DNA of 61,370 nt from Chlorobiota bacterium. GTDB taxonomy: Bacteria > Bacteroidota > Chlorobiia > Chlorobiales > Chlorobiaceae. Position 1 is the stretch's first letter, and each line of letters opens with the position of its first letter. The position numbers were made by a program, and so were the translations under genes. The DNA is taken from NCBI GenBank assembly GCA_016868665.1, contig VGGK01000014.1, forward strand, positions 1 to 61,370. Reading direction: 5' to 3'. The notes under the pieces are model-generated. The model was not told the origin of the DNA. It did not search any database and saw nothing but the letters and a program-made list of their open reading frames with translations. Shown in pieces: positions 1 to 61,370 of this stretch.

Positions 1-108
1 GCTCATGAAGCTCTCTACCTATTTGGTTTGGTGTTCTGTACTGGTAATTGCAACGTTACCCATTACAAGATAACACTTTATGCCCATAGGTGAGGGCTTT
101 TTTTATTT
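1..108. other. Unassigned left edge, probably foreign to the gene that follows
   Basis: I recognise no gene here. A short GCCC/GGGC hairpin (about 82-97) followed by seven T residues resembles a weak terminator. The next reading frame becomes recognisable as radical-SAM protein only from about position 108, so a rearrangement or assembly junction lies near 100-110. One forward frame stays open from the window edge to a TGA at 91-93, but its translation is not familiar. Confidence 0.35.
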
Positions 109-873
109 CGAATCGATCAACTCAGGTTCAAGGAAAACGGCCGCACAGCGAAACCCTGGTTCATGCTGACCGACGAAAATCTCGGCATCAACAAAAAACG
201 GCTATGGGAATTTCTCGATCTTCTCAAGGAATGCGACATCACATTCAGCGTCTTTCTCAGCATCAATTTCCTTGAAGATCCTGAAACCGTCAAAAAGCTG
301 GTTGACGCCGGATGCAACTTCGTGCTTGCAGGACTTGAATCCATCAAGCAGAGTACTCTCGAGGCATACAACAAAGGACACGTCAATTCAGCGGAAAAGT
401 ATTCGAAAATCATCGACGACTGCCGTAAAGCCGGTCTGAACATTCAGGGCAACTTCCTCTTCAACCCCGCAATCGATACTTTTGAGGACATTGATGACCT
501 GGTGAAGTTCGTCACGAAGAACCATATTTTCATGCCGATTTTCCAGATCATCACCCCCTATCCGGGAACGCAGATGTACTGGGATTATAAAAACAAGGGC
601 CTGATCACCGACGAAGACTGGGAAAAATACAACGCCCTGCATCTGGTCATAAAATCCGAGCGTTACGATCCCCTGCTTTTCCAGTACAAGGTACTCAAGA
701 GCTATACCGACATCTACTCATGGCGGCATATCGTCGCAAGAACCTGGTACAACCCGAGAAAACTCATCAACCTGGTTACAAGCCTCGCATTCCGCAACCA
801 TCTTCGCAGCCAGCTCGACGAATTCGAGCGTCATCACGGGCTCAGCCCGAAAGTGCTTGAAGGCATTAAATAA
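94..873 (+). pseudogene. 5'-truncated radical-SAM protein (C-terminal half)
   Basis: About 255 residues are open after the stop at 91-93, with ATG 163 as the first Met. The text is the second half of a radical-SAM domain followed by an all-helical tail: [10 protein letters not shown] (the strand after the SAM cluster in B12/radical-SAM enzymes), a GLESI motif, and the TPYPGTQMY segment. The CxxxCxxC cluster motif and any N-terminal cobalamin-binding domain are absent, so it cannot be a working enzyme as it stands. It resembles the complete enzyme at 3326-5128 in the TPYPGT region but is not a close copy. It is either a pseudogene or an intact gene cut by a bad join at the left edge. Confidence 0.75.
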
Positions 874-910
874 TCCCCCTTTTCCAGCTTCCATCCTCAA
901 TCATTACAAC

Positions 911-960
911 AGATCGCGATACTGTACCGGAAGCATGCTTCCGGCACAGTATCGCGATCT
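911..960. repeat. 50-bp near-perfect palindrome without loop
   Basis: Positions 911-935 and 936-960 are reverse complements except for one A/C mismatch pair (926 with 945). The outer arms read AGATCGCGATACTGT and the centre is AAGCATGCTT. No T-run follows on either strand, so a simple intrinsic terminator is not the best reading. It lies 38 bp past the truncated radical-SAM gene and about 190 bp before the lipoprotein gene. It could be a dispersed palindromic repeat or a strong RNA hairpin. Confidence 0.85.
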
Positions 961-1153
961 GCATACGCGGATATAAATCCGCCGCAACAAAACGCAATTT
1001 ATTATGTATCGTTACAATAAAAAACCAGCAATACTGATCAACTCATATTCTTTTTTTAATCGTGAGGGTGTCGTATATTCAACCGGTAATTTCATATAAA
1101 TGAGCCTTATACGATCTTTGCCCCTATTTCATACCCATAAAAAACAACCCAAC

Positions 1154-1897
1154 ATGACAAACGTTTTCAACCGCGCTGCGGGCATCTTTCTTCTTTCGGC
1201 GGTGACACTGATTTCCGGCTGTTCAAAATCGGATAACCCTGTTACCGGTGCCGTATCGCAATTATCGTCTGAATCCCGTCCGAAACACTATGAGATCAGA
1301 TCGGGAATCGTACATTTCGAACCGATGAACGTGATGGGGGTTTCCACCACTACCGAAACACTGTATTTCGATGATTACGGCCGAAAAGAGGCAAAGGAAA
1401 CCGTTACGGAGACCAATGTCATGGGCATGAAAACCTATGAACACCGTATGGAAATCACTGACGGCGATTACGCTCTTTCATTCGAACTGAAAAAAACCGT
1501 CAACGGCAAAGATGAAACGAGCAAGGAAGCAACGAAAACAGATATGCGCCAGATGCGCGAGATGGCCCTGATGATGAGCAAAGCCATTGACGTGAATGAA
1601 CTGAAAAAGAATTTCGATTACCGTGAAGAAGGAACCGAGGAAATCGCCGGAGTTACCGGCAGGAAGTATTCCGTCGCTCTCAATAAGGAACAACCCGATG
1701 CCCGTGTCTTCGGCGTCATGTACAAGAACATTGTTCTGAAGAGCGAGATGGGAGATATTACCATGAGAGCGTCGAAAATCGAAGAAAATGCCGCGGTTCC
1801 GGCATCAAAATTCGAGGTTCCTGCAGGGTATACCATAAAGGAGGTCAACCTTGCCGAAGAGATGGAAAAGTCCGGTATGGGAGAAACTGAAGAGTAA
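1154..1897 (+). CDS. Predicted outer-membrane or periplasmic lipoprotein, function unknown
   Basis: The protein has 247 residues. A basic N-terminus, a hydrophobic stretch and a lipobox (LISGC, Cys at about residue 23) mark a lipoprotein. I chose ATG 1154 because an upstream ATG at 1100 would put 18 polar residues before the signal peptide. The mature part is rich in Glu, Lys, Met and Thr, with a repeated NVMG motif near residues 58 and 87, and looks like a beta-rich periplasmic domain. I do not recognise a family. It stands alone, with a strong hairpin terminator directly downstream. Confidence 0.75.
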   Translation: MTNVFNRAAGIFLLSAVTLISGCSKSDNPVTGAVSQLSSESRPKHYEIRSGIVHFEPMNVMGVSTTTETLYFDDYGRKEAKETVTETNVMGMKTYEHRMEITDGDYALSFELKKTVNGKDETSKEATKTDMRQMREMALMMSKAIDVNELKKNFDYREEGTEEIAGVTGRKYSVALNKEQPDARVFGVMYKNIVLKSEMGDITMRASKIEENAAVPASKFEVPAGYTIKEVNLAEEMEKSGMGETEE

Positions 1898-1912
1898 GAA
1901 AACCCGCGCCGC

Positions 1913-1956
1913 AAAGGGCACCTGACCGGACTCAAGCGGTCAGGTGCCCTTTGTTC
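1913..1956. terminator. Intrinsic terminator between convergent genes
   Basis: A perfect 16-bp stem (1913-1928 with 1937-1952) and an 8-nt loop. On the plus strand the stem ends in CCCTTT and TGTTCT follows. It sits between the convergent lipoprotein and DUF900 genes and could serve both. Confidence 0.8.
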
Positions 1957-2016
1957 TATCTGCAAACTGCAGCGGCACTGCCGAATCCGGGAAAGAATCC
2001 CCGTAAGGTGTCAATA

Positions 2017-3075
2017 CTATTTCCGGAACCTCCAGTACCTCCCTTCGGCGGCATCAACCGGCTCAAGCGCAAAACGCTCCGCTGCGGGTATTCCATGATT
2101 GATGATGTAGTAGATGTCCGACAGTACCGTTTTCGACCGTCCATAGTATGAGTGGCCAAGAAAACCGTTACCATCAACCTCGCTTGCATCGATCGTGTCA
2201 ATACCCGAAACGATAAGTGGAACATCCTTTATTTCACCCGCACGTGGACTGCCATTGACATCTTCGGATATGCTGAGAGCCCTGTCGGAGGCTGATACAT
2301 AAAGGGTAACCGGCACCCCTTTTCCGGCAAGCGAAGGAGCGATATCACGCCTGAAACTATCGGCATCGATGTCAGGAGCGGCAAGTATGATAGTCCTGAA
2401 GCACAAAAGAAGCTCGGAACGCTCCCTGGCAAGCGTGGCGAAAGCCGCGGTAAGCGCACGACTTCCCATACTGTGGGCAAGCAGGCTTATACCCCCCTTG
2501 TCAGAGCGCTCGGCGAGACCGGCAAGGAAGCGGAAAAGATTCTCTTCTGTGGCGGCAACGTTCCTTTCATCCTCGCGGTAAAGCCGGAGAGAGCATTGCG
2601 AGGGCCAGCTGTATATAAGGGGCACCCCCCTGAAATCGAGATCGGCAGCCACCTGGGCCATGCGCAGGACTGCATCCTCGAAACTCATATTGTAGCCATG
2701 CACAAATACCAGCATGGTTTTCTTCCTGCCCGCCTTCTGCATTTCACGAGAAAGCTCATCGAAAAAAACATGCTGGCTGAGCGTATCGAGCGAAAACAGT
2801 GCAAAATGCTGATCCGGGTCTGTTTTCAGCACCGGAGTTTCGAGCCTGGCAACCCGATGCTTTGGTGGCACCGAAACCGTACACACTCCATACTGCATGG
2901 GACCACGCAAGGCGCTGTAGAAATCCGCCGGGTCGGATTGCCCGGATTTAGCCCGGTCGGTTGCGTAGAAAAGGGAAATAAACGACCGATCGAGCGTTGC
3001 ATGATATGAAGCACTGCAGGCAGCCAACTGAAGCGAAAACAGCAGCGCGGAAAAAATCGACCAGAATGCCCGCAT
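2017..3075 (-). CDS. DUF900-type alpha/beta hydrolase, predicted lipoprotein
   Basis: The protein has 352 residues. The N-terminus is a lipoprotein signal with LQLAAC (Cys about 20). The hydrolase core shows FVHGYN (about 126-131), the oxyanion-side motif of the DUF900 family, and the nucleophile elbow AHSMGS (Ser about 201). Asp and His candidates for the triad follow later, including a GHSYYG segment about 40 residues from the end. DUF900 proteins are serine hydrolases of unknown substrate. The gene is monocistronic and converges on the lipoprotein gene. Confidence 0.8.
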   Translation of the reverse strand: MRAFWSIFSALLFSLQLAACSASYHATLDRSFISLFYATDRAKSGQSDPADFYSALRGPMQYGVCTVSVPPKHRVARLETPVLKTDPDQHFALFSLDTLSQHVFFDELSREMQKAGRKKTMLVFVHGYNMSFEDAVLRMAQVAADLDFRGVPLIYSWPSQCSLRLYREDERNVAATEENLFRFLAGLAERSDKGGISLLAHSMGSRALTAAFATLARERSELLLCFRTIILAAPDIDADSFRRDIAPSLAGKGVPVTLYVSASDRALSISEDVNGSPRAGEIKDVPLIVSGIDTIDASEVDGNGFLGHSYYGRSKTVLSDIYYIINHGIPAAERFALEPVDAAEGRYWRFRK

Positions 3076-3325
3076 CCTCTTGGAGGCTTTGACTCGTTAC
3101 AGGAGATACCTTACCGGCTTTCATACATAAACATGATATATAATATAGAGAACCGTTCAGGCTTATTCGCGCAAAAGCGAAATAAAGGAATAACCTGCCG
3201 CTGCAGAAAAAAGATTTCCGGGATTGCTCATAATGATGAACAAGTTATCTGCTGCCCATAACACAGAAAAAACGGGAAGTCTCCCACAATACATCTTCGA
3301 TGATCGAATATCCCAATCCGAAATA

Positions 3326-5128
3326 TTAACCTTTCCGGCTGCAGGTTCGATACATGCGGTAAAAAGCGATGGCTGCACGGCGGATATCGGGGTCGCCGGC
3401 GAGCGCCAGATACTGGCTGGCTGTTGCGGAACGGTTGTATCGCATAAGCTCTTTCCTGTACAGAAAACGCATGACAACCTCTGCCGAAACCGATGCCGTG
3501 GCTTCGACCACCGCATTGATGCTCACCACCATCCCGCTCACCGGGGCACTTCCGGAAACCTCCCGGATAGTGAGCGCCCGCCTATCGGCCTCCTGGGTTA
3601 TGCGAAACTCGATACGCCGGCCACCACTCTCTTCGAGAAAAACAGAAACCGGCTCTTTCAGCCTCCTCCCGGAGGGATAGTCGATGCGGGGTTCCGTACT
3701 CGCGAAACGTTCGTACGCTTCATAGATCGTCGACTCAATCTCCTGTGTGGTCAGACTCCGGTTAACAAGTGTCAGAAAAACAAACTGACAGAAATCCCTC
3801 AGGAAAATCCGCAGTATCCCCCGCTCGCTCTCCTCCTGCATCATGGTTCGGTAATTGAAGAAAGCTACATAGCAGTATAGCATCATCGTCATCAACCGGG
3901 CATTACTCATTCCCTCGGTCTTCACCACCGGACAGAAGTTGTTATAGAGGTCCCAGTTGAAAGAGGTAATATTGTCCTGACTGCGGTACTCCTCAAAAAT
4001 ATTCGTACCTGGATAGGGCGTCATGGCCATGAAAAGCGCATTCCTGAGGCTGAGTGCCCGGGCAAAACCCGGATAAACCATCGTATCGGCTTCGGTCTCG
4101 CTGTGGTGCCCGACAATGAAATAGCCTTCGACGCCGATATCGTGTTTTCCAAGCAGCTCGACGGCCCGGGAAATATCGTCGAGAGTATTCTGCTTGTTCA
4201 TCAACTCGAGAGTTTCCGGGTTCGGACTCTCGATACCGAGTCCTACCTTTCTCAGTCCGACCTTATGCAGCTTGTCGAGAATACGTTCAGACCTGATCAC
4301 ATCCCTGGCACGGGTCTCGGTGACAATCCTGAAATTGGTCAACCCCTGCTCGATCATGAGGTCGCAAATCCGCTCGACCCGTTTGATGTTGGTCAGAAAG
4401 TTGGCGTCCCAGATTTTCAGCAGCTTTTTCTTCTTCGGATCGTGAATCAGGGCGATCTCCCCGACCACATTCTCCGCACTCCGGCCACGCCACTGTTTGT
4501 GCATCCTGTCATTGGCGCAGAACGAACACTTCCAGGGGCAGCCACGCGAAGTGTATATTGTCTCGATAGTATAGTCATGACTCTTCTCTCCGAACCGCTC
4601 AGGCCGGATCGAGCGGAGCGGAAAGCGAATCGAATCCACATCCCTGATCAGCTCCCGAATTCCGGTATGGACGAATGTGCCGTTCTCTTTCCAGCAGAGC
4701 CCTTTAACGTCGCGCGACGGCCCTTTCTCGACCAGTTCCCGGAAGGTTGCCTCCCCCTCGCCGATCACCACCAGATCAGCAAATCCATGATCGAGCGCTT
4801 CCTCGGGCATCGCCGTCGGATGAAAGCCGCCCATCACCACCGTGACGCCGTATTTTCTGGCGATCCGCGCCAGCTTCACGGCGTTATTGAAGCCGCCGGT
4901 CATCGAGGAGATGGCCGCAAGATCGAACGGCCGCTCCTGCAGCAGCCGCTCGAAACTCTCGAAAATCCCTTCGTTGTAATAGTTCTCGGGCATCGCCATG
5001 CAATCGGCGATATCCTCCACAGCGCCGGCGAGATAGCAGACGCCGATACAGTCGCTGATGAACCGGGGAAACGGTGTCACAATCGACTGCGGAGCCTCGA
5101 CGAAGCAGATGTTCCTGTAATACGCCAT
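3326..5128 (-). CDS. Cobalamin-binding radical-SAM enzyme
   Basis: The protein has 600 residues. Residues 1-150 form a B12-binding-like Rossmann domain (VVMGGFHPT, then GEGEATF). The radical-SAM cluster motif CPWKCSFC is at about 197-204, followed by GIESPNPETLELMNK and MTPYPGTNIFEEY. A further 180 residues after the barrel are not recognised. In green sulfur bacteria this architecture is used by BchE-like cyclases and by the BchQ/BchR methyltransferases that alkylate bacteriochlorophyll side chains. Which of these, if any, it is cannot be told by eye. The neighbours are not pigment genes. Confidence 0.8.
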   Translation of the reverse strand: MAYYRNICFVEAPQSIVTPFPRFISDCIGVCYLAGAVEDIADCMAMPENYYNEGIFESFERLLQERPFDLAAISSMTGGFNNAVKLARIARKYGVTVVMGGFHPTAMPEEALDHGFADLVVIGEGEATFRELVEKGPSRDVKGLCWKENGTFVHTGIRELIRDVDSIRFPLRSIRPERFGEKSHDYTIETIYTSRGCPWKCSFCANDRMHKQWRGRSAENVVGEIALIHDPKKKKLLKIWDANFLTNIKRVERICDLMIEQGLTNFRIVTETRARDVIRSERILDKLHKVGLRKVGLGIESPNPETLELMNKQNTLDDISRAVELLGKHDIGVEGYFIVGHHSETEADTMVYPGFARALSLRNALFMAMTPYPGTNIFEEYRSQDNITSFNWDLYNNFCPVVKTEGMSNARLMTMMLYCYVAFFNYRTMMQEESERGILRIFLRDFCQFVFLTLVNRSLTTQEIESTIYEAYERFASTEPRIDYPSGRRLKEPVSVFLEESGGRRIEFRITQEADRRALTIREVSGSAPVSGMVVSINAVVEATASVSAEVVMRFLYRKELMRYNRSATASQYLALAGDPDIRRAAIAFYRMYRTCSRKG

Positions 5129-5335
5129 AGCCGGGTTTGGATTAAGATCAGGAAGGTGATGGAAGGAAATGCGAAGTTCCCCGGACTGGCGGATTCATCG
5201 TGTACAGGTAAAATATACGCGATTCATATGACAAAAGAATCTATCCCGGCAACAATACCCATCAGTTGCAAAACATCCACGGGTTCGATGTCGCCTTGAA
5301 CGGTATATCAAAACCCTTGCTTTGGCTCAGTAACT
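5129..5335. other. Intergenic, mostly featureless
   Basis: This stretch holds the presumed promoter of the minus-strand radical-SAM gene and the end of the hcp transcript. Apart from the terminator listed next, no gene or repeat was seen. Confidence 0.4.
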
Positions 5336-5380
5336 GACAAAAAAAGCCGCCCCGGCAAACTGCACCGGAACGGCTTCGAT
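5336..5380 (-). terminator. Intrinsic terminator of the rrf2-hcp operon
   Basis: Read on the minus strand, arms AAGCCG and CGGCTT plus an inner CCGG/CCGG pair (5344-5376) make a GC-rich hairpin that runs straight into a T-run. It lies about 33 bp after the hcp stop, which closes the four-gene operon. Confidence 0.85.
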
Positions 5381-5408
5381 GAACTGGCGATGTAATACTG
5401 CCAATCGC

Positions 5409-7037
5409 TCAGTTCCCGACCATCATGGCCTCCACATCAGCCTCAACCGTGCCGATCGGCTTGATGCCGAACTTCTCCACCAGTACTGCGGCGACGTTAG
5501 GCGTAAGGAACTGCGGCAGAGTAGGTCCGAGACGGATACCTTTGACGCCGAGGTAGAGCAGGGCGAGCAGCACGGTCACGGCCTTCTGCTCGTACCAGGC
5601 AATATCGAAGGAAATCGGCAGGTCGTTGATGTCCTCAAGACCGAAAACCTCCTTGAGCTTCAGCGCAATCACTGCCAGCGAGTAGCTGTCGTTGCACTGG
5701 CCGGCATCAAGCACACGCGGAATCCCGCCGATGTCGCCGAGCTGCAGCTTGTTGTAGCGGTACTTCGCACATCCGGCCGTGAGGATGACCGTATCCTGCG
5801 GCAGGGCTCCTGCAACGTCGGTGTAGTACTGGCGCGAGTTGTGCCGTCCGTCGCAGCCTGCCATCACCACAAACCGCTTGATGGCGCCAGATTTCACGGC
5901 ATCGACCACCTTGTCGGCAATGGCCAGCACCTGGTTGTGCGCAAAACCGCCCACGATCTCGCCATTCTCGATCTCTTTGGGCGCGGGACAGGTTTTAGCC
6001 TGCTCGATGAGCGCGGAGAAGTCCTTCTGGCCACCTTCCGGACGAGCCGGGATATGCTTCAGGCCGGGCCAGCCCGCCATGCCGGTGGTGTACATGCGGT
6101 TGCGGTACGATTCGCGGATCGGCACGATGCAGTTGGTGGTCATGAGAATCGGGCCGTTGAACGACTCGAACTCCCGGTCCTGCGACCACCACGAATTGCC
6201 GTAGTTGCCGACGAAGTGCGGGTACTTCTTGAACGCCGGGTAGTAGTGCGCCGGCAGCATCTCGCAGTGCGTGTAGACGTCCACGCCGGTGCCTTCGGTC
6301 TGCTTCAGCAGGTCCTCCATGTCGCGCAGATCGTGACCAGAGATAAGAATACCGGGATTCGTACCCACGCCGGTCTTCACCGTGGTGATTTCAGGGTTGC
6401 CGTAGGTTTCGGTGTTGGCCTTGTCAAGCAGGGCCATCGCCTTCACGGCAACCGAACCGGTTTCGAGCACCAGTGCGGTAAGCCGGTCGGCACCGAGATC
6501 CTTCAGAAGCGATGCAAGACCTTTCACATAGAAAGCATAGATCTCCTGATCCTCGTAGCCAAGCACAGCGGCATGATCGGTATAGGCGGCAAGACCCTTG
6601 ATGCCGTAAAGCACGAGGCTTTTGAGCGAGCGCAGATCTTCGTTTTCGCTGAGAGCTTCGATACCGCATGCTGCTGCCTTCTGCAGAAACTCCTCTCTCG
6701 TGCGCCCGTTCCAGTTTGCCGCATCGTGCGACGGAACCGATGTCAGCAAGGCTTTCAGTTCATCGCGCTTGTCGAGCGTCAGGCATATCCGGCGGACAAT
6801 GGCATCGTCGTCGAAGTTGGTGTTGGTGACCGTCACGAAAAGCGACTCGCTGATGAGGCGCCCGTACTCAGCCGGAACAGGCCCTTCGAGCGCTTCCGCA
6901 CAGAGCGCAAGCCCTTCGGCGGCATAGACCAGCACATCCTGCAGCTTCGCGGTAATATCGTCCTTGCCGCATACGCCGCGCGCTATGCAGCCTGTACCCC
7001 GGACGCTTTCCTGACATTGATCGCAATACATTCCCAT
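5409..7037 (-). CDS. hcp: Hydroxylamine reductase / hybrid-cluster protein (class I)
   Basis: The protein has 542 residues, the usual Hcp length. The N-terminal cluster motif is Cys5-x2-Cys8-x8-Cys17-x5-Cys23, the spacing of class I, [4Fe-4S]-binding Hcp. Later segments carry the hybrid-cluster ligands (for example the CDGRH and AGCAKYRYN regions and GQCNDSYS). Hcp reduces NO or hydroxylamine and acts in nitrosative or oxidative stress in the cytoplasm. A strong ribosome site (GGAGGAGAAA) precedes the ATG. It is the last gene of the operon with an Rrf2 regulator, a ferredoxin and a TPR protein, so the ferredoxin protein is a likely electron donor. Confidence 0.95.
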
Positions 7038-7064
7038 TTTCTCCTCCGTTGTGTTGTTGTTGTT

Positions 7065-7472
7065 TCACAGACGGGGACACAGAAGATCGGCTATCGTTCT
7101 ATCCCCAGCCGCACCCTCGCTGTCCCCTTTTTTCTCTTTCAGTAAAGCCCTTTGCATGAAAGCCGTACAGAGCAGGCGTTTATTGTTCGGACGTCGGTCG
7201 ATGATCGCCGTGCAGTCCTCGATGGCGCCGTCGATATCTCCAAACCCGGCCCGTGCGATTGCCCGGTTGCCGTAAGCGGCAATCGCCTCCCGGAACCGCA
7301 AGCCAAGCTTCAGCGCCATGGTGTAATCCGCCTCGGCGCCCCGGAAATCGCCCGTGCTGCTGCGCGCATTGGCTCTATTATACCACCCTTCGGCATCTTC
7401 CGGGCGGCGGGCGATTACCCTGGTTATCTCGTCAGCAGTACCGCGATAACCTCCAAGTGCGTCCTTCAGCAT
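7065..7472 (-). CDS. Small TPR-repeat protein
   Basis: The protein has 135 residues. Three tetratricopeptide units can be read (AEGWYNRANARSSTGDF, then AIAAYGNRAIARAGFGD, then FMQRALLKEKKGDSEGA). There is no signal peptide, so it should be cytoplasmic. It begins 2 bp after the ferredoxin gene ends and is followed by hcp after 27 bp, so it is part of the same transcript. TPRs mediate protein contacts. A role as assembly or docking partner for Hcp or the ferredoxin is inference from position only. Confidence 0.75.
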   Translation of the reverse strand: MLKDALGGYRGTADEITRVIARRPEDAEGWYNRANARSSTGDFRGAEADYTMALKLGLRFREAIAAYGNRAIARAGFGDIDGAIEDCTAIIDRRPNNKRLLCTAFMQRALLKEKKGDSEGAAGDRTIADLLCPRL

Positions 7473-7473
7473 T

Positions 7474-8376
7474 TCACACCCACTCCTCTCCCAGCGTGTC
7501 GCCCTGCACGCCGATCACTATTTTCCTGACCGGAACCTTGCGGCTCGCGCGTTTCAGCGCTTCGGAGACAATCGACACAAGCCCTCCGCAGCAGGGCACC
7601 TCCATGATGGCTACGGTGATGGTATTGATGCGCGCACGGTCGATCATGGCCGCAAGCTTTTCGACATAGACATCCATGCCGCTGTCGAGTTTCGGGCATG
7701 CGACGGCAAGCGTTTTGCCGCGAAGCAGCCGGCGGTGAAAATCGCCTGCAGCGAATGCGACACAATCGGCAGCGAGCAGAAGATCGGAACCCTCGAAATA
7801 GGGGGCCAGAGGCGAAACAAGGTGCAGCTGAACCGGCCACTGGCGAAGTTCGCTGGAAATCGGCATCTCGCGTTCAGCAGGCGTCGCCGAAGCATGTCCG
7901 TTACCGGAACGGAAGTCCATAGTCCTGCTGCCGGGACACCCCCCGCCATGATGGCGATGGGGAGCATGTGCCTGTTCCTTCTGATGACACGACGCAGCAG
8001 CTCCAGCTTCGACAACATGCTCAAGCGGATTCCCGATTCCCTCTTCTTCAAGACATTCGATGGCCTCGCGAAGAAAATCGTGAGCACCATGATCGCGCAG
8101 GTGAACAAGATGAGCCCCGATCACGTTCGGGCCTCCCTTTATGATGCTCTCGCGCATGACCCGTTTTTCGTCATAAGGCTCCGCTTCCCTTGTCTCGATC
8201 CTCATGGCCCCTGTCGGGCAATGGCCGATACATGCTCCGAGACCGTCGCAGAAAAGGTCGCTCACGAGCCGCGCCTTGCCGTCGATAAGCTGCAGCGCCC
8301 CTTCGGGACATCCCGGAATACAGTCGCCGCACCCGGTGCATTTCCGTTCATCTATGGTAATAATCTGTCGTTTCAT
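7474..8376 (-). CDS. Two-[4Fe-4S] ferredoxin-like protein with C-terminal CCGG domain
   Basis: The protein has 300 residues. Residues 8-60 hold two ferredoxin cluster motifs (CTGCGDCIPGCPEGA and CDGLGACIGHCPTGA). Residues about 125-155 form a His/Cys-rich linker (CHQKEQAHAPHRHH, GGGCPGS). The C-terminal half has conserved-looking AADCVAFA, ACPKLDSG and EVPCCGGL segments that could bind a metal or another cluster. It overlaps the Rrf2 gene by 4 bp (ATGA). I infer electron transfer to Hcp. The function of the C-terminal domain is unknown to me. Confidence 0.8.
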   Translation of the reverse strand: MKRQIITIDERKCTGCGDCIPGCPEGALQLIDGKARLVSDLFCDGLGACIGHCPTGAMRIETREAEPYDEKRVMRESIIKGGPNVIGAHLVHLRDHGAHDFLREAIECLEEEGIGNPLEHVVEAGAAASCHQKEQAHAPHRHHGGGCPGSRTMDFRSGNGHASATPAEREMPISSELRQWPVQLHLVSPLAPYFEGSDLLLAADCVAFAAGDFHRRLLRGKTLAVACPKLDSGMDVYVEKLAAMIDRARINTITVAIMEVPCCGGLVSIVSEALKRASRKVPVRKIVIGVQGDTLGEEWV

Positions 8377-8900
8377 GCCTGTATCATCCTTTTTGTTTCG
8401 TTCTGAAAATCAATTTCTTTCCCGGCAATCGTTCCTGACTCCCCTGCCCCACCGGCCGCAGAAACAGAACCGTGAGCACTCCTCGCGCCGGCTGCACCCG
8501 GATAGCGCAGCAGCTTGCCTATCGTGATATTGTCAAACTCCTGCTTCACAACCTGTTCGATACGCATGATCTCATGTCGCAGCACGCAGCGGGAGCGGTT
8601 CGCACAGATCTGTTTGCGGAACATGCATTCCGAGACCTGCACCTTGCCCTGAAAAATCCCGATCAGCTCGCTGACCAGTATCTCATCAGGTTCTTTTGCC
8701 AGCTTGAATCCCCCGCCAACGCCCTCTTTCGAAAAGACAAGACCGTGGCGGATCATCTCCTGCAGCAGCCCGCGAAGAAACTGGTAGGGAATCTCCTGCT
8801 CCAGAGAAATAGCCCTCGCAGAGAGATACCCACCTTTGGCTTCGCCCAGGGTGAGCAGGGCCCGGATTGCGTAATCGGTATTTTTAGTCAGTACTTTCAT
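8373..8900 (-). CDS. Rrf2-family Fe-S transcriptional regulator
   Basis: The protein has 175 residues. Residues 1-85 are the Rrf2 winged helix (TDYAIRALLTLGE at the start, then FSKEGVGGGFKLA for the wing). Three cysteines at about 92, 98 and 104 (CMFRKQIC, then C) match the cluster-binding arrangement of NsrR/IscR-type members. The C-terminal 45 residues are low-complexity Ala/Gly/Ser. It is the first gene of the operon, and a perfect palindrome lies 16 bp upstream of its start. Autoregulation and control of hcp in response to NO or redox state is the likely role. NsrR is the closest named analogue, but the name is not certain. Confidence 0.85.
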   Translation of the reverse strand: MKVLTKNTDYAIRALLTLGEAKGGYLSARAISLEQEIPYQFLRGLLQEMIRHGLVFSKEGVGGGFKLAKEPDEILVSELIGIFQGKVQVSECMFRKQICANRSRCVLRHEIMRIEQVVKQEFDNITIGKLLRYPGAAGARSAHGSVSAAGGAGESGTIAGKEIDFQNETKRMIQA

Positions 8901-8915
8901 TGCAACTTCTTAAAT

Positions 8916-8934
8916 TGATACTAATTTAGTATCA
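8916..8934. promoter_or_regulatory. Palindromic operator of the rrf2-hcp operon
   Basis: TGATACTAA, one T, then TTAGTATCA: a perfect 9+1+9 inverted repeat 16-34 nt upstream of the Rrf2 start, where the promoter must lie. Rrf2 dimers bind such short-spaced palindromes. No other copy was noticed in the window. Confidence 0.7.
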
Positions 8935-9081
8935 GTTAATTGAAAGCAAAAATCATTTTTAAAAATTCCCGCAACTCCCCCGAAAAAATTTTTTTTCTGA
9001 CGCATACCGTAAGCTGAGGATTTTCAGAACAACTTCATTCAGGAGAAACGACAGCCGGCTGAACTTTCCGCATCCGGCTTC

Positions 9082-10101
9082 ATGTTCTTATATTATCATA
9101 ATGCCGAACAGTATGACCCTCGGCACAACCCGATACTCCTGCTGATCATGCTGCAACAGAGAACCGCTGGTTACATGGCGCTCGATCTGCTCCGTGCAAA
9201 CGGAGCATTACCCCTGACATGGAACGATACCGCCGAGCTCAGACGAAAAACTGACAGCCTCATGCAACGGTTTTATGCAGAACGCTCTGCCGTATCGAAA
9301 AAACTCGGGGGCGGTTTTTTCATCGAGGAACTGCTTGACAGAAGCCTGCGTACCGATGAAACCGAAATCATGGACCGTCACGCGATCCCGATGCAAGAGA
9401 AGCTCGAACTGGTCCGGGCGCTTGACCGCCAGAACAGATTCATGGGGCTTTACAGTCATTATGCATCACAGCTCTTTCCTCTGGTTCGCGAACTCTCATC
9501 GAAAAAGCAACGGGAAATCCGGCTGATCGAAATAGCCTGCGGATCCGGCGGACTCGCCATGACCCTTGCCGAAGAAGCTGCAAAGCAGGCTCTTCAGCTC
9601 TCTGTGACCGCCTCGGATATCGTACCGCTCTACATCGAGCAAGGCAACAATGAAGCAGGCCGGAGGCGACTTCCGGTGCAATTCCGATTGCTTGACGCAT
9701 GCAGACCTGATGAATCCGACAACGAGCAATACGATATTACCCTTATTGCCCACAGCCTCCACCATTTCTCGCCGGGAGACATTGCCGTCATGATAGCTGC
9801 TTCCGAAGCGAGAGGATCCTCCGCATTCATCGGTATAGACGGCTATCGTGATCTTCTGCTCGGCATCGGCATGCCTCTTGCTGCCGCTCTGCAGGCAATA
9901 CCGGCATTCGCCATGGACGGACTGACCTCGGCAAGAAAATTCTATTCGGAAGCCGAGCTGAGCCTCATTGCAGAATCAGCTGCAGAATCAGGATGCCACA
10001 CCATCGAACGCTCCTGGCCGGCAAGCGTGCTGACCGTCCGTTTCGACACAGCAAAAACAACACCATCGAAAACAGCAAGTCAGAGGAGAACGCAACAATG
10101 A
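9082..10101 (+). CDS. Class I SAM-dependent methyltransferase, substrate unknown
   Basis: The protein has 339 residues. An N-terminal helical part (1-145) precedes a methyltransferase Rossmann fold: motif [11 protein letters not shown] at about 148-157, an acidic residue after the next strand (TASD), and HSLHHFSP as motif IV-V. It overlaps the haem-binding protein gene by 4 bp (ATGA), so the two are probably translated together. The start is uncertain. An AGGAG lies about 40 bp upstream, too far for ATG 9082, and another Met follows at 9148. Small molecules are its likely target, but nothing identifies which. Confidence 0.75.
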
Positions 10102-10550
10102 ACGTCAGAAAACTCGCAACCGGAGCAATCATCGTCTTTGCCGCAATTCAGGTCATACCATATGGCCGCGATCACCGGAATCCCCCTGTCACCGGCGAAC
10201 CATCGTGGGATTCGCCGGGAACCCGTGAACTGTTCTTCCGCGCCTGCAGGGACTGCCACTCGAACGAAACCGTCTGGCCCTGGTACAGCAACATCGCCCC
10301 TGCATCATGGCTTGCACAGATCGATGTGAACATCGGGAGAGAGAAGTTCAACGTATCCGAATGGGGGCGCGAGGGGAAAAATGAAGGCGATGAAGCGGCC
10401 GAAGAGGTTCGCCGCGGAAAAATGCCTCCATGGTTCTACCTGCCAGCCCACCCCGAAGCGAAACTCGACGATACCGGGAAAGAGGATCTGGTTCGCGGAC
10501 TTGTTGCAACATTCGGAGAAAAAAAGCAGAAAACCGACGAAAAACACTGA
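10098..10550 (+). CDS. Small haem-binding (cytochrome c-like) protein
   Basis: The protein has 150 residues. A hydrophobic N-terminal segment (about 8-20) works as signal or anchor. Residues 50-54 form CRDCH, a c-type haem attachment motif, followed by [14 protein letters not shown] and KMPPWFY, the pattern of the haem-binding domain family found in many Bacteroidota (Haem_bd). The ATG is preceded by AGAGGAGAA. Haem attachment implies a periplasmic location. The second axial ligand is probably the Met in KMPP. Confidence 0.85.
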
Positions 10551-10746
10551 GAACGACAAAACATCGATCACATCCGGCAGATTCCGGGCTGGCTGACATG
10601 CCGCCGGTCCGGCGCTGTCAAACGAAGGTGGAAAATCGCTTCCCGGCTGATCTCCCGCTTTTGTTTCTTCACGAAAGCATATACCTTACACCAGTTCACT
10701 GCGCCTGCTTTCCCGGTCAGGCTTTAATCCGGATTATCCGCCATCT

Positions 10747-11775
10747 ATGAGCTCTTCCGTGCATATCAGAAGTTCGATACTCGCCGAACAGCGATATTTT
10801 CTTCACATCAGCCTGTTTATCGCCACCGCTTTCTGCACACTATGGGCCGGCGCGTTCTGGTCGGGCTATCCCGTCAGGCTCGACAGCCCTGCAATATTCC
10901 TCTCCGACCTCGCAAAGGGAGCCCCCTATGCGGCATCGCTGCTTCTCTTCCTCGGCGTACACGAGTTCGGCCATTTTTTTGCAGCGCTCCATTACCGGAT
11001 ACGGGCAACCCTGCCGTTCTTCATTCCCGTTCCTCCCCTGCCCTTCCTGCTCAATCTCGGAACCATGGGCGCGGTCATTAAAATCAGGGAACGGATACCC
11101 GATACGAAATCGCTGTTCGATACCGGCGCATCAGGTCCGCTTGCCGGCTTCGCGGTTTCGGTCGGCCTGCTGGTTTATGGATTTCTCAATCTTCCCCCGG
11201 AAAGCTACATCTATACTGTTCATCCTGAATACATCGCTTTGGGAGGCATCCCCGACAACCCTCCGGAAGGCACCCTTTATCTGGGTAAAAACCTGCTCTG
11301 GATGCTGCTCGAACAGTCGATCCGTCCGGATCGGCTGCCCCCGATGACTGAAATGTACCATTACCCCTTTCTCTTTACAGGATGGATCGGCTCGTTCGTG
11401 ACGGCCCTCAACCTGCTGCCGGTCGGACAGCTCGACGGCGGCCACATCATCTACGCCATGTTCGGCAGAAAAGGCCACATGAAAGCAGCCACGATTTTTT
11501 TATGGTTCATCTTCCTGCTCGCCCTTCCCTCGTTTATCGAACTGACAGGAGCGATCTTCCTTCCCGAACTGCGTCTGCCGATTCCCGAAACCATCATGCA
11601 GTGGTCATGGCCCGGGTGGATGCTCTGGTTTATCATACTCTGGAGGGTAATCCGCACCGGACACCCGCCGACAGCGTTCGATCATCGGCTCGACAGCCGG
11701 AGAATGGCAGCCGGCTGGATAGCCATTCTCATTTTCATGCTCTCATTCACACCGGTACCGTTCGGCATAACATGA
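10747..11775 (+). CDS. Site-2-protease-type (M50) membrane metalloprotease
   Basis: The protein has 342 residues with about six to seven membrane segments. The zinc motif HEFGH is at residues 72-76, and the second ligand motif NLLPVGQLDGGH is at about 234-245. This matches the M50 family, which cleaves substrates inside the membrane, and the plant EGY-like subgroup in general shape. There is no PDZ domain. It overlaps folP by 4 bp. The substrate is unknown. Confidence 0.88.
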   Translation: MSSSVHIRSSILAEQRYFLHISLFIATAFCTLWAGAFWSGYPVRLDSPAIFLSDLAKGAPYAASLLLFLGVHEFGHFFAALHYRIRATLPFFIPVPPLPFLLNLGTMGAVIKIRERIPDTKSLFDTGASGPLAGFAVSVGLLVYGFLNLPPESYIYTVHPEYIALGGIPDNPPEGTLYLGKNLLWMLLEQSIRPDRLPPMTEMYHYPFLFTGWIGSFVTALNLLPVGQLDGGHIIYAMFGRKGHMKAATIFLWFIFLLALPSFIELTGAIFLPELRLPIPETIMQWSWPGWMLWFIILWRVIRTGHPPTAFDHRLDSRRMAAGWIAILIFMLSFTPVPFGIT

Positions 11776-12674
11776 AACACTCCTGTCAGGAACATTACCT
11801 GCTCGACTGCAGGGGCACCATGCTCGACCTGAGCAAAAGTCCGGCCATCATGGGAATTGTCAACCTCACTCCCGACTCGTTCTCCGACGGCGGAAAATTC
11901 GGCGACCAGGCCGGTTTGCCTGATATCGATCTGGCGGTAGAGCACGCCCTGCAGATGGTGCGGGAAGGAGCTTCCATTATCGATATCGGCGGAGAATCAA
12001 CCCGTCCCGGCGCAGAACGGATCGCTGCCGTCGAGGAGATACGACGTACGCTCCCGGTCATCGCCAGGCTCCGGAAGCAAACCGACGCACTGATCTCCAT
12101 CGATACCTACAAAGCCGAAGTCGCCGAAGCCGCACTACAGGCCGGCGCCCAGATCGTCAACGATATTTCAGGATTCAACTTTGATCCTCTCCTTCCTGCT
12201 GTCTGCCGGAAACACCGTGCTGCCGCTGTACTCATGCACACCCCCGTCACACCGCAGGCCATGAAATGGAGCCAGGAAACGACAAGCACTGAAAACGATG
12301 TGACTGCAACCGTGATGGCATGCCTGAAGGAAGCCGCGGCAAGGGCACGAAATGCCGGAGTCGAAAGCATAGTACTCGATCCCGGATTCGGTTTCGGCAA
12401 GAGCGTCGATGAAAACTTCATGCTGCTCGGCAACCTTTCAAGGCTGCGGAAACTCGGCTATCCGATTCTTGCCGGGGTATCCAGAAAGTCTTTTCTCGGC
12501 GAGGCGATCAGAAAAAACGGCAAAACGCCGCCTCCGGAAGAACGGCACGAAGCCACAACTGCAGCGCAAACCATCGCGCTGCTCAACGGCGCATCGGTCA
12601 TCAGGGCTCACGATGTCAGAGCTGCCGCACAGGCGCTCGCTGTAGTCGAAACCATGAAACGGAGTCTCCTGTAA
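11772..12674 (+). CDS. folP: Dihydropteroate synthase
   Basis: The protein has 300 residues. It joins p-aminobenzoate to hydroxymethyl-dihydropterin diphosphate in folate synthesis. Signature regions: MGIVNLTPDSFSDGG at about 27-41, DIGGESTRPGA, SIDTYKAEVA, VNDISGF, MHTP, and the C-terminal GVSRKSFLG and IRAHDV. I chose ATG 11772, which overlaps the protease stop. The pabBC fusion at 19421-21277 supplies its p-aminobenzoate. Confidence 0.96.
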   Translation: MKHSCQEHYLLDCRGTMLDLSKSPAIMGIVNLTPDSFSDGGKFGDQAGLPDIDLAVEHALQMVREGASIIDIGGESTRPGAERIAAVEEIRRTLPVIARLRKQTDALISIDTYKAEVAEAALQAGAQIVNDISGFNFDPLLPAVCRKHRAAAVLMHTPVTPQAMKWSQETTSTENDVTATVMACLKEAAARARNAGVESIVLDPGFGFGKSVDENFMLLGNLSRLRKLGYPILAGVSRKSFLGEAIRKNGKTPPPEERHEATTAAQTIALLNGASVIRAHDVRAAAQALAVVETMKRSLL

Positions 12675-12766
12675 AGGGCCGCAACAGGTATTTCCGGTAT
12701 AGCCCGTATTATATTACCTTGCTGTTCCTCTCTGCCTGAACGGAATCGTAAAACAAGTGCGAATGC

Positions 12767-15700
12767 ATGTACCTTTCTAAAATCGAACTCTTCGGGTTCA
12801 AGAGTTTCGCACACAGAATAAGGATATCCTTCGACAAAGGACTCACTGCCATCGTAGGACCGAACGGTTGCGGAAAAACCAATGTCGTGGACGCAATACG
12901 CTGGGTGCTCGGAGAGCAGCGCACATCCCTGCTCCGTTCGGCAAAAATGGAGAATATCATCTTCAACGGTTCGAAAAACCTCAAACCCCTCAGTCTGACC
13001 GAGGTATCCATCACCATCGAGAATACCCGCAATGTCCTGCCTGTGGAATATACAGAAGTGACGGTAACGCGCCGCCTTTACCGGAACGGGGAGAGCGATT
13101 ACCTGCTCAACCATGTTCCCTGCCGTCTCAAGGATATACTCGACCTGTTTACCGATACCGGCATGGGCAGCGACGCCTATTCGGTGATCGAACTGAAAAT
13201 GATCGAAGAGATCATCAGCAACAAAAGCGAGGAACGCCTGAAACTCTTCGAAGAAGCCGCCGGCATAACCCGTTATAAACAGCGCAGAAAACAGACATTC
13301 AAACAGCTTGAAAGCGCATCGAGAGACCTTGCCAGAGTTGACGACGTGGTGGCCGAAGTCGAAAAAAAGGTACGCAGCCTTAAACTGCAGGTAAAAAAAG
13401 CCGAAAAGCTCAGGGAGCTCAGGGAGGAGATAAGGAAACTCGACCTTCTGCTCGGGGGGATCGTCCTCCATGAACAACTCGAAAAACTCGGCCCTCTTAA
13501 AAAGCGGATCGAGCGCGAAGAAGCATTGTGTCATGAGCTTGCCGCGACCATCGCACTGAACGACGGCAGCTTACAGGCAAATGAACTGCTGCAGCTCCGG
13601 CGTGAAGAGGATCTCTCACTCGCCCGGAAACGGCTCAATGCAGACAATGAAACAATCCATGATCTTGAAAAAAAACTGCTGCAGCTTGAGGAAAAACAAA
13701 AAAACCTCGCAGCCGCATATGGAAGCAGCCGTCTTTCCCTGCAGGAGAAGCATGAAAAAATCTTCACGATCGAACGTCGGCTGAAGGAACTCGACGAACG
13801 GAAACTGCCACTTGAAATCGCCTGTAACGCGAGGATGGAAGAATATCGCCTGCTCCTGTCGGAACATGACCGGCTGAACGCCGAACTGCAGGAACAGCGC
13901 AATGCAATTGCAGGCAAAAGACGGGAAGCGGCCGATATCGAAAGAAACATCGGCCGGCTTCTGCTTGCTCGGCAAAGTCTTGAAAACCGCAGCGAACACC
14001 TTCGATCGTCGCTGCAGCGGGCCGGTATATCAAAATCCGCTGCAGCCGCGCATATAGGCAATCAGCAGGATCTCCGAAAAAACATCGAAGGGGAAATAGC
14101 GCTTCAGAAATCCCGGATATCTGCAGCAAAGGAGAAAGAAGCCCGACTGAACAGAGAAATGGAGAATATCTCGGCTGCTGTAGAGACCCATCGGGAAGAG
14201 ATGCTTTCAATGAAAACCGAACGCAACCATATCGATAACAGTATCGCTCTGTTCAATGCCGTTCTCCAGAATTTCGAAGGGCTGCCGGAAGGAATCGCCT
14301 TTCTCGAAAAGCATAAAGCCGGAGACACTGCGCCCGGCTGCCTTTCGGACCTGATCGCACTCGATGCCGCCCACAGGAAAGCTGTGCATGCCGCACTTGG
14401 TGAAGCGCTCAGTTATTATGTCTGCCGTTCTCCTGAAGAAGCCCTGAAGGCAATGAAACTCCTGCAGCAATCGAAAAAAGGCAAACTGCACTTTCTGGTA
14501 CTCGATCTGGTCAGAGCCCCTGAAAACAGCTCGAAAATAGCGCCTGAAGGTACCATAAGGCTGATCGATCTGCTGAGCTTTCCTGAAGAACTCGCCCCTT
14601 CGCTGGAACTGCTGATCGGTAACTGCTGTCTGGTCAACACCCTTGAAGAGGGGGAAAGACTCTCGAAACATTTTATGGAATCGGTATTCGTAACCCCGGA
14701 TGGCGACAAGTTCAACGCAAAAGGCATCATCTACGGAGGCAGTCCTCAAGACAGCGAGATACTCCGGCTCGGAAAAAAGGCCGAACGGGACCTTCTGATG
14801 AAAAAAAAGTCCGAAATAAGTGATCAGATCGACAAAGCCGAATCGGTACTGATCGGGCTCCGAAGCAGATCGGAATCCATCGCCTCCGAAATAAAACTGC
14901 TGGAGATCGAACCGCTGCTCTACGCACTCACGCATCTTGAAAAAAAACTTGCCCTTGCCGAGGCTGAAGAAAACTCCCGCAGGGAGATGCTCAAACAGGC
15001 CGAGCAGGAAATCGCCGAATTCGCTTCGCGCCATGAAGAGCTCGAACGGGAAACCCTGGTGCTTGAACCGGAAATAACACATCACGAACAGCAGCTCCGG
15101 CTCATGCAGCAATCCATCGGAAAAGCCCAGGAAATACTCGCCGAGTTCGAATCAAGGCACCACCGGTCAAGCCATGAGCTGCAGTCCCGTCAGAGTCTGC
15201 ACCGTGACGCGGTGCTTGAACTTGAAAAACTGCAGTTCAGCATCAACGCCTCGCATCAGACCCTCAAAGCCGTTCAGGATGATATCAGGAAACTTGAACG
15301 TAACGCTGAGGATACCCGGACAAGCATCGGAGAAACAGAACGGACGTCTGCGGAACTGAAAAACGAACTGGAACAACATCTCGTAAGAGCCGCAGAAGAA
15401 CAGGAATCGCAAAAAACACTGGAAACAATCTGCCGCGAACTGCAGGCAGGCAATCATGAAGCCCGTAACGCACAACGAGAACTGCGCAGAAAACACGATA
15501 TCAGCCGGGAACTGGTTACGGAACTTCAGAATGAACAGATCCGCTCGGAACAGCTGCTCGATCATCTTCTGACCTCTGTCAAGGTCCGCCATAACTGCGA
15601 TCTCGATGCCGTCGACCCATCGGAACTGCCCGGCAAATTTAACCGGACGGAGGAGGAAAAACGTCTCGAAACCCTTCAGAAACAACGGGAGCAGTTCGGA

Positions 15701-16303
15701 GCGGTCAATGAACTCGCGCTCGAAGAATACGAAACGGAAAAAGAGAGGCTCGATTTCCTCCTGGCCCAGAAAGCAGACCTGCTCTCGGCGGAAAACCAGC
15801 TGCGCAGCACTATTGAGGAAATTAACAAAACCGCGCTCCGGAAATTCAGGGAAACCTATGCCGCGGTAAGAAAAAACTTCATCACTATCTTCCATGAGCT
15901 TTTCGATCCTGAAGACGAAGTCGATCTGCTCGTCAGCAGCTCCGAAGACCCGCTCGAAGCGCATATCGAAATCGTAGCGAAACCCAGAGGCAAAAAGCCG
16001 CTCTCGATCGAACAGCTCAGCGGAGGCGAAAAAGCCCTGACCGCGCTTTCGCTCCTCTTCGCGATCTATCTCGTCAAACCCAGTCCATTCTGTATTCTTG
16101 ACGAAGTGGACGCTCCCCTCGACGACGCCAATGTGGGGAGGTTCATTAAACTCTTGAAAAAATTTGAGAATAACACTCAATTTATTATTGTTACGCACAA
16201 CAAGAAATCCATGGCATCATGCCAGGCACTGTATGGCGTAACCATGGAGGAAGAAGGGGTGTCGAAACTCATTCCCGTCCGCCTTGAAAAATCGGGGCTC
16301 TGA
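12767..16303 (+). CDS. smc: Chromosome segregation ATPase SMC
   Basis: The protein has 1178 residues, the normal SMC length. Walker A GPNGCGKT is at 31-38. Two long coiled coils flank a hinge at about 500-660 (including GDTAPGCLSDLI). The ABC signature LSGGEK starts at about 1084 and Walker B CILDEVDAPLDD at about 1106. SMC works with ScpA and ScpB to compact and resolve chromosomes. scpB is in this window at 27652-28260, but I see no scpA. Confidence 0.97.
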   Translation: MYLSKIELFGFKSFAHRIRISFDKGLTAIVGPNGCGKTNVVDAIRWVLGEQRTSLLRSAKMENIIFNGSKNLKPLSLTEVSITIENTRNVLPVEYTEVTVTRRLYRNGESDYLLNHVPCRLKDILDLFTDTGMGSDAYSVIELKMIEEIISNKSEERLKLFEEAAGITRYKQRRKQTFKQLESASRDLARVDDVVAEVEKKVRSLKLQVKKAEKLRELREEIRKLDLLLGGIVLHEQLEKLGPLKKRIEREEALCHELAATIALNDGSLQANELLQLRREEDLSLARKRLNADNETIHDLEKKLLQLEEKQKNLAAAYGSSRLSLQEKHEKIFTIERRLKELDERKLPLEIACNARMEEYRLLLSEHDRLNAELQEQRNAIAGKRREAADIERNIGRLLLARQSLENRSEHLRSSLQRAGISKSAAAAHIGNQQDLRKNIEGEIALQKSRISAAKEKEARLNREMENISAAVETHREEMLSMKTERNHIDNSIALFNAVLQNFEGLPEGIAFLEKHKAGDTAPGCLSDLIALDAAHRKAVHAALGEALSYYVCRSPEEALKAMKLLQQSKKGKLHFLVLDLVRAPENSSKIAPEGTIRLIDLLSFPEELAPSLELLIGNCCLVNTLEEGERLSKHFMESVFVTPDGDKFNAKGIIYGGSPQDSEILRLGKKAERDLLMKKKSEISDQIDKAESVLIGLRSRSESIASEIKLLEIEPLLYALTHLEKKLALAEAEENSRREMLKQAEQEIAEFASRHEELERETLVLEPEITHHEQQLRLMQQSIGKAQEILAEFESRHHRSSHELQSRQSLHRDAVLELEKLQFSINASHQTLKAVQDDIRKLERNAEDTRTSIGETERTSAELKNELEQHLVRAAEEQESQKTLETICRELQAGNHEARNAQRELRRKHDISRELVTELQNEQIRSEQLLDHLLTSVKVRHNCDLDAVDPSELPGKFNRTEEEKRLETLQKQREQFGAVNELALEEYETEKERLDFLLAQKADLLSAENQLRSTIEEINKTALRKFRETYAAVRKNFITIFHELFDPEDEVDLLVSSSEDPLEAHIEIVAKPRGKKPLSIEQLSGGEKALTALSLLFAIYLVKPSPFCILDEVDAPLDDANVGRFIKLLKKFENNTQFIIVTHNKKSMASCQALYGVTMEEEGVSKLIPVRLEKSGL

Positions 16304-16320
16304 ACCCGAAACAGGTTTTT

Positions 16321-17013
16321 ATGCTGAAAAAACTCGTGTTATTTGATATAGACGGAACGTTGCTCAAGGTGGGCAACATCAACAGGCGCATCCTCATGGA
16401 CGCGCTCGTTGAAATCTACGGCACCGAAGGCAGTGCCGCAACACACGATTTTTCGGGCAGGATGGACAGCACCATCATTTATGACGTACTCGGCGATACC
16501 GGAATCGCAAGAGAAAAAATCGAAGAAAAGTTCGAAGCGGCAAAGCAATCCTACATCAGAAGATTTCGAAAAGAGACGCAAAAATCGGACATCACCCTCC
16601 TGTCAGGTGTACCTGAACTGCTCAGGAACCTTGCCGGACGCGCTGACATCCTTCTGGGTCTGCTCACAGGCAATTTTGAAGCATCCGGAAGGCATAAACT
16701 CCATCTTCCGGGTATCGACCACTACTTTTCATTCGGTGCATTTGCAGACGACGGCATGCATCGAAACGATCTCCCGCCTGTAGCGGTCGAACGCGCTTAC
16801 CGGATAACCGGCAGACGGTTCACCGGCTCGGAAATCGTCATCATCGGCGACACCGTCCACGACATAACCTGCGCCCGCGTGCTCAACGGACGCTCCATCG
16901 CTGTTGCAACCGGGAACTTCTCCATAAACGATCTCCGGAAACACAATCCTTCCGAACTGTTTGAAAACTTAAGCCGGACGGAATACGTTATCCATTCGAT
17001 ACTCAAACCGTAA
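16321..17013 (+). CDS. HAD-family phosphatase (phosphoglycolate-phosphatase-like)
   Basis: The protein has 230 residues. It has motif I FDIDGT at about 8-13, a small helical cap, motif II LLTGN at about 118, and motif IV IIGDTVHD at about 177. The family dephosphorylates small metabolites; phosphoglycolate is a common substrate, but specificity is not visible here. It follows smc by 17 bp and precedes nusB by 21 bp on the same strand. Confidence 0.85.
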   Translation: MLKKLVLFDIDGTLLKVGNINRRILMDALVEIYGTEGSAATHDFSGRMDSTIIYDVLGDTGIAREKIEEKFEAAKQSYIRRFRKETQKSDITLLSGVPELLRNLAGRADILLGLLTGNFEASGRHKLHLPGIDHYFSFGAFADDGMHRNDLPPVAVERAYRITGRRFTGSEIVIIGDTVHDITCARVLNGRSIAVATGNFSINDLRKHNPSELFENLSRTEYVIHSILKP

Positions 17014-17034
17014 CACTCAATCGACCGCTCTTAT

Positions 17035-17529
17035 ATGAAAACCTATCGACGCCAGATCAGGGAAAAAATATTACAGGCACTCTACACCATCGAACTCCGC
17101 GACACCGATATAGATTCCGCAGCCGGATGGCTCCTGACCACGGAAATAATCGAGGACGCCAACGCCATGAAGTTCTTCAACCTGCTCATCGGGAGCATAA
17201 AGGAGCATATGCATGAGATCGACCGCTATATCGCCGATCATACCTTCAACTGGGACATGAACCGGATTGCCATTATCGATAAAAACATCCTCCGGATGGC
17301 CCTTGCAGAAATCCTCTATTGCGAGGACATACCGCCGAAAGTCTCGATTAACGAAGCGATAGAGATTGCAAAAAAATTCAGCAGCACAGACAAAAGCAGC
17401 AAATTCGTGAACGGTATTCTCGACGCGATTTTCAACGATCTCAAGGCACAGGGAAAAATCCATAAAAACGGCAGGGGGCTGATCGATCATTCGACCGCGA
17501 AACTGCAGAAAACCGCACCGGAAAAATAA
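17035..17529 (+). CDS. nusB: Transcription antitermination factor NusB
   Basis: The protein has 164 residues, all helical. Recognisable motifs are [16 protein letters not shown] at the N-terminus, [24 protein letters not shown] in two parts around residues 80-105, and [14 protein letters not shown] with [10 protein letters not shown]. NusB binds boxA RNA with S10 to prevent premature termination in rRNA operons. The last 25 residues are a polar extension beyond the usual end. Confidence 0.95.
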
Positions 17530-17558
17530 CCTGTCAGTTGAACAGACCGAACAGACAG

Positions 17559-18251
17559 ATGCAGAGCATACCTTCTGAAAACAACAGGATCATTGCCATC
17601 GGAGATATTCACGGTTGCCATCGCTCCCTGCTGAACCTGCTTGACACTGTCGGACTTCAGTCTTCCGATCAGCTTGTTTTTCTCGGAGACTACATCGACC
17701 GGGGTCCGGGCTCGAAAGAGGTGATCGAAACCCTCATCGAACTCCACAGATGCCATACCTGTTTTTTTCTCATGGGAAACCATGAACTGATGTACCTGGA
17801 TTACCTTGATACACGGGACCCTGTAAGCTGGTTCTATAACGGAGGACAGGCTACCCTGTTTTCGTACGGCAGCGACGACGGACTCGACTTTCCCGAAGAG
17901 CATGTCGATTTCATGCGGAACTGCCGCCCTTTTCTGGAAACCGAGAACTATTTCTTTGCCCACGGAGGGCTGGACCCCGAACTGTCTGTCGCGGACAACC
18001 TGAAGTATTACAAACCCGAAGAGTTCTGCTGGCAAAGGGTGCATATGAGAACGTCGTTTCTTGAAAGCAGAAGCTACCGGTGGGAAAAAACCCTGGTCTG
18101 CGCACACACGCCTGTCCCCAAACCGGTGATGCTCGACCGGCTCATAGCCATAGACACCGGTTGCGTCTATAACGAAAATCCGCTCCTCGGCAAACTGACG
18201 GCAGTCCTGCTTCCGGAACGGAAAATCATGCAGACCGACAACATCGACTGA
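17559..18251 (+). CDS. Metallophosphoesterase (bis(5'-nucleosyl)-tetraphosphatase / PPP-phosphatase-like)
   Basis: The protein has 230 residues from ATG 17559; an in-frame TTG at 17538 is less likely. The three PPP-type motifs are GDIHG, GDYIDRGPGS and GNHE, with later CAHTP and the metal ligand in FAHGG. These bind two metals and hydrolyse phosphoesters. Family members include ApaH-like enzymes and Ser/Thr phosphatases, and I cannot separate the two here. It ends 6 bp before nth. Confidence 0.88.
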   Translation: MQSIPSENNRIIAIGDIHGCHRSLLNLLDTVGLQSSDQLVFLGDYIDRGPGSKEVIETLIELHRCHTCFFLMGNHELMYLDYLDTRDPVSWFYNGGQATLFSYGSDDGLDFPEEHVDFMRNCRPFLETENYFFAHGGLDPELSVADNLKYYKPEEFCWQRVHMRTSFLESRSYRWEKTLVCAHTPVPKPVMLDRLIAIDTGCVYNENPLLGKLTAVLLPERKIMQTDNID

Positions 18252-18257
18252 ACACAC

Positions 18258-18896
18258 ATGACCATCGCCGCAGAGAAAAAAATCGCCGCCATAAGGGAGA
18301 TACTCGGACGGGTCTACCCGGACCCGAAAAGCGAACTGATTTACGAAACCCCTTTCCAGCTGCTTATCGCAACCATTCTTGCGGCACAGTCAACCGACAA
18401 ACAGGTCAACATCCTTACAAAAGAGCTTTTCAGAGTCTGCCCCGACGCTCCGGCGATGAGCAGGATGGATCTCGACTCGATCACAAGCCTCGTCCGCACT
18501 ATAAACTATTTCAACAACAAGGCGAAAAACATCCTTGCCGTCAGCCGGAAACTTGTCGAAGAGTATCAGGGAGAGGTGCCCGCATCCAGAGAAGCGCTGG
18601 AAAGCCTGCCGGGGGTCGGCAGAAAAACGGCAAACGTGGTACTCAGCAATGCTTTCCGCCAGCCGGTCATGCCGGTCGATACCCATGTGCACCGGGTATC
18701 GAACCGCATCGGACTGGTAAAAACCTCAAAGCCCGAAGAAACCGAAGCCGGGCTTACAGCAATCATTCCGGAGGAATGGGTCATCGATTTCCACCACTAC
18801 CTGCTGCTGCACGGCCGTTATACCTGCAAGGCGAAAAAACCCGAATGCGGGAAGTGCCAGCTCCGGGATATCTGCGACTGGCCGGATAAAAACTAA
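18258..18896 (+). CDS. nth: Endonuclease III
   Basis: The protein has 212 residues. It is a DNA glycosylase/AP lyase that removes oxidised pyrimidines. The helix-hairpin-helix LPGVGRKTANVV holds the catalytic Lys, VDTHVHRVSNR the catalytic Asp. The [4Fe-4S] ligands are C-x6-C-x2-C-x5-C at the C-terminus (CKAKKPECGKCQLRDIC). Its last 4 bp overlap the convergent minus-strand gene. Confidence 0.97.
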   Translation: MTIAAEKKIAAIREILGRVYPDPKSELIYETPFQLLIATILAAQSTDKQVNILTKELFRVCPDAPAMSRMDLDSITSLVRTINYFNNKAKNILAVSRKLVEEYQGEVPASREALESLPGVGRKTANVVLSNAFRQPVMPVDTHVHRVSNRIGLVKTSKPEETEAGLTAIIPEEWVIDFHHYLLLHGRYTCKAKKPECGKCQLRDICDWPDKN

Positions 18897-19417
18897 CCCA
18901 GCTCTATCTTCCGGTCCACGGCATAGATCCACTCCCCTTCGGGACGCTGGCGGTTTCCTGCCCAGAGTTCAAGCGTTATGCCTTTCGACTCGGAAACGGG
19001 AGAGGTGAATATCTCGATCTGATAGAACAACTCGTCGAACAGATCGGCCCAGGCCTTTTCCTCTTCGCCGGAGAATGCCGGCATGGGCACAAGCGAGGTT
19101 TCGCCTGCAAGAAAGTAATCGGTGATGTAGACAAAGCTGTCTGGCATCAGAAACCCGCCCCGAAAGGTACCTCTCGAATGCTTCACGCCGGGCACTTCGA
19201 CCCAGAATTCCAGCAGCGAATCAGCGCCAAGCTTTCCATCAGCAGCGAGTTTTTCAAGCAGCTGCCGAACGGTCCCGGCAACAAGCTCCTTATTGAAGCC
19301 GGACAGCTCATGCATTTTAAAATCGGGAGTATGATCTCTCATGAAAGCCGTGATATTATGATGGATGAAAGATGTGACCTTAGCTGTCAATATAAACCTG
19401 TTTCGTTTTCTTATCAA
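18893..19417 (-). CDS. Conserved-looking protein of unknown function
   Basis: The reading frame gives 174 residues from a TTG at 19417, directly after the pabBC stop, or 149 from ATG 19342 (MRDHTPDF). Neither start has a clear ribosome site. It is acidic, soluble, without signal peptide, and has a beta-rich middle (LLEFWVEVPGVKHSRGTF). I do not recognise a family. Its position behind pabBC suggests co-transcription, nothing more. Confidence 0.6.
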   Translation of the reverse strand: MIRKRNRFILTAKVTSFIHHNITAFMRDHTPDFKMHELSGFNKELVAGTVRQLLEKLAADGKLGADSLLEFWVEVPGVKHSRGTFRGGFLMPDSFVYITDYFLAGETSLVPMPAFSGEEEKAWADLFDELFYQIEIFTSPVSESKGITLELWAGNRQRPEGEWIYAVDRKIELG

Positions 19418-19420
19418 CCA

Positions 19421-21277
19421 TTAACCCTGAAGAACCTCACCATTGTAAACGGCCCGGCGCATTCCCCTGACAGAATTGCAAAGATAGACGAGATCTGCGG
19501 AGAGGAGATCGTCGGGAAAGAGCGGCTGCTCCCGGCAATCGGTACGCGTATCGAGAAAATAGTTCCTGCAGATACCGGCAAGCAACCCGGAAGAGAGCGG
19601 AGGTGTGCAGTAGCGCCCGTCTTTGCGGACGATCACATTGGCAATCGCCGATTCGGCAACTTCCCCCCGTTCATTGAGAAAGAGGACGTCGTCAAAACCG
19701 CGTTCCTGTGCCATACGGTAAAATCGGTCAAAGAATGACCTTGCAGTCGTCTTATGATACCTCAGGATATCGGATGAATCGACAGGTTCCCCACAAAGAC
19801 AGAGCCTGAGCGGCACCAGAGAAGGAGATGCGAGAACCGGTTCATGCGTAACCATCATGGATCCGTCAACCGAAAGCTCCAGCCGCACCTTGTAACGCCC
19901 TCCTGCATCGGCAAGTTCGCAATCAAGATCCTGAAGAAGGCGTTCGGCAAGCCCGATATCAAAACAAATGCCGAGGCCAACGGCAGATGCGCGCATCCTC
20001 TCGATATGTTCGGAAGCCCAGAGCATGCGACCGTTCCAGAGCAGACTCTCGAAAATCCCGCAACCTGCGTCGGCTGCGCCGGTCAGAATACGCGCTTTGA
20101 GCAGGCATTCACCGTACTCCTGCAGCGGATCGGAATCCCATACGATGCCGCTTCCCGAACCGTACATACCCTGGCCGTTGGCAAGTTCGAGAGTACGGAT
20201 AGCAACGCTGAACACCATATCACGATCAGGCTGCATGAAGCCGATGGCTCCGGTATATATTCCTCTCGATGACGATTCAAGCCTGTCGATCAGCTCCATA
20301 GCCCGAATCTTTGGTGCGCCGGTCACGGAACCGGATGGAAAAAGGGCCCTGAAGATATCGAACAGTTCCACCTCATTCCCGAGCTTTCCCCGAACGGTCG
20401 AAACCATCTGGTGAAGGGTGGGGTAGGTTTCCAATGCAAACATATTTTCCGTGACAACGGAACCCGGAACACAGATCCGGCCAAGATCGTTGCGCAGCAG
20501 GTCGACGATCATGAGATTCTCGGCACGGTTCTTCTGGCACGATACGAGTTCCTGGCGTTTCAGTGCGTCCTCTCCGGAGGTCGAGCCCCTCGGAGCCGTA
20601 CCCTTCATAGGCTTCGTTTCGATGAATCCATCTCCGCACCGGAAGAACAATTCAGGCGAAAGAGAAAGTACCGTCCGGTCGCCGGTATTGAGAAAAGCCG
20701 AATAGGCGGCCGGCTGGCTGCGGCGCAGCTCGGTAAAAAGCGCCGAAGGAGATCCTTCGAACGGAAAACGGAACCTGCCCGTCAGGTTTACCTGATAGAC
20801 ATCACCTGCAGCAAGACGTTCCCTTATGGCCGCGACAAGCGCAGCATATTCCTGCCTGTCATAGCCGAACGGGATGGATTCAGGCAGCGAAAACCAGCCG
20901 ATATCCTCTCCGGCAAGAAACGCTTCAATCTCCTCTCCGGCAAAACGCCCGGGTTCACCATAGACTCCGAACCAGGCAAGCGGCTCATCCGGAGCAGCCT
21001 TGCGCAAATAGTCCGCCGCATCCCTTTCGAACCCGTAACCTGCCTCGTAACCGATCCAGCCCGCCAGAAAAAAACCCGCTTCAAGCCTTGATTCAAGCTC
21101 CGAAAAAAAATCGCGCAAACCGGAAATCGAACGAAGTTCCAATATGTCCACCGGATCGGTGAACAGCAGGGCCTTTCCGCCGCCGGGAACATCCTGACCG
21201 GGAGTTTCGAGCCAGATCGATCCGTAACGGGCAAGAACACCTCCAGGGAAAGACCTGCCTGAATCGGACTCAATCAT
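19421..21277 (-). CDS. pabBC: Fused aminodeoxychorismate synthase I and aminodeoxychorismate lyase
   Basis: The protein has 618 residues. Residues 1 to about 395 are PabB (GDVYQVNLTGRF, then SPELFF, KPMKGTAPRG, the FPSGSVTGAPKIRAMELI segment, and GSGIVWDS). Residues about 400-618 are PabC, a PLP fold-IV lyase (GIFESLLW, then the Lys in YHKTT, then FLNERGEVAESAIANV). Together they turn chorismate and ammonia into p-aminobenzoate and pyruvate. The glutaminase PabA is not in the window. The gene overlaps ppx by 8 bp. Confidence 0.93.
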   Translation of the reverse strand: MIESDSGRSFPGGVLARYGSIWLETPGQDVPGGGKALLFTDPVDILELRSISGLRDFFSELESRLEAGFFLAGWIGYEAGYGFERDAADYLRKAAPDEPLAWFGVYGEPGRFAGEEIEAFLAGEDIGWFSLPESIPFGYDRQEYAALVAAIRERLAAGDVYQVNLTGRFRFPFEGSPSALFTELRRSQPAAYSAFLNTGDRTVLSLSPELFFRCGDGFIETKPMKGTAPRGSTSGEDALKRQELVSCQKNRAENLMIVDLLRNDLGRICVPGSVVTENMFALETYPTLHQMVSTVRGKLGNEVELFDIFRALFPSGSVTGAPKIRAMELIDRLESSSRGIYTGAIGFMQPDRDMVFSVAIRTLELANGQGMYGSGSGIVWDSDPLQEYGECLLKARILTGAADAGCGIFESLLWNGRMLWASEHIERMRASAVGLGICFDIGLAERLLQDLDCELADAGGRYKVRLELSVDGSMMVTHEPVLASPSLVPLRLCLCGEPVDSSDILRYHKTTARSFFDRFYRMAQERGFDDVLFLNERGEVAESAIANVIVRKDGRYCTPPLSSGLLAGICRNYFLDTRTDCREQPLFPDDLLSADLVYLCNSVRGMRRAVYNGEVLQG

Positions 21278-22826
21278 AAGCGGAAAATTCGAAAACGATG
21301 GAACACTGCAGCACCTCTTCGAGCCAGGACTTCATAAGCTCCGCCGCCCAGATTTCGATATCGGGCTCATGTCTGCCCTGCAAGGCTATGACAATCTTCC
21401 CGGCACCGGCAGAGGCCTGCAGCGACAGGATATTCTGGCGATGGCCCCGTTCGAGCCCGTTTGCCACGCGAAGGATTCCCGAAAGCACATCAACGGCTTT
21501 ACTGGCAGCAGGTCTGAGCTGGGCGTACAGGGAGTGCTTTTCGGAAGGGGGCGATTTCCGGTGGTAACGAGCCACATTGCCTATAATGAGGGTCTCTGCA
21601 GGAGTGAACCCCCTGAGATCGGCGTTCATGATGATATACTGACTGTGCTTGTGATGCGAGGAAATCGAAATGAAGGTGCCGACATTGTGCAACAGCGCCG
21701 AATATTCGAGCAATTCGCGGTACCTCCCGTCGAGACCATGAAGAGCGCAAAGCTGATCGAAAAGCTGGAGGCAGAGCATTGCCACCTGCTCCGAATGCGC
21801 CCGGTTCCAGTTGCATCGGAAACCAAGTTCGTAGACGCTCTCCCTGCGTATATCGAGTTCGGTCTGCCCTGCACCCTCATTCATTTGCTGCAGATAGTGC
21901 AGCACCATTCCTTCACGCAATGCCGATCCCGATATGATAATTTCGCCAAGATCGAATATCCTGAAAATGGCGTCGAAAAGGATAAGACCCGGCACGATCA
22001 GATCGACGCGTTTTTCGTCAAGACCGGTCAGCTTTCTCCGCTCAGCCGAACGAAGCGGCAGTACGCTCCTGTACAGGCGATTGAAATCCCTGCGACTCAA
22101 AGACAAATTGTTCAGAGGCGATTCGGCTTCATCGCCGTTCATCGAACGGATCATCCGGGCAATGTTCTCGGCAGTTCCCGACGATGCGATCCCTCTTTTG
22201 ACCCCAAGCTCGGAGGCTTTGTCGGCCGCAGAAACCATCTCGGCGGCAAAGAACTGTCTGAGCAGGCTGATCTCATGATCAGAGACCGGATCGGACATGA
22301 CGAAACGCTCGAACATTCTTGCAACGCCTATTTTCCGGCTCTCAAGCAGCTTCACACCGAAACGATCGGCAATGACAAACTCTACAGAACCGCCGCCGAT
22401 ATCGAAAATCAGATCCGGAACGGTTCCGAGCCGAACCGCGTTTCTGACGCCGTAATAGATGAACTCGGCCTCCTCCCTGCCGGAAATGACCCTGATCCGC
22501 AAACCGGTCTCTTCCCGTACCCTGCGGATGAATTCGTTCTGGTTTCTCGCCTCGCGGATTGCGCTCGTGGCAAAAGCGATGATATTTTCCGATGCGACCC
22601 CATGCTGCCGGGCAAGCACGAGAAAATTTTTCAGCGCGGCTACGCCCGCCTGCATGGCTTCCTCGCCAAGCAGTTTCGAGGAAATGCTCCCCTTGCCGAT
22701 GCAGATCATGTCCTTCACCCGGTCGATCTCCACAATCCCTTTCTGTAGACTTTCCTCGACGATTACCATGTGAAAGGAGTTGGTACCGAGGTCGATAGCC
22801 GCCACCCGAAGCGCATCCGATGCCAT
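21270..22826 (-). CDS. ppx: Ppx/GppA exopolyphosphatase family protein
   Basis: The protein has 518 residues from ATG 22826; the open frame runs 43 codons further upstream but looks non-coding there. The ASKHA phosphatase core shows AIDLGTNSFHMV, IAFATSAIREA, FDIGGGSVEF and ASSGTAEN. A C-terminal HD-like domain carries HNVGTFISISSHHKHSQYI. These enzymes degrade polyphosphate or convert pppGpp to ppGpp. The HD domain makes it resemble the longer Ppx form. Confidence 0.92.
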   Translation of the reverse strand: MASDALRVAAIDLGTNSFHMVIVEESLQKGIVEIDRVKDMICIGKGSISSKLLGEEAMQAGVAALKNFLVLARQHGVASENIIAFATSAIREARNQNEFIRRVREETGLRIRVISGREEAEFIYYGVRNAVRLGTVPDLIFDIGGGSVEFVIADRFGVKLLESRKIGVARMFERFVMSDPVSDHEISLLRQFFAAEMVSAADKASELGVKRGIASSGTAENIARMIRSMNGDEAESPLNNLSLSRRDFNRLYRSVLPLRSAERRKLTGLDEKRVDLIVPGLILFDAIFRIFDLGEIIISGSALREGMVLHYLQQMNEGAGQTELDIRRESVYELGFRCNWNRAHSEQVAMLCLQLFDQLCALHGLDGRYRELLEYSALLHNVGTFISISSHHKHSQYIIMNADLRGFTPAETLIIGNVARYHRKSPPSEKHSLYAQLRPAASKAVDVLSGILRVANGLERGHRQNILSLQASAGAGKIVIALQGRHEPDIEIWAAELMKSWLEEVLQCSIVFEFSAYD

Positions 22827-22944
22827 ACCGCAAATGCTTGATAAGGTTGAAAAGCAGCTGTAAAGTAACGGATTTAAGCGGGAAAACACAACTGATACAG
22901 AACTACGAAGACCGGGGATCTTACAATCGATGCATACTGAAAAC

Positions 22945-23034
22945 TTATTGATCAAATACGTGAATCCATTTACTGATCAGGAAAAACAACCCCGAGATTA
23001 TCAGCAAAAACGCCATAATTAACCAATGCTTCAT
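22945..23034 (-). CDS. 29-residue predicted membrane peptide
   Basis: ATG 23034 (MKHWLIMAF) is preceded by GAGGAAAGG at ideal spacing. The product is nearly all hydrophobic: one membrane helix (about residues 4-22) and a short polar tail ending VFDQ. It lies between the divergently oriented ppx and the kinase gene. The good ribosome site and compact transmembrane character support a real small gene, but no family is recognised. Confidence 0.5.
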   Translation of the reverse strand: MKHWLIMAFLLIISGLFFLISKWIHVFDQ

Positions 23035-23116
23035 GGAGAGCCTTTCCTCATCAGCGGTTTTCGCTGTATATTGACCCGGAAAACCGATCGACAACGCACT
23101 GGAACCCTGACGGAAC

Positions 23117-23809
23117 GTGACCGACAATCCTTGCAGACAACCCGGCAACACGGAACACAGTTCCGACCACCTTGGACTCAGAGCGGAAGTGGCCCGAAAA
23201 GCCATTCATCTGTCGTCGATTTCAATCGCCGTTATCTATTGCCATATCAGCCGCGATATCGCGCTGCTGCTGCTCGTGCCGCTCTTTTCCGGCTTCTTTC
23301 TGGTCGATCTGCTGAAAAACGTTTCGGCGCCGGTAGCCGTCTGGTACCATCGCAGCTTCGGAGCCATGCTCCGGGAACACGAACTTGAAACAGATCATCT
23401 GCACCTCAACGGAGCGACCTGCATAACGCTTTCGGCTCTGCTTCTGGTGCTTATATTTCCAAAAGTGATCGCCATTGCGGCTTTTTCGATGGTCGCCGTT
23501 TCGGATACCGTCGCAGCACTCGCAGGAAAAGTGTTCGGCCGACACCGGTTCGGCCATAAAAGCCTCGAAGGCAGCGGCGCTTTCCTGCTCTCTGCAATCG
23601 CCATCGTCGTGCTCGTCCCCAATCTCAATCTGCAGGCCGGACTGCTGATGGCGGTTACGGCAACGCTGACAGAAGCGTTCGTAATCCGCATAGGGGGCTT
23701 CAAGCTCGACGACAATCTGACGATTCCTCTTGTCAGCGCAGCGTCAGGCATGATCTGTTACCTGTTTTTTTTTCCCGAACATGTTGCGGCGCTCTCGTTC
23801 TGCCGTTGA
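23117..23809 (+). CDS. DGK1/SEC59/VTE5-family polyprenol, phytol or lipid kinase
   Basis: The protein has 230 residues from GTG 23117. It has six to seven predicted membrane segments and family motifs: KAIHLSS near residue 28, then VAVSDTVAALAGKVFG, then HKSLEGSGAFLL. Members use CTP to phosphorylate dolichol, diacylglycerol or phytol. In a phototroph, recycling of phytol or farnesol released from chlorophylls is plausible, but specificity cannot be read from sequence. Confidence 0.82.
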   Translation: MTDNPCRQPGNTEHSSDHLGLRAEVARKAIHLSSISIAVIYCHISRDIALLLLVPLFSGFFLVDLLKNVSAPVAVWYHRSFGAMLREHELETDHLHLNGATCITLSALLLVLIFPKVIAIAAFSMVAVSDTVAALAGKVFGRHRFGHKSLEGSGAFLLSAIAIVVLVPNLNLQAGLLMAVTATLTEAFVIRIGGFKLDDNLTIPLVSAASGMICYLFFFPEHVAALSFCR

Positions 23810-23822
23810 ACTCCGACCATTC

Positions 23823-24782
23823 ATGCAGACAATCGTAACCGACTCTCCGGAGGAAGCCGCCGGATACCTGAACGCAGGCGGAATCGTGGCGTTTCCCACC
23901 GAAACCGTCTACGGCCTCGGAGCCGGCATCTGCCGTCCCGAAGCGGTAAAAAAGATTTTCCGCGCAAAAGGAAGGCCTGCGGACAATCCGCTGATCGTGC
24001 ATATCCCGAAACCGGAGGATATCGACACCGTCGCAAGAGAGATCGGAGAGGCAGCGAGAGAACTGATCCGGCACTTTTTCCCCGGGCCGCTCACCCTTGT
24101 ACTGAAAAAAAGCTTCACGGTACCTTCCGAGGTAACCGCAGGTCTCGATACCGTTGGCATTCGATGCCCATCGAATGCTGTTACCAAAAGGTTTCTCGGC
24201 TTCTGCCATTGTCCGGTAGCTGCGCCTTCGGCTAACATCTCCGGGCGGCCGAGTTCAACAAGCTGGAAAGCCGTGCTGCATGACCTGGAAGGAAAAATCG
24301 ACTGCATTCTGAAGGGGACACCGAGCGACATAGGCCTCGAATCGACTATTGTCGATTGCTCTGGCGCACAACCGCGGCTTCTGAGAACAGGCGCGGTTAC
24401 CATCGAGGAGTTGCAGGCCCTCATCCCGGAAATCGAAACCGCCGTAATTTGCAGCAACGACGAACCGCCGAAAAGTCCGGGACTGAAGTACCCGCATTAT
24501 GCACCTGTAGCCCGTATCCGGCTCTGTGCGACCGGCGAACCCGTTGTTTCGGCAAAGGATTCCTCTTCAGCCTGGATCGGCATGTCGTCTCCTCCTGCAG
24601 CCGGACGACATGCGTTTATCCGGCAGTGCGGTACGACCGGCGAATATGCGCGGATCCTCTTCGATTTTTTCAGGCAGTGCGACGCACTTGGCATCGACAC
24701 CATTTACTGCGAACTGCCTCCTGACGAGGGAATCGGACGGGCCATCAGGGACAGGCTCACAAGGGCCGCCGCCGGTCACTGA
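23823..24782 (+). CDS. tsaC: Threonylcarbamoyl-AMP synthase, Sua5 type
   Basis: The protein has 319 residues from ATG 23823. The YrdC domain (1-200) has GGIVAFPTETVYGLGA, KGRPADNPLIVH, FFPGPLTLVL, and PSANISGRPS. The C-terminal Sua5 domain follows the SPGLKYPHYAP linker. It makes the intermediate for the t6A37 modification of ANN-decoding tRNAs. The gene converges on the barrel protein gene with a 12-bp gap. Confidence 0.94.
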   Translation: MQTIVTDSPEEAAGYLNAGGIVAFPTETVYGLGAGICRPEAVKKIFRAKGRPADNPLIVHIPKPEDIDTVAREIGEAARELIRHFFPGPLTLVLKKSFTVPSEVTAGLDTVGIRCPSNAVTKRFLGFCHCPVAAPSANISGRPSSTSWKAVLHDLEGKIDCILKGTPSDIGLESTIVDCSGAQPRLLRTGAVTIEELQALIPEIETAVICSNDEPPKSPGLKYPHYAPVARIRLCATGEPVVSAKDSSSAWIGMSSPPAAGRHAFIRQCGTTGEYARILFDFFRQCDALGIDTIYCELPPDEGIGRAIRDRLTRAAAGH

Positions 24783-24794
24783 AAAACAGGACTG

Positions 24795-26867
24795 TCAGAA
24801 CTTCAGGGAACAGCCGAAATGGAAGGTGCCCGGAGCGCTTGTATTGCGCTGATCGTCACCGCTGCTGTATACGTCCCGATCATCATACCAGGTAGTCTCG
24901 AACTTGCCACCTACTTTCAGATTTTTCGTCACATCCCAGGACGCCAGCACGAAAAACGCCTTTCCTCTTCCGTTGAAACCGGTCGTATTGAACACCAGCG
25001 GCAGATCGTCTTCGTAAACATAGATGGCGGCATCGTAATCGTCGGTATTGAACATGGTGAACCGGCCTTTCAATCCGAACCGTCCGGCTTTGTATCCCGC
25101 CTGCTGATAGACAAGCCACCCGTAATATGATTCGTCCCCGGCAAGAAAATCCTTGACGACCCGCTTGACCTCACCCCTGGTTCTCATGGAAACCCTGCGC
25201 GAAGCATCGATATCGCAGTCAAGACGAACCCGGTCTGTAACCTTCAGCAACGGTGCATATATTTTCTCCTTATCCTTGCATGTAACTGCGCCATCGGGAC
25301 ACTGCCTGAGAGCGACCTCCTTTTCCCTGTGCTGCATCTGGAGGTTCCATGTTACCGAACGGGATTGCTTCCAGGCAAAGAAAAGCCGGGAATCATGCCC
25401 TGTCGAAGGATAGGGATAGTCATTTGTATCGAGTTTCGGGAACCGGAACCGGTCATGATAGGCGCCAACGGAAACTGCTTTACTCAGGGCGGCATCGATA
25501 CCGATATACACTCCCTGCTCGTTCGAACCGCCCTCTCCCCGTTCGGCGAAGGCTCCGGCAAAAGGAGAATAATATCCCTCTGCATAGTCCCTGACTGCAA
25601 GGAGCAGGTTTACTTTCGGTAACAGACGATATTCAGCACCGGCGATCCATGATATGCTGCCTTCAGGCCTTTCCGACCAGGCCGCCTCGCCGAAAAGACC
25701 GAGCCGACCGATACCTATTCCGGCCTCTACGCTGCCGAGCGCCGACGATCCCTGACCGTCACCGAGAATCTGGAGCGGTTCACCGTAATCATAGCGAAGC
25801 CATGTCCCCCCGACGTTGCCCGTTACCGCTCCGGAAGCGAACCGGTAAAGCAAGCTGGCGCCGTAAACGGTTTCAGTCACATTATCTTTGCGACCTCGCT
25901 CGGTCATGGTACGGTGATAACCCGACTCATCGATACTCGTGATAGATCCTGTCGAATTGCGCGCATCGACCTTGTTAACCGAATAAAACGCCGTCACTTC
26001 AAACGGATCGAAATCAAAAGTGGCCGCAGCGCCCTGGAAAAAGCCATACTCCGAACTTGACCCGTAGGCAGTGAGCCGTCTTGAGGCAAGCCTGACGCTG
26101 TTCGAAGGTTCAGAGCCTTTCGACAAAAACCGGCTCTGCCCTATGAGAAGACCCTGCCCGGTATTGATTTCGTAATTGCCCAACACGGCGGCTTTCACGA
26201 AGCCAAGATCCGACGCGGCGAGGCTCAGTGAAAGGAAATCCGCGGCATCGGGTTCGCCGATATCCTTGTCGTGCACAAGACTGATGCGGTAATTTGCATA
26301 ATTGAGCTGAAGCCGGTTATAGAGCTTGTACTCGTCGCCCGGATAGCGTGGCACAGGATTTTTCGCAGTCGGAAAAAGCCCCTTGCGCGGCGTGGTATCC
26401 CAGAGAATCCTGCCGGTATAACTGCCGCTCACGACCGGCTGCGCCTTAACCTTTTTCTCCGCAAGTGCCCGCTCTTTCACGCCGGAAAAATCGATATAGG
26501 GTGCTACAGCCAGGGCTTTTTCGCGCCCGATAACATCCTGAAGCTGCCGAAATGATCCGAAACGACCTTTCGACCGCCTGTAGTCGATGATGGCCAGCAC
26601 GTCGCCACCGTTCAGCCATGGCAGCTCGCGCAACGCATCAGGCTCCGCCTCATTGATATCAATCTTTCTCTCTTTCAGCTCTTTGAGGCGTTCCTCCAGT
26701 TGTTCGACGTTGCCCGAGATACGCTCCTGATCGAACAGATCCTCCAGACTCTCCGCATGAGCTTGCGGGATACCATTACAGAGAATAAAAAACAGGGAAA
26801 TAAACGCCACAACCAGATGCATGGCCAGGCGCTTGTGAATAAAATGTAAATCGGCCATGTTCAGCAA
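24795..26867 (-). CDS. Helix-hairpin-helix and outer-membrane beta-barrel protein
   Basis: The protein has 690 residues. A signal peptide ends near residue 39 (PQAHA). Residues 70-130 are a ComEA-like HhH domain (INEAEPDALRELPWLNG, then FRQLQDVIG). From about 145 to the end, alternating polar and hydrophobic strands and a C-terminal Phe (LKF) suggest a beta-barrel. This arrangement is common in Bacteroidota and Chlorobiota, with unknown role. DNA binding at the periplasmic face is only a guess from the HhH. Starts at residues 4 or 16 are also possible. Confidence 0.75.
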   Translation of the reverse strand: MLNMADLHFIHKRLAMHLVVAFISLFFILCNGIPQAHAESLEDLFDQERISGNVEQLEERLKELKERKIDINEAEPDALRELPWLNGGDVLAIIDYRRSKGRFGSFRQLQDVIGREKALAVAPYIDFSGVKERALAEKKVKAQPVVSGSYTGRILWDTTPRKGLFPTAKNPVPRYPGDEYKLYNRLQLNYANYRISLVHDKDIGEPDAADFLSLSLAASDLGFVKAAVLGNYEINTGQGLLIGQSRFLSKGSEPSNSVRLASRRLTAYGSSSEYGFFQGAAATFDFDPFEVTAFYSVNKVDARNSTGSITSIDESGYHRTMTERGRKDNVTETVYGASLLYRFASGAVTGNVGGTWLRYDYGEPLQILGDGQGSSALGSVEAGIGIGRLGLFGEAAWSERPEGSISWIAGAEYRLLPKVNLLLAVRDYAEGYYSPFAGAFAERGEGGSNEQGVYIGIDAALSKAVSVGAYHDRFRFPKLDTNDYPYPSTGHDSRLFFAWKQSRSVTWNLQMQHREKEVALRQCPDGAVTCKDKEKIYAPLLKVTDRVRLDCDIDASRRVSMRTRGEVKRVVKDFLAGDESYYGWLVYQQAGYKAGRFGLKGRFTMFNTDDYDAAIYVYEDDLPLVFNTTGFNGRGKAFFVLASWDVTKNLKVGGKFETTWYDDRDVYSSGDDQRNTSAPGTFHFGCSLKF

Positions 26868-26891
26868 TATTTTTCATGACCGCATACCATC

Positions 26892-27641
26892 TCAGGCAGA
26901 AATGCCTGCCTGCTGATGAAGCTGCTGAACCTCCTTACGACTGAGATACCGCCAGTCGCCACGCCTGAGGTCACCGGCTGCAAGGCCTGCGTAGGCAACG
27001 CGATCGAGCCTTTTAACCTCGAAGCCGAGTGTTTCGAACATCCTGCGAACCTGATGATTCTTGCCTTCATGAATACTCAGCCATATCTGCAAACCATCGT
27101 CGAGTATCCTTGCATGGCACGGCATCACCTTCTCACCTGTATCTTTCAGTCGCATCCCTCCCGTAAGCTGAAGAAGCAGCGCATGCGGAAATTTGTTATC
27201 CAATACCGCAATATACTCCTTTTTCACACAGGACGAAGGATGCATTAATTTATTTGCAAGATTTCCGTCATTTGTCAGCAACAGCACCCCTGTGGTTTTC
27301 CTGTCCAGCCTGCCGACAGGGTATACCCGCTCCTTGACGATAACGTGATCGAGAACAGTATCCCGACTCTTCTCGTCACGATTTGTCGTTATGACGTGCC
27401 TGGGTTTATTGAAAAGTATATACACTTTTTTTGCTTCTGGTAACGCAAGCATGCGGCCGTCGACAATGATTTCATCGGCAGAAGGATCGACTTTCAGGCC
27501 GGCTTCCGCCGTCACCCTGCCGTTCACCATAACCCGGCCCGCCGCTACGATCTCGTCTGCCGTGCGCCGTGAGGCGATACCGCACATGGCAAGATATTTG
27601 TTTATCCTGACTGTCTGCTTTTCTTCGATCTGTTTTCTCAT
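26892..27641 (-). CDS. rluB: rRNA pseudouridine synthase, RluB/RsuA family
   Basis: The protein has 249 residues. An S4 RNA-binding domain (RINKYLAMCGIASRRTADE) is followed by the catalytic core with VGRLDRKTTGVLLLTNDG, where the Asp is the nucleophile, and EGKNHQVRRMFETLG. It modifies 23S or 16S rRNA; the length and form fit RluB better than RsuA. scpB lies 10 bp upstream, the usual scpB-rluB order. Confidence 0.92.
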   Translation of the reverse strand: MRKQIEEKQTVRINKYLAMCGIASRRTADEIVAAGRVMVNGRVTAEAGLKVDPSADEIIVDGRMLALPEAKKVYILFNKPRHVITTNRDEKSRDTVLDHVIVKERVYPVGRLDRKTTGVLLLTNDGNLANKLMHPSSCVKKEYIAVLDNKFPHALLLQLTGGMRLKDTGEKVMPCHARILDDGLQIWLSIHEGKNHQVRRMFETLGFEVKRLDRVAYAGLAAGDLRRGDWRYLSRKEVQQLHQQAGISA

Positions 27642-27651
27642 GTAAACACGC

Positions 27652-28260
27652 TTATAATAATGTTTGAGTCAAGGCTCCTTCTCCCCGTCCGGTTCCGGCA
27701 AGATATTCCGACTCCTCTTTTTCCTGAAGAATCTCCCTGATCTCCCGAAGCCGCGGAAGATCACGAAGCGAGTGCAGGCCGAAAAGGTCGAGAAACTCTC
27801 TGGTCGTTCCGTACTGGAGAGGCCTCCCCGGCGAATCAGCTCTTCCGGATACGGTAATGTAGCCGCGTTCGAGAAGTCGTTCGACCGCATAATCGGGACT
27901 GGTGCCCCGAAGCTGCTGTATCTCTCCTTTGGTGACAGGCTGACGATAGGCGATAACCGACAGCACTTCGAGTACCGGCTGAGAAAGTTTTCTTCGGATT
28001 TTCGGAGCAATCAGTCGCTTCAGAAGAGCGGCATATTGCGGCTCGGTAAAAAAACGATACCCGCCGGCAACAGGGCGTATGCGAAAGGTCAGGCCTGCTG
28101 CGGCATAGTCTGCATTCAGCCCGGCGACGATTGCTTCGAGCTTGCCGGCCGTCAGATCCGCCCCGGTCGCCTGCCTCAGCACCGAAAGGGTTGCGGGATC
28201 CTCAGAGGCAAAAACCACTGCCTCTACCTGCTGCTGTATCGGCAATCCGGGCTCGTGCAC
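27652..28260 (-). CDS. scpB: Segregation and condensation protein B
   Basis: The protein has 202 residues from a GTG start. Two winged helices include EAVVFASEDPAT near the N-terminus, then SQPVLEVLSVIAYRQPVTKGEI split across residues 92-113, and RGTSPDYAVERLLERG. ScpB dimers bind ScpA to form the SMC condensin complex. scpA is not next to it here. Confidence 0.94.
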   Translation of the reverse strand: MHEPGLPIQQQVEAVVFASEDPATLSVLRQATGADLTAGKLEAIVAGLNADYAAAGLTFRIRPVAGGYRFFTEPQYAALLKRLIAPKIRRKLSQPVLEVLSVIAYRQPVTKGEIQQLRGTSPDYAVERLLERGYITVSGRADSPGRPLQYGTTREFLDLFGLHSLRDLPRLREIREILQEKEESEYLAGTGRGEGALTQTLL

Positions 28261-28319
28261 TGCGATATTTTATCCGTACTTGTTAAACGAGAAGGCCGTA
28301 AAAACTTCTTCCGAAAGGA

Positions 28320-29090
28320 TTAACGGGTTCTGGCCGTTGAAAAATTGCGGTCAAGGCAAATTCCTCCCTCGTAGTTATACCATATCTCCTGGCAGGGAAA
28401 ATTGCACTCGTAGAGAGCCTTGCCGATAATGACGGAATCAACGCCGTACTGCTGAAGCTGCACGAGCTGCCGGAGATCTTCCGAGCTCGTCACGCCTCCG
28501 GAAGCGGTTATTTTCATGCCCGCTTTCCCTGCAAAACGCTTCGTGCTTTCGTAACCGAACCCCTGCATCATGCCATCGCGGGAGATATCGGTATAGATGA
28601 TCCGTTCGATACCGATTTTCTTCATCTCAAGGGCGAGTTCGTAATCCTGCATGCCACTGCTTTCCGTCCACCCCTTTATTCTGGGAATGCCGTTCTCGGC
28701 ATCGATACCGACCACGATACGCGAAGGGCGGTAACGGGTCAGCAGGTCGGCGATCAGCTCAGGATTTGTCACAGCGGCAGAACCGATCACTACCCGGCTC
28801 ACGCCGATATCCAGGTACCGCTTTACCGCATCGAGCGAACGGATACCGCCGCCGACCTGGATGGGAATATCAAGCGCTTCGACTATATCCCTGATCTTGT
28901 CGAAATTAACCGTCTCTCCGGTCAGGGCAGCATCGAGATCGACGACGTGCAGCATTTTGGCATTCTGCTTGCGCCAGATGATTGCCATATCGAGAGGGTT
29001 GTCGAGGTAGATTTTCTGCTGGTTGAAATCTCCCCTCGTAAGACGGACACATTTTCCGTCCCTGATATCTATCGCAGGAATAATCAGCAT
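28320..29090 (-). CDS. hisA: ProFAR isomerase
   Basis: The protein has 256 residues with a (beta/alpha)8 barrel: IIPAIDIRDGKCVRL at the start with the catalytic Asp, VQVGGGIRS in the form IQVGGGIRS, YTDISRDGMMQG with the second Asp, and ASGGVTS. It isomerises ProFAR to PRFAR in histidine synthesis. It follows hisH by 35 bp on the same strand. hisI is elsewhere in the window (40409), so his genes are dispersed. Confidence 0.96.
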   Translation of the reverse strand: MLIIPAIDIRDGKCVRLTRGDFNQQKIYLDNPLDMAIIWRKQNAKMLHVVDLDAALTGETVNFDKIRDIVEALDIPIQVGGGIRSLDAVKRYLDIGVSRVVIGSAAVTNPELIADLLTRYRPSRIVVGIDAENGIPRIKGWTESSGMQDYELALEMKKIGIERIIYTDISRDGMMQGFGYESTKRFAGKAGMKITASGGVTSSEDLRQLVQLQQYGVDSVIIGKALYECNFPCQEIWYNYEGGICLDRNFSTARTR

Positions 29091-29125
29091 GTCTGTAAAC
29101 GCATGAAGAGCTGAATCAAAAAAAC

Positions 29126-29731
29126 CTAACAGGAAGCGAAATTCTTGAGCACCTGCAAACCTGCCCCGGAGCTTTTCTCCGGATGAAACTGTACAGCGAA
29201 AATACCATTTTTTTCAATGGCCGAACAGAAATTTTTACCGGCAAACCAGGTCGTGGCCACGCTATCCTCGGGATTGTCCGGTTCACAATAGTAAGAATGC
29301 ACAAAATAAAAAAAAGTGTGGTCGGGTATACCCCTGAACAGAACGCACTCTTTTTTCATGTCAACAGAGTTCCAGCCTATCTGGGGAATCTTGTCGGTTT
29401 CGCTTCTGAAATGCAGCACGTTTCCTGGAACCACATTCAATCCCTTGTGCCTGCCCATCTCTTCGCTTTCGCCGAGAAGCAGCTGCATTCCAAGACAGAT
29501 ACCGAGAAGGTGGCGCCCCTTGTCCATATGTTCGAGCAGGGCATTGGTAAAACCGGAACTGTTCAGCGAATCGATTGCCTGGCCGAAAGCTCCAACTCCC
29601 GGAAGCAGGACCTTTCTGAAATCTCCGAGCTCGCGGGGATCGCTGCTTACGACTGCCCTGATGCCGAGGTATTCGAAAGCCTTCCGCACCGAATGAAGGT
29701 TTCCAGCGCCGTAATCGGCTATAAAAATCAT
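29126..29731 (-). CDS. hisH: Imidazole glycerol phosphate synthase glutaminase subunit
   Basis: The protein has 201 residues from ATG 29731 (MIFIADYGAGN); an upstream in-frame start would add 15 unlikely residues. It has the class I glutaminase triad: Cys in GICLGMQ, and His and Glu in VQFHPEKS. It supplies ammonia to HisF, which is not in the window. Confidence 0.95.
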   Translation of the reverse strand: MIFIADYGAGNLHSVRKAFEYLGIRAVVSSDPRELGDFRKVLLPGVGAFGQAIDSLNSSGFTNALLEHMDKGRHLLGICLGMQLLLGESEEMGRHKGLNVVPGNVLHFRSETDKIPQIGWNSVDMKKECVLFRGIPDHTFFYFVHSYYCEPDNPEDSVATTWFAGKNFCSAIEKNGIFAVQFHPEKSSGAGLQVLKNFASC

Positions 29732-29832
29732 AGACGTAGCATTTGACTGATAACAAGACAGCAGGAAAAACCGCAAGAATTATCACGAATTCTTTTCCCG
29801 ACGAATCGTTTTTTTATTCGACTTTTATTGTT

Positions 29833-29838
29833 TATAAT
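29833..29838 (+). promoter_or_regulatory. Possible -10 element for nfnAB
   Basis: A TATAAT hexamer lies about 70 bp upstream of the nfnA start in an AT-rich stretch. No convincing -35 hexamer is seen at the right distance. Confidence 0.3.
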
Positions 29839-29909
29839 AACCTTCCTTTTGTCCTTACCCGAACGATCAGCAGTTCTCCTTAACCATACATAGCCAAAAA
29901 AAAGAACAA

Positions 29910-30755
29910 ATGTACAATATTGTTTCTGCTATTTTTTTAGCTGAAAATATCAAAAAAATAGAAATACAGGCTCCCCGCATTGCCAAAAAAAGAAAAGCCG
30001 GGCAGTTTGTGATGATAAGAGTAAGCGAACACGGCGAAAGAATTCCGCTGACCATTGCCGGCTCGGATCCGGAAAAGGGAACCATCGCAATCATCGTGCA
30101 AGGTATGGGCAAATCCACCCGTGAGTTGAACATGAAAGCCGCCGGCGACACAATCCATGATATCGTCGGGCCGCTGGGCACTCCGTCGCATATCGAAAAG
30201 TTCGGCACGACCGTCGTCATCGGAGGCGGCGTCGGCTCAGCCATCGCATATCCGACAGCCGTTGCACTCAAGGAAGCCGGAAACCACGTCATCACCATCA
30301 ATGGCGCCCGAACGAAGGATCTCGTGATTCTTGAAGAGGAGATGAAAGCGGTAAGCGACGAAGCATACATCACCACCGACGACGGATCTTACGGATTCCA
30401 TGGATTCGTCACCCGGAAACTGCAGGACCTGCTCGAATCCGGCAGAACCATCGATTACGTCCTGGCCATCGGACCTGTTCCCATGATGAAAGCAGTAGCC
30501 GAAGTGACCAGACCGAATGGAATTCATACGGTCGTCAGCCTTAACCCTGTAATGGTGGACGGCACCGGCATGTGCGGCGGCTGCCGTGTCACTGTTGACA
30601 ATGAAATCAGGTTCGCCTGCGTCGACGGCCCCGAATTCGATGCCCACAAGGTCGATTTCAGGAATCTTTCCGACAGGAACCGTATGTACCTCGAAGAAGA
30701 GAAGCTCTCGGCTGAAGAATTTTCGCACAAGTGCCGCATCGGCCTCGACCAGTAA
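29910..30755 (+). CDS. nfnA: NfnA/SudB: FAD and [2Fe-2S] subunit of ferredoxin-NADP(H) oxidoreductase
   Basis: The protein has 281 residues. A FAD-binding barrel (GQFVMIRVSEHGERIPLTIA) precedes an NAD(P) domain (VVIGGGVGSA) and a C-terminal [2Fe-2S] motif CGGCRVTV..FACVDGPEFDAH. In archaea it was named sulfide dehydrogenase SudB; in clostridia it is NfnA. The enzyme moves electrons between ferredoxin and NAD(P)H. It is cotranscribed with nfnB. Confidence 0.9.
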   Translation: MYNIVSAIFLAENIKKIEIQAPRIAKKRKAGQFVMIRVSEHGERIPLTIAGSDPEKGTIAIIVQGMGKSTRELNMKAAGDTIHDIVGPLGTPSHIEKFGTTVVIGGGVGSAIAYPTAVALKEAGNHVITINGARTKDLVILEEEMKAVSDEAYITTDDGSYGFHGFVTRKLQDLLESGRTIDYVLAIGPVPMMKAVAEVTRPNGIHTVVSLNPVMVDGTGMCGGCRVTVDNEIRFACVDGPEFDAHKVDFRNLSDRNRMYLEEEKLSAEEFSHKCRIGLDQ

Positions 30756-30868
30756 AAAAGCACCTTTCAAAAAGACCAATACAATAACCGGGCCTGCCGG
30801 ACCACCGTGCAGATATGCCTGGTTTGCTGTCATTCACAATCAGAATACCTTTTCAGCGGGGAATCACT

Positions 30869-32317
30869 ATGGATGTAAAACCTATGACGACCAAAGAACG
30901 CCTTGCCATAGCGCGCCAGCCCATGCCGGCACAGGATCCGGGCGAACGCGTACACAATTTCAAAGAGGTCAACCTCGGCTACACTCCGGAACTGGCACAG
31001 AAAGAAGCCATGCGCTGCATCCAGTGCAAGGATCCGGTCTGCATAAAGGGCTGCCCGGTCAATATCAAAATCGACAAGTTCATCAAACTGATAGCTGACG
31101 GCAATTTTCTCGGGGCCGCAAAAAAAATCAAGGAGGACAACATCCTTCCGGCAATCTGCGGAAGGGTATGCCCGCAGGAAGACCAGTGCGAAAAGGTATG
31201 CGTGCTCACAAAGAAGTATACGCCTGTAGCCATAGGAAATCTTGAGCGCTTTGTTGCGGATTACGAGCGCGAACATGGTGAAATCGAGCTTCCCGATGTG
31301 AAACCGGCAACAGGGAAAAAAGTCGCCGTTATCGGCAGCGGGCCCGCAGGATTGAGCTGTGCGAACGATCTTGCGCGTCTCGGCCATGCCGTTACGGTTT
31401 TCGAGGCCCTGCATGAACTCGGCGGTGTGCTGATGTACGGCATTCCGGAGTTCCGGCTCCCCAAGGATATCGTCAAAACGGAAATCGAGAGTCTGAAAAA
31501 ACTCGGCGTGGAATTCGTAACCAACACCGTCGTCGGCCGCTCGGTCACCATTGACGAACTGATGCAGGAAGAAGGGTTCGACGCTGTATTCATTGGTGTG
31601 GGAGCCGGCCTGCCCTGGTTCATGGGCATACCGGGCGAAAACCTTCTCGGAGTGTATTCGGCAAACGAGTTCCTCACCAGAATCAACCTGATGCAGTCCT
31701 ATACCTTTCCTGAAAACGACACGCCGGTTTTCGACTGCAAGGGAAAAAACGTGGCAGTCTTCGGCGGCGGCAATACCGCCATGGATGCGGTACGTACAGC
31801 CAAACGTCTCGGTGCCGAACATGCCTATATCGTTTATCGCCGCTCCGAAGCTGAAATGCCGGCCCGGGCAGAAGAGATTCACAACGCCAAAGAAGAGGGG
31901 ATCGAGTTCCTGCTGCTCATGAACCCCGTTGAATTCATCGGTAACGAACAGCAGTGGCTGACCGGAGTGAAATGCCTCCGGATGGAGCTCGGCGAACCTG
32001 ACGATTCCGGCCGCCGCAAACCGGTTCCGGTAAAAGGTTCGGAATTCGTGCTGCCGGTCGACATGGCCGTAATCTCCATCGGCAACGGGTCGAATCCGCT
32101 CATCAAGCAGACGACTCCCGATATCGAGGTCAGTAAGCGCGATACGATCGTCGTGGACATCAATACCATGGCAACATCGAAAGATGCAGTCTATGCCGGC
32201 GGTGACATCGTCACCGGCGGTGCAACCGTCATCCTTGCCATGGGAGCCGGACGCACCGCTGCGCAAGCCATACATGAAAAGCTCACGGGAACCGCTCCTC
32301 ATTTCGACGAATGGTAG
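30869..32317 (+). CDS. nfnB: NfnB/SudA: glutamate-synthase-like large subunit of ferredoxin-NADP(H) oxidoreductase
   Basis: The protein has 482 residues from ATG 30869, preceded by GCGGGGA. The N-terminal Fe-S ligands are CIQCKDPVCIKGCPV and CGRVCPQEDQCEKVC. A FAD motif GSGPAGLSCANDLA (about 154-167) and an NAD(P) motif FGGGNTAMDAV follow. This is the GltB-small-subunit fold used by NfnB/SudA. In a green sulfur bacterium it would link photoreduced ferredoxin to the NADPH pool. Confidence 0.92.
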   Translation: MDVKPMTTKERLAIARQPMPAQDPGERVHNFKEVNLGYTPELAQKEAMRCIQCKDPVCIKGCPVNIKIDKFIKLIADGNFLGAAKKIKEDNILPAICGRVCPQEDQCEKVCVLTKKYTPVAIGNLERFVADYEREHGEIELPDVKPATGKKVAVIGSGPAGLSCANDLARLGHAVTVFEALHELGGVLMYGIPEFRLPKDIVKTEIESLKKLGVEFVTNTVVGRSVTIDELMQEEGFDAVFIGVGAGLPWFMGIPGENLLGVYSANEFLTRINLMQSYTFPENDTPVFDCKGKNVAVFGGGNTAMDAVRTAKRLGAEHAYIVYRRSEAEMPARAEEIHNAKEEGIEFLLLMNPVEFIGNEQQWLTGVKCLRMELGEPDDSGRRKPVPVKGSEFVLPVDMAVISIGNGSNPLIKQTTPDIEVSKRDTIVVDINTMATSKDAVYAGGDIVTGGATVILAMGAGRTAAQAIHEKLTGTAPHFDEW

Positions 32318-32392
32318 TATATTCCTGAAACGCCATACGGATCGGCATCCAACCGGTCCGTAACCTGCAAGGTTTCACAGCAAACACCGGAA

Positions 32393-32797
32393 ATGAGCGA
32401 ATTGTACCGCTTCGGCGTCTCTCTTGAAAAAGAGCTGATCGACGCATTCGACCGTCATATCGGAGAACAGCACTACAACAGCCGCTCCGAAGCCTTGCGC
32501 GATCTCATCCGCGAAGAGCTGCTGAAAAAAAAGTGGCTGGAAGGAGGCACGGTAGCCGGAGCCATCGTCATGACATACGACCACCACAAACGGGAACTTG
32601 TCAACCAGCTGATCGACATACAGCACGATTTTCAGGAGGTCATCATCTCCACGCAGCATGTCCATCTCGACCACAGCCACTGCCTCGAAATCATAGCCGT
32701 CAGGGGCTCCGCTCCGGATGTTCAGAAACTCGCCTCGATACTGAAAGCAAAAACAGGCGTAATCAACCTCAGTCTTGGCATATCCTCGGCCGGTTAA
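32393..32797 (+). CDS. nikR: Nickel-responsive regulator NikR
   Basis: The protein has 134 residues. The ribbon-helix-helix is at 1-45 (YRFGVSLEKELIDAFD, SRSEALRDLIREE) and the ACT-like nickel-binding domain at 55-134. The ligands of the family are present: His in MTYDHH, His-x-His in QHVHLD, and Cys in HSHCLEII. Nickel-loaded NikR represses uptake genes. The operon starting 87 bp downstream is the obvious target, and its promoter carries a matching inverted repeat. Confidence 0.96.
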   Translation: MSELYRFGVSLEKELIDAFDRHIGEQHYNSRSEALRDLIREELLKKKWLEGGTVAGAIVMTYDHHKRELVNQLIDIQHDFQEVIISTQHVHLDHSHCLEIIAVRGSAPDVQKLASILKAKTGVINLSLGISSAG

Positions 32798-32806
32798 CAA
32801 TTGTTG

Positions 32807-32844
32807 TTGACAATCCGTAACACTAATCGTATTTTTGTGCTACG
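32807..32844 (+). promoter_or_regulatory. Promoter of the nickel operon with overlapping NikR operator
   Basis: TTGACA (32807-32812), 17 bp, TATTTT (32830-32835). An inverted repeat overlaps it: CGTAACAC (32816-32823), 13 bp, GTGCTACG (32837-32844), 7 of 8 positions complementary. Half-site centres are 21 bp apart, two helical turns, as NikR's paired RHH domains need. The half-site differs from the Escherichia GTATGA site. NikR binding is inference. Confidence 0.7.
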
Positions 32845-32883
32845 ACCGGATTTCAACAAATAACATATTCACACAACCGGAGC

Positions 32884-33681
32884 ATGTCCATGAAACGCAT
32901 ACCACTGTTTGCTGCCGTGCTGTCACTCGCATCGACGCCTTCATTCGCCGCCCATCCGCTCATAACCGATGATACCGGCACTCAAGGGAAGGGAAAGTTC
33001 CAGATAGAATTGAACAACGAGTTCGCCTGGAACAAAACTGATGACGGAGGCATGCAAACGGATGAAACTGCCGGCGAAAGCGCCGTCGCCATTTCGTATG
33101 GTCTGACGGAGCATATCGACCTGGTCGCGGCCATGCCGTTCCAATGGTATTCGATTGAAGAAAACGGCGTGCAGGTCGGTGACGACAGCGGTATCGGAGA
33201 TATGAGCATCGAGTTGAAATGGCGGGTTCTCGAACAGGAAGATGAAGGATTCAGCCTTGCCGTCAAGCCCGGCATTTCAATCCCGTCCGGGGACGAAAAG
33301 CATGGATTCGGCAGCGGAGCGGTTTCTCCCGGCATCATGCTCATTGCAACCAAAGAGGGCGATTTCGGAGCATTGCACTGCAACGCGGGCTATAGCCGAA
33401 ACAACTATCGCGACGATGCTGCCGACGAAGCGACAAGAGACGATATCTGGCACGCTTCGGTTGCAGCCGAAATCAACATGTCGGACAACCTTCGCGCGGT
33501 TGCAAACATCGGCATGGAAACCAGTGAGGAGCAGTCGAACGACAACCATCCGGCATTTCTCATCGGAGGCATGATCTGGGGAGTGTCGGACAATCTTGAT
33601 CTCGACCTGGGCGTGAAATGCGGCCTGAACGATGCGGAAACCGATACCGCACTGCTTGCAGGACTTGCCGCAAGATTCTGA
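32884..33681 (+). CDS. Outer-membrane protein of the nickel operon (MetA-pathway/transporter-like family)
   Basis: The protein has 265 residues. A signal peptide (cleavage after FAA at about 23) leads to HPLITDDTGTQGKGKFQIELNNEF in two parts, a signature of the Phenol_MetA_deg/'transporter' beta-barrel family. Alternating strands continue to a C-terminal Phe (AARF), as in barrel proteins. It is the first gene after the NikR-type promoter and 23 bp before nikMN, so it probably passes nickel across the outer membrane. That role is inferred from context. Confidence 0.75.
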   Translation: MSMKRIPLFAAVLSLASTPSFAAHPLITDDTGTQGKGKFQIELNNEFAWNKTDDGGMQTDETAGESAVAISYGLTEHIDLVAAMPFQWYSIEENGVQVGDDSGIGDMSIELKWRVLEQEDEGFSLAVKPGISIPSGDEKHGFGSGAVSPGIMLIATKEGDFGALHCNAGYSRNNYRDDAADEATRDDIWHASVAAEINMSDNLRAVANIGMETSEEQSNDNHPAFLIGGMIWGVSDNLDLDLGVKCGLNDAETDTALLAGLAARF

Positions 33682-33704
33682 ACAAAATCAAAGGAGAAAG
33701 AACC

Positions 33705-34736
33705 ATGCACATGTCAGATGCACTGATCTCGCCTGCAGTAGGGGGAGCCTTCTGGGCTGTGAGCGGAGGACTCATCGCCTGGTCGATAAAAAAAAGCTCC
33801 CTGGATCAGGACGGAAGAAAAACCGCACTCATGGGCGTGCTCGGAGCTTTCGTCTTCGCGGCACAGATGATCAATTTCACCATTCCCGGCACCGGATCCA
33901 GCGGTCACCTTGGCGGGGGACTTCTTCTGACGGTACTGCTCGGCCCACATCGCGCATTTATAGCCCTTGCATCGGTTCTCGTCATCCAATCCCTTTTCTT
34001 TGCGGATGGAGGACTGCTCGCTCTCGGATGCAACATCTTCAATCTCGCCTTCTTTCCGGCTTTTCTCGCCTATCCGTTTCTGTACCGCACCATTGCAGGC
34101 AACTCACTCTCTCCTGCCCGCCTGGGTGCTGCCAGCATGACGGCGGCAACGGCAGGTTTGCTCATGGGTGCATGCTTCGTTGTGCTCCAGACAACCGTCT
34201 CGGGCATAAGTGAACTGCCGTTCGGCACCTTTATGCTCTTCATGCTCCCCATTCATTTCGCCATCGGAATCGTAGAAGGTCTGGTCACATGGGCAGTCGT
34301 TGCATTCGTTGCAGCAACAGAGCCGTCTCTTCTGACCATGCAGAAAAAGCCGGAAAACAAACGATTCCTGACACCGGCAGTATTCATTCTGATGGCGCTT
34401 GTAACCGGTGGCACCCTCGCCTGGTTCGCATCGTCACATCCGGACGGACTTGAATGGTCGATGGCCAGAGTTTCGGGACGGGAAGAAATAGAAGGGCGCC
34501 ATGAACCTGTGCACGGCATGCTCTCGTCGATTCAGGAAAAAATCGCGTTTCTGCCGGATTACGGATTCAGATCGACGGGAGACGGAACTTCGGACTCATC
34601 CGATCCCGTATCTCCGGTAAACCCCGGAACATCGGTATCCGGTATCGCCGGCAGCCTGATGGTGCTTGTCCTCGCAGGAGCAATCGGCCTGTTTACCGGA
34701 GCCGGCAGGCGCAAAACGGAAAAAACCGGTGAGTGA
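33705..34736 (+). CDS. nikMN: Nickel ECF transporter substrate-binding protein NikMN (CbiM-CbiN fusion)
   Basis: The protein has 343 residues from ATG 33705, with AAGGAGAAAG upstream. It starts MHMSDALISPAVGG, the metal-binding N-terminus of the CbiM family (His2). Six to seven membrane segments follow. From about 220 onward the chain resembles the CbiN part, with SHPDGLEWS and a final membrane helix. It delivers Ni2+ (or Co2+) to the NikQ-NikO module. The preceding NikR favours nickel. Confidence 0.92.
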   Translation: MHMSDALISPAVGGAFWAVSGGLIAWSIKKSSLDQDGRKTALMGVLGAFVFAAQMINFTIPGTGSSGHLGGGLLLTVLLGPHRAFIALASVLVIQSLFFADGGLLALGCNIFNLAFFPAFLAYPFLYRTIAGNSLSPARLGAASMTAATAGLLMGACFVVLQTTVSGISELPFGTFMLFMLPIHFAIGIVEGLVTWAVVAFVAATEPSLLTMQKKPENKRFLTPAVFILMALVTGGTLAWFASSHPDGLEWSMARVSGREEIEGRHEPVHGMLSSIQEKIAFLPDYGFRSTGDGTSDSSDPVSPVNPGTSVSGIAGSLMVLVLAGAIGLFTGAGRRKTEKTGE

Positions 34737-35481
34737 GCCGAAGCATCATGCAAACCGGCCAGAGCATGCTCTTCCGGCAGGAAACCGGGCATCTCTTGGC
34801 ATCCTGGCCATCTTCATTATCTTCGTGGTCGCTGTACCGAAAAACAACCTTCCCGCTGTGATCGCATACGGGGCATTTCCCCTTTTCGTGATCACAGCCT
34901 CAAGGATTTCTCTTCGGCTGATCATGAACAGGCTGCTTGTTATCTCTCCCTTCGTCCTGTTCATGGCTGCGGGCAACCTCTATTTCGACCGTCAACCGAT
35001 TTTCGATGCCTGGAACGTCTCTGTAACCGGAGGCATGATCTCCGCGGGAGTCATTGCAGCAAAATCCTTTGTTACAATTTCGGCGCTGCTCGTCTACTCG
35101 CACTCGGTTCCCTTTCACCGATTCGGCAACGCTCTGCGGGCCTGGGGAGTACCGGAACTGTTTGCAACCCAGCTGCAGCTGGTCTACCGGTACAGTTTCA
35201 TGCTGGGCGATGAAGCCCGATCCCTTCAGAAGGCACGCGACCTTCGCTCATTCGGACACAAGGGAAAGGATATCCGCACCACGGCGCAACTGATCGGCTC
35301 TCTGCTTGTAAGATCATCGTTACGGGCCGAAAAGATTTACATGGCCATGAGCGCGCGGGGATTCGGCAACAGCCTTGCCTCGCATCAGAAAGAACCGTTT
35401 ACGATGCGTGACGCAATAACGGTACTCCTGACGACAACGGGTTTCCTGACAGTCTGGATAGTGTTCGTACCAAAACCATAA
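34729..35481 (+). CDS. nikQ: Nickel ECF transporter transmembrane protein NikQ (CbiQ family)
   Basis: The protein has 250 residues from a GTG that overlaps the nikMN stop by 8 bp. It has about five membrane helices. The two cytoplasmic coupling motifs of the family are visible as ARDLRSFG and AMSARGFG, which contact the ATPase. It forms the energy-coupling core with NikO. Confidence 0.9.
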   Translation: MSEPKHHANRPEHALPAGNRASLGILAIFIIFVVAVPKNNLPAVIAYGAFPLFVITASRISLRLIMNRLLVISPFVLFMAAGNLYFDRQPIFDAWNVSVTGGMISAGVIAAKSFVTISALLVYSHSVPFHRFGNALRAWGVPELFATQLQLVYRYSFMLGDEARSLQKARDLRSFGHKGKDIRTTAQLIGSLLVRSSLRAEKIYMAMSARGFGNSLASHQKEPFTMRDAITVLLTTTGFLTVWIVFVPKP

Positions 35482-35493
35482 CAAAAAGGCAAC

Positions 35494-36213
35494 GTGATCG
35501 AGACAGAAGGGCTTTCATTCACCTATGATGACGGAACGAAAGCACTGCAGCATATTACGCTCAGGATACGGGAGGGGGAATCTGCAGGTATCATCGGCAC
35601 GAACGGGGCAGGAAAATCGACGCTGCTGAACCATCTTAACGGCTGGTTTACACCCCAGAGCGGAACTGTAACCGTCGATAGCATCCGATCGACGAAAAAA
35701 AGTCAGGAGACCCTCCGCCGCAAGGTCGGCCTGGTGTTCCAGAATCCGGATGATCAGCTCTTTATGACCCGGCTGTACGATGACATCATGTTCGGACCGG
35801 ACAACCTCGGCATGCACAGAAAGGAAAGCGAAGCGGAAGCAGAACGGCTGCTCAGGAATTTCGGCCTGTGGGAACTGCGCGAAAAACCGCCATCGAAGCT
35901 TTCGCAAGGACAGAAACGGTTCGCTGCCTTTGCTGCGGTGCTTGTCATGCGCCCCCCGATACTTGTTATGGATGAACCGACATCGGACCTTGATCCGCGT
36001 AACCGGAAAAAGCTTATTTCGCTTCTCAGATCGCTGTCGTCAACAAGAATAACGGTATCGCACGATCTCGACTTTATCTGGGACACCTGCGACAGAGTCT
36101 TCGTCATGAACTCCGGCCGGATAAGCGCAGAGGGTACGACAACGGACATACTCGCCGACAGAGCATTGCTTGAGGAAAACGGACTCGAACTTCCCATCAG
36201 ACTTCAGGATTGA
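35494..36213 (+). CDS. nikO: Nickel ECF transporter ATPase NikO (CbiO family)
   Basis: The protein has 239 residues from a GTG start 12 bp after nikQ. Walker A GTNGAGKST, Q-loop FQNPDDQLF (typical of ECF ATPases), signature LSQGQKR, Walker B ILVMDEPTSDLD, and SHDLDF are present. It powers the operon's transporter. It is the last gene of the operon and converges on the NYN gene. Confidence 0.94.
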   Translation: MIETEGLSFTYDDGTKALQHITLRIREGESAGIIGTNGAGKSTLLNHLNGWFTPQSGTVTVDSIRSTKKSQETLRRKVGLVFQNPDDQLFMTRLYDDIMFGPDNLGMHRKESEAEAERLLRNFGLWELREKPPSKLSQGQKRFAAFAAVLVMRPPILVMDEPTSDLDPRNRKKLISLLRSLSSTRITVSHDLDFIWDTCDRVFVMNSGRISAEGTTTDILADRALLEENGLELPIRLQD

Positions 36214-36247
36214 ATCATGGAACGTAAGGGATAAACCCGAATCCGGT

Positions 36248-37075
36248 TCAGGAGAGAGCCTTGACCCGTCTTTCGAGCTCTTCCGACATCGCCCGGTCGA
36301 CGAGTTTCACGGTAATCTGTGGCACATCATGCGCGATATCGACATCAAAAACCGTGACGTCAAACCGGTCATCCATCCTGATTACAGAAAAAAGATCGGT
36401 GATGCGCTCAACCACGCCAAGAAAACTCAGCGGAAGCAGGCACTTGACGCGATATGGATTGACAAGAAAAATTCCGTATGGCTTTACAGAGAGTACAGAA
36501 CCGGTAAAACGGTCACCGGTTGAAGGCAATCCTGCAAAAACATGTTCATCGCCGCTGTTGAGGTTACCGATGTCCGACTGAGCGATTTCCGTTTCCAGCA
36601 CAGATATATCGTGAAAATCGACGCCGGGAGCGCTGTAGAGTTCATGTGCGCTTATACCGCGTGTCGAATAGACGGAAACCTCTTTTCCTTTTTTCTGCAA
36701 CGCCCGGATCAGGGGCAGAAAATCGCTGTCGCCGCTGAACAGAATGAACCGCTCATACACATTCTCCATGAGCATCGCATCAACGGCAAGTTCGATATCG
36801 AGATTGCCTTTCATGACCAGTTCGCCGGTATCCCGGTTCACGATTTTCTTGACCGGTTTGGAGATGATATGCATTCCGTGCGTCGTGAGCACTCGTCTGA
36901 ATGCAGACTGATCTTCAGAAGACGGCTCCTGCAATGGCACATAATAACGGGCTGAAACCACATCGAAGCGTTTCATGAAATAACGCATAAACCGGGAAAA
37001 ATCGATCTGCCATCCAAGATGGCGCTGCGTATAGAAAAGGTTAGCCCCGTCAATGAAAAGCGCCGCTCGCTGCAT
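36248..37075 (-). CDS. NYN (LabA/DUF88-like) nuclease domain fused to an S1-like domain
   Basis: The protein has 275 residues. Residues 1-150 are a NYN/PIN-like domain with the acidic residues in ALFIDGANLF, GNLDIELAVDAM and FSGDSDFLPL. From about 185 an OB/S1-like RNA-binding unit follows (FTGSVLSVKPYGIFLVNP). The combination suggests an RNase that binds RNA. No partner gene is apparent. The function is inferred from domains. Confidence 0.8.
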   Translation of the reverse strand: MQRAALFIDGANLFYTQRHLGWQIDFSRFMRYFMKRFDVVSARYYVPLQEPSSEDQSAFRRVLTTHGMHIISKPVKKIVNRDTGELVMKGNLDIELAVDAMLMENVYERFILFSGDSDFLPLIRALQKKGKEVSVYSTRGISAHELYSAPGVDFHDISVLETEIAQSDIGNLNSGDEHVFAGLPSTGDRFTGSVLSVKPYGIFLVNPYRVKCLLPLSFLGVVERITDLFSVIRMDDRFDVTVFDVDIAHDVPQITVKLVDRAMSEELERRVKALS

Positions 37076-37180
37076 TCCTGAATGCCCTCTTGTCCTTCGA
37101 TTTACATATCCCTGAAAAAAAGCTGATTATCTGCAAGAACGCGCAAAGGCAGCTAACCATTTCCGATTTCCCTCGGGAGA

Positions 37181-38086
37181 CTATACCGCCCCCAGAACAT
37201 ACCACCAGAAAAAGAGCGTTATGAACGAGAGAGGAATGCCCAGCGAAACCATAAGTGAAGCAAGAGGCGGATTGATACCTCTTGCGGAAGCGATAATGCC
37301 TGCCGTAATCATCGGAGGCATCGCAGCCTCGAACAGGGTAATCCGTACAGGCAGACCATGGAGGCCGAAAACGCCGGTATAAAGCAATGCAATGATGAAG
37401 GGGGCGAGCAGCAGTTTGAAAGAAAGACCAAGCGCAAGCTCTCTGAAGTTTCCCCGCAGATCTCCCGGCAGAAATTGAAATCCGACAGACAGAAGCGCAA
37501 CCGGAGCGAGCGTATCGCCAAGCCGGCTCAGCAGTATTTCAAGCCATTCAGGATAATCGCAGGAGTTGAAGAGCACTGCTGCGACCATGGCCAGAAACGG
37601 CGGAAAAGCCGCGATCGTCCGGGCGATACCGGCAAAAGAGGATTTCTCTCCCGAGTAAAGACCTGCAGTAAAAAGGCCGGCGGTTGAGAGCACCATGAAG
37701 GAACCGAGCTGATCGACCGCAATACCGTAAACCAGCGCTTCTTTCCCGTAAAATGCCTCTATCATCGGAAGACCGACAAACGAAGTATTGCCAAGTCCTC
37801 CGGTCAGAATCAGCGCCCCGATGGTTTGACGGGAAAACCCGAAAAGCTTGCCGGCCAGAAGAAAGAAGCCTGCGGCTATGCCGAAATGAATCCAGGGCAT
37901 CGCCGCCATCACGGCAACTTCGGCAGACAGCTCGATATCATGAAAATAAAGCAGGATAAGCGCGGGCAACGACACATGGATAATAAAACCGTTCAGCACC
38001 GCAGGCGTTTCTTCAGGCATTCGGCCCATCCGACGGAGCAGCGCTCCTGCGAGAAAGCATACGCCGAGAAGAACCAGGTTCTGCAC
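37181..38086 (-). CDS. AEC-family (auxin efflux carrier-like) membrane transporter
   Basis: The protein has about 301 residues from GTG 38086, which lies just after the stop of the upstream gene. The frame is open to 38212, but the extra residues are hydrophilic and overlap that gene. It has eight to ten membrane helices in two inverted halves, each with a broken Gly-rich helix (GGLGNTSFVGLPM is diagnostic). The family exports or exchanges organic anions. The substrate is unknown. Confidence 0.83.
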   Translation of the reverse strand: MQNLVLLGVCFLAGALLRRMGRMPEETPAVLNGFIIHVSLPALILLYFHDIELSAEVAVMAAMPWIHFGIAAGFFLLAGKLFGFSRQTIGALILTGGLGNTSFVGLPMIEAFYGKEALVYGIAVDQLGSFMVLSTAGLFTAGLYSGEKSSFAGIARTIAAFPPFLAMVAAVLFNSCDYPEWLEILLSRLGDTLAPVALLSVGFQFLPGDLRGNFRELALGLSFKLLLAPFIIALLYTGVFGLHGLPVRITLFEAAMPPMITAGIIASARGINPPLASLMVSLGIPLSFITLFFWWYVLGAV

Positions 38087-38114
38087 GATATGAGAGCATT
38101 GATAGTTGGAAAAG

Positions 38115-39143
38115 TCACGAACCGTCGGCAGAAGGTAACGGAAGATGCATGATTTGCGATACCGCTGCGGCAACTTTATTGCCGAGATAACGGATAAATG
38201 CTTCCGAATCATTAAGACAGGAAATGGTTCGGATAGAGCTGTCTTTCAGAACAGTACGCAGTTCAGATTCGCGACCGACGGTTTCATTGCCGTCGGCAAA
38301 ATAGCCTGCGGCAAAAAGAGCCACATTTCCGGCCCCGCTATCCCGCAGCAGCTGCGCGACATCCTCAAAGGACGGGCTGGTCCATCTGCCGCCCACATCA
38401 TGATTGAGAAAAGCCGTCATCACACGGCCATACGGGTGCCTGCCGTCCGCACCGATAAGCTTCACAAGGCTGTCGGCCAGGAAATTGGCTTCATGCAGCC
38501 CTGTACGGAATCCGGGAACCTCTCCCCGGCTGGTAGTGACAAGCGTCCCGTGATACAACAGAAGAAGCACATTGTCGCCGCTCCGGCTGAGTCCGTGGGC
38601 CGCGCTCTCTCTGGAAACATGATCGGCGCAGAGTTCATGCAATGCGGGATCGCACCAGAACCTGCTGACAACCTTTATCCTGCCAAGTTCATCCTCCCTG
38701 CCCCTTGCAGCGAGATATCCGCAGATCTGGCCGCAGGTCAGCTCATTATCGAACGGAGACATCGACAGAATGATCTGCCCGTCACATCCTCGCGTTGCTT
38801 CGATGATCTCCTCCACTGCGGGATCCGATGCCGCATATGCGGCATGCACATCAAAAACGTAACCGGGCGCTCCCGGAAGGGTATCGAGATAAGCCTGAAG
38901 TCGTGCGGCCTGTTCTCTTGCAATCCGGTTATGAGGAGAACCGGCGAACACTGCCGGTTTGAACTGTTTTTTCAGTGACGATATCATGGAAATGCCGATC
39001 TGCAGAAAAGAGGGCATTTCCATGACCGACGCCGCATGACGGAGAGTCCGGCGGCTTACCCGGTAGTTCTCCATAAAACCAGAGCTTTCAGCTTCGCCAT
39101 GAGCAGCCAGAATAACCGCTATTTTTTTTTCACGACTGTGCAA
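38115..39143 (-). CDS. Ferrochelatase-like (HemH-related) protein
   Basis: The protein has 342 residues from a TTG start. It shows the two-lobe chelatase layout: an N-terminal AAHGEAES, a second-lobe LLYHGTLVTT with the catalytic-type His, FLNHDVGGRW, and AAGYFADGNETVG where the Glu matches the conserved ET of ferrochelatases. Overall similarity to HemH is modest. It may insert metal into another tetrapyrrole or be a divergent ferrochelatase. It lies between an AEC permease and an efflux adaptor on the same strand. Confidence 0.65.
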   Translation of the reverse strand: MHSREKKIAVILAAHGEAESSGFMENYRVSRRTLRHAASVMEMPSFLQIGISMISSLKKQFKPAVFAGSPHNRIAREQAARLQAYLDTLPGAPGYVFDVHAAYAASDPAVEEIIEATRGCDGQIILSMSPFDNELTCGQICGYLAARGREDELGRIKVVSRFWCDPALHELCADHVSRESAAHGLSRSGDNVLLLLYHGTLVTTSRGEVPGFRTGLHEANFLADSLVKLIGADGRHPYGRVMTAFLNHDVGGRWTSPSFEDVAQLLRDSGAGNVALFAAGYFADGNETVGRESELRTVLKDSSIRTISCLNDSEAFIRYLGNKVAAAVSQIMHLPLPSADGS

Positions 39144-39154
39144 CGGCTTTTCGA

Positions 39155-40243
39155 TTATTGATGAGACATACTTTTTTTCTGAACCCGTGCGTCCATTCCG
39201 TCCCTGAAACGTTCTTCAGGCACACCGACAACCTGATCGCCTTTCCGCAGGCCATCGAGCACCTCGACGAATGCAAGGTCGCCGGCTCCGGTTTTCAACG
39301 GTTGCTTCCTGAGCTTTCCGTCTTCGACTTTCCATACATAACTCACATGATTCTCCTCGAATACCGAACTCTTCCTGACGAGAAGCGAACCGGACTTGAC
39401 GTTATAGACAATGTTTGCCGTTGCGGTCATTCCGGCCTGTATCCGGGAAACGGGTGTCAGGAAACGAAGATAAACCCTCGATGTCTTCGTTACGGTATCG
39501 GTCTGGGGCACCACTCGCGAGACTGACGCCTCATACCGTTTCTCCGGCATGGCATCGAGCACGACCACTGCTTTCTGGCCCTTGCGTATACGGGGTACGT
39601 CCAGCTCGTCAACTTCTACATTGACCGCATAACCCGTCGTATCGATAACCCGTGCCACTACGCTGCCGGCCGATACATAATCGCCGGTCTTTACGCTCTG
39701 CAGCGCAAGAATACCGGCAAAAGGCGCCCTGACGGCAGCTTTTTTCAGCTCGTCCTCCTGTATTTTCATGCGGATCCGTTTCTGTTCGAGCAATTCACCG
39801 GCCTGTCGCATATTCTTTTCGGCATCATCGAGATCCTGGCGCGAAACAGCGCCTTCTGCGTAGAGGTTTCGGATCCTCCCGTATCTGAGCTGCCGCTGTG
39901 AAAACAGTGCCGACTGCTCATCGTAAGCTGCTCTGGACTCGCGAACTGCAAGTTCCGGCTGGTCCGACTCGAAAACGATGATCATCTGACCTGCCGAAAC
40001 CCGATCCCCCTCTCTTGCTCCCACCGACCTGACCGTTCCGGAAAACTCGGCGCTCAGACTTGCAGCGTTGTCAGCTTCAATAAAACCCGTCGCATAGACT
40101 GCCTGAACCAGTTCGGCATCGGAAACCGTCACTGCATCGACATCGACGGTGTTTCCGCGAGTGAACAGATAGAAAACCGTTACAAGAAAAATCAGTGACA
40201 GGGCAATGGTATATTTCGGAAGAATTTTCTGAAGGGTCTGCAT
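39155..40243 (-). CDS. HlyD/RND-type periplasmic efflux adaptor
   Basis: The protein has 362 residues. An N-terminal membrane anchor (12-28), a lipoyl half (SGTVRSVGAREGDRVSAGQ), a coiled-coil hairpin (about 105-165), the second lipoyl half (APFAGILALQSVKTGDYV), and a beta-barrel are visible. Adaptors of this class normally work with a MacB-like ABC or an RND pump and TolC. Neither is next to it here, so it is an orphan in this window. Confidence 0.88.
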   Translation of the reverse strand: MQTLQKILPKYTIALSLIFLVTVFYLFTRGNTVDVDAVTVSDAELVQAVYATGFIEADNAASLSAEFSGTVRSVGAREGDRVSAGQMIIVFESDQPELAVRESRAAYDEQSALFSQRQLRYGRIRNLYAEGAVSRQDLDDAEKNMRQAGELLEQKRIRMKIQEDELKKAAVRAPFAGILALQSVKTGDYVSAGSVVARVIDTTGYAVNVEVDELDVPRIRKGQKAVVVLDAMPEKRYEASVSRVVPQTDTVTKTSRVYLRFLTPVSRIQAGMTATANIVYNVKSGSLLVRKSSVFEENHVSYVWKVEDGKLRKQPLKTGAGDLAFVEVLDGLRKGDQVVGVPEERFRDGMDARVQKKSMSHQ

Positions 40244-40359
40244 GATCTCTGGCTTTAATGATTCAGCTCAGGGAAGTTACGTGTTTTGAACTTTTTCTCC
40301 ATTCCGACCTTGGTTTTTCCATTATTTTATGAATCTTTAAACACGATTTGTGCCGCTGC

Positions 40360-40382
40360 CTGAGCGACCAGGCATCGCTCAG
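40360..40382. promoter_or_regulatory. Hairpin in the hisI leader
   Basis: CTGAGCGA, 7 nt, TCGCTCAG forms a perfect 8-bp stem 26 bp upstream of the hisI start. A run of A follows on the plus strand, so it is not an intrinsic terminator for hisI. It may be an operator or part of the leader RNA. Confidence 0.4.
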
Positions 40383-40408
40383 TAAAAAAACATAACAACA
40401 ACGAACAA

Positions 40409-40822
40409 ATGAACGAAAACGAGGGCATTGATAAAAGCTTTCTGGAAACAGTCAAGTTCGATGAAAAGGGTCTTGTTCCTGCAATCGTGCAGGATCATGA
40501 AACCGGAAAAGTACTGATGATGGCCTGGATGAACCGTGAAAGCCTTGAAATGACGCTTGAACGAAAGAAAGGATGCTACTGGAGCAGGAGCCGTCAGAAA
40601 CTCTGGCTTAAAGGCGAATCCTCCGGAAACATGCAGGATGTTCACGACATCCTTATCGATTGCGACGGCGACACGCTCCTTCTCAAGGTCTCGCAGAGAG
40701 GCGGTGCCTGCCATGTCGGATATCACTCCTGCTTCTACAGAAAGGCGAAGGACGATCTTTCCATGGAAATCTGCGATACGCTCATGTTCGATCCCGAAGA
40801 AGTTTACGGTAAAAAAAGCTGA
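40409..40822 (+). CDS. hisI: Phosphoribosyl-AMP cyclohydrolase
   Basis: The protein has 137 residues. Motifs: [22 protein letters not shown] in two halves near 20-42, [14 protein letters not shown], the metal-binding DCDGDTLL, and the zinc cysteines in [15 protein letters not shown]. It opens the purine ring of PR-AMP in histidine synthesis. The HisE domain is absent. It is followed by ubiE after 10 bp. Confidence 0.96.
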
Positions 40823-40832
40823 CAGAGCATCA

Positions 40833-41558
40833 ATGAGTCAAACGAAAAAAAAGGCAGAATCGCTGAACAGAACGAAATCTCGCTCCTCAATCCGCAGCAT
40901 GTTCGACGAGGTTGCTCCTACCTACGACTTTCTCAATCATCTGCTGAGCCTTGGCATCGACAACTACTGGAGAGCTGCAGCAACAGCAAAAGCAAAAAAG
41001 CTGCTTGCAGGCATACCATCGTCAAAAATTCTCGATGTCGCAACAGGCACCGGCGACCTTGCAGCGTCCATGGCGAAAATTCCGGGAACGAAAGTCACAG
41101 CGCTCGATCTGTCGCCTCAAATGCTCGCAATTGCACGAAAAAAATATCCCGACATAACATTCCATGAAGGATATGCCGAAAAGCTGCCGTTCGAAACGGC
41201 AAGTTTCGATATCGTCAGCGCAGGTTTCGGCGTCAGAAATTTCGAACATCTCGATCTGGGCATGCAGGAGTTCTCTCGCGTACTCAAGCCTGGCGGCCAT
41301 GCCATCATCATCGAACCGATGATTCCCCGGAACCCCCTGATAAAAAAGCTCTATCTGGTTTACTTCAAGAAGGTGCTGCCGAAAATAGCAGCGCTTTTCA
41401 GCAAATCGACCTTCGCATACGACTATCTTCCCCATTCGGTCGAACAGTTCCCACAGGCGGAAGCCTTCGTTGAGGTTCTGAAAAAGAACGGCTTCCGCAA
41501 AGCCGATTTTTTTCCAATGACCTTCGAGACCTCCATTCTTTACGTGGCATACAGATAA
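40833..41558 (+). CDS. ubiE: Demethylmenaquinone/ubiquinone-type C-methyltransferase
   Basis: The protein has 241 residues from ATG 40833. UbiE signatures: [22 protein letters not shown] motif [10 protein letters not shown], and [24 protein letters not shown] split across residues 130-153. Green sulfur bacteria make menaquinone-7 and chlorobiumquinone, so MenG activity is the likely job. Confidence 0.94.
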
Positions 41559-41579
41559 CTATTCCGGCCTGCATGACCC

Positions 41580-41960
41580 CTATGCGGACCACCGCTCCCT
41601 GACAAACGGAATCCTTTTCAGCAGCGGTATCGATCCCAGATAGACCGCAATACCGGCCGCGTCGGCGGCGATATCGCCGAACGAGCATGTGCGATAGGGA
41701 AAAAAGGACTGTGCCACCTCTATTGCCAAACCGTAACCAAGAAGACAGCCCATCTTCAGCGCATTGAACGAAGTTTGCGGGAATGCAAAATCAACCAGCA
41801 GCGAAAGGCAGTAAAATGCAAGAAAATGGGATAACTTGTCGGAAATAATTTCAGGCATGGCCGCGTTGACCGGCAGCAACGCCTGCCTGCTGATCAGGAT
41901 AATGCTGGCAACGAGCAGAATGCGACCTTCTATGGCAAGAAACCGTTTGATTCTTTTCAA
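41580..41960 (-). CDS. VanZ-like small membrane protein
   Basis: The protein has 126 residues from a TTG start. It has about four membrane helices, with the VanZ-type segments DKLSHFLAFYCL and AIEVAQSFFPYRTCSFGDIAAD. The function of chromosomal VanZ proteins is poorly known. It follows the LOG gene by 18 bp on the same strand. Confidence 0.8.
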   Translation of the reverse strand: MKRIKRFLAIEGRILLVASIILISRQALLPVNAAMPEIISDKLSHFLAFYCLSLLVDFAFPQTSFNALKMGCLLGYGLAIEVAQSFFPYRTCSFGDIAADAAGIAVYLGSIPLLKRIPFVRERWSA

Positions 41961-41978
41961 CTTAAGCAGTGTTATTAC

Positions 41979-42596
41979 CTATGCCTGCAATTCTATCCGG
42001 TATTTTGAAAAATTCTTGCATGCATGTTCTTCGGTAAGCCGGTCCTGATGAATTTTCCTGACAAGCGTGACAACCTGCAGGGGATCGTTGACATGAAAAA
42101 TCATGTGCATATCGGTTCTGTGGAAAAGACCTCGCGCAAGCACCTCGGTTTCCAGCCATAAAAGCAGGTTTGTCCATATCTCGCCATACAGAATTATCGG
42201 TGTATCGCAGATATGCTCTACCTGTACAAGCTGCCAGGCATAAAACAGTTCAAGCAGGGTGCCTATACCACCCGGAGCGACTACAACGGCATCGGAAAGA
42301 GCCATGAAGGTATCGAGCCGGGTACTGAAACGCGGGAATTCATGCTTGATGTCGAGATAGGCATTGGCCTCCTGTTCATGAGGAAGCTTGATGTTCAGGC
42401 CTATTGAGCGGGTACCCGATGCCGCGGCTTTCGAGCCGGCATTGGCTGCCTGCATGAGTCCCGGTCCGCCGCCGGTCACAATGTCGAATCCGGCCTCGGC
42501 CAATCCCCTGGCAATAGAGAATACATCCTGATAGTCACGGTCGCCCTCACGAATCCTGGCGGACCCGAAAATAGCCACCTTATAATGCGGATCCAT
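41979..42596 (-). CDS. LOG-family (lysine decarboxylase-like) protein
   Basis: The protein has 205 residues from ATG 42596. Motifs [13 protein letters not shown] and [15 protein letters not shown] are the nucleotide-binding signatures of the LOG family. Members release cytokinin-like bases from nucleotide 5'-monophosphates, or act as PpnN-like nucleosidases. The cellular substrate is not determined. Confidence 0.88.
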
Positions 42597-42625
42597 TATT
42601 CGTCTGTTTGAGCATTGCAATTAAG

Positions 42626-42649
42626 CCGGCAGGCAAGAGACACTGCCGG
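42626..42649 (-). terminator. Hairpin downstream of the oxidoreductase operon
   Basis: CCGGCAG, 10 nt, CTGCCGG, about 60 bp past the stop of the beta subunit gene. No clear T-run follows on the minus strand, so termination is uncertain. Confidence 0.35.
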
Positions 42650-42708
42650 AAAGAACAGCAATAATATACATTTCGCCGCGGGATATTGCGCCTTATCATT
42701 GTCAGGCC

Positions 42709-43629
42709 TTATCGAACTCCTTCCCAGTAGCGGTCAACAGCTCCCTGAAGTTCGGCAATGATGTCACGTCCTGCGGAGGATGCGAAAAGATGCGCGAATC
42801 TGCCCTGGCGCTTCAGATACTCTTCGACCGGAAGCCTTTTTTCAGGCAAAACGGTATGCTCCACCTTCCCGCCGATGAACTCCTTCAGCGGCCAGATCCC
42901 GGTCTGGACGGCAAGATTGCCGATCATGACGCTTTGTGCAGGTTCAAAACCCCAGCCCGTCGGACACGGAGAGAAAGCCAGAAGCATTCTCGGGCCACGG
43001 AGTGACCTGAGTTTTTCAACCTTTCTTGCAAGATCGAGAGGTTCCGATGCGCTCACCGTAGCGGCATACGGAGGATTATGGGCTGCCCAGAGGGAAAAAA
43101 GATCTTTTTTATTCCCCCGGAACCCGCCGTTCCCCCGGCTTGTCGATGTTGCCGCGCCGTGAGGAGTGGCCGGCGAATACTGCTGCCCGGTATTGCCGTA
43201 CCCTTCATTGTCGTAACAGAGGTAGATGAAATCCAGACCGCGGTCGAGGGCCCCGGACGTTGCGGAAAGCCCCATACCGTAAGCCGCACCGTCACCCGTC
43301 AGCACAACGACCTCGAGGTTTTCCTCTCGACGCAGACGATCCGATTCAAGCAGGATATCAAGGGCGTCGCGTACGCCCTGGGCACCTGCCGGAGCGGACG
43401 CCATTGCGGTATAGAGCCACGATCCCCTGAACGGAGTATAGGGATAGACCGAAAGCAGGGTCATGCAGCCGGCTGCATTAATGAAAACTGTATCGGAGCC
43501 GAGAAGGTCATAGAGCTGATGTATCACCAGAAGCCCGCCGCAACCTGCACACATGGGGGTTCCCGATCCGAACAGCCGGGTTGAAGGAAAATCCTCCATT
43601 CCACGGTATTGCATTCCGGATTCACTCAT
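42709..43629 (-). CDS. 2-oxoacid:ferredoxin oxidoreductase, beta (TPP) subunit
   Basis: The protein has 306 residues from ATG 43629, overlapping the alpha gene by 8 bp. It has the cluster motif MCAGCGG near residue 26, the TPP motif LTGDGAAYGMGLSATSG followed by CYDNEGYGNTG, and a later Cys in SPCPTGWG. This is the catalytic TPP and [4Fe-4S] subunit. Substrate specificity (pyruvate, 2-oxoisovalerate or an aryl 2-oxoacid) is not obvious. Confidence 0.9.
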   Translation of the reverse strand: MSESGMQYRGMEDFPSTRLFGSGTPMCAGCGGLLVIHQLYDLLGSDTVFINAAGCMTLLSVYPYTPFRGSWLYTAMASAPAGAQGVRDALDILLESDRLRREENLEVVVLTGDGAAYGMGLSATSGALDRGLDFIYLCYDNEGYGNTGQQYSPATPHGAATSTSRGNGGFRGNKKDLFSLWAAHNPPYAATVSASEPLDLARKVEKLRSLRGPRMLLAFSPCPTGWGFEPAQSVMIGNLAVQTGIWPLKEFIGGKVEHTVLPEKRLPVEEYLKRQGRFAHLFASSAGRDIIAELQGAVDRYWEGVR

Positions 43630-44869
43630 GGTTTCTGCAATGATTTTCCTGTTGCACGCTTGCGATCGCCTGTAATTTCCTGATATGCCGCAACTCGTCG
43701 GCAGTGTAGAGCAGCCTCGGCTCCGGAACAGATCCGGAGCGGATGGCATCAATGGTTACGCGGGCGATCCCGATAAACTCTTCTCCGCTGATATCCCTGC
43801 CGCCAAGACCGCCGATGAAGCTCAGAAGAACCGGCGCATTCTCCTGGCCGTAAAGTGCCGAGGCAAGTTCGGTGTACAGTATACCACCCTTTCCGACGGA
43901 AAGGTTCTGGTCGATGACGGCAATGCCCCGGACCCCTCGAAGCACCTGCCTTAACCGCCTTACCGGAAACGGGCGCAGCAGCCTTGGGCGTACCAGGCCG
44001 GCCCTGATTCCGCTCTCCCTCAGCGCATCAACTGCGTTTCCGGCCTTCGTTGCAAATGAGCCGGTCATGAGAAATACCATCTCGGCTTCATCGGTCCGGT
44101 ATGCCTCAACAGCCGGATGACTGCGGCCGAAACGGCCGAAAAACTCCCTTTCGAGATCATCGTAGACATCAAGCGCCTGCAGTGAGGCGAGATGCTGCTG
44201 ATACCGAAAATAGGAGTATTGCGAACCGCCAAGTACGGCAACCGCCTGACTGAGTGGAGCACCGGCACGGAAAGCCATTCCGAGCGGATCGAACCCCCCG
44301 ACAAATTCCGCTGCACCCTGTTGGTCGGGAAGCGTAACCGGTTCGCGTGTAAAGGACAGATAAAACCCGTCAAGGTTTACCATCACCGGCAGGCGGATGT
44401 CCGGATGCTCCGCAAGCCGGTAGGCAAGCAGCACCGCATCGACCACCTCCTGGCATGTGGAGCAATGGATCTGAATGAATCCGGAATCCCTTGCCGCGAA
44501 AACATCGTTATGATCGGGCTCGAGCGTGATGGGCGCAGAGAGGGCTCGGGAGACATTCACGAGTACGAACGGCACTCTCCAGCCGGCAACCGTGTAGAGC
44601 ATCTCCATGGCATAGAGCAGCCCCTGGCTCGACGTCGCGCTGAATACCCGCACTCCGGCGGCAGCAGCTCCGCCTGCTGCGGTCATCATCGAGTGTTCCG
44701 ATTCGAGGGTAACGAGCCTTCCCGGCATCTCGGACGAATCGATCCATGCAGCAAGGTTTTCAATGATTTCAGTCTGCGGCGTGATGGGAAATGCGGGAAT
44801 ATACTCCGCCTTCGCAAGCCTTGCCCCCCAGGCTGCGGCACCATTGCCGGTCAGGAGAAGCCTCTTCAT
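43622..44869 (-). CDS. 2-oxoacid:ferredoxin oxidoreductase, alpha subunit
   Basis: The protein has 415 residues from ATG 44869, overlapping the gamma-delta stop by 4 bp. It has the PorA-like features AFPITPQTEIIE, TLESEHSMMTAAGGAAAAGVR split near residues 56-77, and ATSSQGLLYAMEMLY, then a C-terminal half with VIDQNLSVGKGG and FIGGLGGRDIS. It pairs with the beta and gamma-delta subunits. Confidence 0.9.
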   Translation of the reverse strand: MKRLLLTGNGAAAWGARLAKAEYIPAFPITPQTEIIENLAAWIDSSEMPGRLVTLESEHSMMTAAGGAAAAGVRVFSATSSQGLLYAMEMLYTVAGWRVPFVLVNVSRALSAPITLEPDHNDVFAARDSGFIQIHCSTCQEVVDAVLLAYRLAEHPDIRLPVMVNLDGFYLSFTREPVTLPDQQGAAEFVGGFDPLGMAFRAGAPLSQAVAVLGGSQYSYFRYQQHLASLQALDVYDDLEREFFGRFGRSHPAVEAYRTDEAEMVFLMTGSFATKAGNAVDALRESGIRAGLVRPRLLRPFPVRRLRQVLRGVRGIAVIDQNLSVGKGGILYTELASALYGQENAPVLLSFIGGLGGRDISGEEFIGIARVTIDAIRSGSVPEPRLLYTADELRHIRKLQAIASVQQENHCRNHE

Positions 44870-45804
44870 ACTGCCTCCTCTCCATTCTCCTGCCGCACAC
44901 CCCGGCTTTCCGGTACGGCGGAAATTGCGTGAACGGGACACCGGGCAACACAGACCAGACAACCCTTGCAATGTTCGTAATCGATTGCGGGAATGCCATC
45001 ATCTCCAACATGTATGGCACTGTCGGGACAGAAACTGCTGCACAGCCACCAGCAGCGGCGGCACCGTGCTGTATCGATGACAGGACGGAATGTCCGCCAC
45101 ATGCCTGTTTTAAGCAGCCGGCTGGTCAGGCCGCCGAAAATAACCGGTGCGGCGACAGCAGCGGCATCATGGAAAAGTTCCACCCAGCCGGGAGGATTGT
45201 CGCAGGAAAATTCCCGGTCCGGTCGATCCCTGACAACGGCCTCGTATGGTGCAAGTGAATCGAACATCCTCGAAGCTTCCGAAAGGCTGCGTTCAAGAAC
45301 GGAAGGCGCAAGAAACCCGAGTTCCTCTCTTACCGCGCGTGCAAGGGTGCTTTTCGGAATTGAACCGCAAAGCCTCGCTGCGACAGCCGCACAGCAGACG
45401 CCTGCCATTGCCTGCCCGGCATACCCCTTTATGGCGTCAGGCCGGGGAATACAGACTATCGGCGAATCGAGATTGAGGCGGCTGCGCCACGTTCCCTCAG
45501 GCACGTCGCTCAGAATCGCCATGACCGTATCGGCTGACTGGCCTCCAAGCACGTCGGCCTCCGGAAGACCTGCAAGCGTATCGTCGGCAACAACCACAAG
45601 AGAGGGACGGCGGATCACTCCGCGCTCCTGAATGACGGACCGTGAAGCCCGGACATAGGCGAAAATCGGTGCGCCGCGCCGTTCGGCGCCATAGCGCGGC
45701 GCATCCTGCACGTCAAAGCCTTCAAGAAAAAAAGAAGTACCGAGGATTCGGCCTGCGGTTTTCATCCCCTGGCCTCCCCTGCCGTGAAACCTGATCCTGT
45801 ACAT
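44866..45804 (-). CDS. 2-oxoacid:ferredoxin oxidoreductase, fused gamma-delta subunit
   Basis: The protein has 312 residues. Residues 1-185 are the gamma domain (RFHGRGGQGMKTAGRILG; YGAERRGAPIFAYVR). Residues about 240-300 are a two-[4Fe-4S] delta ferredoxin (CRRCWWLCSSFCPD and CKGCLVCVARCPV). Gamma and delta are often separate genes, so this is a fused version. It lies 18 bp after the amino-acid dehydrogenase gene and is surely cotranscribed. Confidence 0.9.
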   Translation of the reverse strand: MYRIRFHGRGGQGMKTAGRILGTSFFLEGFDVQDAPRYGAERRGAPIFAYVRASRSVIQERGVIRRPSLVVVADDTLAGLPEADVLGGQSADTVMAILSDVPEGTWRSRLNLDSPIVCIPRPDAIKGYAGQAMAGVCCAAVAARLCGSIPKSTLARAVREELGFLAPSVLERSLSEASRMFDSLAPYEAVVRDRPDREFSCDNPPGWVELFHDAAAVAAPVIFGGLTSRLLKTGMWRTFRPVIDTARCRRCWWLCSSFCPDSAIHVGDDGIPAIDYEHCKGCLVCVARCPVHAISAVPESRGVRQENGEEAV

Positions 45805-45822
45805 GGCAGCATTCGCTGTTTT

Positions 45823-46956
45823 TCAGATGAAGCCCGGTGCCGAAGAAAAGAGCGAATACCTGCGATACCCCATGGCGTTTCTGATACGCCCGAGGGCAAG
45901 CTGCAGGGCCGCCTCACGCGGCTGAACTCCGCGGGCAATTGCATCACCAAGAACCTGGCGGGTATTTTCGGTAATCTTTTCTGCTACAACCCTCATTGCC
46001 TGTTCCTCTGTGGAGCCGCGATACTCCATTGCCGCACAGATCACGCCGCCCGCATTTGCAATAAAATCCGGAATGGAGATGATCCCACGACGATGAAGCT
46101 CCGATTCGGCAACCGGCGTGACCGGAATATTCGCTCCCTGTACAACCATCTTTGTCCTGAGTCTGCCGACGTTGGCCTCATGGATCACATCCGGCCTTGC
46201 GGCCGGAATCCAGATATCGCACTCGACATCGATCAGATCGTCAAGGGAAGCTCGGGTACCTCCGGTAAAATCAGCCACACTGCGATGCTCCCGCTTCAAT
46301 GCGACGAGTTTCTCCGCATCGAGACCATCTCTGTTCATAATCGAACCTTTGGAATCGGATGCCGCCACAAGCAGAGCGCCATGTGCGGCAAGCGTTCGTG
46401 CGACATGCATGCCTACGGCGCCGAAACCCTGAACTGCGACGCGCGCTCCGGCGAGGGAAAAATCGCAGAATTGAAGTGCAGCCTGAACAGCATTGAACAG
46501 ACCCCAGCCTGTTGCTCCGATCTCGTCGAGAGGTATACCGCCAAGATCTCGCGGCAGTGCGACCGCACGGCCGATTTCATCCCTCACCCAGGCCATGCAG
46601 GTCTCGTCGGTACCCATGTCGGGACCGAAGATGTACTCCTCGATGTTCCTGAGCGACCTTGCCATCGCCCTGATCAGCTCCTCTTTCCTTTCAACCGGCA
46701 TGGACGGATCGGCGGCGATCACCGATTTGCCTCCGCCATACGGCAGACCGGCCGCAGCATTTTTCAGCGTCATGGCTCGTGCAAGCCGCATGCACTCTTC
46801 AACGGAAACATCAGGAGCCATCCGCAGGCCGCCTATCGAGGGACCTCTCGCGACGTTGTCGACAACAAGCACTCCCCTCAGGCCAACCGAGGGTTCAAGG
46901 ACATGAATGACCTTTGAGGGCCCCATGTCATCGGCCAGGGCAAAGATATCCGGCAT
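45823..46956 (-). CDS. Glu/Leu/Phe/Val dehydrogenase family protein
   Basis: The protein has 377 residues. The substrate and catalytic lysines lie in MTLKNAAAGLPYGGGKS (Lys65, Lys77), followed by GPDMGT and the NAD(P) motif QGFGAVG with ASDSKGSI. The GFGAVG form and the length leave glutamate, leucine, valine and phenylalanine all possible. An excellent ribosome site (AAGGAGG) precedes ATG. It is the first gene of the operon with the oxidoreductase, so it likely interconverts an amino acid and the 2-oxoacid that enzyme uses. Confidence 0.88.
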   Translation of the reverse strand: MPDIFALADDMGPSKVIHVLEPSVGLRGVLVVDNVARGPSIGGLRMAPDVSVEECMRLARAMTLKNAAAGLPYGGGKSVIAADPSMPVERKEELIRAMARSLRNIEEYIFGPDMGTDETCMAWVRDEIGRAVALPRDLGGIPLDEIGATGWGLFNAVQAALQFCDFSLAGARVAVQGFGAVGMHVARTLAAHGALLVAASDSKGSIMNRDGLDAEKLVALKREHRSVADFTGGTRASLDDLIDVECDIWIPAARPDVIHEANVGRLRTKMVVQGANIPVTPVAESELHRRGIISIPDFIANAGGVICAAMEYRGSTEEQAMRVVAEKITENTRQVLGDAIARGVQPREAALQLALGRIRNAMGYRRYSLFSSAPGFI

Positions 46957-47111
46957 AGGTGTGCCTCCTTCGCGTTCGTTAGAGCAGCCGTACTACGAAA
47001 CACACGGAGAACAGGGCAATCGTAAAAACTGCCGAGCCTGTTCTATCATATACCGTTTCCGAATCTAAAAGGTGCCGGAACAGCAGCTGAATGGATCGAT
47101 ACCGCCGATGC

Positions 47112-50692
<3,581 letters not shown>

Positions 50693-50718
50693 GGCAAAAT
50701 AGTTTGATTACTGACGAA

Positions 50719-51435
50719 TTATACGGAAAGCGCCCGGTCCTTCAGCAGACTGTCGCTCTCGATCATGCCGTCAACCAGATGAATTCTTCGCCCGGCCCTG
50801 TTGGCGAACTCCTCGTCATGCGTCACCACGATCACGGTCTGATTCAGCTCCCTGTTCAGCCGGTCAAACAGATCGTATACGTTACGTGCGGATTTCGAAT
50901 CGAGGTTGCCGGTCGGTTCGTCGCCAAGCAGCACCTTCGGCTCGTTTGCCAGCGCCCTGGCAATGGCCACGCGCTGCTGCTGTCCGCCTGAAAGCTGGCT
51001 CGGTTTGTTGGTATTCTTGTTTTCCAGACCAACCGTATCGAGCAGCATCCGGGCACGATCGCGAATCTCCTGTTTCGTCAGTCGGCCCCCGATCATCATC
51101 GGCATGCTGACGTTCTCCAGGGCATTGAACTCCGGCAGGAGAAAATGAAACTGGTAGATGAACCCGATCTTTTCGTTGCGGATGCGGGTCATCTCCTTTT
51201 CGTTTTTTTCAGTAATCTCCTCGCCGTCGAGCCAGACTTTGCCGTAGGTCGGCTTGTCGAGCCCGCCCATGATATAAAGCAGGGTTGACTTTCCGGAGCC
51301 TGAAGGTCCGGTGATGGCCACAAACTCGCCTGCCATGATCTCCATCGAGAGATTGGGAATGATGGTCTGACGCACATCGCGCGAAAGTTCGAGTTCCCTG
51401 CGGATATTTTCAAGTCTCAGAATGTCTGTTGGCAT
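50719..51435 (-). CDS. lolD: LolD/MacB-type ABC transporter ATPase
   Basis: The protein has 238 residues. Walker [10 protein letters not shown] is at 43-51, Q-loop [10 protein letters not shown], signature [15 protein letters not shown], Walker [12 protein letters not shown], and VVTHDEEFA. The LLPEF and GGLDKPT motifs fit the lipoprotein-release (LolD) and MacB family. The permease partner (LolC/E) is not adjacent. It is the first gene of the lolD-cruA-ligA operon. Confidence 0.88.
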
Positions 51436-51579
51436 CGCCGGATCGATTCGTCGATTGTTTCATGAATCATGCACACCCTGCAAGTATACTAAAAAAGCGC
51501 CCAAAGAGGGAGTTGAAAACCCCTGGCGATTTATAAAGATCTCAGTACGAACTTAATATTCAGGTTCAATATTATATCT

Positions 51580-52278
51580 GTGACAGACATGAAACTGACG
51601 GGAATAACCATTTTTACCATGACCATCCCGATACGCAGAACGGACCTTCTGAGAAGTTCACGGTTCGGATTTTCCTGTAACCGGTGCCTGCATTGCTGCG
51701 CAAGCAAGAAAATACAGGTAAACCCTTATGAAATCGCACGCATTGCAGATCGGCTGGGCATTCCGACAACGGAGTTCATAAAACGTTTTACCGTCGAGAA
51801 TGGCTCGTTCCTGAAATTCACTGACAGGGAATCATGCATATTTCTGGGATCTGAAGGCTGCACGGTGCATAGCGACCGTCCGCTCGTCTGCCGCCTTTAC
51901 CCGCTGGCCAGGCATGTCGATCATAAAGGCGAAGAGTGGTTTTCGGAGCTTGAACCCGAAGTTTCCTGCAAAGGAGAATATCTGTCCGTCGGCACGATCG
52001 CCGGTTATCTTGCCGAACAGAATGCTTTTTCATACATACAGGCCGCAAACATCTATCTCAACCTGCTCTGGGAACTGATGAGCGCCCTTGAAAACCGGCA
52101 GCAGAATGAAGCAGAGCCGTGCCCGATTGAAGAGGAGATTACCCCGGAAAACTGGATGGATATGGATGAAGCAGTGAAAAGTTTCTGCCTGCGACACGGA
52201 ATGGATGTACCGCGAACAAAAAACGAAAAGATGCGCCTGCACATTGAGGCGCTTCGAAAGTGGATCAAAGAAACCTAA
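51580..52278 (+). CDS. YkgJ-family cysteine-cluster (CxxCxxCC) protein
   Basis: The protein has 232 residues from GTG 51580; Met at residues 4 or 14 could also be the start. The defining motif CNRCLHCC is near residue 33, and further Cys at CIFLGSEGCTVH, CRLYPLARH and CKGEY complete the set expected for a zinc or iron-sulfur site (UPF0153). Function unknown. The small exported protein follows 14 bp downstream. Confidence 0.85.
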   Translation: MTDMKLTGITIFTMTIPIRRTDLLRSSRFGFSCNRCLHCCASKKIQVNPYEIARIADRLGIPTTEFIKRFTVENGSFLKFTDRESCIFLGSEGCTVHSDRPLVCRLYPLARHVDHKGEEWFSELEPEVSCKGEYLSVGTIAGYLAEQNAFSYIQAANIYLNLLWELMSALENRQQNEAEPCPIEEEITPENWMDMDEAVKSFCLRHGMDVPRTKNEKMRLHIEALRKWIKET

Positions 52279-52292
52279 CAGGAACTGTCATC

Positions 52293-52442
52293 ATGAACAG
52301 ACACGCGAAACAAGCCCTTGCGCTTGCAGCGGCCGTAACGTCGCTCGGCACTTCTCTCGGCGTGGCGCCGGCCACAGCTGAAGCCGCCGTAATTCAGAAT
52401 ACAGCCGACTCCCTGAAAAAGGCCAACCAGGGAAAAAATTGA
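52293..52442 (+). CDS. Small exported protein, frameshifted at an A6 run
   Basis: The frame gives 49 residues: MNRHAKQALALAAAVTSLGT leads into an Ala-rich signal peptide with a likely AEA cleavage near residue 31. AGGAA upstream is a fair ribosome site. The frame stops at 52440-52442, right after six A residues (52433-52438). Deleting one A opens a further 24 codons (IESQTPIPVSNQVKIS and so on) to TAA 52510-52512, giving about 72 residues with SNQ repeats. The extension looks like real protein, so a frameshift or sequencing error is likely. Confidence 0.6.
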   Translation: MNRHAKQALALAAAVTSLGTSLGVAPATAEAAVIQNTADSLKKANQGKN

Positions 52443-52528
52443 ATCGCAAACGCCGATTCCGGTTTCGAACCAGGTCAAGATATCCAATCAGATCAAGTTG
52501 CAGACGAAATAACATACCCTTCAGCTTG

Positions 52529-52558
52529 TGCCGGTATGGGCAGCAGCCCATGCCGGCA
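52529..52558. terminator. Strong hairpin between convergent genes
   Basis: A 13-bp stem (52529-52541 with 52546-52558; one G-T wobble) and a 4-nt loop, between the small exported protein and acr3. There is no clear T-run, but position and strength fit a bidirectional transcript end. Confidence 0.6.
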
Positions 52559-52572
52559 TCAGCACTGCCCTT

Positions 52573-53628
52573 TCATGCTGCGGGCGTTCCTCCGAACCAC
52601 TTCTCTTTGAACCACAAGGAGACGTTGACCAGACCGATAAGCGCCGGAACCTCCACGAGAGGCCCGATCACCGCGGCAAAGGCCGCTCCGGAATCGATAC
52701 CGAAAACCGCTATGGATACAGCTATGGCAAGCTCGAAGTTGTTACCCGCCGCCGTGAACGAGAGTGTGGCGGTTTTGGAGTAGTCCGCCCCGACCTTCCG
52801 CCCCATCCAGAACGAAACGAGAAACATGATGATAAAGTAGCAGAGCAGCGGTATGGCTATGCGCACGACGTCCATTGGAATGGTAACGATATACTCCCCT
52901 TTCAGAGAGAACATCACCACGATGGTGAAAAGCAGCGCCACCAGCGTAAGCGGGCTGATGCGGGGTACGAAAACGGTTTCGTACCACTCCCTGCCTTTAA
53001 GGCGCAGCATGACGAACCGGGTAAGAAAACCCGCAATGAAGGGGATGCCGAGGTAGATGAAGACTGACGAGGCGATGTCGGCAATAGTGACATCGACCCG
53101 GAACGACGATATGCCGAGCCAGCCGGGCAAAACTGTGAGAAATACCCATGCGTAAACGGAGAAAAAAAGCACCTGAAAGACCGAGTTTAAAGCAACGAGG
53201 CCCGCGGCATACTCCGAGTCGCCTTTTGCAAGTTCGTTCCAGACGATCACCATGGCGATGCAGCGGGCAAGACCTATGAGAATAAGGCCGGCCATATATT
53301 CAGGCATATCGGACAGAAAAAGCACGGCAAGCACGAACATGAGCACCGGCCCGATCACCCAGTTCTGCATGAGGGACAAGCCGAGAACCCTCGTGTTGCG
53401 GAACACGTCGCCAAGCTCCTCGTACTTCACCTTGGCCAGCGGTGGATACATCATAACGATAAGCCCTATGGCGATGGGAATGTTTGTGGTGCCCGACTGA
53501 AAGGAGTTCCAGAACCCCGCCATGCCGGGAATGAGCCAGCCGGAGAGCACGCCGATACCCATGGCGAGAAAGATCCAGAGCGTGAGATAGCGATCGAGAA
53601 AGGATAGCTGTTTAACTGACATGCCCAT
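52573..53628 (-). CDS. acr3: ACR3-family arsenite efflux permease
   Basis: The protein has 351 residues from ATG 53628, preceded by GGGAGGGTAAGAG; Met 53622 is the alternative. It has ten membrane helices. Family residues appear in [19 protein letters not shown], where Cys and Glu of the ACR3 pathway lie, and [14 protein letters not shown]. It exports As(III) using the proton motive force. It is the last gene of the arsenic operon, 4 bp after arsC. Confidence 0.93.
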
Positions 53629-53632
53629 GCTC

Positions 53633-54064
53633 TTACCCTCCCGACTGCATATCGTTATAGAAACTCCTGAACCCATCGCGGATTTCGTCGCGAACCCGAC
53701 GGAAGACGGCAAGCACCTCTTCGCGGCTCCCTTCAGCTTCAGCAGGATCATCGAACCCGATATGCACCCGATGCCTGACCTCTCCGGTAAAGACGGGACA
53801 GCTCTCCATGGCTCCGGAACAGACCGTCACGACCCGGTCGAACGACCTCGAAGTAAATTCCTCGACGCTTTTCGGCCTGTGGCCGCCAATGTCGATCCCC
53901 ACTTCCCGCATCACCGCTACAGCAAGCGGATGCACCTTTTCGGCCGGCTTCGTGCCTGCAGAAAAGACCTCGAGTTCCGGATCGAACGAACGCAGGAACC
54001 CCTCGGCCATCTGGCTACGGCAGGAGTTTCCCGTACAGAGAATGAGAGTCGATGACGATGACAT
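53633..54064 (-). CDS. arsC: Thioredoxin-linked arsenate reductase (LMW-PTPase type)
   Basis: The protein has 143 residues from ATG 54064. The catalytic loop CTGNSCRS (Cys10, Arg16) and the resolving cysteines in [12 protein letters not shown] are all present, as in Staphylococcus ArsC. It reduces As(V) to As(III), which ACR3 then exports. The thioredoxin-fold gene upstream in the operon could be the reductant. Confidence 0.92.
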
Positions 54065-54089
54065 TGCTTCTGACAGATTAAGGTTAAGG

Positions 54090-55139
54090 TTACAGGATAA
54101 GGTTGAAAACAAAACCGACGACGACGATGCCCGAAGCCACAATGCCGGCGAACACGGCGATCAGGCGGGGCTTGAGCACTTTGCGAAGGATGATCATCTC
54201 GGGCGCCGAAAGGGCGATAACGCTCATCATGAAGGCCATGACCGTGCCGATGGCCGCTCCCTTGCCGATAAGCGCTTCAGCTACGGGAAGCACGCCGACG
54301 ATATTGGTGTACATGGGCACACCCAAGGCCACGGCAGCCGGAACCGACCACCAGGCATCCTTCCCCATGATCGACACCATGAACTCCTCGGGAACATAGC
54401 CATGAATAACGGACCCCAGGCCGACGCCGAGCACAATGAAGAGCCAGACCTTCCCGACGATCGAACGGACCGATGCGAGGCCCTCCCTGAAACGGTCACT
54501 GAAGGTGAAAACGGCTCCGTCATCATGGGCCGAAGCATCTCCCTTCTGCAGCTTCTGCACCCATTCCTCCAGATCCCCTTCCATACGCAGGCGCTCGATC
54601 ACCAGACCGGAAACGACTGCGATAAGGAAACCGAGCAGCACATAGGCAAGAGCGATCTGCCATCCGAACGTGCCGAGCAGCAGAAAGAGGGCGACCCCGT
54701 CGACCATCGGCGCCGCAATGAGGAATGAGAAGGTCACCCCGAGCGGAACGCCCGCCTGCAGGAAGCCGATAAAAAGAGGAACGGCGGAGCAGGAGCAAAA
54801 CGGAGTCACCATACCAAGCAGAGCCGCCAGAGCGTTGCCCGTCCCGATTCTGCGCCCCGAGAGCAACGCCCTCGTGCGCTCAGGAGAAACGAACGTGTGC
54901 ACCACTCCCATCACGAACACCACTGCCGTAAGCAGCAGCAGAACCTTTGGCACTTCGTAAATGAAAAAGTGCAGGGCTTCTCCGAAATGCGTAGCTCTGC
55001 TGATCCCCGCTATTGCCAGCATCAGATCGGCAAGCGGTTCGAGGTTGCCGTAGAGGGCTATCCAGGCAACCGCAGCCGCAACAGTCATGGCCGCAGCCTT
55101 AAAACTGGATGTGGTCTGTTCAGACTGATTCATTTTCAT
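54090..55139 (-). CDS. ArsP/DUF318-type permease
   Basis: The protein has 349 residues with eight to nine helices. The motif TPFCSCSAVPLFIGF is the Cys-containing signature of this family, with GVPMYTNIVGVLPV in the second half. ArsP members export trivalent organoarsenicals; others have unknown cargo. Its place in an arsenic operon favours ArsP-like function. Confidence 0.82.
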   Translation of the reverse strand: MKMNQSEQTTSSFKAAAMTVAAAVAWIALYGNLEPLADLMLAIAGISRATHFGEALHFFIYEVPKVLLLLTAVVFVMGVVHTFVSPERTRALLSGRRIGTGNALAALLGMVTPFCSCSAVPLFIGFLQAGVPLGVTFSFLIAAPMVDGVALFLLLGTFGWQIALAYVLLGFLIAVVSGLVIERLRMEGDLEEWVQKLQKGDASAHDDGAVFTFSDRFREGLASVRSIVGKVWLFIVLGVGLGSVIHGYVPEEFMVSIMGKDAWWSVPAAVALGVPMYTNIVGVLPVAEALIGKGAAIGTVMAFMMSVIALSAPEMIILRKVLKPRLIAVFAGIVASGIVVVGFVFNLIL

Positions 55140-55156
55140 TCACTGGATGGAGTTAC

Positions 55157-55546
55157 TCAGCAGCAGCTTCCGCCACCCGCACTTCCCCGGTCACCGCAGC
55201 AACATCCTCCCGTTTTGCGCTTCAGCTCCCCTCTCATCGGAAACCCTTTCTCTGCCCAGCGGACAATGCCGTACTGCATATTCGCAACCTTTTCATACCC
55301 GTGGTTCATGAGAAAATATGTCGCCATAAGGCTGCGCTCTCCAACATTGCAGGCTACAACCACCTCACGATCGACAGGGATATCCCCGAACCGCTCTTCA
55401 AACTCGCTGTAGGGAATCAGCATGACTTCGGGAACATCGAACGATGCTTCCGCAACTTCATCGGCTTCACGAACATCGACAAGCAATGCCCCTTTTTCGA
55501 TCATTCCAAGGGCTGTCGTCGGACAGACTTCAACGGCATTTTTCAT
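55157..55546 (-). CDS. Rhodanese-domain protein with Cys-rich tail
   Basis: The protein has 129 residues. A rhodanese fold (LVDVREADEVAEASF; active-site Cys in ACNVGERSL; GIVRWAEKGFP) ends in a 20-residue tail with five Cys (TGGCCCGDRG, then GGGSCC). The tail could bind arsenite, a metal or Fe-S. Rhodaneses carry persulfide sulfur. It sits between the thioredoxin and the permease in the arsenic operon. Confidence 0.85.
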   Translation of the reverse strand: MKNAVEVCPTTALGMIEKGALLVDVREADEVAEASFDVPEVMLIPYSEFEERFGDIPVDREVVVACNVGERSLMATYFLMNHGYEKVANMQYGIVRWAEKGFPMRGELKRKTGGCCCGDRGSAGGGSCC

Positions 55547-55558
55547 GGGTTATATTTT

Positions 55559-55795
55559 TTATCTCGTTAACATCTCTTTCAGTTCATCGCTTTCCGGCAC
55601 CCGCCCCTTGCAGCGCACCTCCTCATCGACAACAAGCGCCGGAGTAGAGAGCACATTGTATGCCATGATCTTCCGGATATCCTCAACCTTCTCCACCGAT
55701 GCATCGATACCTTCCCGGGCAATAACGGCTTTGACCGCATCGGCAAGCTGGTTGCACTTCGCACACCCCGTACCAAGAATTTTCACCTGCTTCAT
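55559..55795 (-). CDS. Small thioredoxin-fold redox protein (TM0996/MTH895 type)
   Basis: The protein has 78 residues. The active site is CAKC (GTGCAKCNQLADAV), then STPALVVDEEV with the cis-Pro. This mini-thioredoxin family is often found with ArsR and DUF318 permeases. It may reduce ArsC. It starts the second segment of the arsenic operon, behind its own operator. Confidence 0.88.
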   Translation of the reverse strand: MKQVKILGTGCAKCNQLADAVKAVIAREGIDASVEKVEDIRKIMAYNVLSTPALVVDEEVRCKGRVPESDELKEMLTR

Positions 55796-55816
55796 CTTTC
55801 TGTTATCTTATTGTTT

Positions 55817-55832
55817 ATCGCAAATAAACGAT
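55817..55832. promoter_or_regulatory. ArsR operator 2, upstream of the thioredoxin gene
   Basis: ATCGCAAATAAACGAT, 22-37 nt before the start codon, matches the arsR-proximal site at 14 of 16 positions and keeps the ATCG/CGAT ends. Confidence 0.7.
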
Positions 55833-55898
55833 CTTTAAAAAAAACACTCCGCTTGTCCATACTGCGCTTCCTTACGAAGGTTCCCCTTCCGCGGCACA

Positions 55899-56234
55899 TC
55901 AGCAGTCGCATCCAGTTGCAGCGTGCCCCTGGGAAAAGAAGCCTTCAAACAACGCCTGCGCAATCTTCCAGTTCTCCCTGTTGATACAGTACTTCACCTT
56001 GGGCGGGTCGATCTCCCCCTGAATCAGACCCGCTTCGAGCAGCGCTTTCAGATGCTGGGAAATGGTCGATTGAGCCATCGGTATCACTTCCGTCAACTCA
56101 CCGGTAAAACAGCAGCTCTCTCCGGCAAGCAGCTTGAGTATTTTTACCCGTACCGGATGGCTGAGCGCCTTGGCTATTCCGGCAACGGCCTCCTCCTGAT
56201 TGCTGTAGGTAACTGGCGACAACGTTCTCTGCAT
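55899..56234 (-). CDS. arsR: ArsR-family arsenic-responsive repressor
   Basis: The protein has 111 residues, a winged helix with recognition helix MAQSTISQHLKALLEAGLI. The usual ELCVCDL metal site is replaced by GESCCFTGEL, with a Cys pair in the same region, and the chain ends CDC, so arsenite is probably bound by these cysteines. AAGGAG precedes ATG. A palindrome covers its promoter. Confidence 0.93.
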   Translation of the reverse strand: MQRTLSPVTYSNQEEAVAGIAKALSHPVRVKILKLLAGESCCFTGELTEVIPMAQSTISQHLKALLEAGLIQGEIDPPKVKYCINRENWKIAQALFEGFFSQGHAATGCDC

Positions 56235-56252
56235 CGATCTCCTTGTTAGTTC

Positions 56253-56268
56253 ATCGTAAATATACGAT
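56253..56268. promoter_or_regulatory. ArsR operator 1 over the arsR promoter
   Basis: ATCGTAAATATACGAT (ATCGTA, 4 nt, TACGAT) on either strand. On the minus strand TTGTCG, 17 bp, TATATT forms a promoter whose -10 lies inside this palindrome. Confidence 0.78.
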
Positions 56269-56386
56269 CAAGAAAACAAAACGACAACTTTTTTTATCTG
56301 CCCTTCCGATCTATCGAGGGAACAAGCTGCTGTAAACGATTGTTCAAGCTGCTATCGACGAAACAAACCAGATGCGCGATATGACC

Positions 56387-56812
56387 ATGAAAAAAAATCT
56401 TTATCCCATCCTGCTTGCGGCACTGCTGACTGCCGTTTCGACCCCTGCGGATGCGAAGTGCCCGAAAGCACAGCTTACCGTCGAACAGAAAGCCGAAACC
56501 GGCGCCTATCTTGCTGACGAAAACGGCATGACGCTCTACTGGTTCACAAAAGACTCTCCGGGAAGAAGCAGCTGTACCGGACCGTGTGAAGAGAAGTGGC
56601 CGGTATATTACCGTGATGTTTTTCGTATTCCGAAAAGCATGAACGGTTCCGATTTCGCTTCCATCCTTCGAAACGACGGAAAAAAACAGCTGACCTTCAG
56701 GGGATATCCGCTCTACTACCGGGCAGGCGATAAAAAAGCCGGCGATACCGGAGGACAGGGCGTGAACAATGTCTGGTTCGTAGTAAATCCGGACAACTTC
56801 CCGCCGAAATAA
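56387..56812 (+). CDS. Secreted COG4315-type protein
   Basis: The protein has 141 residues from ATG 56387; ATGs at 56372 and 56381 are alternatives. A signal peptide ends near ADA at residue 23. The mature part has the paired repeat of this family: [22 protein letters not shown], written here in part as [21 protein letters not shown], then [24 protein letters not shown] in part as GYPLYY. COG4315 members are small periplasmic proteins of unknown function. Its stop is directly followed by a toxin remnant. Confidence 0.85.
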
Positions 56813-56813
56813 C

Positions 56814-57011
56814 GGAATACCGTATGGCATTTGGGAAGTTCGAGCTGCACAGGGTAATAATGAGTTTCGGCTGCCCGGTTTTTTCGATGACGGTAATCTT
56901 GTTATTCTGACAAACAGGTTTGCAAAGAAATCGCAGAAAACACCGCTGGAACAGATCACGCTGGCCGAACAACGCAAGAATGATTATCTCAGAAGAAAAA
57001 ACAATGGATGA
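56814..57011 (+). pseudogene. HigB/Gp49-type toxin remnant (C-terminal two thirds)
   Basis: In frame with TGA 57009-57011 the text reads [43 protein letters not shown] and so on, the phage-Gp49-like (RelE/HigB) toxin pattern. No start codon precedes it. The fragment begins straight after the stop of the secreted protein gene, so about the first 40 residues are lost. It overlaps the antitoxin start by 8 bp, the normal toxin-antitoxin overlap. Confidence 0.75.
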
Positions 57012-57279
57012 CCTGCAACGCGCGATAACAAAGCGCAAGAGCATTGACCCTGAATTTGCCAGGACTGTCGATCAGGGATACGAAGAGTTCAAAATCGGTG
57101 TCCTGTTAAAAGAGGCAAGACAAAGCGCCGGGCTTACCCAGGAAGCTTTGGCCGAAAAGCTGAAAACCAAAAAGTCAGCGATTTCGAGAATTGAAAACCA
57201 TGCCGATGAGATAAGGCTTTCGACGCTTTACCACTATGCTGAAGCATTAGGGAAGAAAATTCTGGTTTCCACCCAGTAA
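57004..57279 (+). CDS. XRE-family antitoxin (HigA type), now without intact toxin
   Basis: The protein has 91 residues from ATG 57004. The helix-turn-helix [21 protein letters not shown] lies around residues 45-65, with the family's N-terminal [18 protein letters not shown]. Antitoxins of this kind bind the toxin and repress the operon. Only a fragment of the toxin remains upstream. Confidence 0.85.
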
Positions 57280-57391
57280 ATCAGAGGGCACTTCAGGGCA
57301 CCTCTATAAAGTGTGATGAGCGATCAAAGAGTCAAGCTCCATACAGGAGCGTGAGTATCGATGCGCGGACGGAGTCCCGAAAGCATTCGGA

Positions 57392-57565
57392 ATGAGGATT
57401 TCGATCCCGAGTTGTCGGAAAAACGCAGCAATCGGGTTTCGGAACAAATATATAGAGGTGCGATGGTTCAAAAAGATGGCGAAAAGCATGTTCGCGCTGT
57501 CCGAAGAGCAAATCGATACACTCATTAAAACCGGGGACTTGCGACCTGTGCAATGCCATGAATAA
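57392..57565 (+). pseudogene. Second RelE-family toxin remnant
   Basis: A 57-residue frame (ATG 57392) whose end, WFKKMAKSMFALSEEQI and TLIKTGDL, matches the C-terminus of RelE-type toxins of about 120 residues. An upstream fragment in another frame (RVVGKTQQSGFGT) resembles the middle of the same family, so the gene carries deletions and frameshifts. It overlaps the next antitoxin by 8 bp. Confidence 0.65.
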
Positions 57566-57881
57566 AGTCAAAACATACAAGAGCGACGCATTTGCCGCGA
57601 TCCACGAAACCATGTCAGGCATGTATGATGCTGGTGTAATCGACAAAAAGACAATGCACCGGTTTGACGAAGCCTGCCTCACGCCGGTTCATGCGTTCAC
57701 TGCCACAGAGATCAAAGCTCTGCGTGAGCGTGAGGAGGTAAGCCAGAGCGTTTTTGCATTGTACATGAATGTGAGCAAGGATGCTGTCAGCCAATGGGAA
57801 CGGGGAGTCAAAAAGCCGGCAGGGCCAACACTGAAACTACTCTCACTCGTAAAGCAAAAAGGACTCTCGGCTATCTCATGA
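57558..57881 (+). CDS. XRE-family antitoxin (NadS/HigA-like)
   Basis: The protein has 107 residues. The C-terminal helix-turn-helix EVSQSVFALYMNVSKDAVSQ, then WERGVKKPAGPTLKLL, is characteristic of antitoxins paired with RelE toxins. The N-terminal 50 residues (AIHETMSGMYDAGVIDKKTM) fit the same family. The toxin upstream is broken. Confidence 0.85.
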   Translation: MNKVKTYKSDAFAAIHETMSGMYDAGVIDKKTMHRFDEACLTPVHAFTATEIKALREREEVSQSVFALYMNVSKDAVSQWERGVKKPAGPTLKLLSLVKQKGLSAIS

Positions 57882-57919
57882 TCGATGAGAGCCGATTTGT
57901 TCTGCATGCATCAAAGGAG

Positions 57920-57953
57920 GGCGGACATTCCTGTCCGCCATTGGTATTTTTTT
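57920..57953 (+). terminator. Hairpin and T-run after the antitoxin
   Basis: GGCGGACA, TTCC, TGTCCGCC (57920-57939), then a T7 run at 57947-57953. This could end the antitoxin transcript. The hairpin also resembles short dispersed genome repeats. Confidence 0.5.
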
Positions 57954-58027
57954 CGATCCCTCTTACGACGCCAGGTCTTCATCTACAATCCGGCGTCTCT
58001 GCTTATAATCCTCTTATCGTAATTCTT

Positions 58028-58142
58028 TTACCCTGATCTTTGCCGAAGAACGGCAAATACAGCCTGAACCCGTTCATTTTCGATAACCCGGTGAACGGTG
58101 GCTAACAGTTCGAGCCCGAAGGGTGATTCGAAACCGTCAACG
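58028..58142 (-). pseudogene. Fragment of a DarG-like antitoxin or macro-domain partner
   Basis: On the minus strand the frame reads VDGFESPFGLELLATVHRVI before a stop at 58028. GFESPFGLELLATVH resembles the C-terminal region of DarG-type (macro-domain) antitoxins as I remember them. The upstream part of the gene would extend to the right, where the 148-bp repeat begins instead. Confidence 0.45.
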
Positions 58143-58290
58143 AGCTTGTCATTCGGAAAGAGAAAGCAAATCAATTGTTGCTTACCGCAATCACTTACCT
58201 CCTCAAGAACCCCCAACAAGTTATTCCGGCATATCCCTATGTTGTTCAAGAAGAGATTTTTTGGCAACGGAACAACGTCCCGGAGCCTCT
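58143..58290. repeat. 148-bp direct repeat, copy 1
   Basis: Aligns without gaps to 60623-60770, with about nine mismatches. It starts AGCTTGTCATTCGG. A minus-strand frame (PKNLFLNNIG, SDCGKQQLICFL, PNDKL) and a plus-strand frame stay open in both copies, so coding content cannot be excluded. It abuts the DarG-like fragment. Confidence 0.9.
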
Positions 58291-58388
58291 ATCCGGAGCC
58301 TTTATCAAACACCCGTTTGTAAAGGCAAAAAGAAAAAAGTTATATTTTAACCAGTTGCAGAACGTTGAACACGTGGACTGATATCATC

Positions 58389-58658
58389 ATGCCAACCATT
58401 GCAATGTTTTTTGGAATAATCATTTACATGTATTATTTCGATGACAGGGAACATGCAAAACCCCATATTCATGCCAATTATGCTGAATATGATGCAATTA
58501 TCTCAATACCGGAAGGTGATGTATTGGCAGGCGAAGTTCCGGGCAATAAACTGAAACTGATAAAAGCCTGGATTGAAATTCATCAGGAAGAATTGATGGC
58601 TGACTGGAAGCTTGCCGTAGAAGGTCAGCAGCCATTTAAAATCGAACCACTGAGGTAA
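58389..58658 (+). CDS. DUF4160 protein
   Basis: The protein has 89 residues from ATG 58389. Family motifs: PTIAMFFGIIIYMYYFDDR, then HAKPHIHANYAEYDA, then GNKLKLIKAWIEIHQEELMADW in part as LKAWIE-like text. It overlaps no gene but is 3 bp from a DUF2442 gene, the usual pairing, proposed to be a toxin-antitoxin couple. The region is visibly more AT-rich than neighbouring genes. Confidence 0.88.
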   Translation: MPTIAMFFGIIIYMYYFDDREHAKPHIHANYAEYDAIISIPEGDVLAGEVPGNKLKLIKAWIEIHQEELMADWKLAVEGQQPFKIEPLR

Positions 58659-58661
58659 ACC

Positions 58662-58904
58662 ATGCTGAAGGTAATGAATGTCATGGCGAATGATGACTAT
58701 ACATTATTCGTTGAATTGTCCGATGGACGATCAGGAATATTCGACGTAAAGCCCTATCTGGAGAAAGGGGTATTCACACAATTACAGGACCTGTCATACT
58801 TCAGACAGGTGAAGCCATTATTCTGCGGCATCGTCTGGCCGAACGGGCAGGATTTGAGCGCTGACACCCTGGCTCATGGATTGAAACACGTCGAAGCCGC
58901 ATAG
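58662..58904 (+). CDS. DUF2442 protein
   Basis: The protein has 80 residues. It has the family pattern VELSDGRSGIFDVKPYL, then GVFTQLQDLSYFRQV, then IVWPNGQDLSADTL. DUF2442 is the regular partner of DUF4160. Which of the two is the toxin, if either, is not established here. Confidence 0.88.
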   Translation: MLKVMNVMANDDYTLFVELSDGRSGIFDVKPYLEKGVFTQLQDLSYFRQVKPLFCGIVWPNGQDLSADTLAHGLKHVEAA

Positions 58905-59028
58905 AACTCCTCTGCAAAAACATTGCTTCGCAGACTTAAGTCAAGAATTTTTGTCTACGGATCAACGTCGCCAAGTCCTCCGCACAGATATTCCCGAAAC
59001 CGTTCAGACTCGGCACATCAATAAATGC

Positions 59029-59057
59029 TTGTAACTTTCATAAAATGAAAGTATCTT
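59029..59057 (+). promoter_or_regulatory. AbiE promoter with embedded palindromic operator
   Basis: TTGTAA (59029-59034), 17 bp, TATCTT (59052-59057). The spacer is covered by ACTTTCAT, AAA, ATGAAAGT (59034-59052), a perfect inverted repeat. The expected transcript start falls at about 59064, the ATG of abiEi, so the mRNA may be leaderless. AbiEi antitoxins are known to bind promoter inverted repeats. Confidence 0.7.
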
Positions 59058-59063
59058 GCATTA

Positions 59064-59714
59064 ATGGAAATACTGACCGAACATATCACCAACGCCGGGC
59101 TGGGCGAGCGTGTTGTCACGGAAGCCCAGTTATCCCGTCTGCTCGATGGCACGCCGCAACGCCGTTACAACCTGGTTAACCGCGCTCTGCATCGTGGAGA
59201 ACTGCTGCGCTTGAGACGCGGCCGTTACCTGCTCTCTTCGGCTGTAAAGCAGGGTAAAATGCATCCCTTTGTGCTGGCCCAGTCACTGCTGCCGGGATCG
59301 TATATCTCAATGGAAACAGCTCTCGGTTTTCATGGGTGGATTCCCGAATCGACACCAATCACCATGTCTGTTACACCGCATAGACGACGCCAGACTCTCG
59401 ACATTCCGAAATTCGGTCAATTCCGGTATTTCCCGTTAGCGCTGAACACAGGATGGTTTCTTGAAGGCGTCGGTCGGGATACGCTTGCAGGACAGAGCTA
59501 CCTGATGGCACAGCCGTTACGAGCCTTACTCGACATTTTCTGCCTGCGCAAGATTGATTATCCGGGCATCAGGAGTCTGACTGAAGGAATGCGCATCGAT
59601 GAGTATGAACTCGCCTCCATTGACAAAGACGATCTTGAACAGATGCGGCCGGTCTATCAGCATAAACGCATGGAAACCTGCATCTCTGCCATGCAAAGGG
59701 AACTGAAACAATGA
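59064..59714 (+). CDS. abiEi: AbiEi-family antitoxin of a type IV-like TA/abortive infection pair
   Basis: The protein has 216 residues. The N-terminal winged helix contains RYNLVNRALHRGELLRLRRG in two parts, the family's RG[R/K]Y segment (RRGRYLL). A C-terminal half with SYISMETALGFHGWIPE and AQPLRALLDIF follows. It represses its own promoter and counteracts AbiEii. There is no ribosome site, in keeping with a leaderless transcript. Confidence 0.9.
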   Translation: MEILTEHITNAGLGERVVTEAQLSRLLDGTPQRRYNLVNRALHRGELLRLRRGRYLLSSAVKQGKMHPFVLAQSLLPGSYISMETALGFHGWIPESTPITMSVTPHRRRQTLDIPKFGQFRYFPLALNTGWFLEGVGRDTLAGQSYLMAQPLRALLDIFCLRKIDYPGIRSLTEGMRIDEYELASIDKDDLEQMRPVYQHKRMETCISAMQRELKQ

Positions 59715-60568
59715 TCGGCATACTTCGCAAACGGCTGGAGCGCTATTCCGTTTCTGAAGCAAAACAGGAGGAGCAGGCGCTCAAGGAAATCCTGCAGGAA
59801 GTGGCGCTTTACGGGTTATGGCGTGCCGACTTTTTTGAGGTCGCTGCATTTCAGGGAGGCACCTGTCTGCGTATTCTGCACGGGTTGCCCCGTTTTTCGG
59901 AAGACCTCGACTTCATTCTGCGCACCCCTGACAAGGAGTTCCGATGGAATCCATTTTTCGAAACCCTTGAACCGGTAATGGCTGAATTCGGCATCCGCTG
60001 TGAACTTGTCGATCGAGGCAACATGGATCGTGCGGTTCGTGAGGCGTTACTGAAAGATGATTCCTTTGCCGGTCAACTCAATCTTTCGTTTTTCGGCGGC
60101 CAAAACCCGCGCAAACTTAAAATAAAGCTGGAAATCGATACACAGCCGCCTGAAGGATCGGATTTCGAATACCGGTATCTCGATTTTCCGCTCGACTTTG
60201 AACTCTGCACCCAAACGCTGGCAAGCAACTTTTCGCTCAAGATTCATGCACTGCTTTGTCGTCCATATATCAAGGGTCGCGACTGGTTTGATTTCAGCTG
60301 GTATGTTGCACAGAACGCCACACCAAATCTGCTGCTCCTTGAAAACGCACTCCAGCAATACGGGCCGTGGGCAGGAAAACACCAGAGCGTCGATCAGGAA
60401 TGGCTCAATACAGCATTGAGCGACAAGATCGGTTCCATCGACTGGTCGAAAGCTTCACAGGATGTCGCCCCGTTCCTGCCACCACCCTTCCAGCAGAGCC
60501 TCAAGCTTTGGAGCATTCAATTCTTCAAAGCAAAGCTCGCGACGTTAATCCCACGAACCATCACATGA
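59711..60568 (+). CDS. abiEii: AbiEii-family nucleotidyltransferase toxin
   Basis: The protein has 285 residues, overlapping abiEi by 4 bp. Motif I GGTCLRILHGLPRFSEDLDF carries the Gly-Gly-Thr and the two Asp. KLKIKLEIDT and FSLKIHALLCRPYIKGRDWFD match motifs II-IV (the latter shown as SLKIHALLCRPYIKGRD). AbiEii toxins transfer nucleotides, in related MenT enzymes to tRNA. All motifs look intact, so this is the one clearly functional TA pair here besides DUF4160/DUF2442. Confidence 0.92.
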   Translation: MIGILRKRLERYSVSEAKQEEQALKEILQEVALYGLWRADFFEVAAFQGGTCLRILHGLPRFSEDLDFILRTPDKEFRWNPFFETLEPVMAEFGIRCELVDRGNMDRAVREALLKDDSFAGQLNLSFFGGQNPRKLKIKLEIDTQPPEGSDFEYRYLDFPLDFELCTQTLASNFSLKIHALLCRPYIKGRDWFDFSWYVAQNATPNLLLLENALQQYGPWAGKHQSVDQEWLNTALSDKIGSIDWSKASQDVAPFLPPPFQQSLKLWSIQFFKAKLATLIPRTIT

Positions 60569-60622
60569 TGAAACACACTTGCAGCGCATTCAACCGCTTC
60601 CCCTTACAGGTTCTTTGCCAAT

Positions 60623-60770
60623 AGCTTGTCATTCGGTAAGAGAAAGCAAATCAATTGTTGCTTACCGCAATCACTTAACGCCTCAAGAACCCCCAACAAG
60701 TTATTCCAGCATATCCCTATGTTGTTCAAGAAGAGATTTTTTGGCACCGGATCAACATCCCGAGGCCTCT
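60623..60770. repeat. 148-bp direct repeat, copy 2
   Basis: Same orientation as copy 1, offset by exactly 2480 bp, about 94% identical. Its right end directly joins a PIN-domain toxin frame. Confidence 0.9.
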
Positions 60771-60772
60771 CG

Positions 60773-61156
60773 AATGTGCTTATCTCCGGCATCCTGTTCG
60801 GGGGAAAACCCAGGGAAATATTGCGTCACGGCTTTTCCGGAAAAATCACCAACGTCACCTCTCCACCTCTTTTGAAAGAGATCGAGGATGTTCTGCGTCG
60901 GCCATTCGGCCTGGGTGAAGCACAGGTGTACGGAATCATCCGGTTGTTCAGGGACACTTTTTCGATTGTCAGTCCTGAAAGAGACCTCAGTGTCGTTACC
61001 GCCGACCCCGACGATAACCGTATCCTCGAAGCTGCCTCTGCAGCCGGTGCTGACGCTATTATCTCCGGCGACACCCATCTGCCCGATCTCGCTGAATGGA
61101 ACGGCATTCCTGTCCTCACGCCCGACACCTTCCTTCAGAAATTCCTTTCAGCCTGA
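60773..61156 (+). pseudogene. PIN-domain toxin, N-terminus replaced by the repeat
   Basis: From NVLISGILFGGKPREIL the text is a PIN-family toxin (COG1569-like), with TADPDDNRILEAA and IISGDTHL as later acidic motifs. The normal beginning (…xxDTNVLISG) is missing. The residue before NVLISG is Ser instead of the DT pair, so the first catalytic Asp is gone. The frame is fused to 49 codons from the repeat. Inactive unless a different start exists. Confidence 0.8.
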
Positions 61157-61370
61157 CAAGCCAACCGCAACCTCCAGCACAGTTCCGGAATCAGAATGTA
61201 ACCGTTAAGGCTACGGGTCTCATTCCCTGCAGCATTGTGCATACCCCAGCCATCAAGGTATGAGGGAGAAATGTTTTACAGGAGAATTTTCACGTACGGA
61301 TGTACGTCGCAAAGTGTTCCTTCTTCCCAAGGATCTTCCTATCCGTAATCATCCTGAAGAATTACAAGCA
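61157..61370. other. Right edge, no gene recognised
   Basis: No convincing gene. Positions 61284-61320 resemble 58945-58981 (28 of 37 positions), in a stretch that could be debris of a gene family also represented upstream of abiEi. Confidence 0.35.

Follow-up and report, generated by a model that had tools for sequence, protein, structure and literature searches.

A putative reversible route between acyl-CoA and aliphatic, probably branched-chain, amino acids encoded by a four-gene operon of a green sulfur bacterium

In Bacillus, branched acyl-CoA is supplied by leucine dehydrogenase (LeuDH), Bkd and Ptb/Buk. Staphylococcus aureus is described as relying on Bkd and MbcS, the latter with 2-methylbutyrate and isobutyrate as substrates (S. 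aureus study). Rumen anaerobes and methanogens are reported to carboxylate branched acids reductively (Robinson and Allison 1969, as referenced in PMC2812497), and the reductive carboxylation of 2-methylbutyrate to isoleucine has been proposed for a methanogen (PMC2812497). Knowledge of this physiology is decades old, and its dedicated genes have been hard to name. The portion of PMC2812497 concerned with it names neither a dedicated dehydrogenase nor a gene cluster, and in Rhodospirillum rubrum a LeuDH and a pyruvate/ketoisovalerate oxidoreductase are given under distant locus tags (PMC7238569).

The operon that we describe here lies on the minus strand of a 61,370-nucleotide stretch of DNA (the window) from a Chlorobiota bacterium. 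It comprises an ELFV-family amino-acid dehydrogenase with a LeuDH-like side-chain pocket (DH; 45823..46956, 377 aa, ATG start), followed by the fused gamma-delta subunit (44866..45804, 312 aa), the alpha subunit (43622..44869, 415 aa) and the TPP-binding beta subunit with the proximal [4Fe-4S] cluster (42709..43629, 306 aa) of a 2-oxoacid:ferredoxin oxidoreductase (KOR). All four frames are open, and the tight linkage noted in the original prediction holds, with an 18-bp gap between DH and gamma-delta and overlaps of 4 bp between gamma-delta and alpha and of 8 bp between alpha and beta. Because of this spacing and gene order the four genes are probably cotranscribed. Shine-Dalgarno-like AGGAGG sequences precede DH (46964..46969, minus strand) and, within the end of gamma-delta, alpha (44874..44879, minus strand). 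The family assignments of all four proteins are matches far beyond chance: PF00208 (5.8e-54) and PF02812 (8.5e-25) for DH; PF01558 (1.1e-19) for gamma-delta, together with TIGR02175, TIGR02179 and a 2x[4Fe-4S] ferredoxin domain at residues 241-299 (44908..45084, minus strand; PF13237/PF00037, 1.5e-07 for PF13237); PF01855 (5.2e-53) and PF17147 (3.2e-27) for alpha; and PF02775 (4.8e-16) for beta.

We propose, with a probability of roughly 0.55, that these genes encode a two-enzyme reversible route acting on one aliphatic, likely branched-chain, 2-oxoacid and running more likely in the reductive direction. DH would interconvert an aliphatic L-amino acid, most likely valine, isoleucine or leucine and perhaps 2-aminobutyrate, and its 2-oxoacid, using NAD(P)H and ammonia, and the TPP-dependent KOR would interconvert this 2-oxoacid plus CoA and acyl-CoA plus CO2, with two electrons passing via the proximal cluster and then the gamma-delta ferredoxin domain to ferredoxin. 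The chemical steps would be identical to those of the Bkd supply (amino acid, 2-oxoacid, acyl-CoA, acid) and similar to the conversion of 2-methylbutyrate to isoleucine proposed for a methanogen. By contrast with Bkd, an NAD-linked lipoate complex, the KOR is ferredoxin-linked and reversible, and many relatives of DH-KOR combine it in one operon with an AMP-forming ligase.

The catalytic residues of DH (K65, K77 and D113, equivalent to K68, K80 and D115 of LeuDH) are kept in 80/80 orthologues. Glutamate dehydrogenase (GluDH) holds the gamma-carboxylate of its substrate with K89 and S380 (PMC2723916), and at these positions all 80 orthologues carry I, L or V (I41 in DH) and A or G (A308), whereas five of five GDH-like controls, the host's own included, retain K and S. 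DH has therefore lost both glutamate-specific residues; the same study reports that swapping the pair alone fails to convert GluDH specificity (PMC2723916). Against the curated GDH equivalog NF040817 DH scores 216 bits, below the cut-off of 750, and the host's other ELFV gene, which is GDH-like and has the pair, 623 bits, also under it. DH resembles LeuDH (1leh, 6acf) in its catalytic residues and in having aliphatic residues in place of the glutamate-binding pair, and at the LeuDH specificity positions L40, A113, V291 and V294 it has I41, G111, V305 and A308, which are hydrophobic or small but not identical. It differs from LeuDH by A308 for V294 and G111 for A113, by its separate branch (in a quick tree with long branches DH orthologues form their own clade, with two LeuDH sequences outside on a long branch) and by its best structural matches, which are GluDHs. 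Identity to a Staphylococcus LeuDH-like protein is 29%. The AlphaFold2 model (pLDDT 86.8) has the GDH-superfamily fold, with Z scores of 47.3 to a GDH and 39.8 to phenylalanine dehydrogenase (PheDH), its backbone being nearer GluDH than PheDH; no LeuDH appears among the best 50 matches, which makes the comparison uninformative on LeuDH. We set this structure aside as a specificity test, as it reveals the superfamily fold only.

The combination of G111 and A308 makes the pocket roomier than that of LeuDH, so that Phe-like substrates would be possible for DH. DH and KOR might then turn phenylacetyl-CoA or indoleacetyl-CoA into phenylalanine or tryptophan, an idea in line with an old phenylpyruvate synthase activity reportedly found in Chlorobium extracts and with the presence of tryptophan dehydrogenase and PheDH in the superfamily of DH. 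Position 113, where DH has G111, is one of the two positions altered in PheDH (PMC2723916). Yet V305 matches both LeuDH and GluDH, and against the IOR model the KOR alpha scores no more than 35 bits. Elsewhere the genome encodes another KOR alpha, of the indolepyruvate type (529 bits, cut-off 651), and a PaaK-like phenylacetate-CoA ligase frame (607 bits, cut-off 646) starts 0.3 kb after it, which makes aromatic substrates less likely for the operon. Among relatives, the proteobacterial ligase discussed below is compatible with aromatics, but the Macs-type ligase of the methanogens is of an aliphatic type. Altogether we regard an aromatic role as highly improbable. From the sequence comparisons we infer instead that the substrate is most likely aliphatic and probably branched-chain. 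The presence in the genome of distinct genes for a PFOR, an oxoacid KOR and IOR-like and GDH-like proteins favours this reading.

The KOR has the TPP motif and the ligands of three [4Fe-4S] clusters in all aligned orthologues (41/41 and 44/44): alpha T30 and R108, as well as beta GDG 112-114, N141 and cysteines C27, C30, C55 and C222, are kept in 41/41, and all eight ferredoxin-domain cysteines of gamma-delta in 44/44. The alpha, beta, gamma and delta domains and the TPP and cluster ligands are common to this enzyme and to the Methanosarcina acetivorans pyruvate:ferredoxin oxidoreductase (POR; 9bt4) and archaeal POR/VOR. The window's KOR departs from them by its fused gamma-delta, by residue 117 (E in 37/41 and G in 4/41, against W or F in the aligned pyruvate enzymes) and by scores below cut-off with both POR models (PorA_Arch 365 for 550, PorB 245 for 405) and VOR models (PRK08366 279 for 646, PRK11864 227 for 405); its alpha sequences form a separate 42-row clade on a long stem. 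Gamma-delta exceeds the curated cut-offs of PorC_KorC (TIGR02175, 88.4 bits for 81.1) and PorD_KorD (TIGR02179, 86.1 for 60.05), and beta falls under that of TIGR02177 (35 bits for 262). The fused gamma-delta is shared with the Moorella thermoacetica oxalate oxidoreductase (OOR; 5c4i, 5exd), whose fused delta subunit gives the lowest E-value in Foldseek with a whole-chain TM of only 0.40-0.48; the gamma-delta model itself is middling (pLDDT 78.5, pTM 0.62, residues 199-235 under 50). Unlike the window's KOR, OOR has R at the position of T30; the scores with OOR models are far below cut-off (alpha 213 for 500, beta 195 for 590, delta 71 for 230), and the first cluster motif of gamma-delta, CX2CX3CX3CP, has one additional residue in 40/44 aligned orthologues.

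Among NCBIfam models, alpha and beta both score best with those for pyruvate synthase, although below cut-off. This would fit a second pyruvate/2-oxobutyrate:ferredoxin oxidoreductase, with DH as an alanine or 2-aminobutyrate dehydrogenase, the pair forming a connection between acetate or propionate and small amino acids. Such a system would also suit the propionate-CoA-ligase-like gene of the genome and the PALP+ACT protein found after the ligase in loci L012 and L025 of the relatives, which we take to be a threonine dehydratase and which would make 2-oxobutyrate. However, the genome already encodes a PFOR (TIGR02176, 1239 bits for a cut-off of 911, over 801 residues), the only methanogen genome checked in this respect (G091) holds a second KOR alpha (39%) beside one of the DH-KOR type (57%), and the long stem separates the alpha clade from M. 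acetivorans POR. We therefore consider this explanation quite unlikely. The two findings that the original prediction had said would undo it did not materialize at the sequence level: the KOR as sole pyruvate synthase is ruled out by the PFOR above its cut-off, and a glutamate-only dehydrogenase is unlikely given the residue differences and a second, GDH-like gene that keeps the glutamate-specific pair.

Gene neighbourhoods in relatives show a tight association of DH, KOR and ligases. In 23 loci retrieved by KOR alpha alone, DH was in the same cluster in 22 and a CoA ligase likewise in 22, the remaining contig being cut in each case; this KOR subfamily, with DH in every checkable locus and a ligase in all but the cut contig, thus amounts to a concrete enzyme set. 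No DH occurred near lower-identity KORs at five loci, two of them on contigs under 5 kb. Starting from DH (80 loci), KOR subunits were present in 51, an AMP-forming ligase in 47, an ADP-forming ligase in 8, and KOR plus ligase in 35. Among genomes whose DH locus lacks KOR, 27 of 29 have no KOR orthologue anywhere, so DH does not need KOR. With the ligase added, the chain from acid to acyl-CoA, 2-oxoacid and amino acid is complete in the relatives, where a co-encoded acyl-CoA ligase would close it to the free acid. For the Macs-type archaeal ligase, as in Methanococcoides, the best PDB match is 3etc (MacsMa, 2-methylbutyrate-preferring) and the best NCBIfam model MbcS (571 bits, below the cut-off of 850); this ligase type resembles enzymes with a preference for 2-methylbutyrate or isobutyrate. 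These matches, like the PALP+ACT protein behind the ligase in L012 and L025, give hints on the substrate of the proposed route. The commoner, proteobacterial ligase, of PRK12583 type, has a feruloyl-CoA synthetase among its nearest solved structures, and its acid is therefore not fixed by sequence.

Six of the 80 DH loci, all proteobacterial, have genes for E1 alpha, E1 beta and E2 of an oxoacid dehydrogenase near DH and ligase, and KOR in none. Since E1/E2 complexes work oxidatively, the oxidative direction is implied at those loci, and the same might apply to the operon: DH would deaminate branched-chain amino acids, KOR would yield branched acyl-CoA and reduced ferredoxin, and the ligase of the relatives would make that acyl-CoA from free acid, the product serving for fatty-acid starters or catabolism. 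To our knowledge, however, amino acids are not the livelihood of the methanogens that carry the module; in addition, partner ligases are mostly AMP-forming and favour activation, and reduced ferredoxin is expected to be plentiful in a green sulfur phototroph. The E1 alpha is nearest a pyruvate dehydrogenase E1, then 2-oxoacid dehydrogenase and BCKDH, which leaves its substrate itself unsure, and we discarded it as proof of a branched substrate. Precedents for the oxidative reading are the S. aureus Bkd and MbcS, which likewise serve branched fatty acids (S. aureus study), and the ADP-forming ligases of Pyrococcus furiosus, described as converting acyl-CoA to acid and ATP. On balance we judge an oxidative role unlikely, if still a serious contender.

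The reductive direction, acyl-CoA plus CO2 to 2-oxoacid to amino acid, would be likelier in the host because light makes strongly reduced ferredoxin. Low-potential ferredoxin is plausible there, since its genome includes a gene for FMO (PF02327, 751 bits), a bacteriochlorophyll protein of green sulfur phototrophs. Unlike the module of its relatives, with which it shares DH adjoining this KOR subfamily, the operon has no acyl-CoA ligase, its neighbours being ligA, 155 bp away, and, at a distance of 88 bp, a LOG/lysine-decarboxylase-like gene; none of the genome's seven AMP-binding matches is an orthologue of the partner ligase (identity at most 30%, AMP-binding genes only). The acyl-CoA could come from a ligase elsewhere in the genome, such as the propionate-CoA-ligase-like one. 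Of the original claim that the oxidoreductase can act as an acyl-CoA carboxylase whose product can be aminated, what stands is that DH and KOR would work in series on one 2-oxoacid, as their association and the ligases suggest, with reduced ferredoxin plausible; the operon lacks a ligase to feed the carboxylating direction, and at the six loci with E1/E2 in place of KOR the evidence favours the opposite direction. Substrate, direction and physiological role of the operon are thus what we infer from these comparisons.

Carriers of the enzyme set include a phototroph and named methanogens, among them Methanococcoides. Tentatively, and with somewhat more doubt than confidence, ligase, KOR and DH could form a horizontally moving, hitherto unassigned three-step CO2-fixing route from short branched acids to branched-chain amino acids. 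Green sulfur bacteria, proteobacteria and methanogens would have this route in common, and in some proteobacteria E1/E2 would take the place of KOR. A literature search outside which most subscription papers fell yielded no paper on the DH-KOR gene set among the matches listed, which is weak evidence of novelty. Our results caution against annotating such genes as pyruvate synthase plus glutamate dehydrogenase.

Within the genus the operon is dispensable. Among 65 genomes it is intact only in that of the window, inserted between ligA and the LOG-like gene; one further genome has a broken copy at the identical site, which in 24 relatives is empty. Base composition gives no sign of recent transfer (GC3 0.58-0.64 in the four genes, 0.636 in ligA). 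On plasmids, the best KOR alpha has 40% identity, and two such loci have KOR without an annotated adjacent DH. One DH homologue is plasmid-borne (62%, Photobacterium): with no KOR in the 19 kb retrieved, it adjoins a ligase of the proteobacterial type.

The dehydrogenase gene (45823-46956, minus strand), coding for a two-domain ELFV enzyme, is followed on the same strand by genes for a gamma-delta subunit in which PorC and PorD are fused (44866-45804), an alpha subunit (43622-44869) and a beta subunit (42709-43629), which together constitute a 2-oxoacid:ferredoxin oxidoreductase (KOR). These coordinates bear out the tight linkage of the four genes in the original prediction: 18 bp separate the dehydrogenase from gamma-delta, and the next genes overlap by 4 bp (gamma-delta/alpha) and 8 bp (alpha/beta). 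The upstream neighbour is ligA, the downstream one a LOG/lysine-decarboxylase-like gene. The operon is real and coherent, and it probably works in its host. Its chemistry is known and such a dedicated gene set is unusual; no description of it was found in the literature searched, which was covered in part. The host belongs to the green sulfur phototrophs: the nearest dehydrogenase match is from a Chlorobiota MAG, and a gene for the FMO bacteriochlorophyll protein is present (PF02327, 751 bits), a family without matches in 14 control genomes. A 513-aa protein encoded at 49151-50692 (minus strand), which matches no Pfam or NCBIfam family at E 0.001, resembles the CruA-type lycopene cyclases that green sulfur bacteria have.

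The association of dehydrogenase and KOR recurs well beyond this host. Among the best 80 of 253 confirmed dehydrogenase loci, many of them truncated by contig ends, KOR subunits occur nearby in 51 (all three in 41), a proteobacterial PRK12583-type AMP-forming acyl-CoA ligase in 43, a Macs-type AMP-forming ligase in four and an ADP-forming ligase in eight; 35 loci combine KOR with a ligase and 70 have at least one of the two. Where at least 6 kb of downstream sequence is available (53 loci), KOR is present in 37, a ligase in 39, both in 29 and neither in six. The usual proteobacterial order is dehydrogenase, gamma-delta, alpha, beta, ligase. Among 29 genomes with a KOR-less dehydrogenase locus, an alpha orthologue lies elsewhere in two (L018, 57% identity; L052, 67%), and the other 27 have no alpha match above 40% beyond fragment length. 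A 62-residue alpha remnant between dehydrogenase and ligase in a Thiotrichaceae MAG (L039, 9186-9371) suggests deletion of KOR from a dehydrogenase-KOR-ligase operon and, therefore, that such loss has occurred.

The converse search, with KOR alpha alone as query (E 1e-90 or better), was centred on an Ectothiorhodospiraceae MAG (G104), picked because it was already known from the first set, and on a Methanolobus genome (G094); the two directions share data (L182 = L037, L188 = L012 and L201 = L013, among others). Matches came from 10 of the 274 genomes sampled in the class of G104, at 66-72% identity and with G104 itself counted, and from 35 of 199 in that of G094, 13 at 56-61% and 22 at 46-49%. 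All 10 loci of the former, and all 13 plus five of the 22 of the latter, were fetched. The dehydrogenase clusters with KOR in 9/10 and 13/13 (56-61%) loci, respectively, counting a piece at a contig edge in L190, and a ligase does so in the same proportions, counting L204, which has only pieces of the ADP-forming type. The single G104-class locus lacking the dehydrogenase (L187) starts inside gamma-delta, and the single one lacking the ligase (L189) stops after beta. Neither gene was found in the five lower-identity loci, two of them (L205, L208) on contigs under 5 kb. Three methanogens (L192-L194) combine the three KOR genes with those for both subunits (alpha, beta) of an ADP-forming ligase and for a Macs-type ligase, the dehydrogenase being divergent; ADP- and AMP-forming ligases in one run with KOR look like a choice of direction.

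The catalytic parts of KOR are conserved. Leaving out shorter matches and the broken copy L007, T30 and R108 of alpha and the TPP motif and four cysteines of beta are kept in 41/41 aligned orthologues, and the eight cysteines of gamma-delta in 44/44, its first cluster motif (CX2CX3CX3CP) having one extra residue in 40 and a gap there in the remaining four. Alpha position 117 is E in 37 of 41 orthologues and G in four; the residue there is W or F in the aligned pyruvate enzymes and G in oxalate oxidoreductase (OOR). By E-value, the best fold matches of the predicted gamma-delta model (mean pLDDT 78.5, pTM 0.62) are to the fused OOR delta subunit, at a whole-chain TM of 0.40-0.48.

Specificity of leucine dehydrogenase (LeuDH) is assigned to L40, A113, V291 and V294, positions 40 and 294 corresponding to K89 and S380 of glutamate dehydrogenase (GluDH), a pair insufficient by itself to convert GluDH, according to PMC2723916. 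Across 80 orthologues of our dehydrogenase, position 40 is I in 76, L in three and V in one; position 294 A in 79 and G in one; position 291 V in 79 and A in one; and position 113 A in 44 and G in 36. The window protein has I, G, V and A at positions 40, 113, 291 and 294. Because the K and S positions are replaced here and kept in 5/5 GDH-like controls, including the host's second ELFV protein, the glutamate clamp is gone at the sequence level, and the predicted pocket is hydrophobic and slightly roomier than that of LeuDH. Against a LeuDH-like reading, the best structural matches are GluDHs, the family forms a separate clade in a quick tree with long branches, and exchange of this residue pair is, as noted, not enough to convert GluDH.

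Judging from gene content, our best guess for the substrate is an aliphatic branched acid, based on elimination by other host enzymes and on ligase types. The host also has a two-subunit oxoacid KOR, a pyruvate:ferredoxin oxidoreductase that scores over its cut-off and an indolepyruvate-type alpha (L004, 1375-3069, contig C18; below cut-off). A PaaK-like phenylacetate-CoA ligase frame (L103, 919-2541, also C18; below cut-off) starts 0.3 kb past the latter, and the pair would follow the same acid/oxoacid scheme with aromatic compounds. The proteobacterial ligase leaves the acid unfixed, since it passes the threshold of a general fatty-acid-CoA-ligase model and the closest proteins of known structure are mixed (fatty-acyl-CoA synthase, feruloyl-CoA synthetase). 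In L012 and L025 the ligase gene is followed by one for a PALP+ACT protein that we take to be threonine dehydratase. The best PDB hit of the Macs-type methanogen ligase is 3etc, that is, MacsMa, which prefers 2-methylbutyrate (PMC10455477); the best NCBIfam model for the methanogen ligase, scoring below cut-off, is MbcS, which activates 2-methylbutyrate and isobutyrate (PMC10026030).

AMP-forming ligases and methanogen hosts favour the direction from acid to amino acid, and in a rumen methanogen isoleucine formation via reductive carboxylation of 2-methylbutyrate was inferred (PMC2812497). Six loci that lack KOR but carry genes for E1 alpha, E1 beta and E2 (L019, L036, L044, L046, L061, L080) favour, in those hosts, the opposite course from amino acid to acyl-CoA; in L036, E1 alpha resembles a PDH E1 most, then a 2-oxoacid dehydrogenase and BCKDH. 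A green sulfur bacterium should have ample reduced ferredoxin, which favours carboxylation. The window's operon has no ligase gene, and none of the seven host AMP-binding matches exceeds 30% identity with the partner ligases; one of them, propionate-CoA-ligase-like (777 bits, cut-off 955), might supply acyl-CoA. Two class IV aminotransferase matches in the host mean that the dehydrogenase is perhaps not the sole aminating route for branched oxoacids. The window also encodes a chorismate-binding enzyme fused to a class IV aminotransferase (19421-21277, minus strand).

Within the genus, some of whose genomes are incomplete, an alpha orthologue occurs in one of 65 genomes, the window's own, and a paralogue at 39-41% identity in seven others (e.g. 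L106, 1441-2673). Among 37 genus genomes, orthologous dehydrogenase matches were restricted to the window genome and G032, with a C-terminal fragment containing a stop in G008. Of 26 loci fetched from relatives, 24 have ligA and the LOG-like gene no more than about 50 bp apart, and the remaining two gave no ligA hit. In G032 the closest relative's copy (L007, 8001-10258; L088) occupies this same site in degraded form: the dehydrogenase has an early frame change, alpha is missing with gamma-delta joined to beta, and beta has a frame change. The dehydrogenase tree singles out no donor; in a quick alpha tree the window protein falls among proteobacterial and deltaproteobacterial sequences (fork support 88, no starred set). 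This distribution fits acquisition at one site and later decay in one lineage, and further relatives may have lost the operon.
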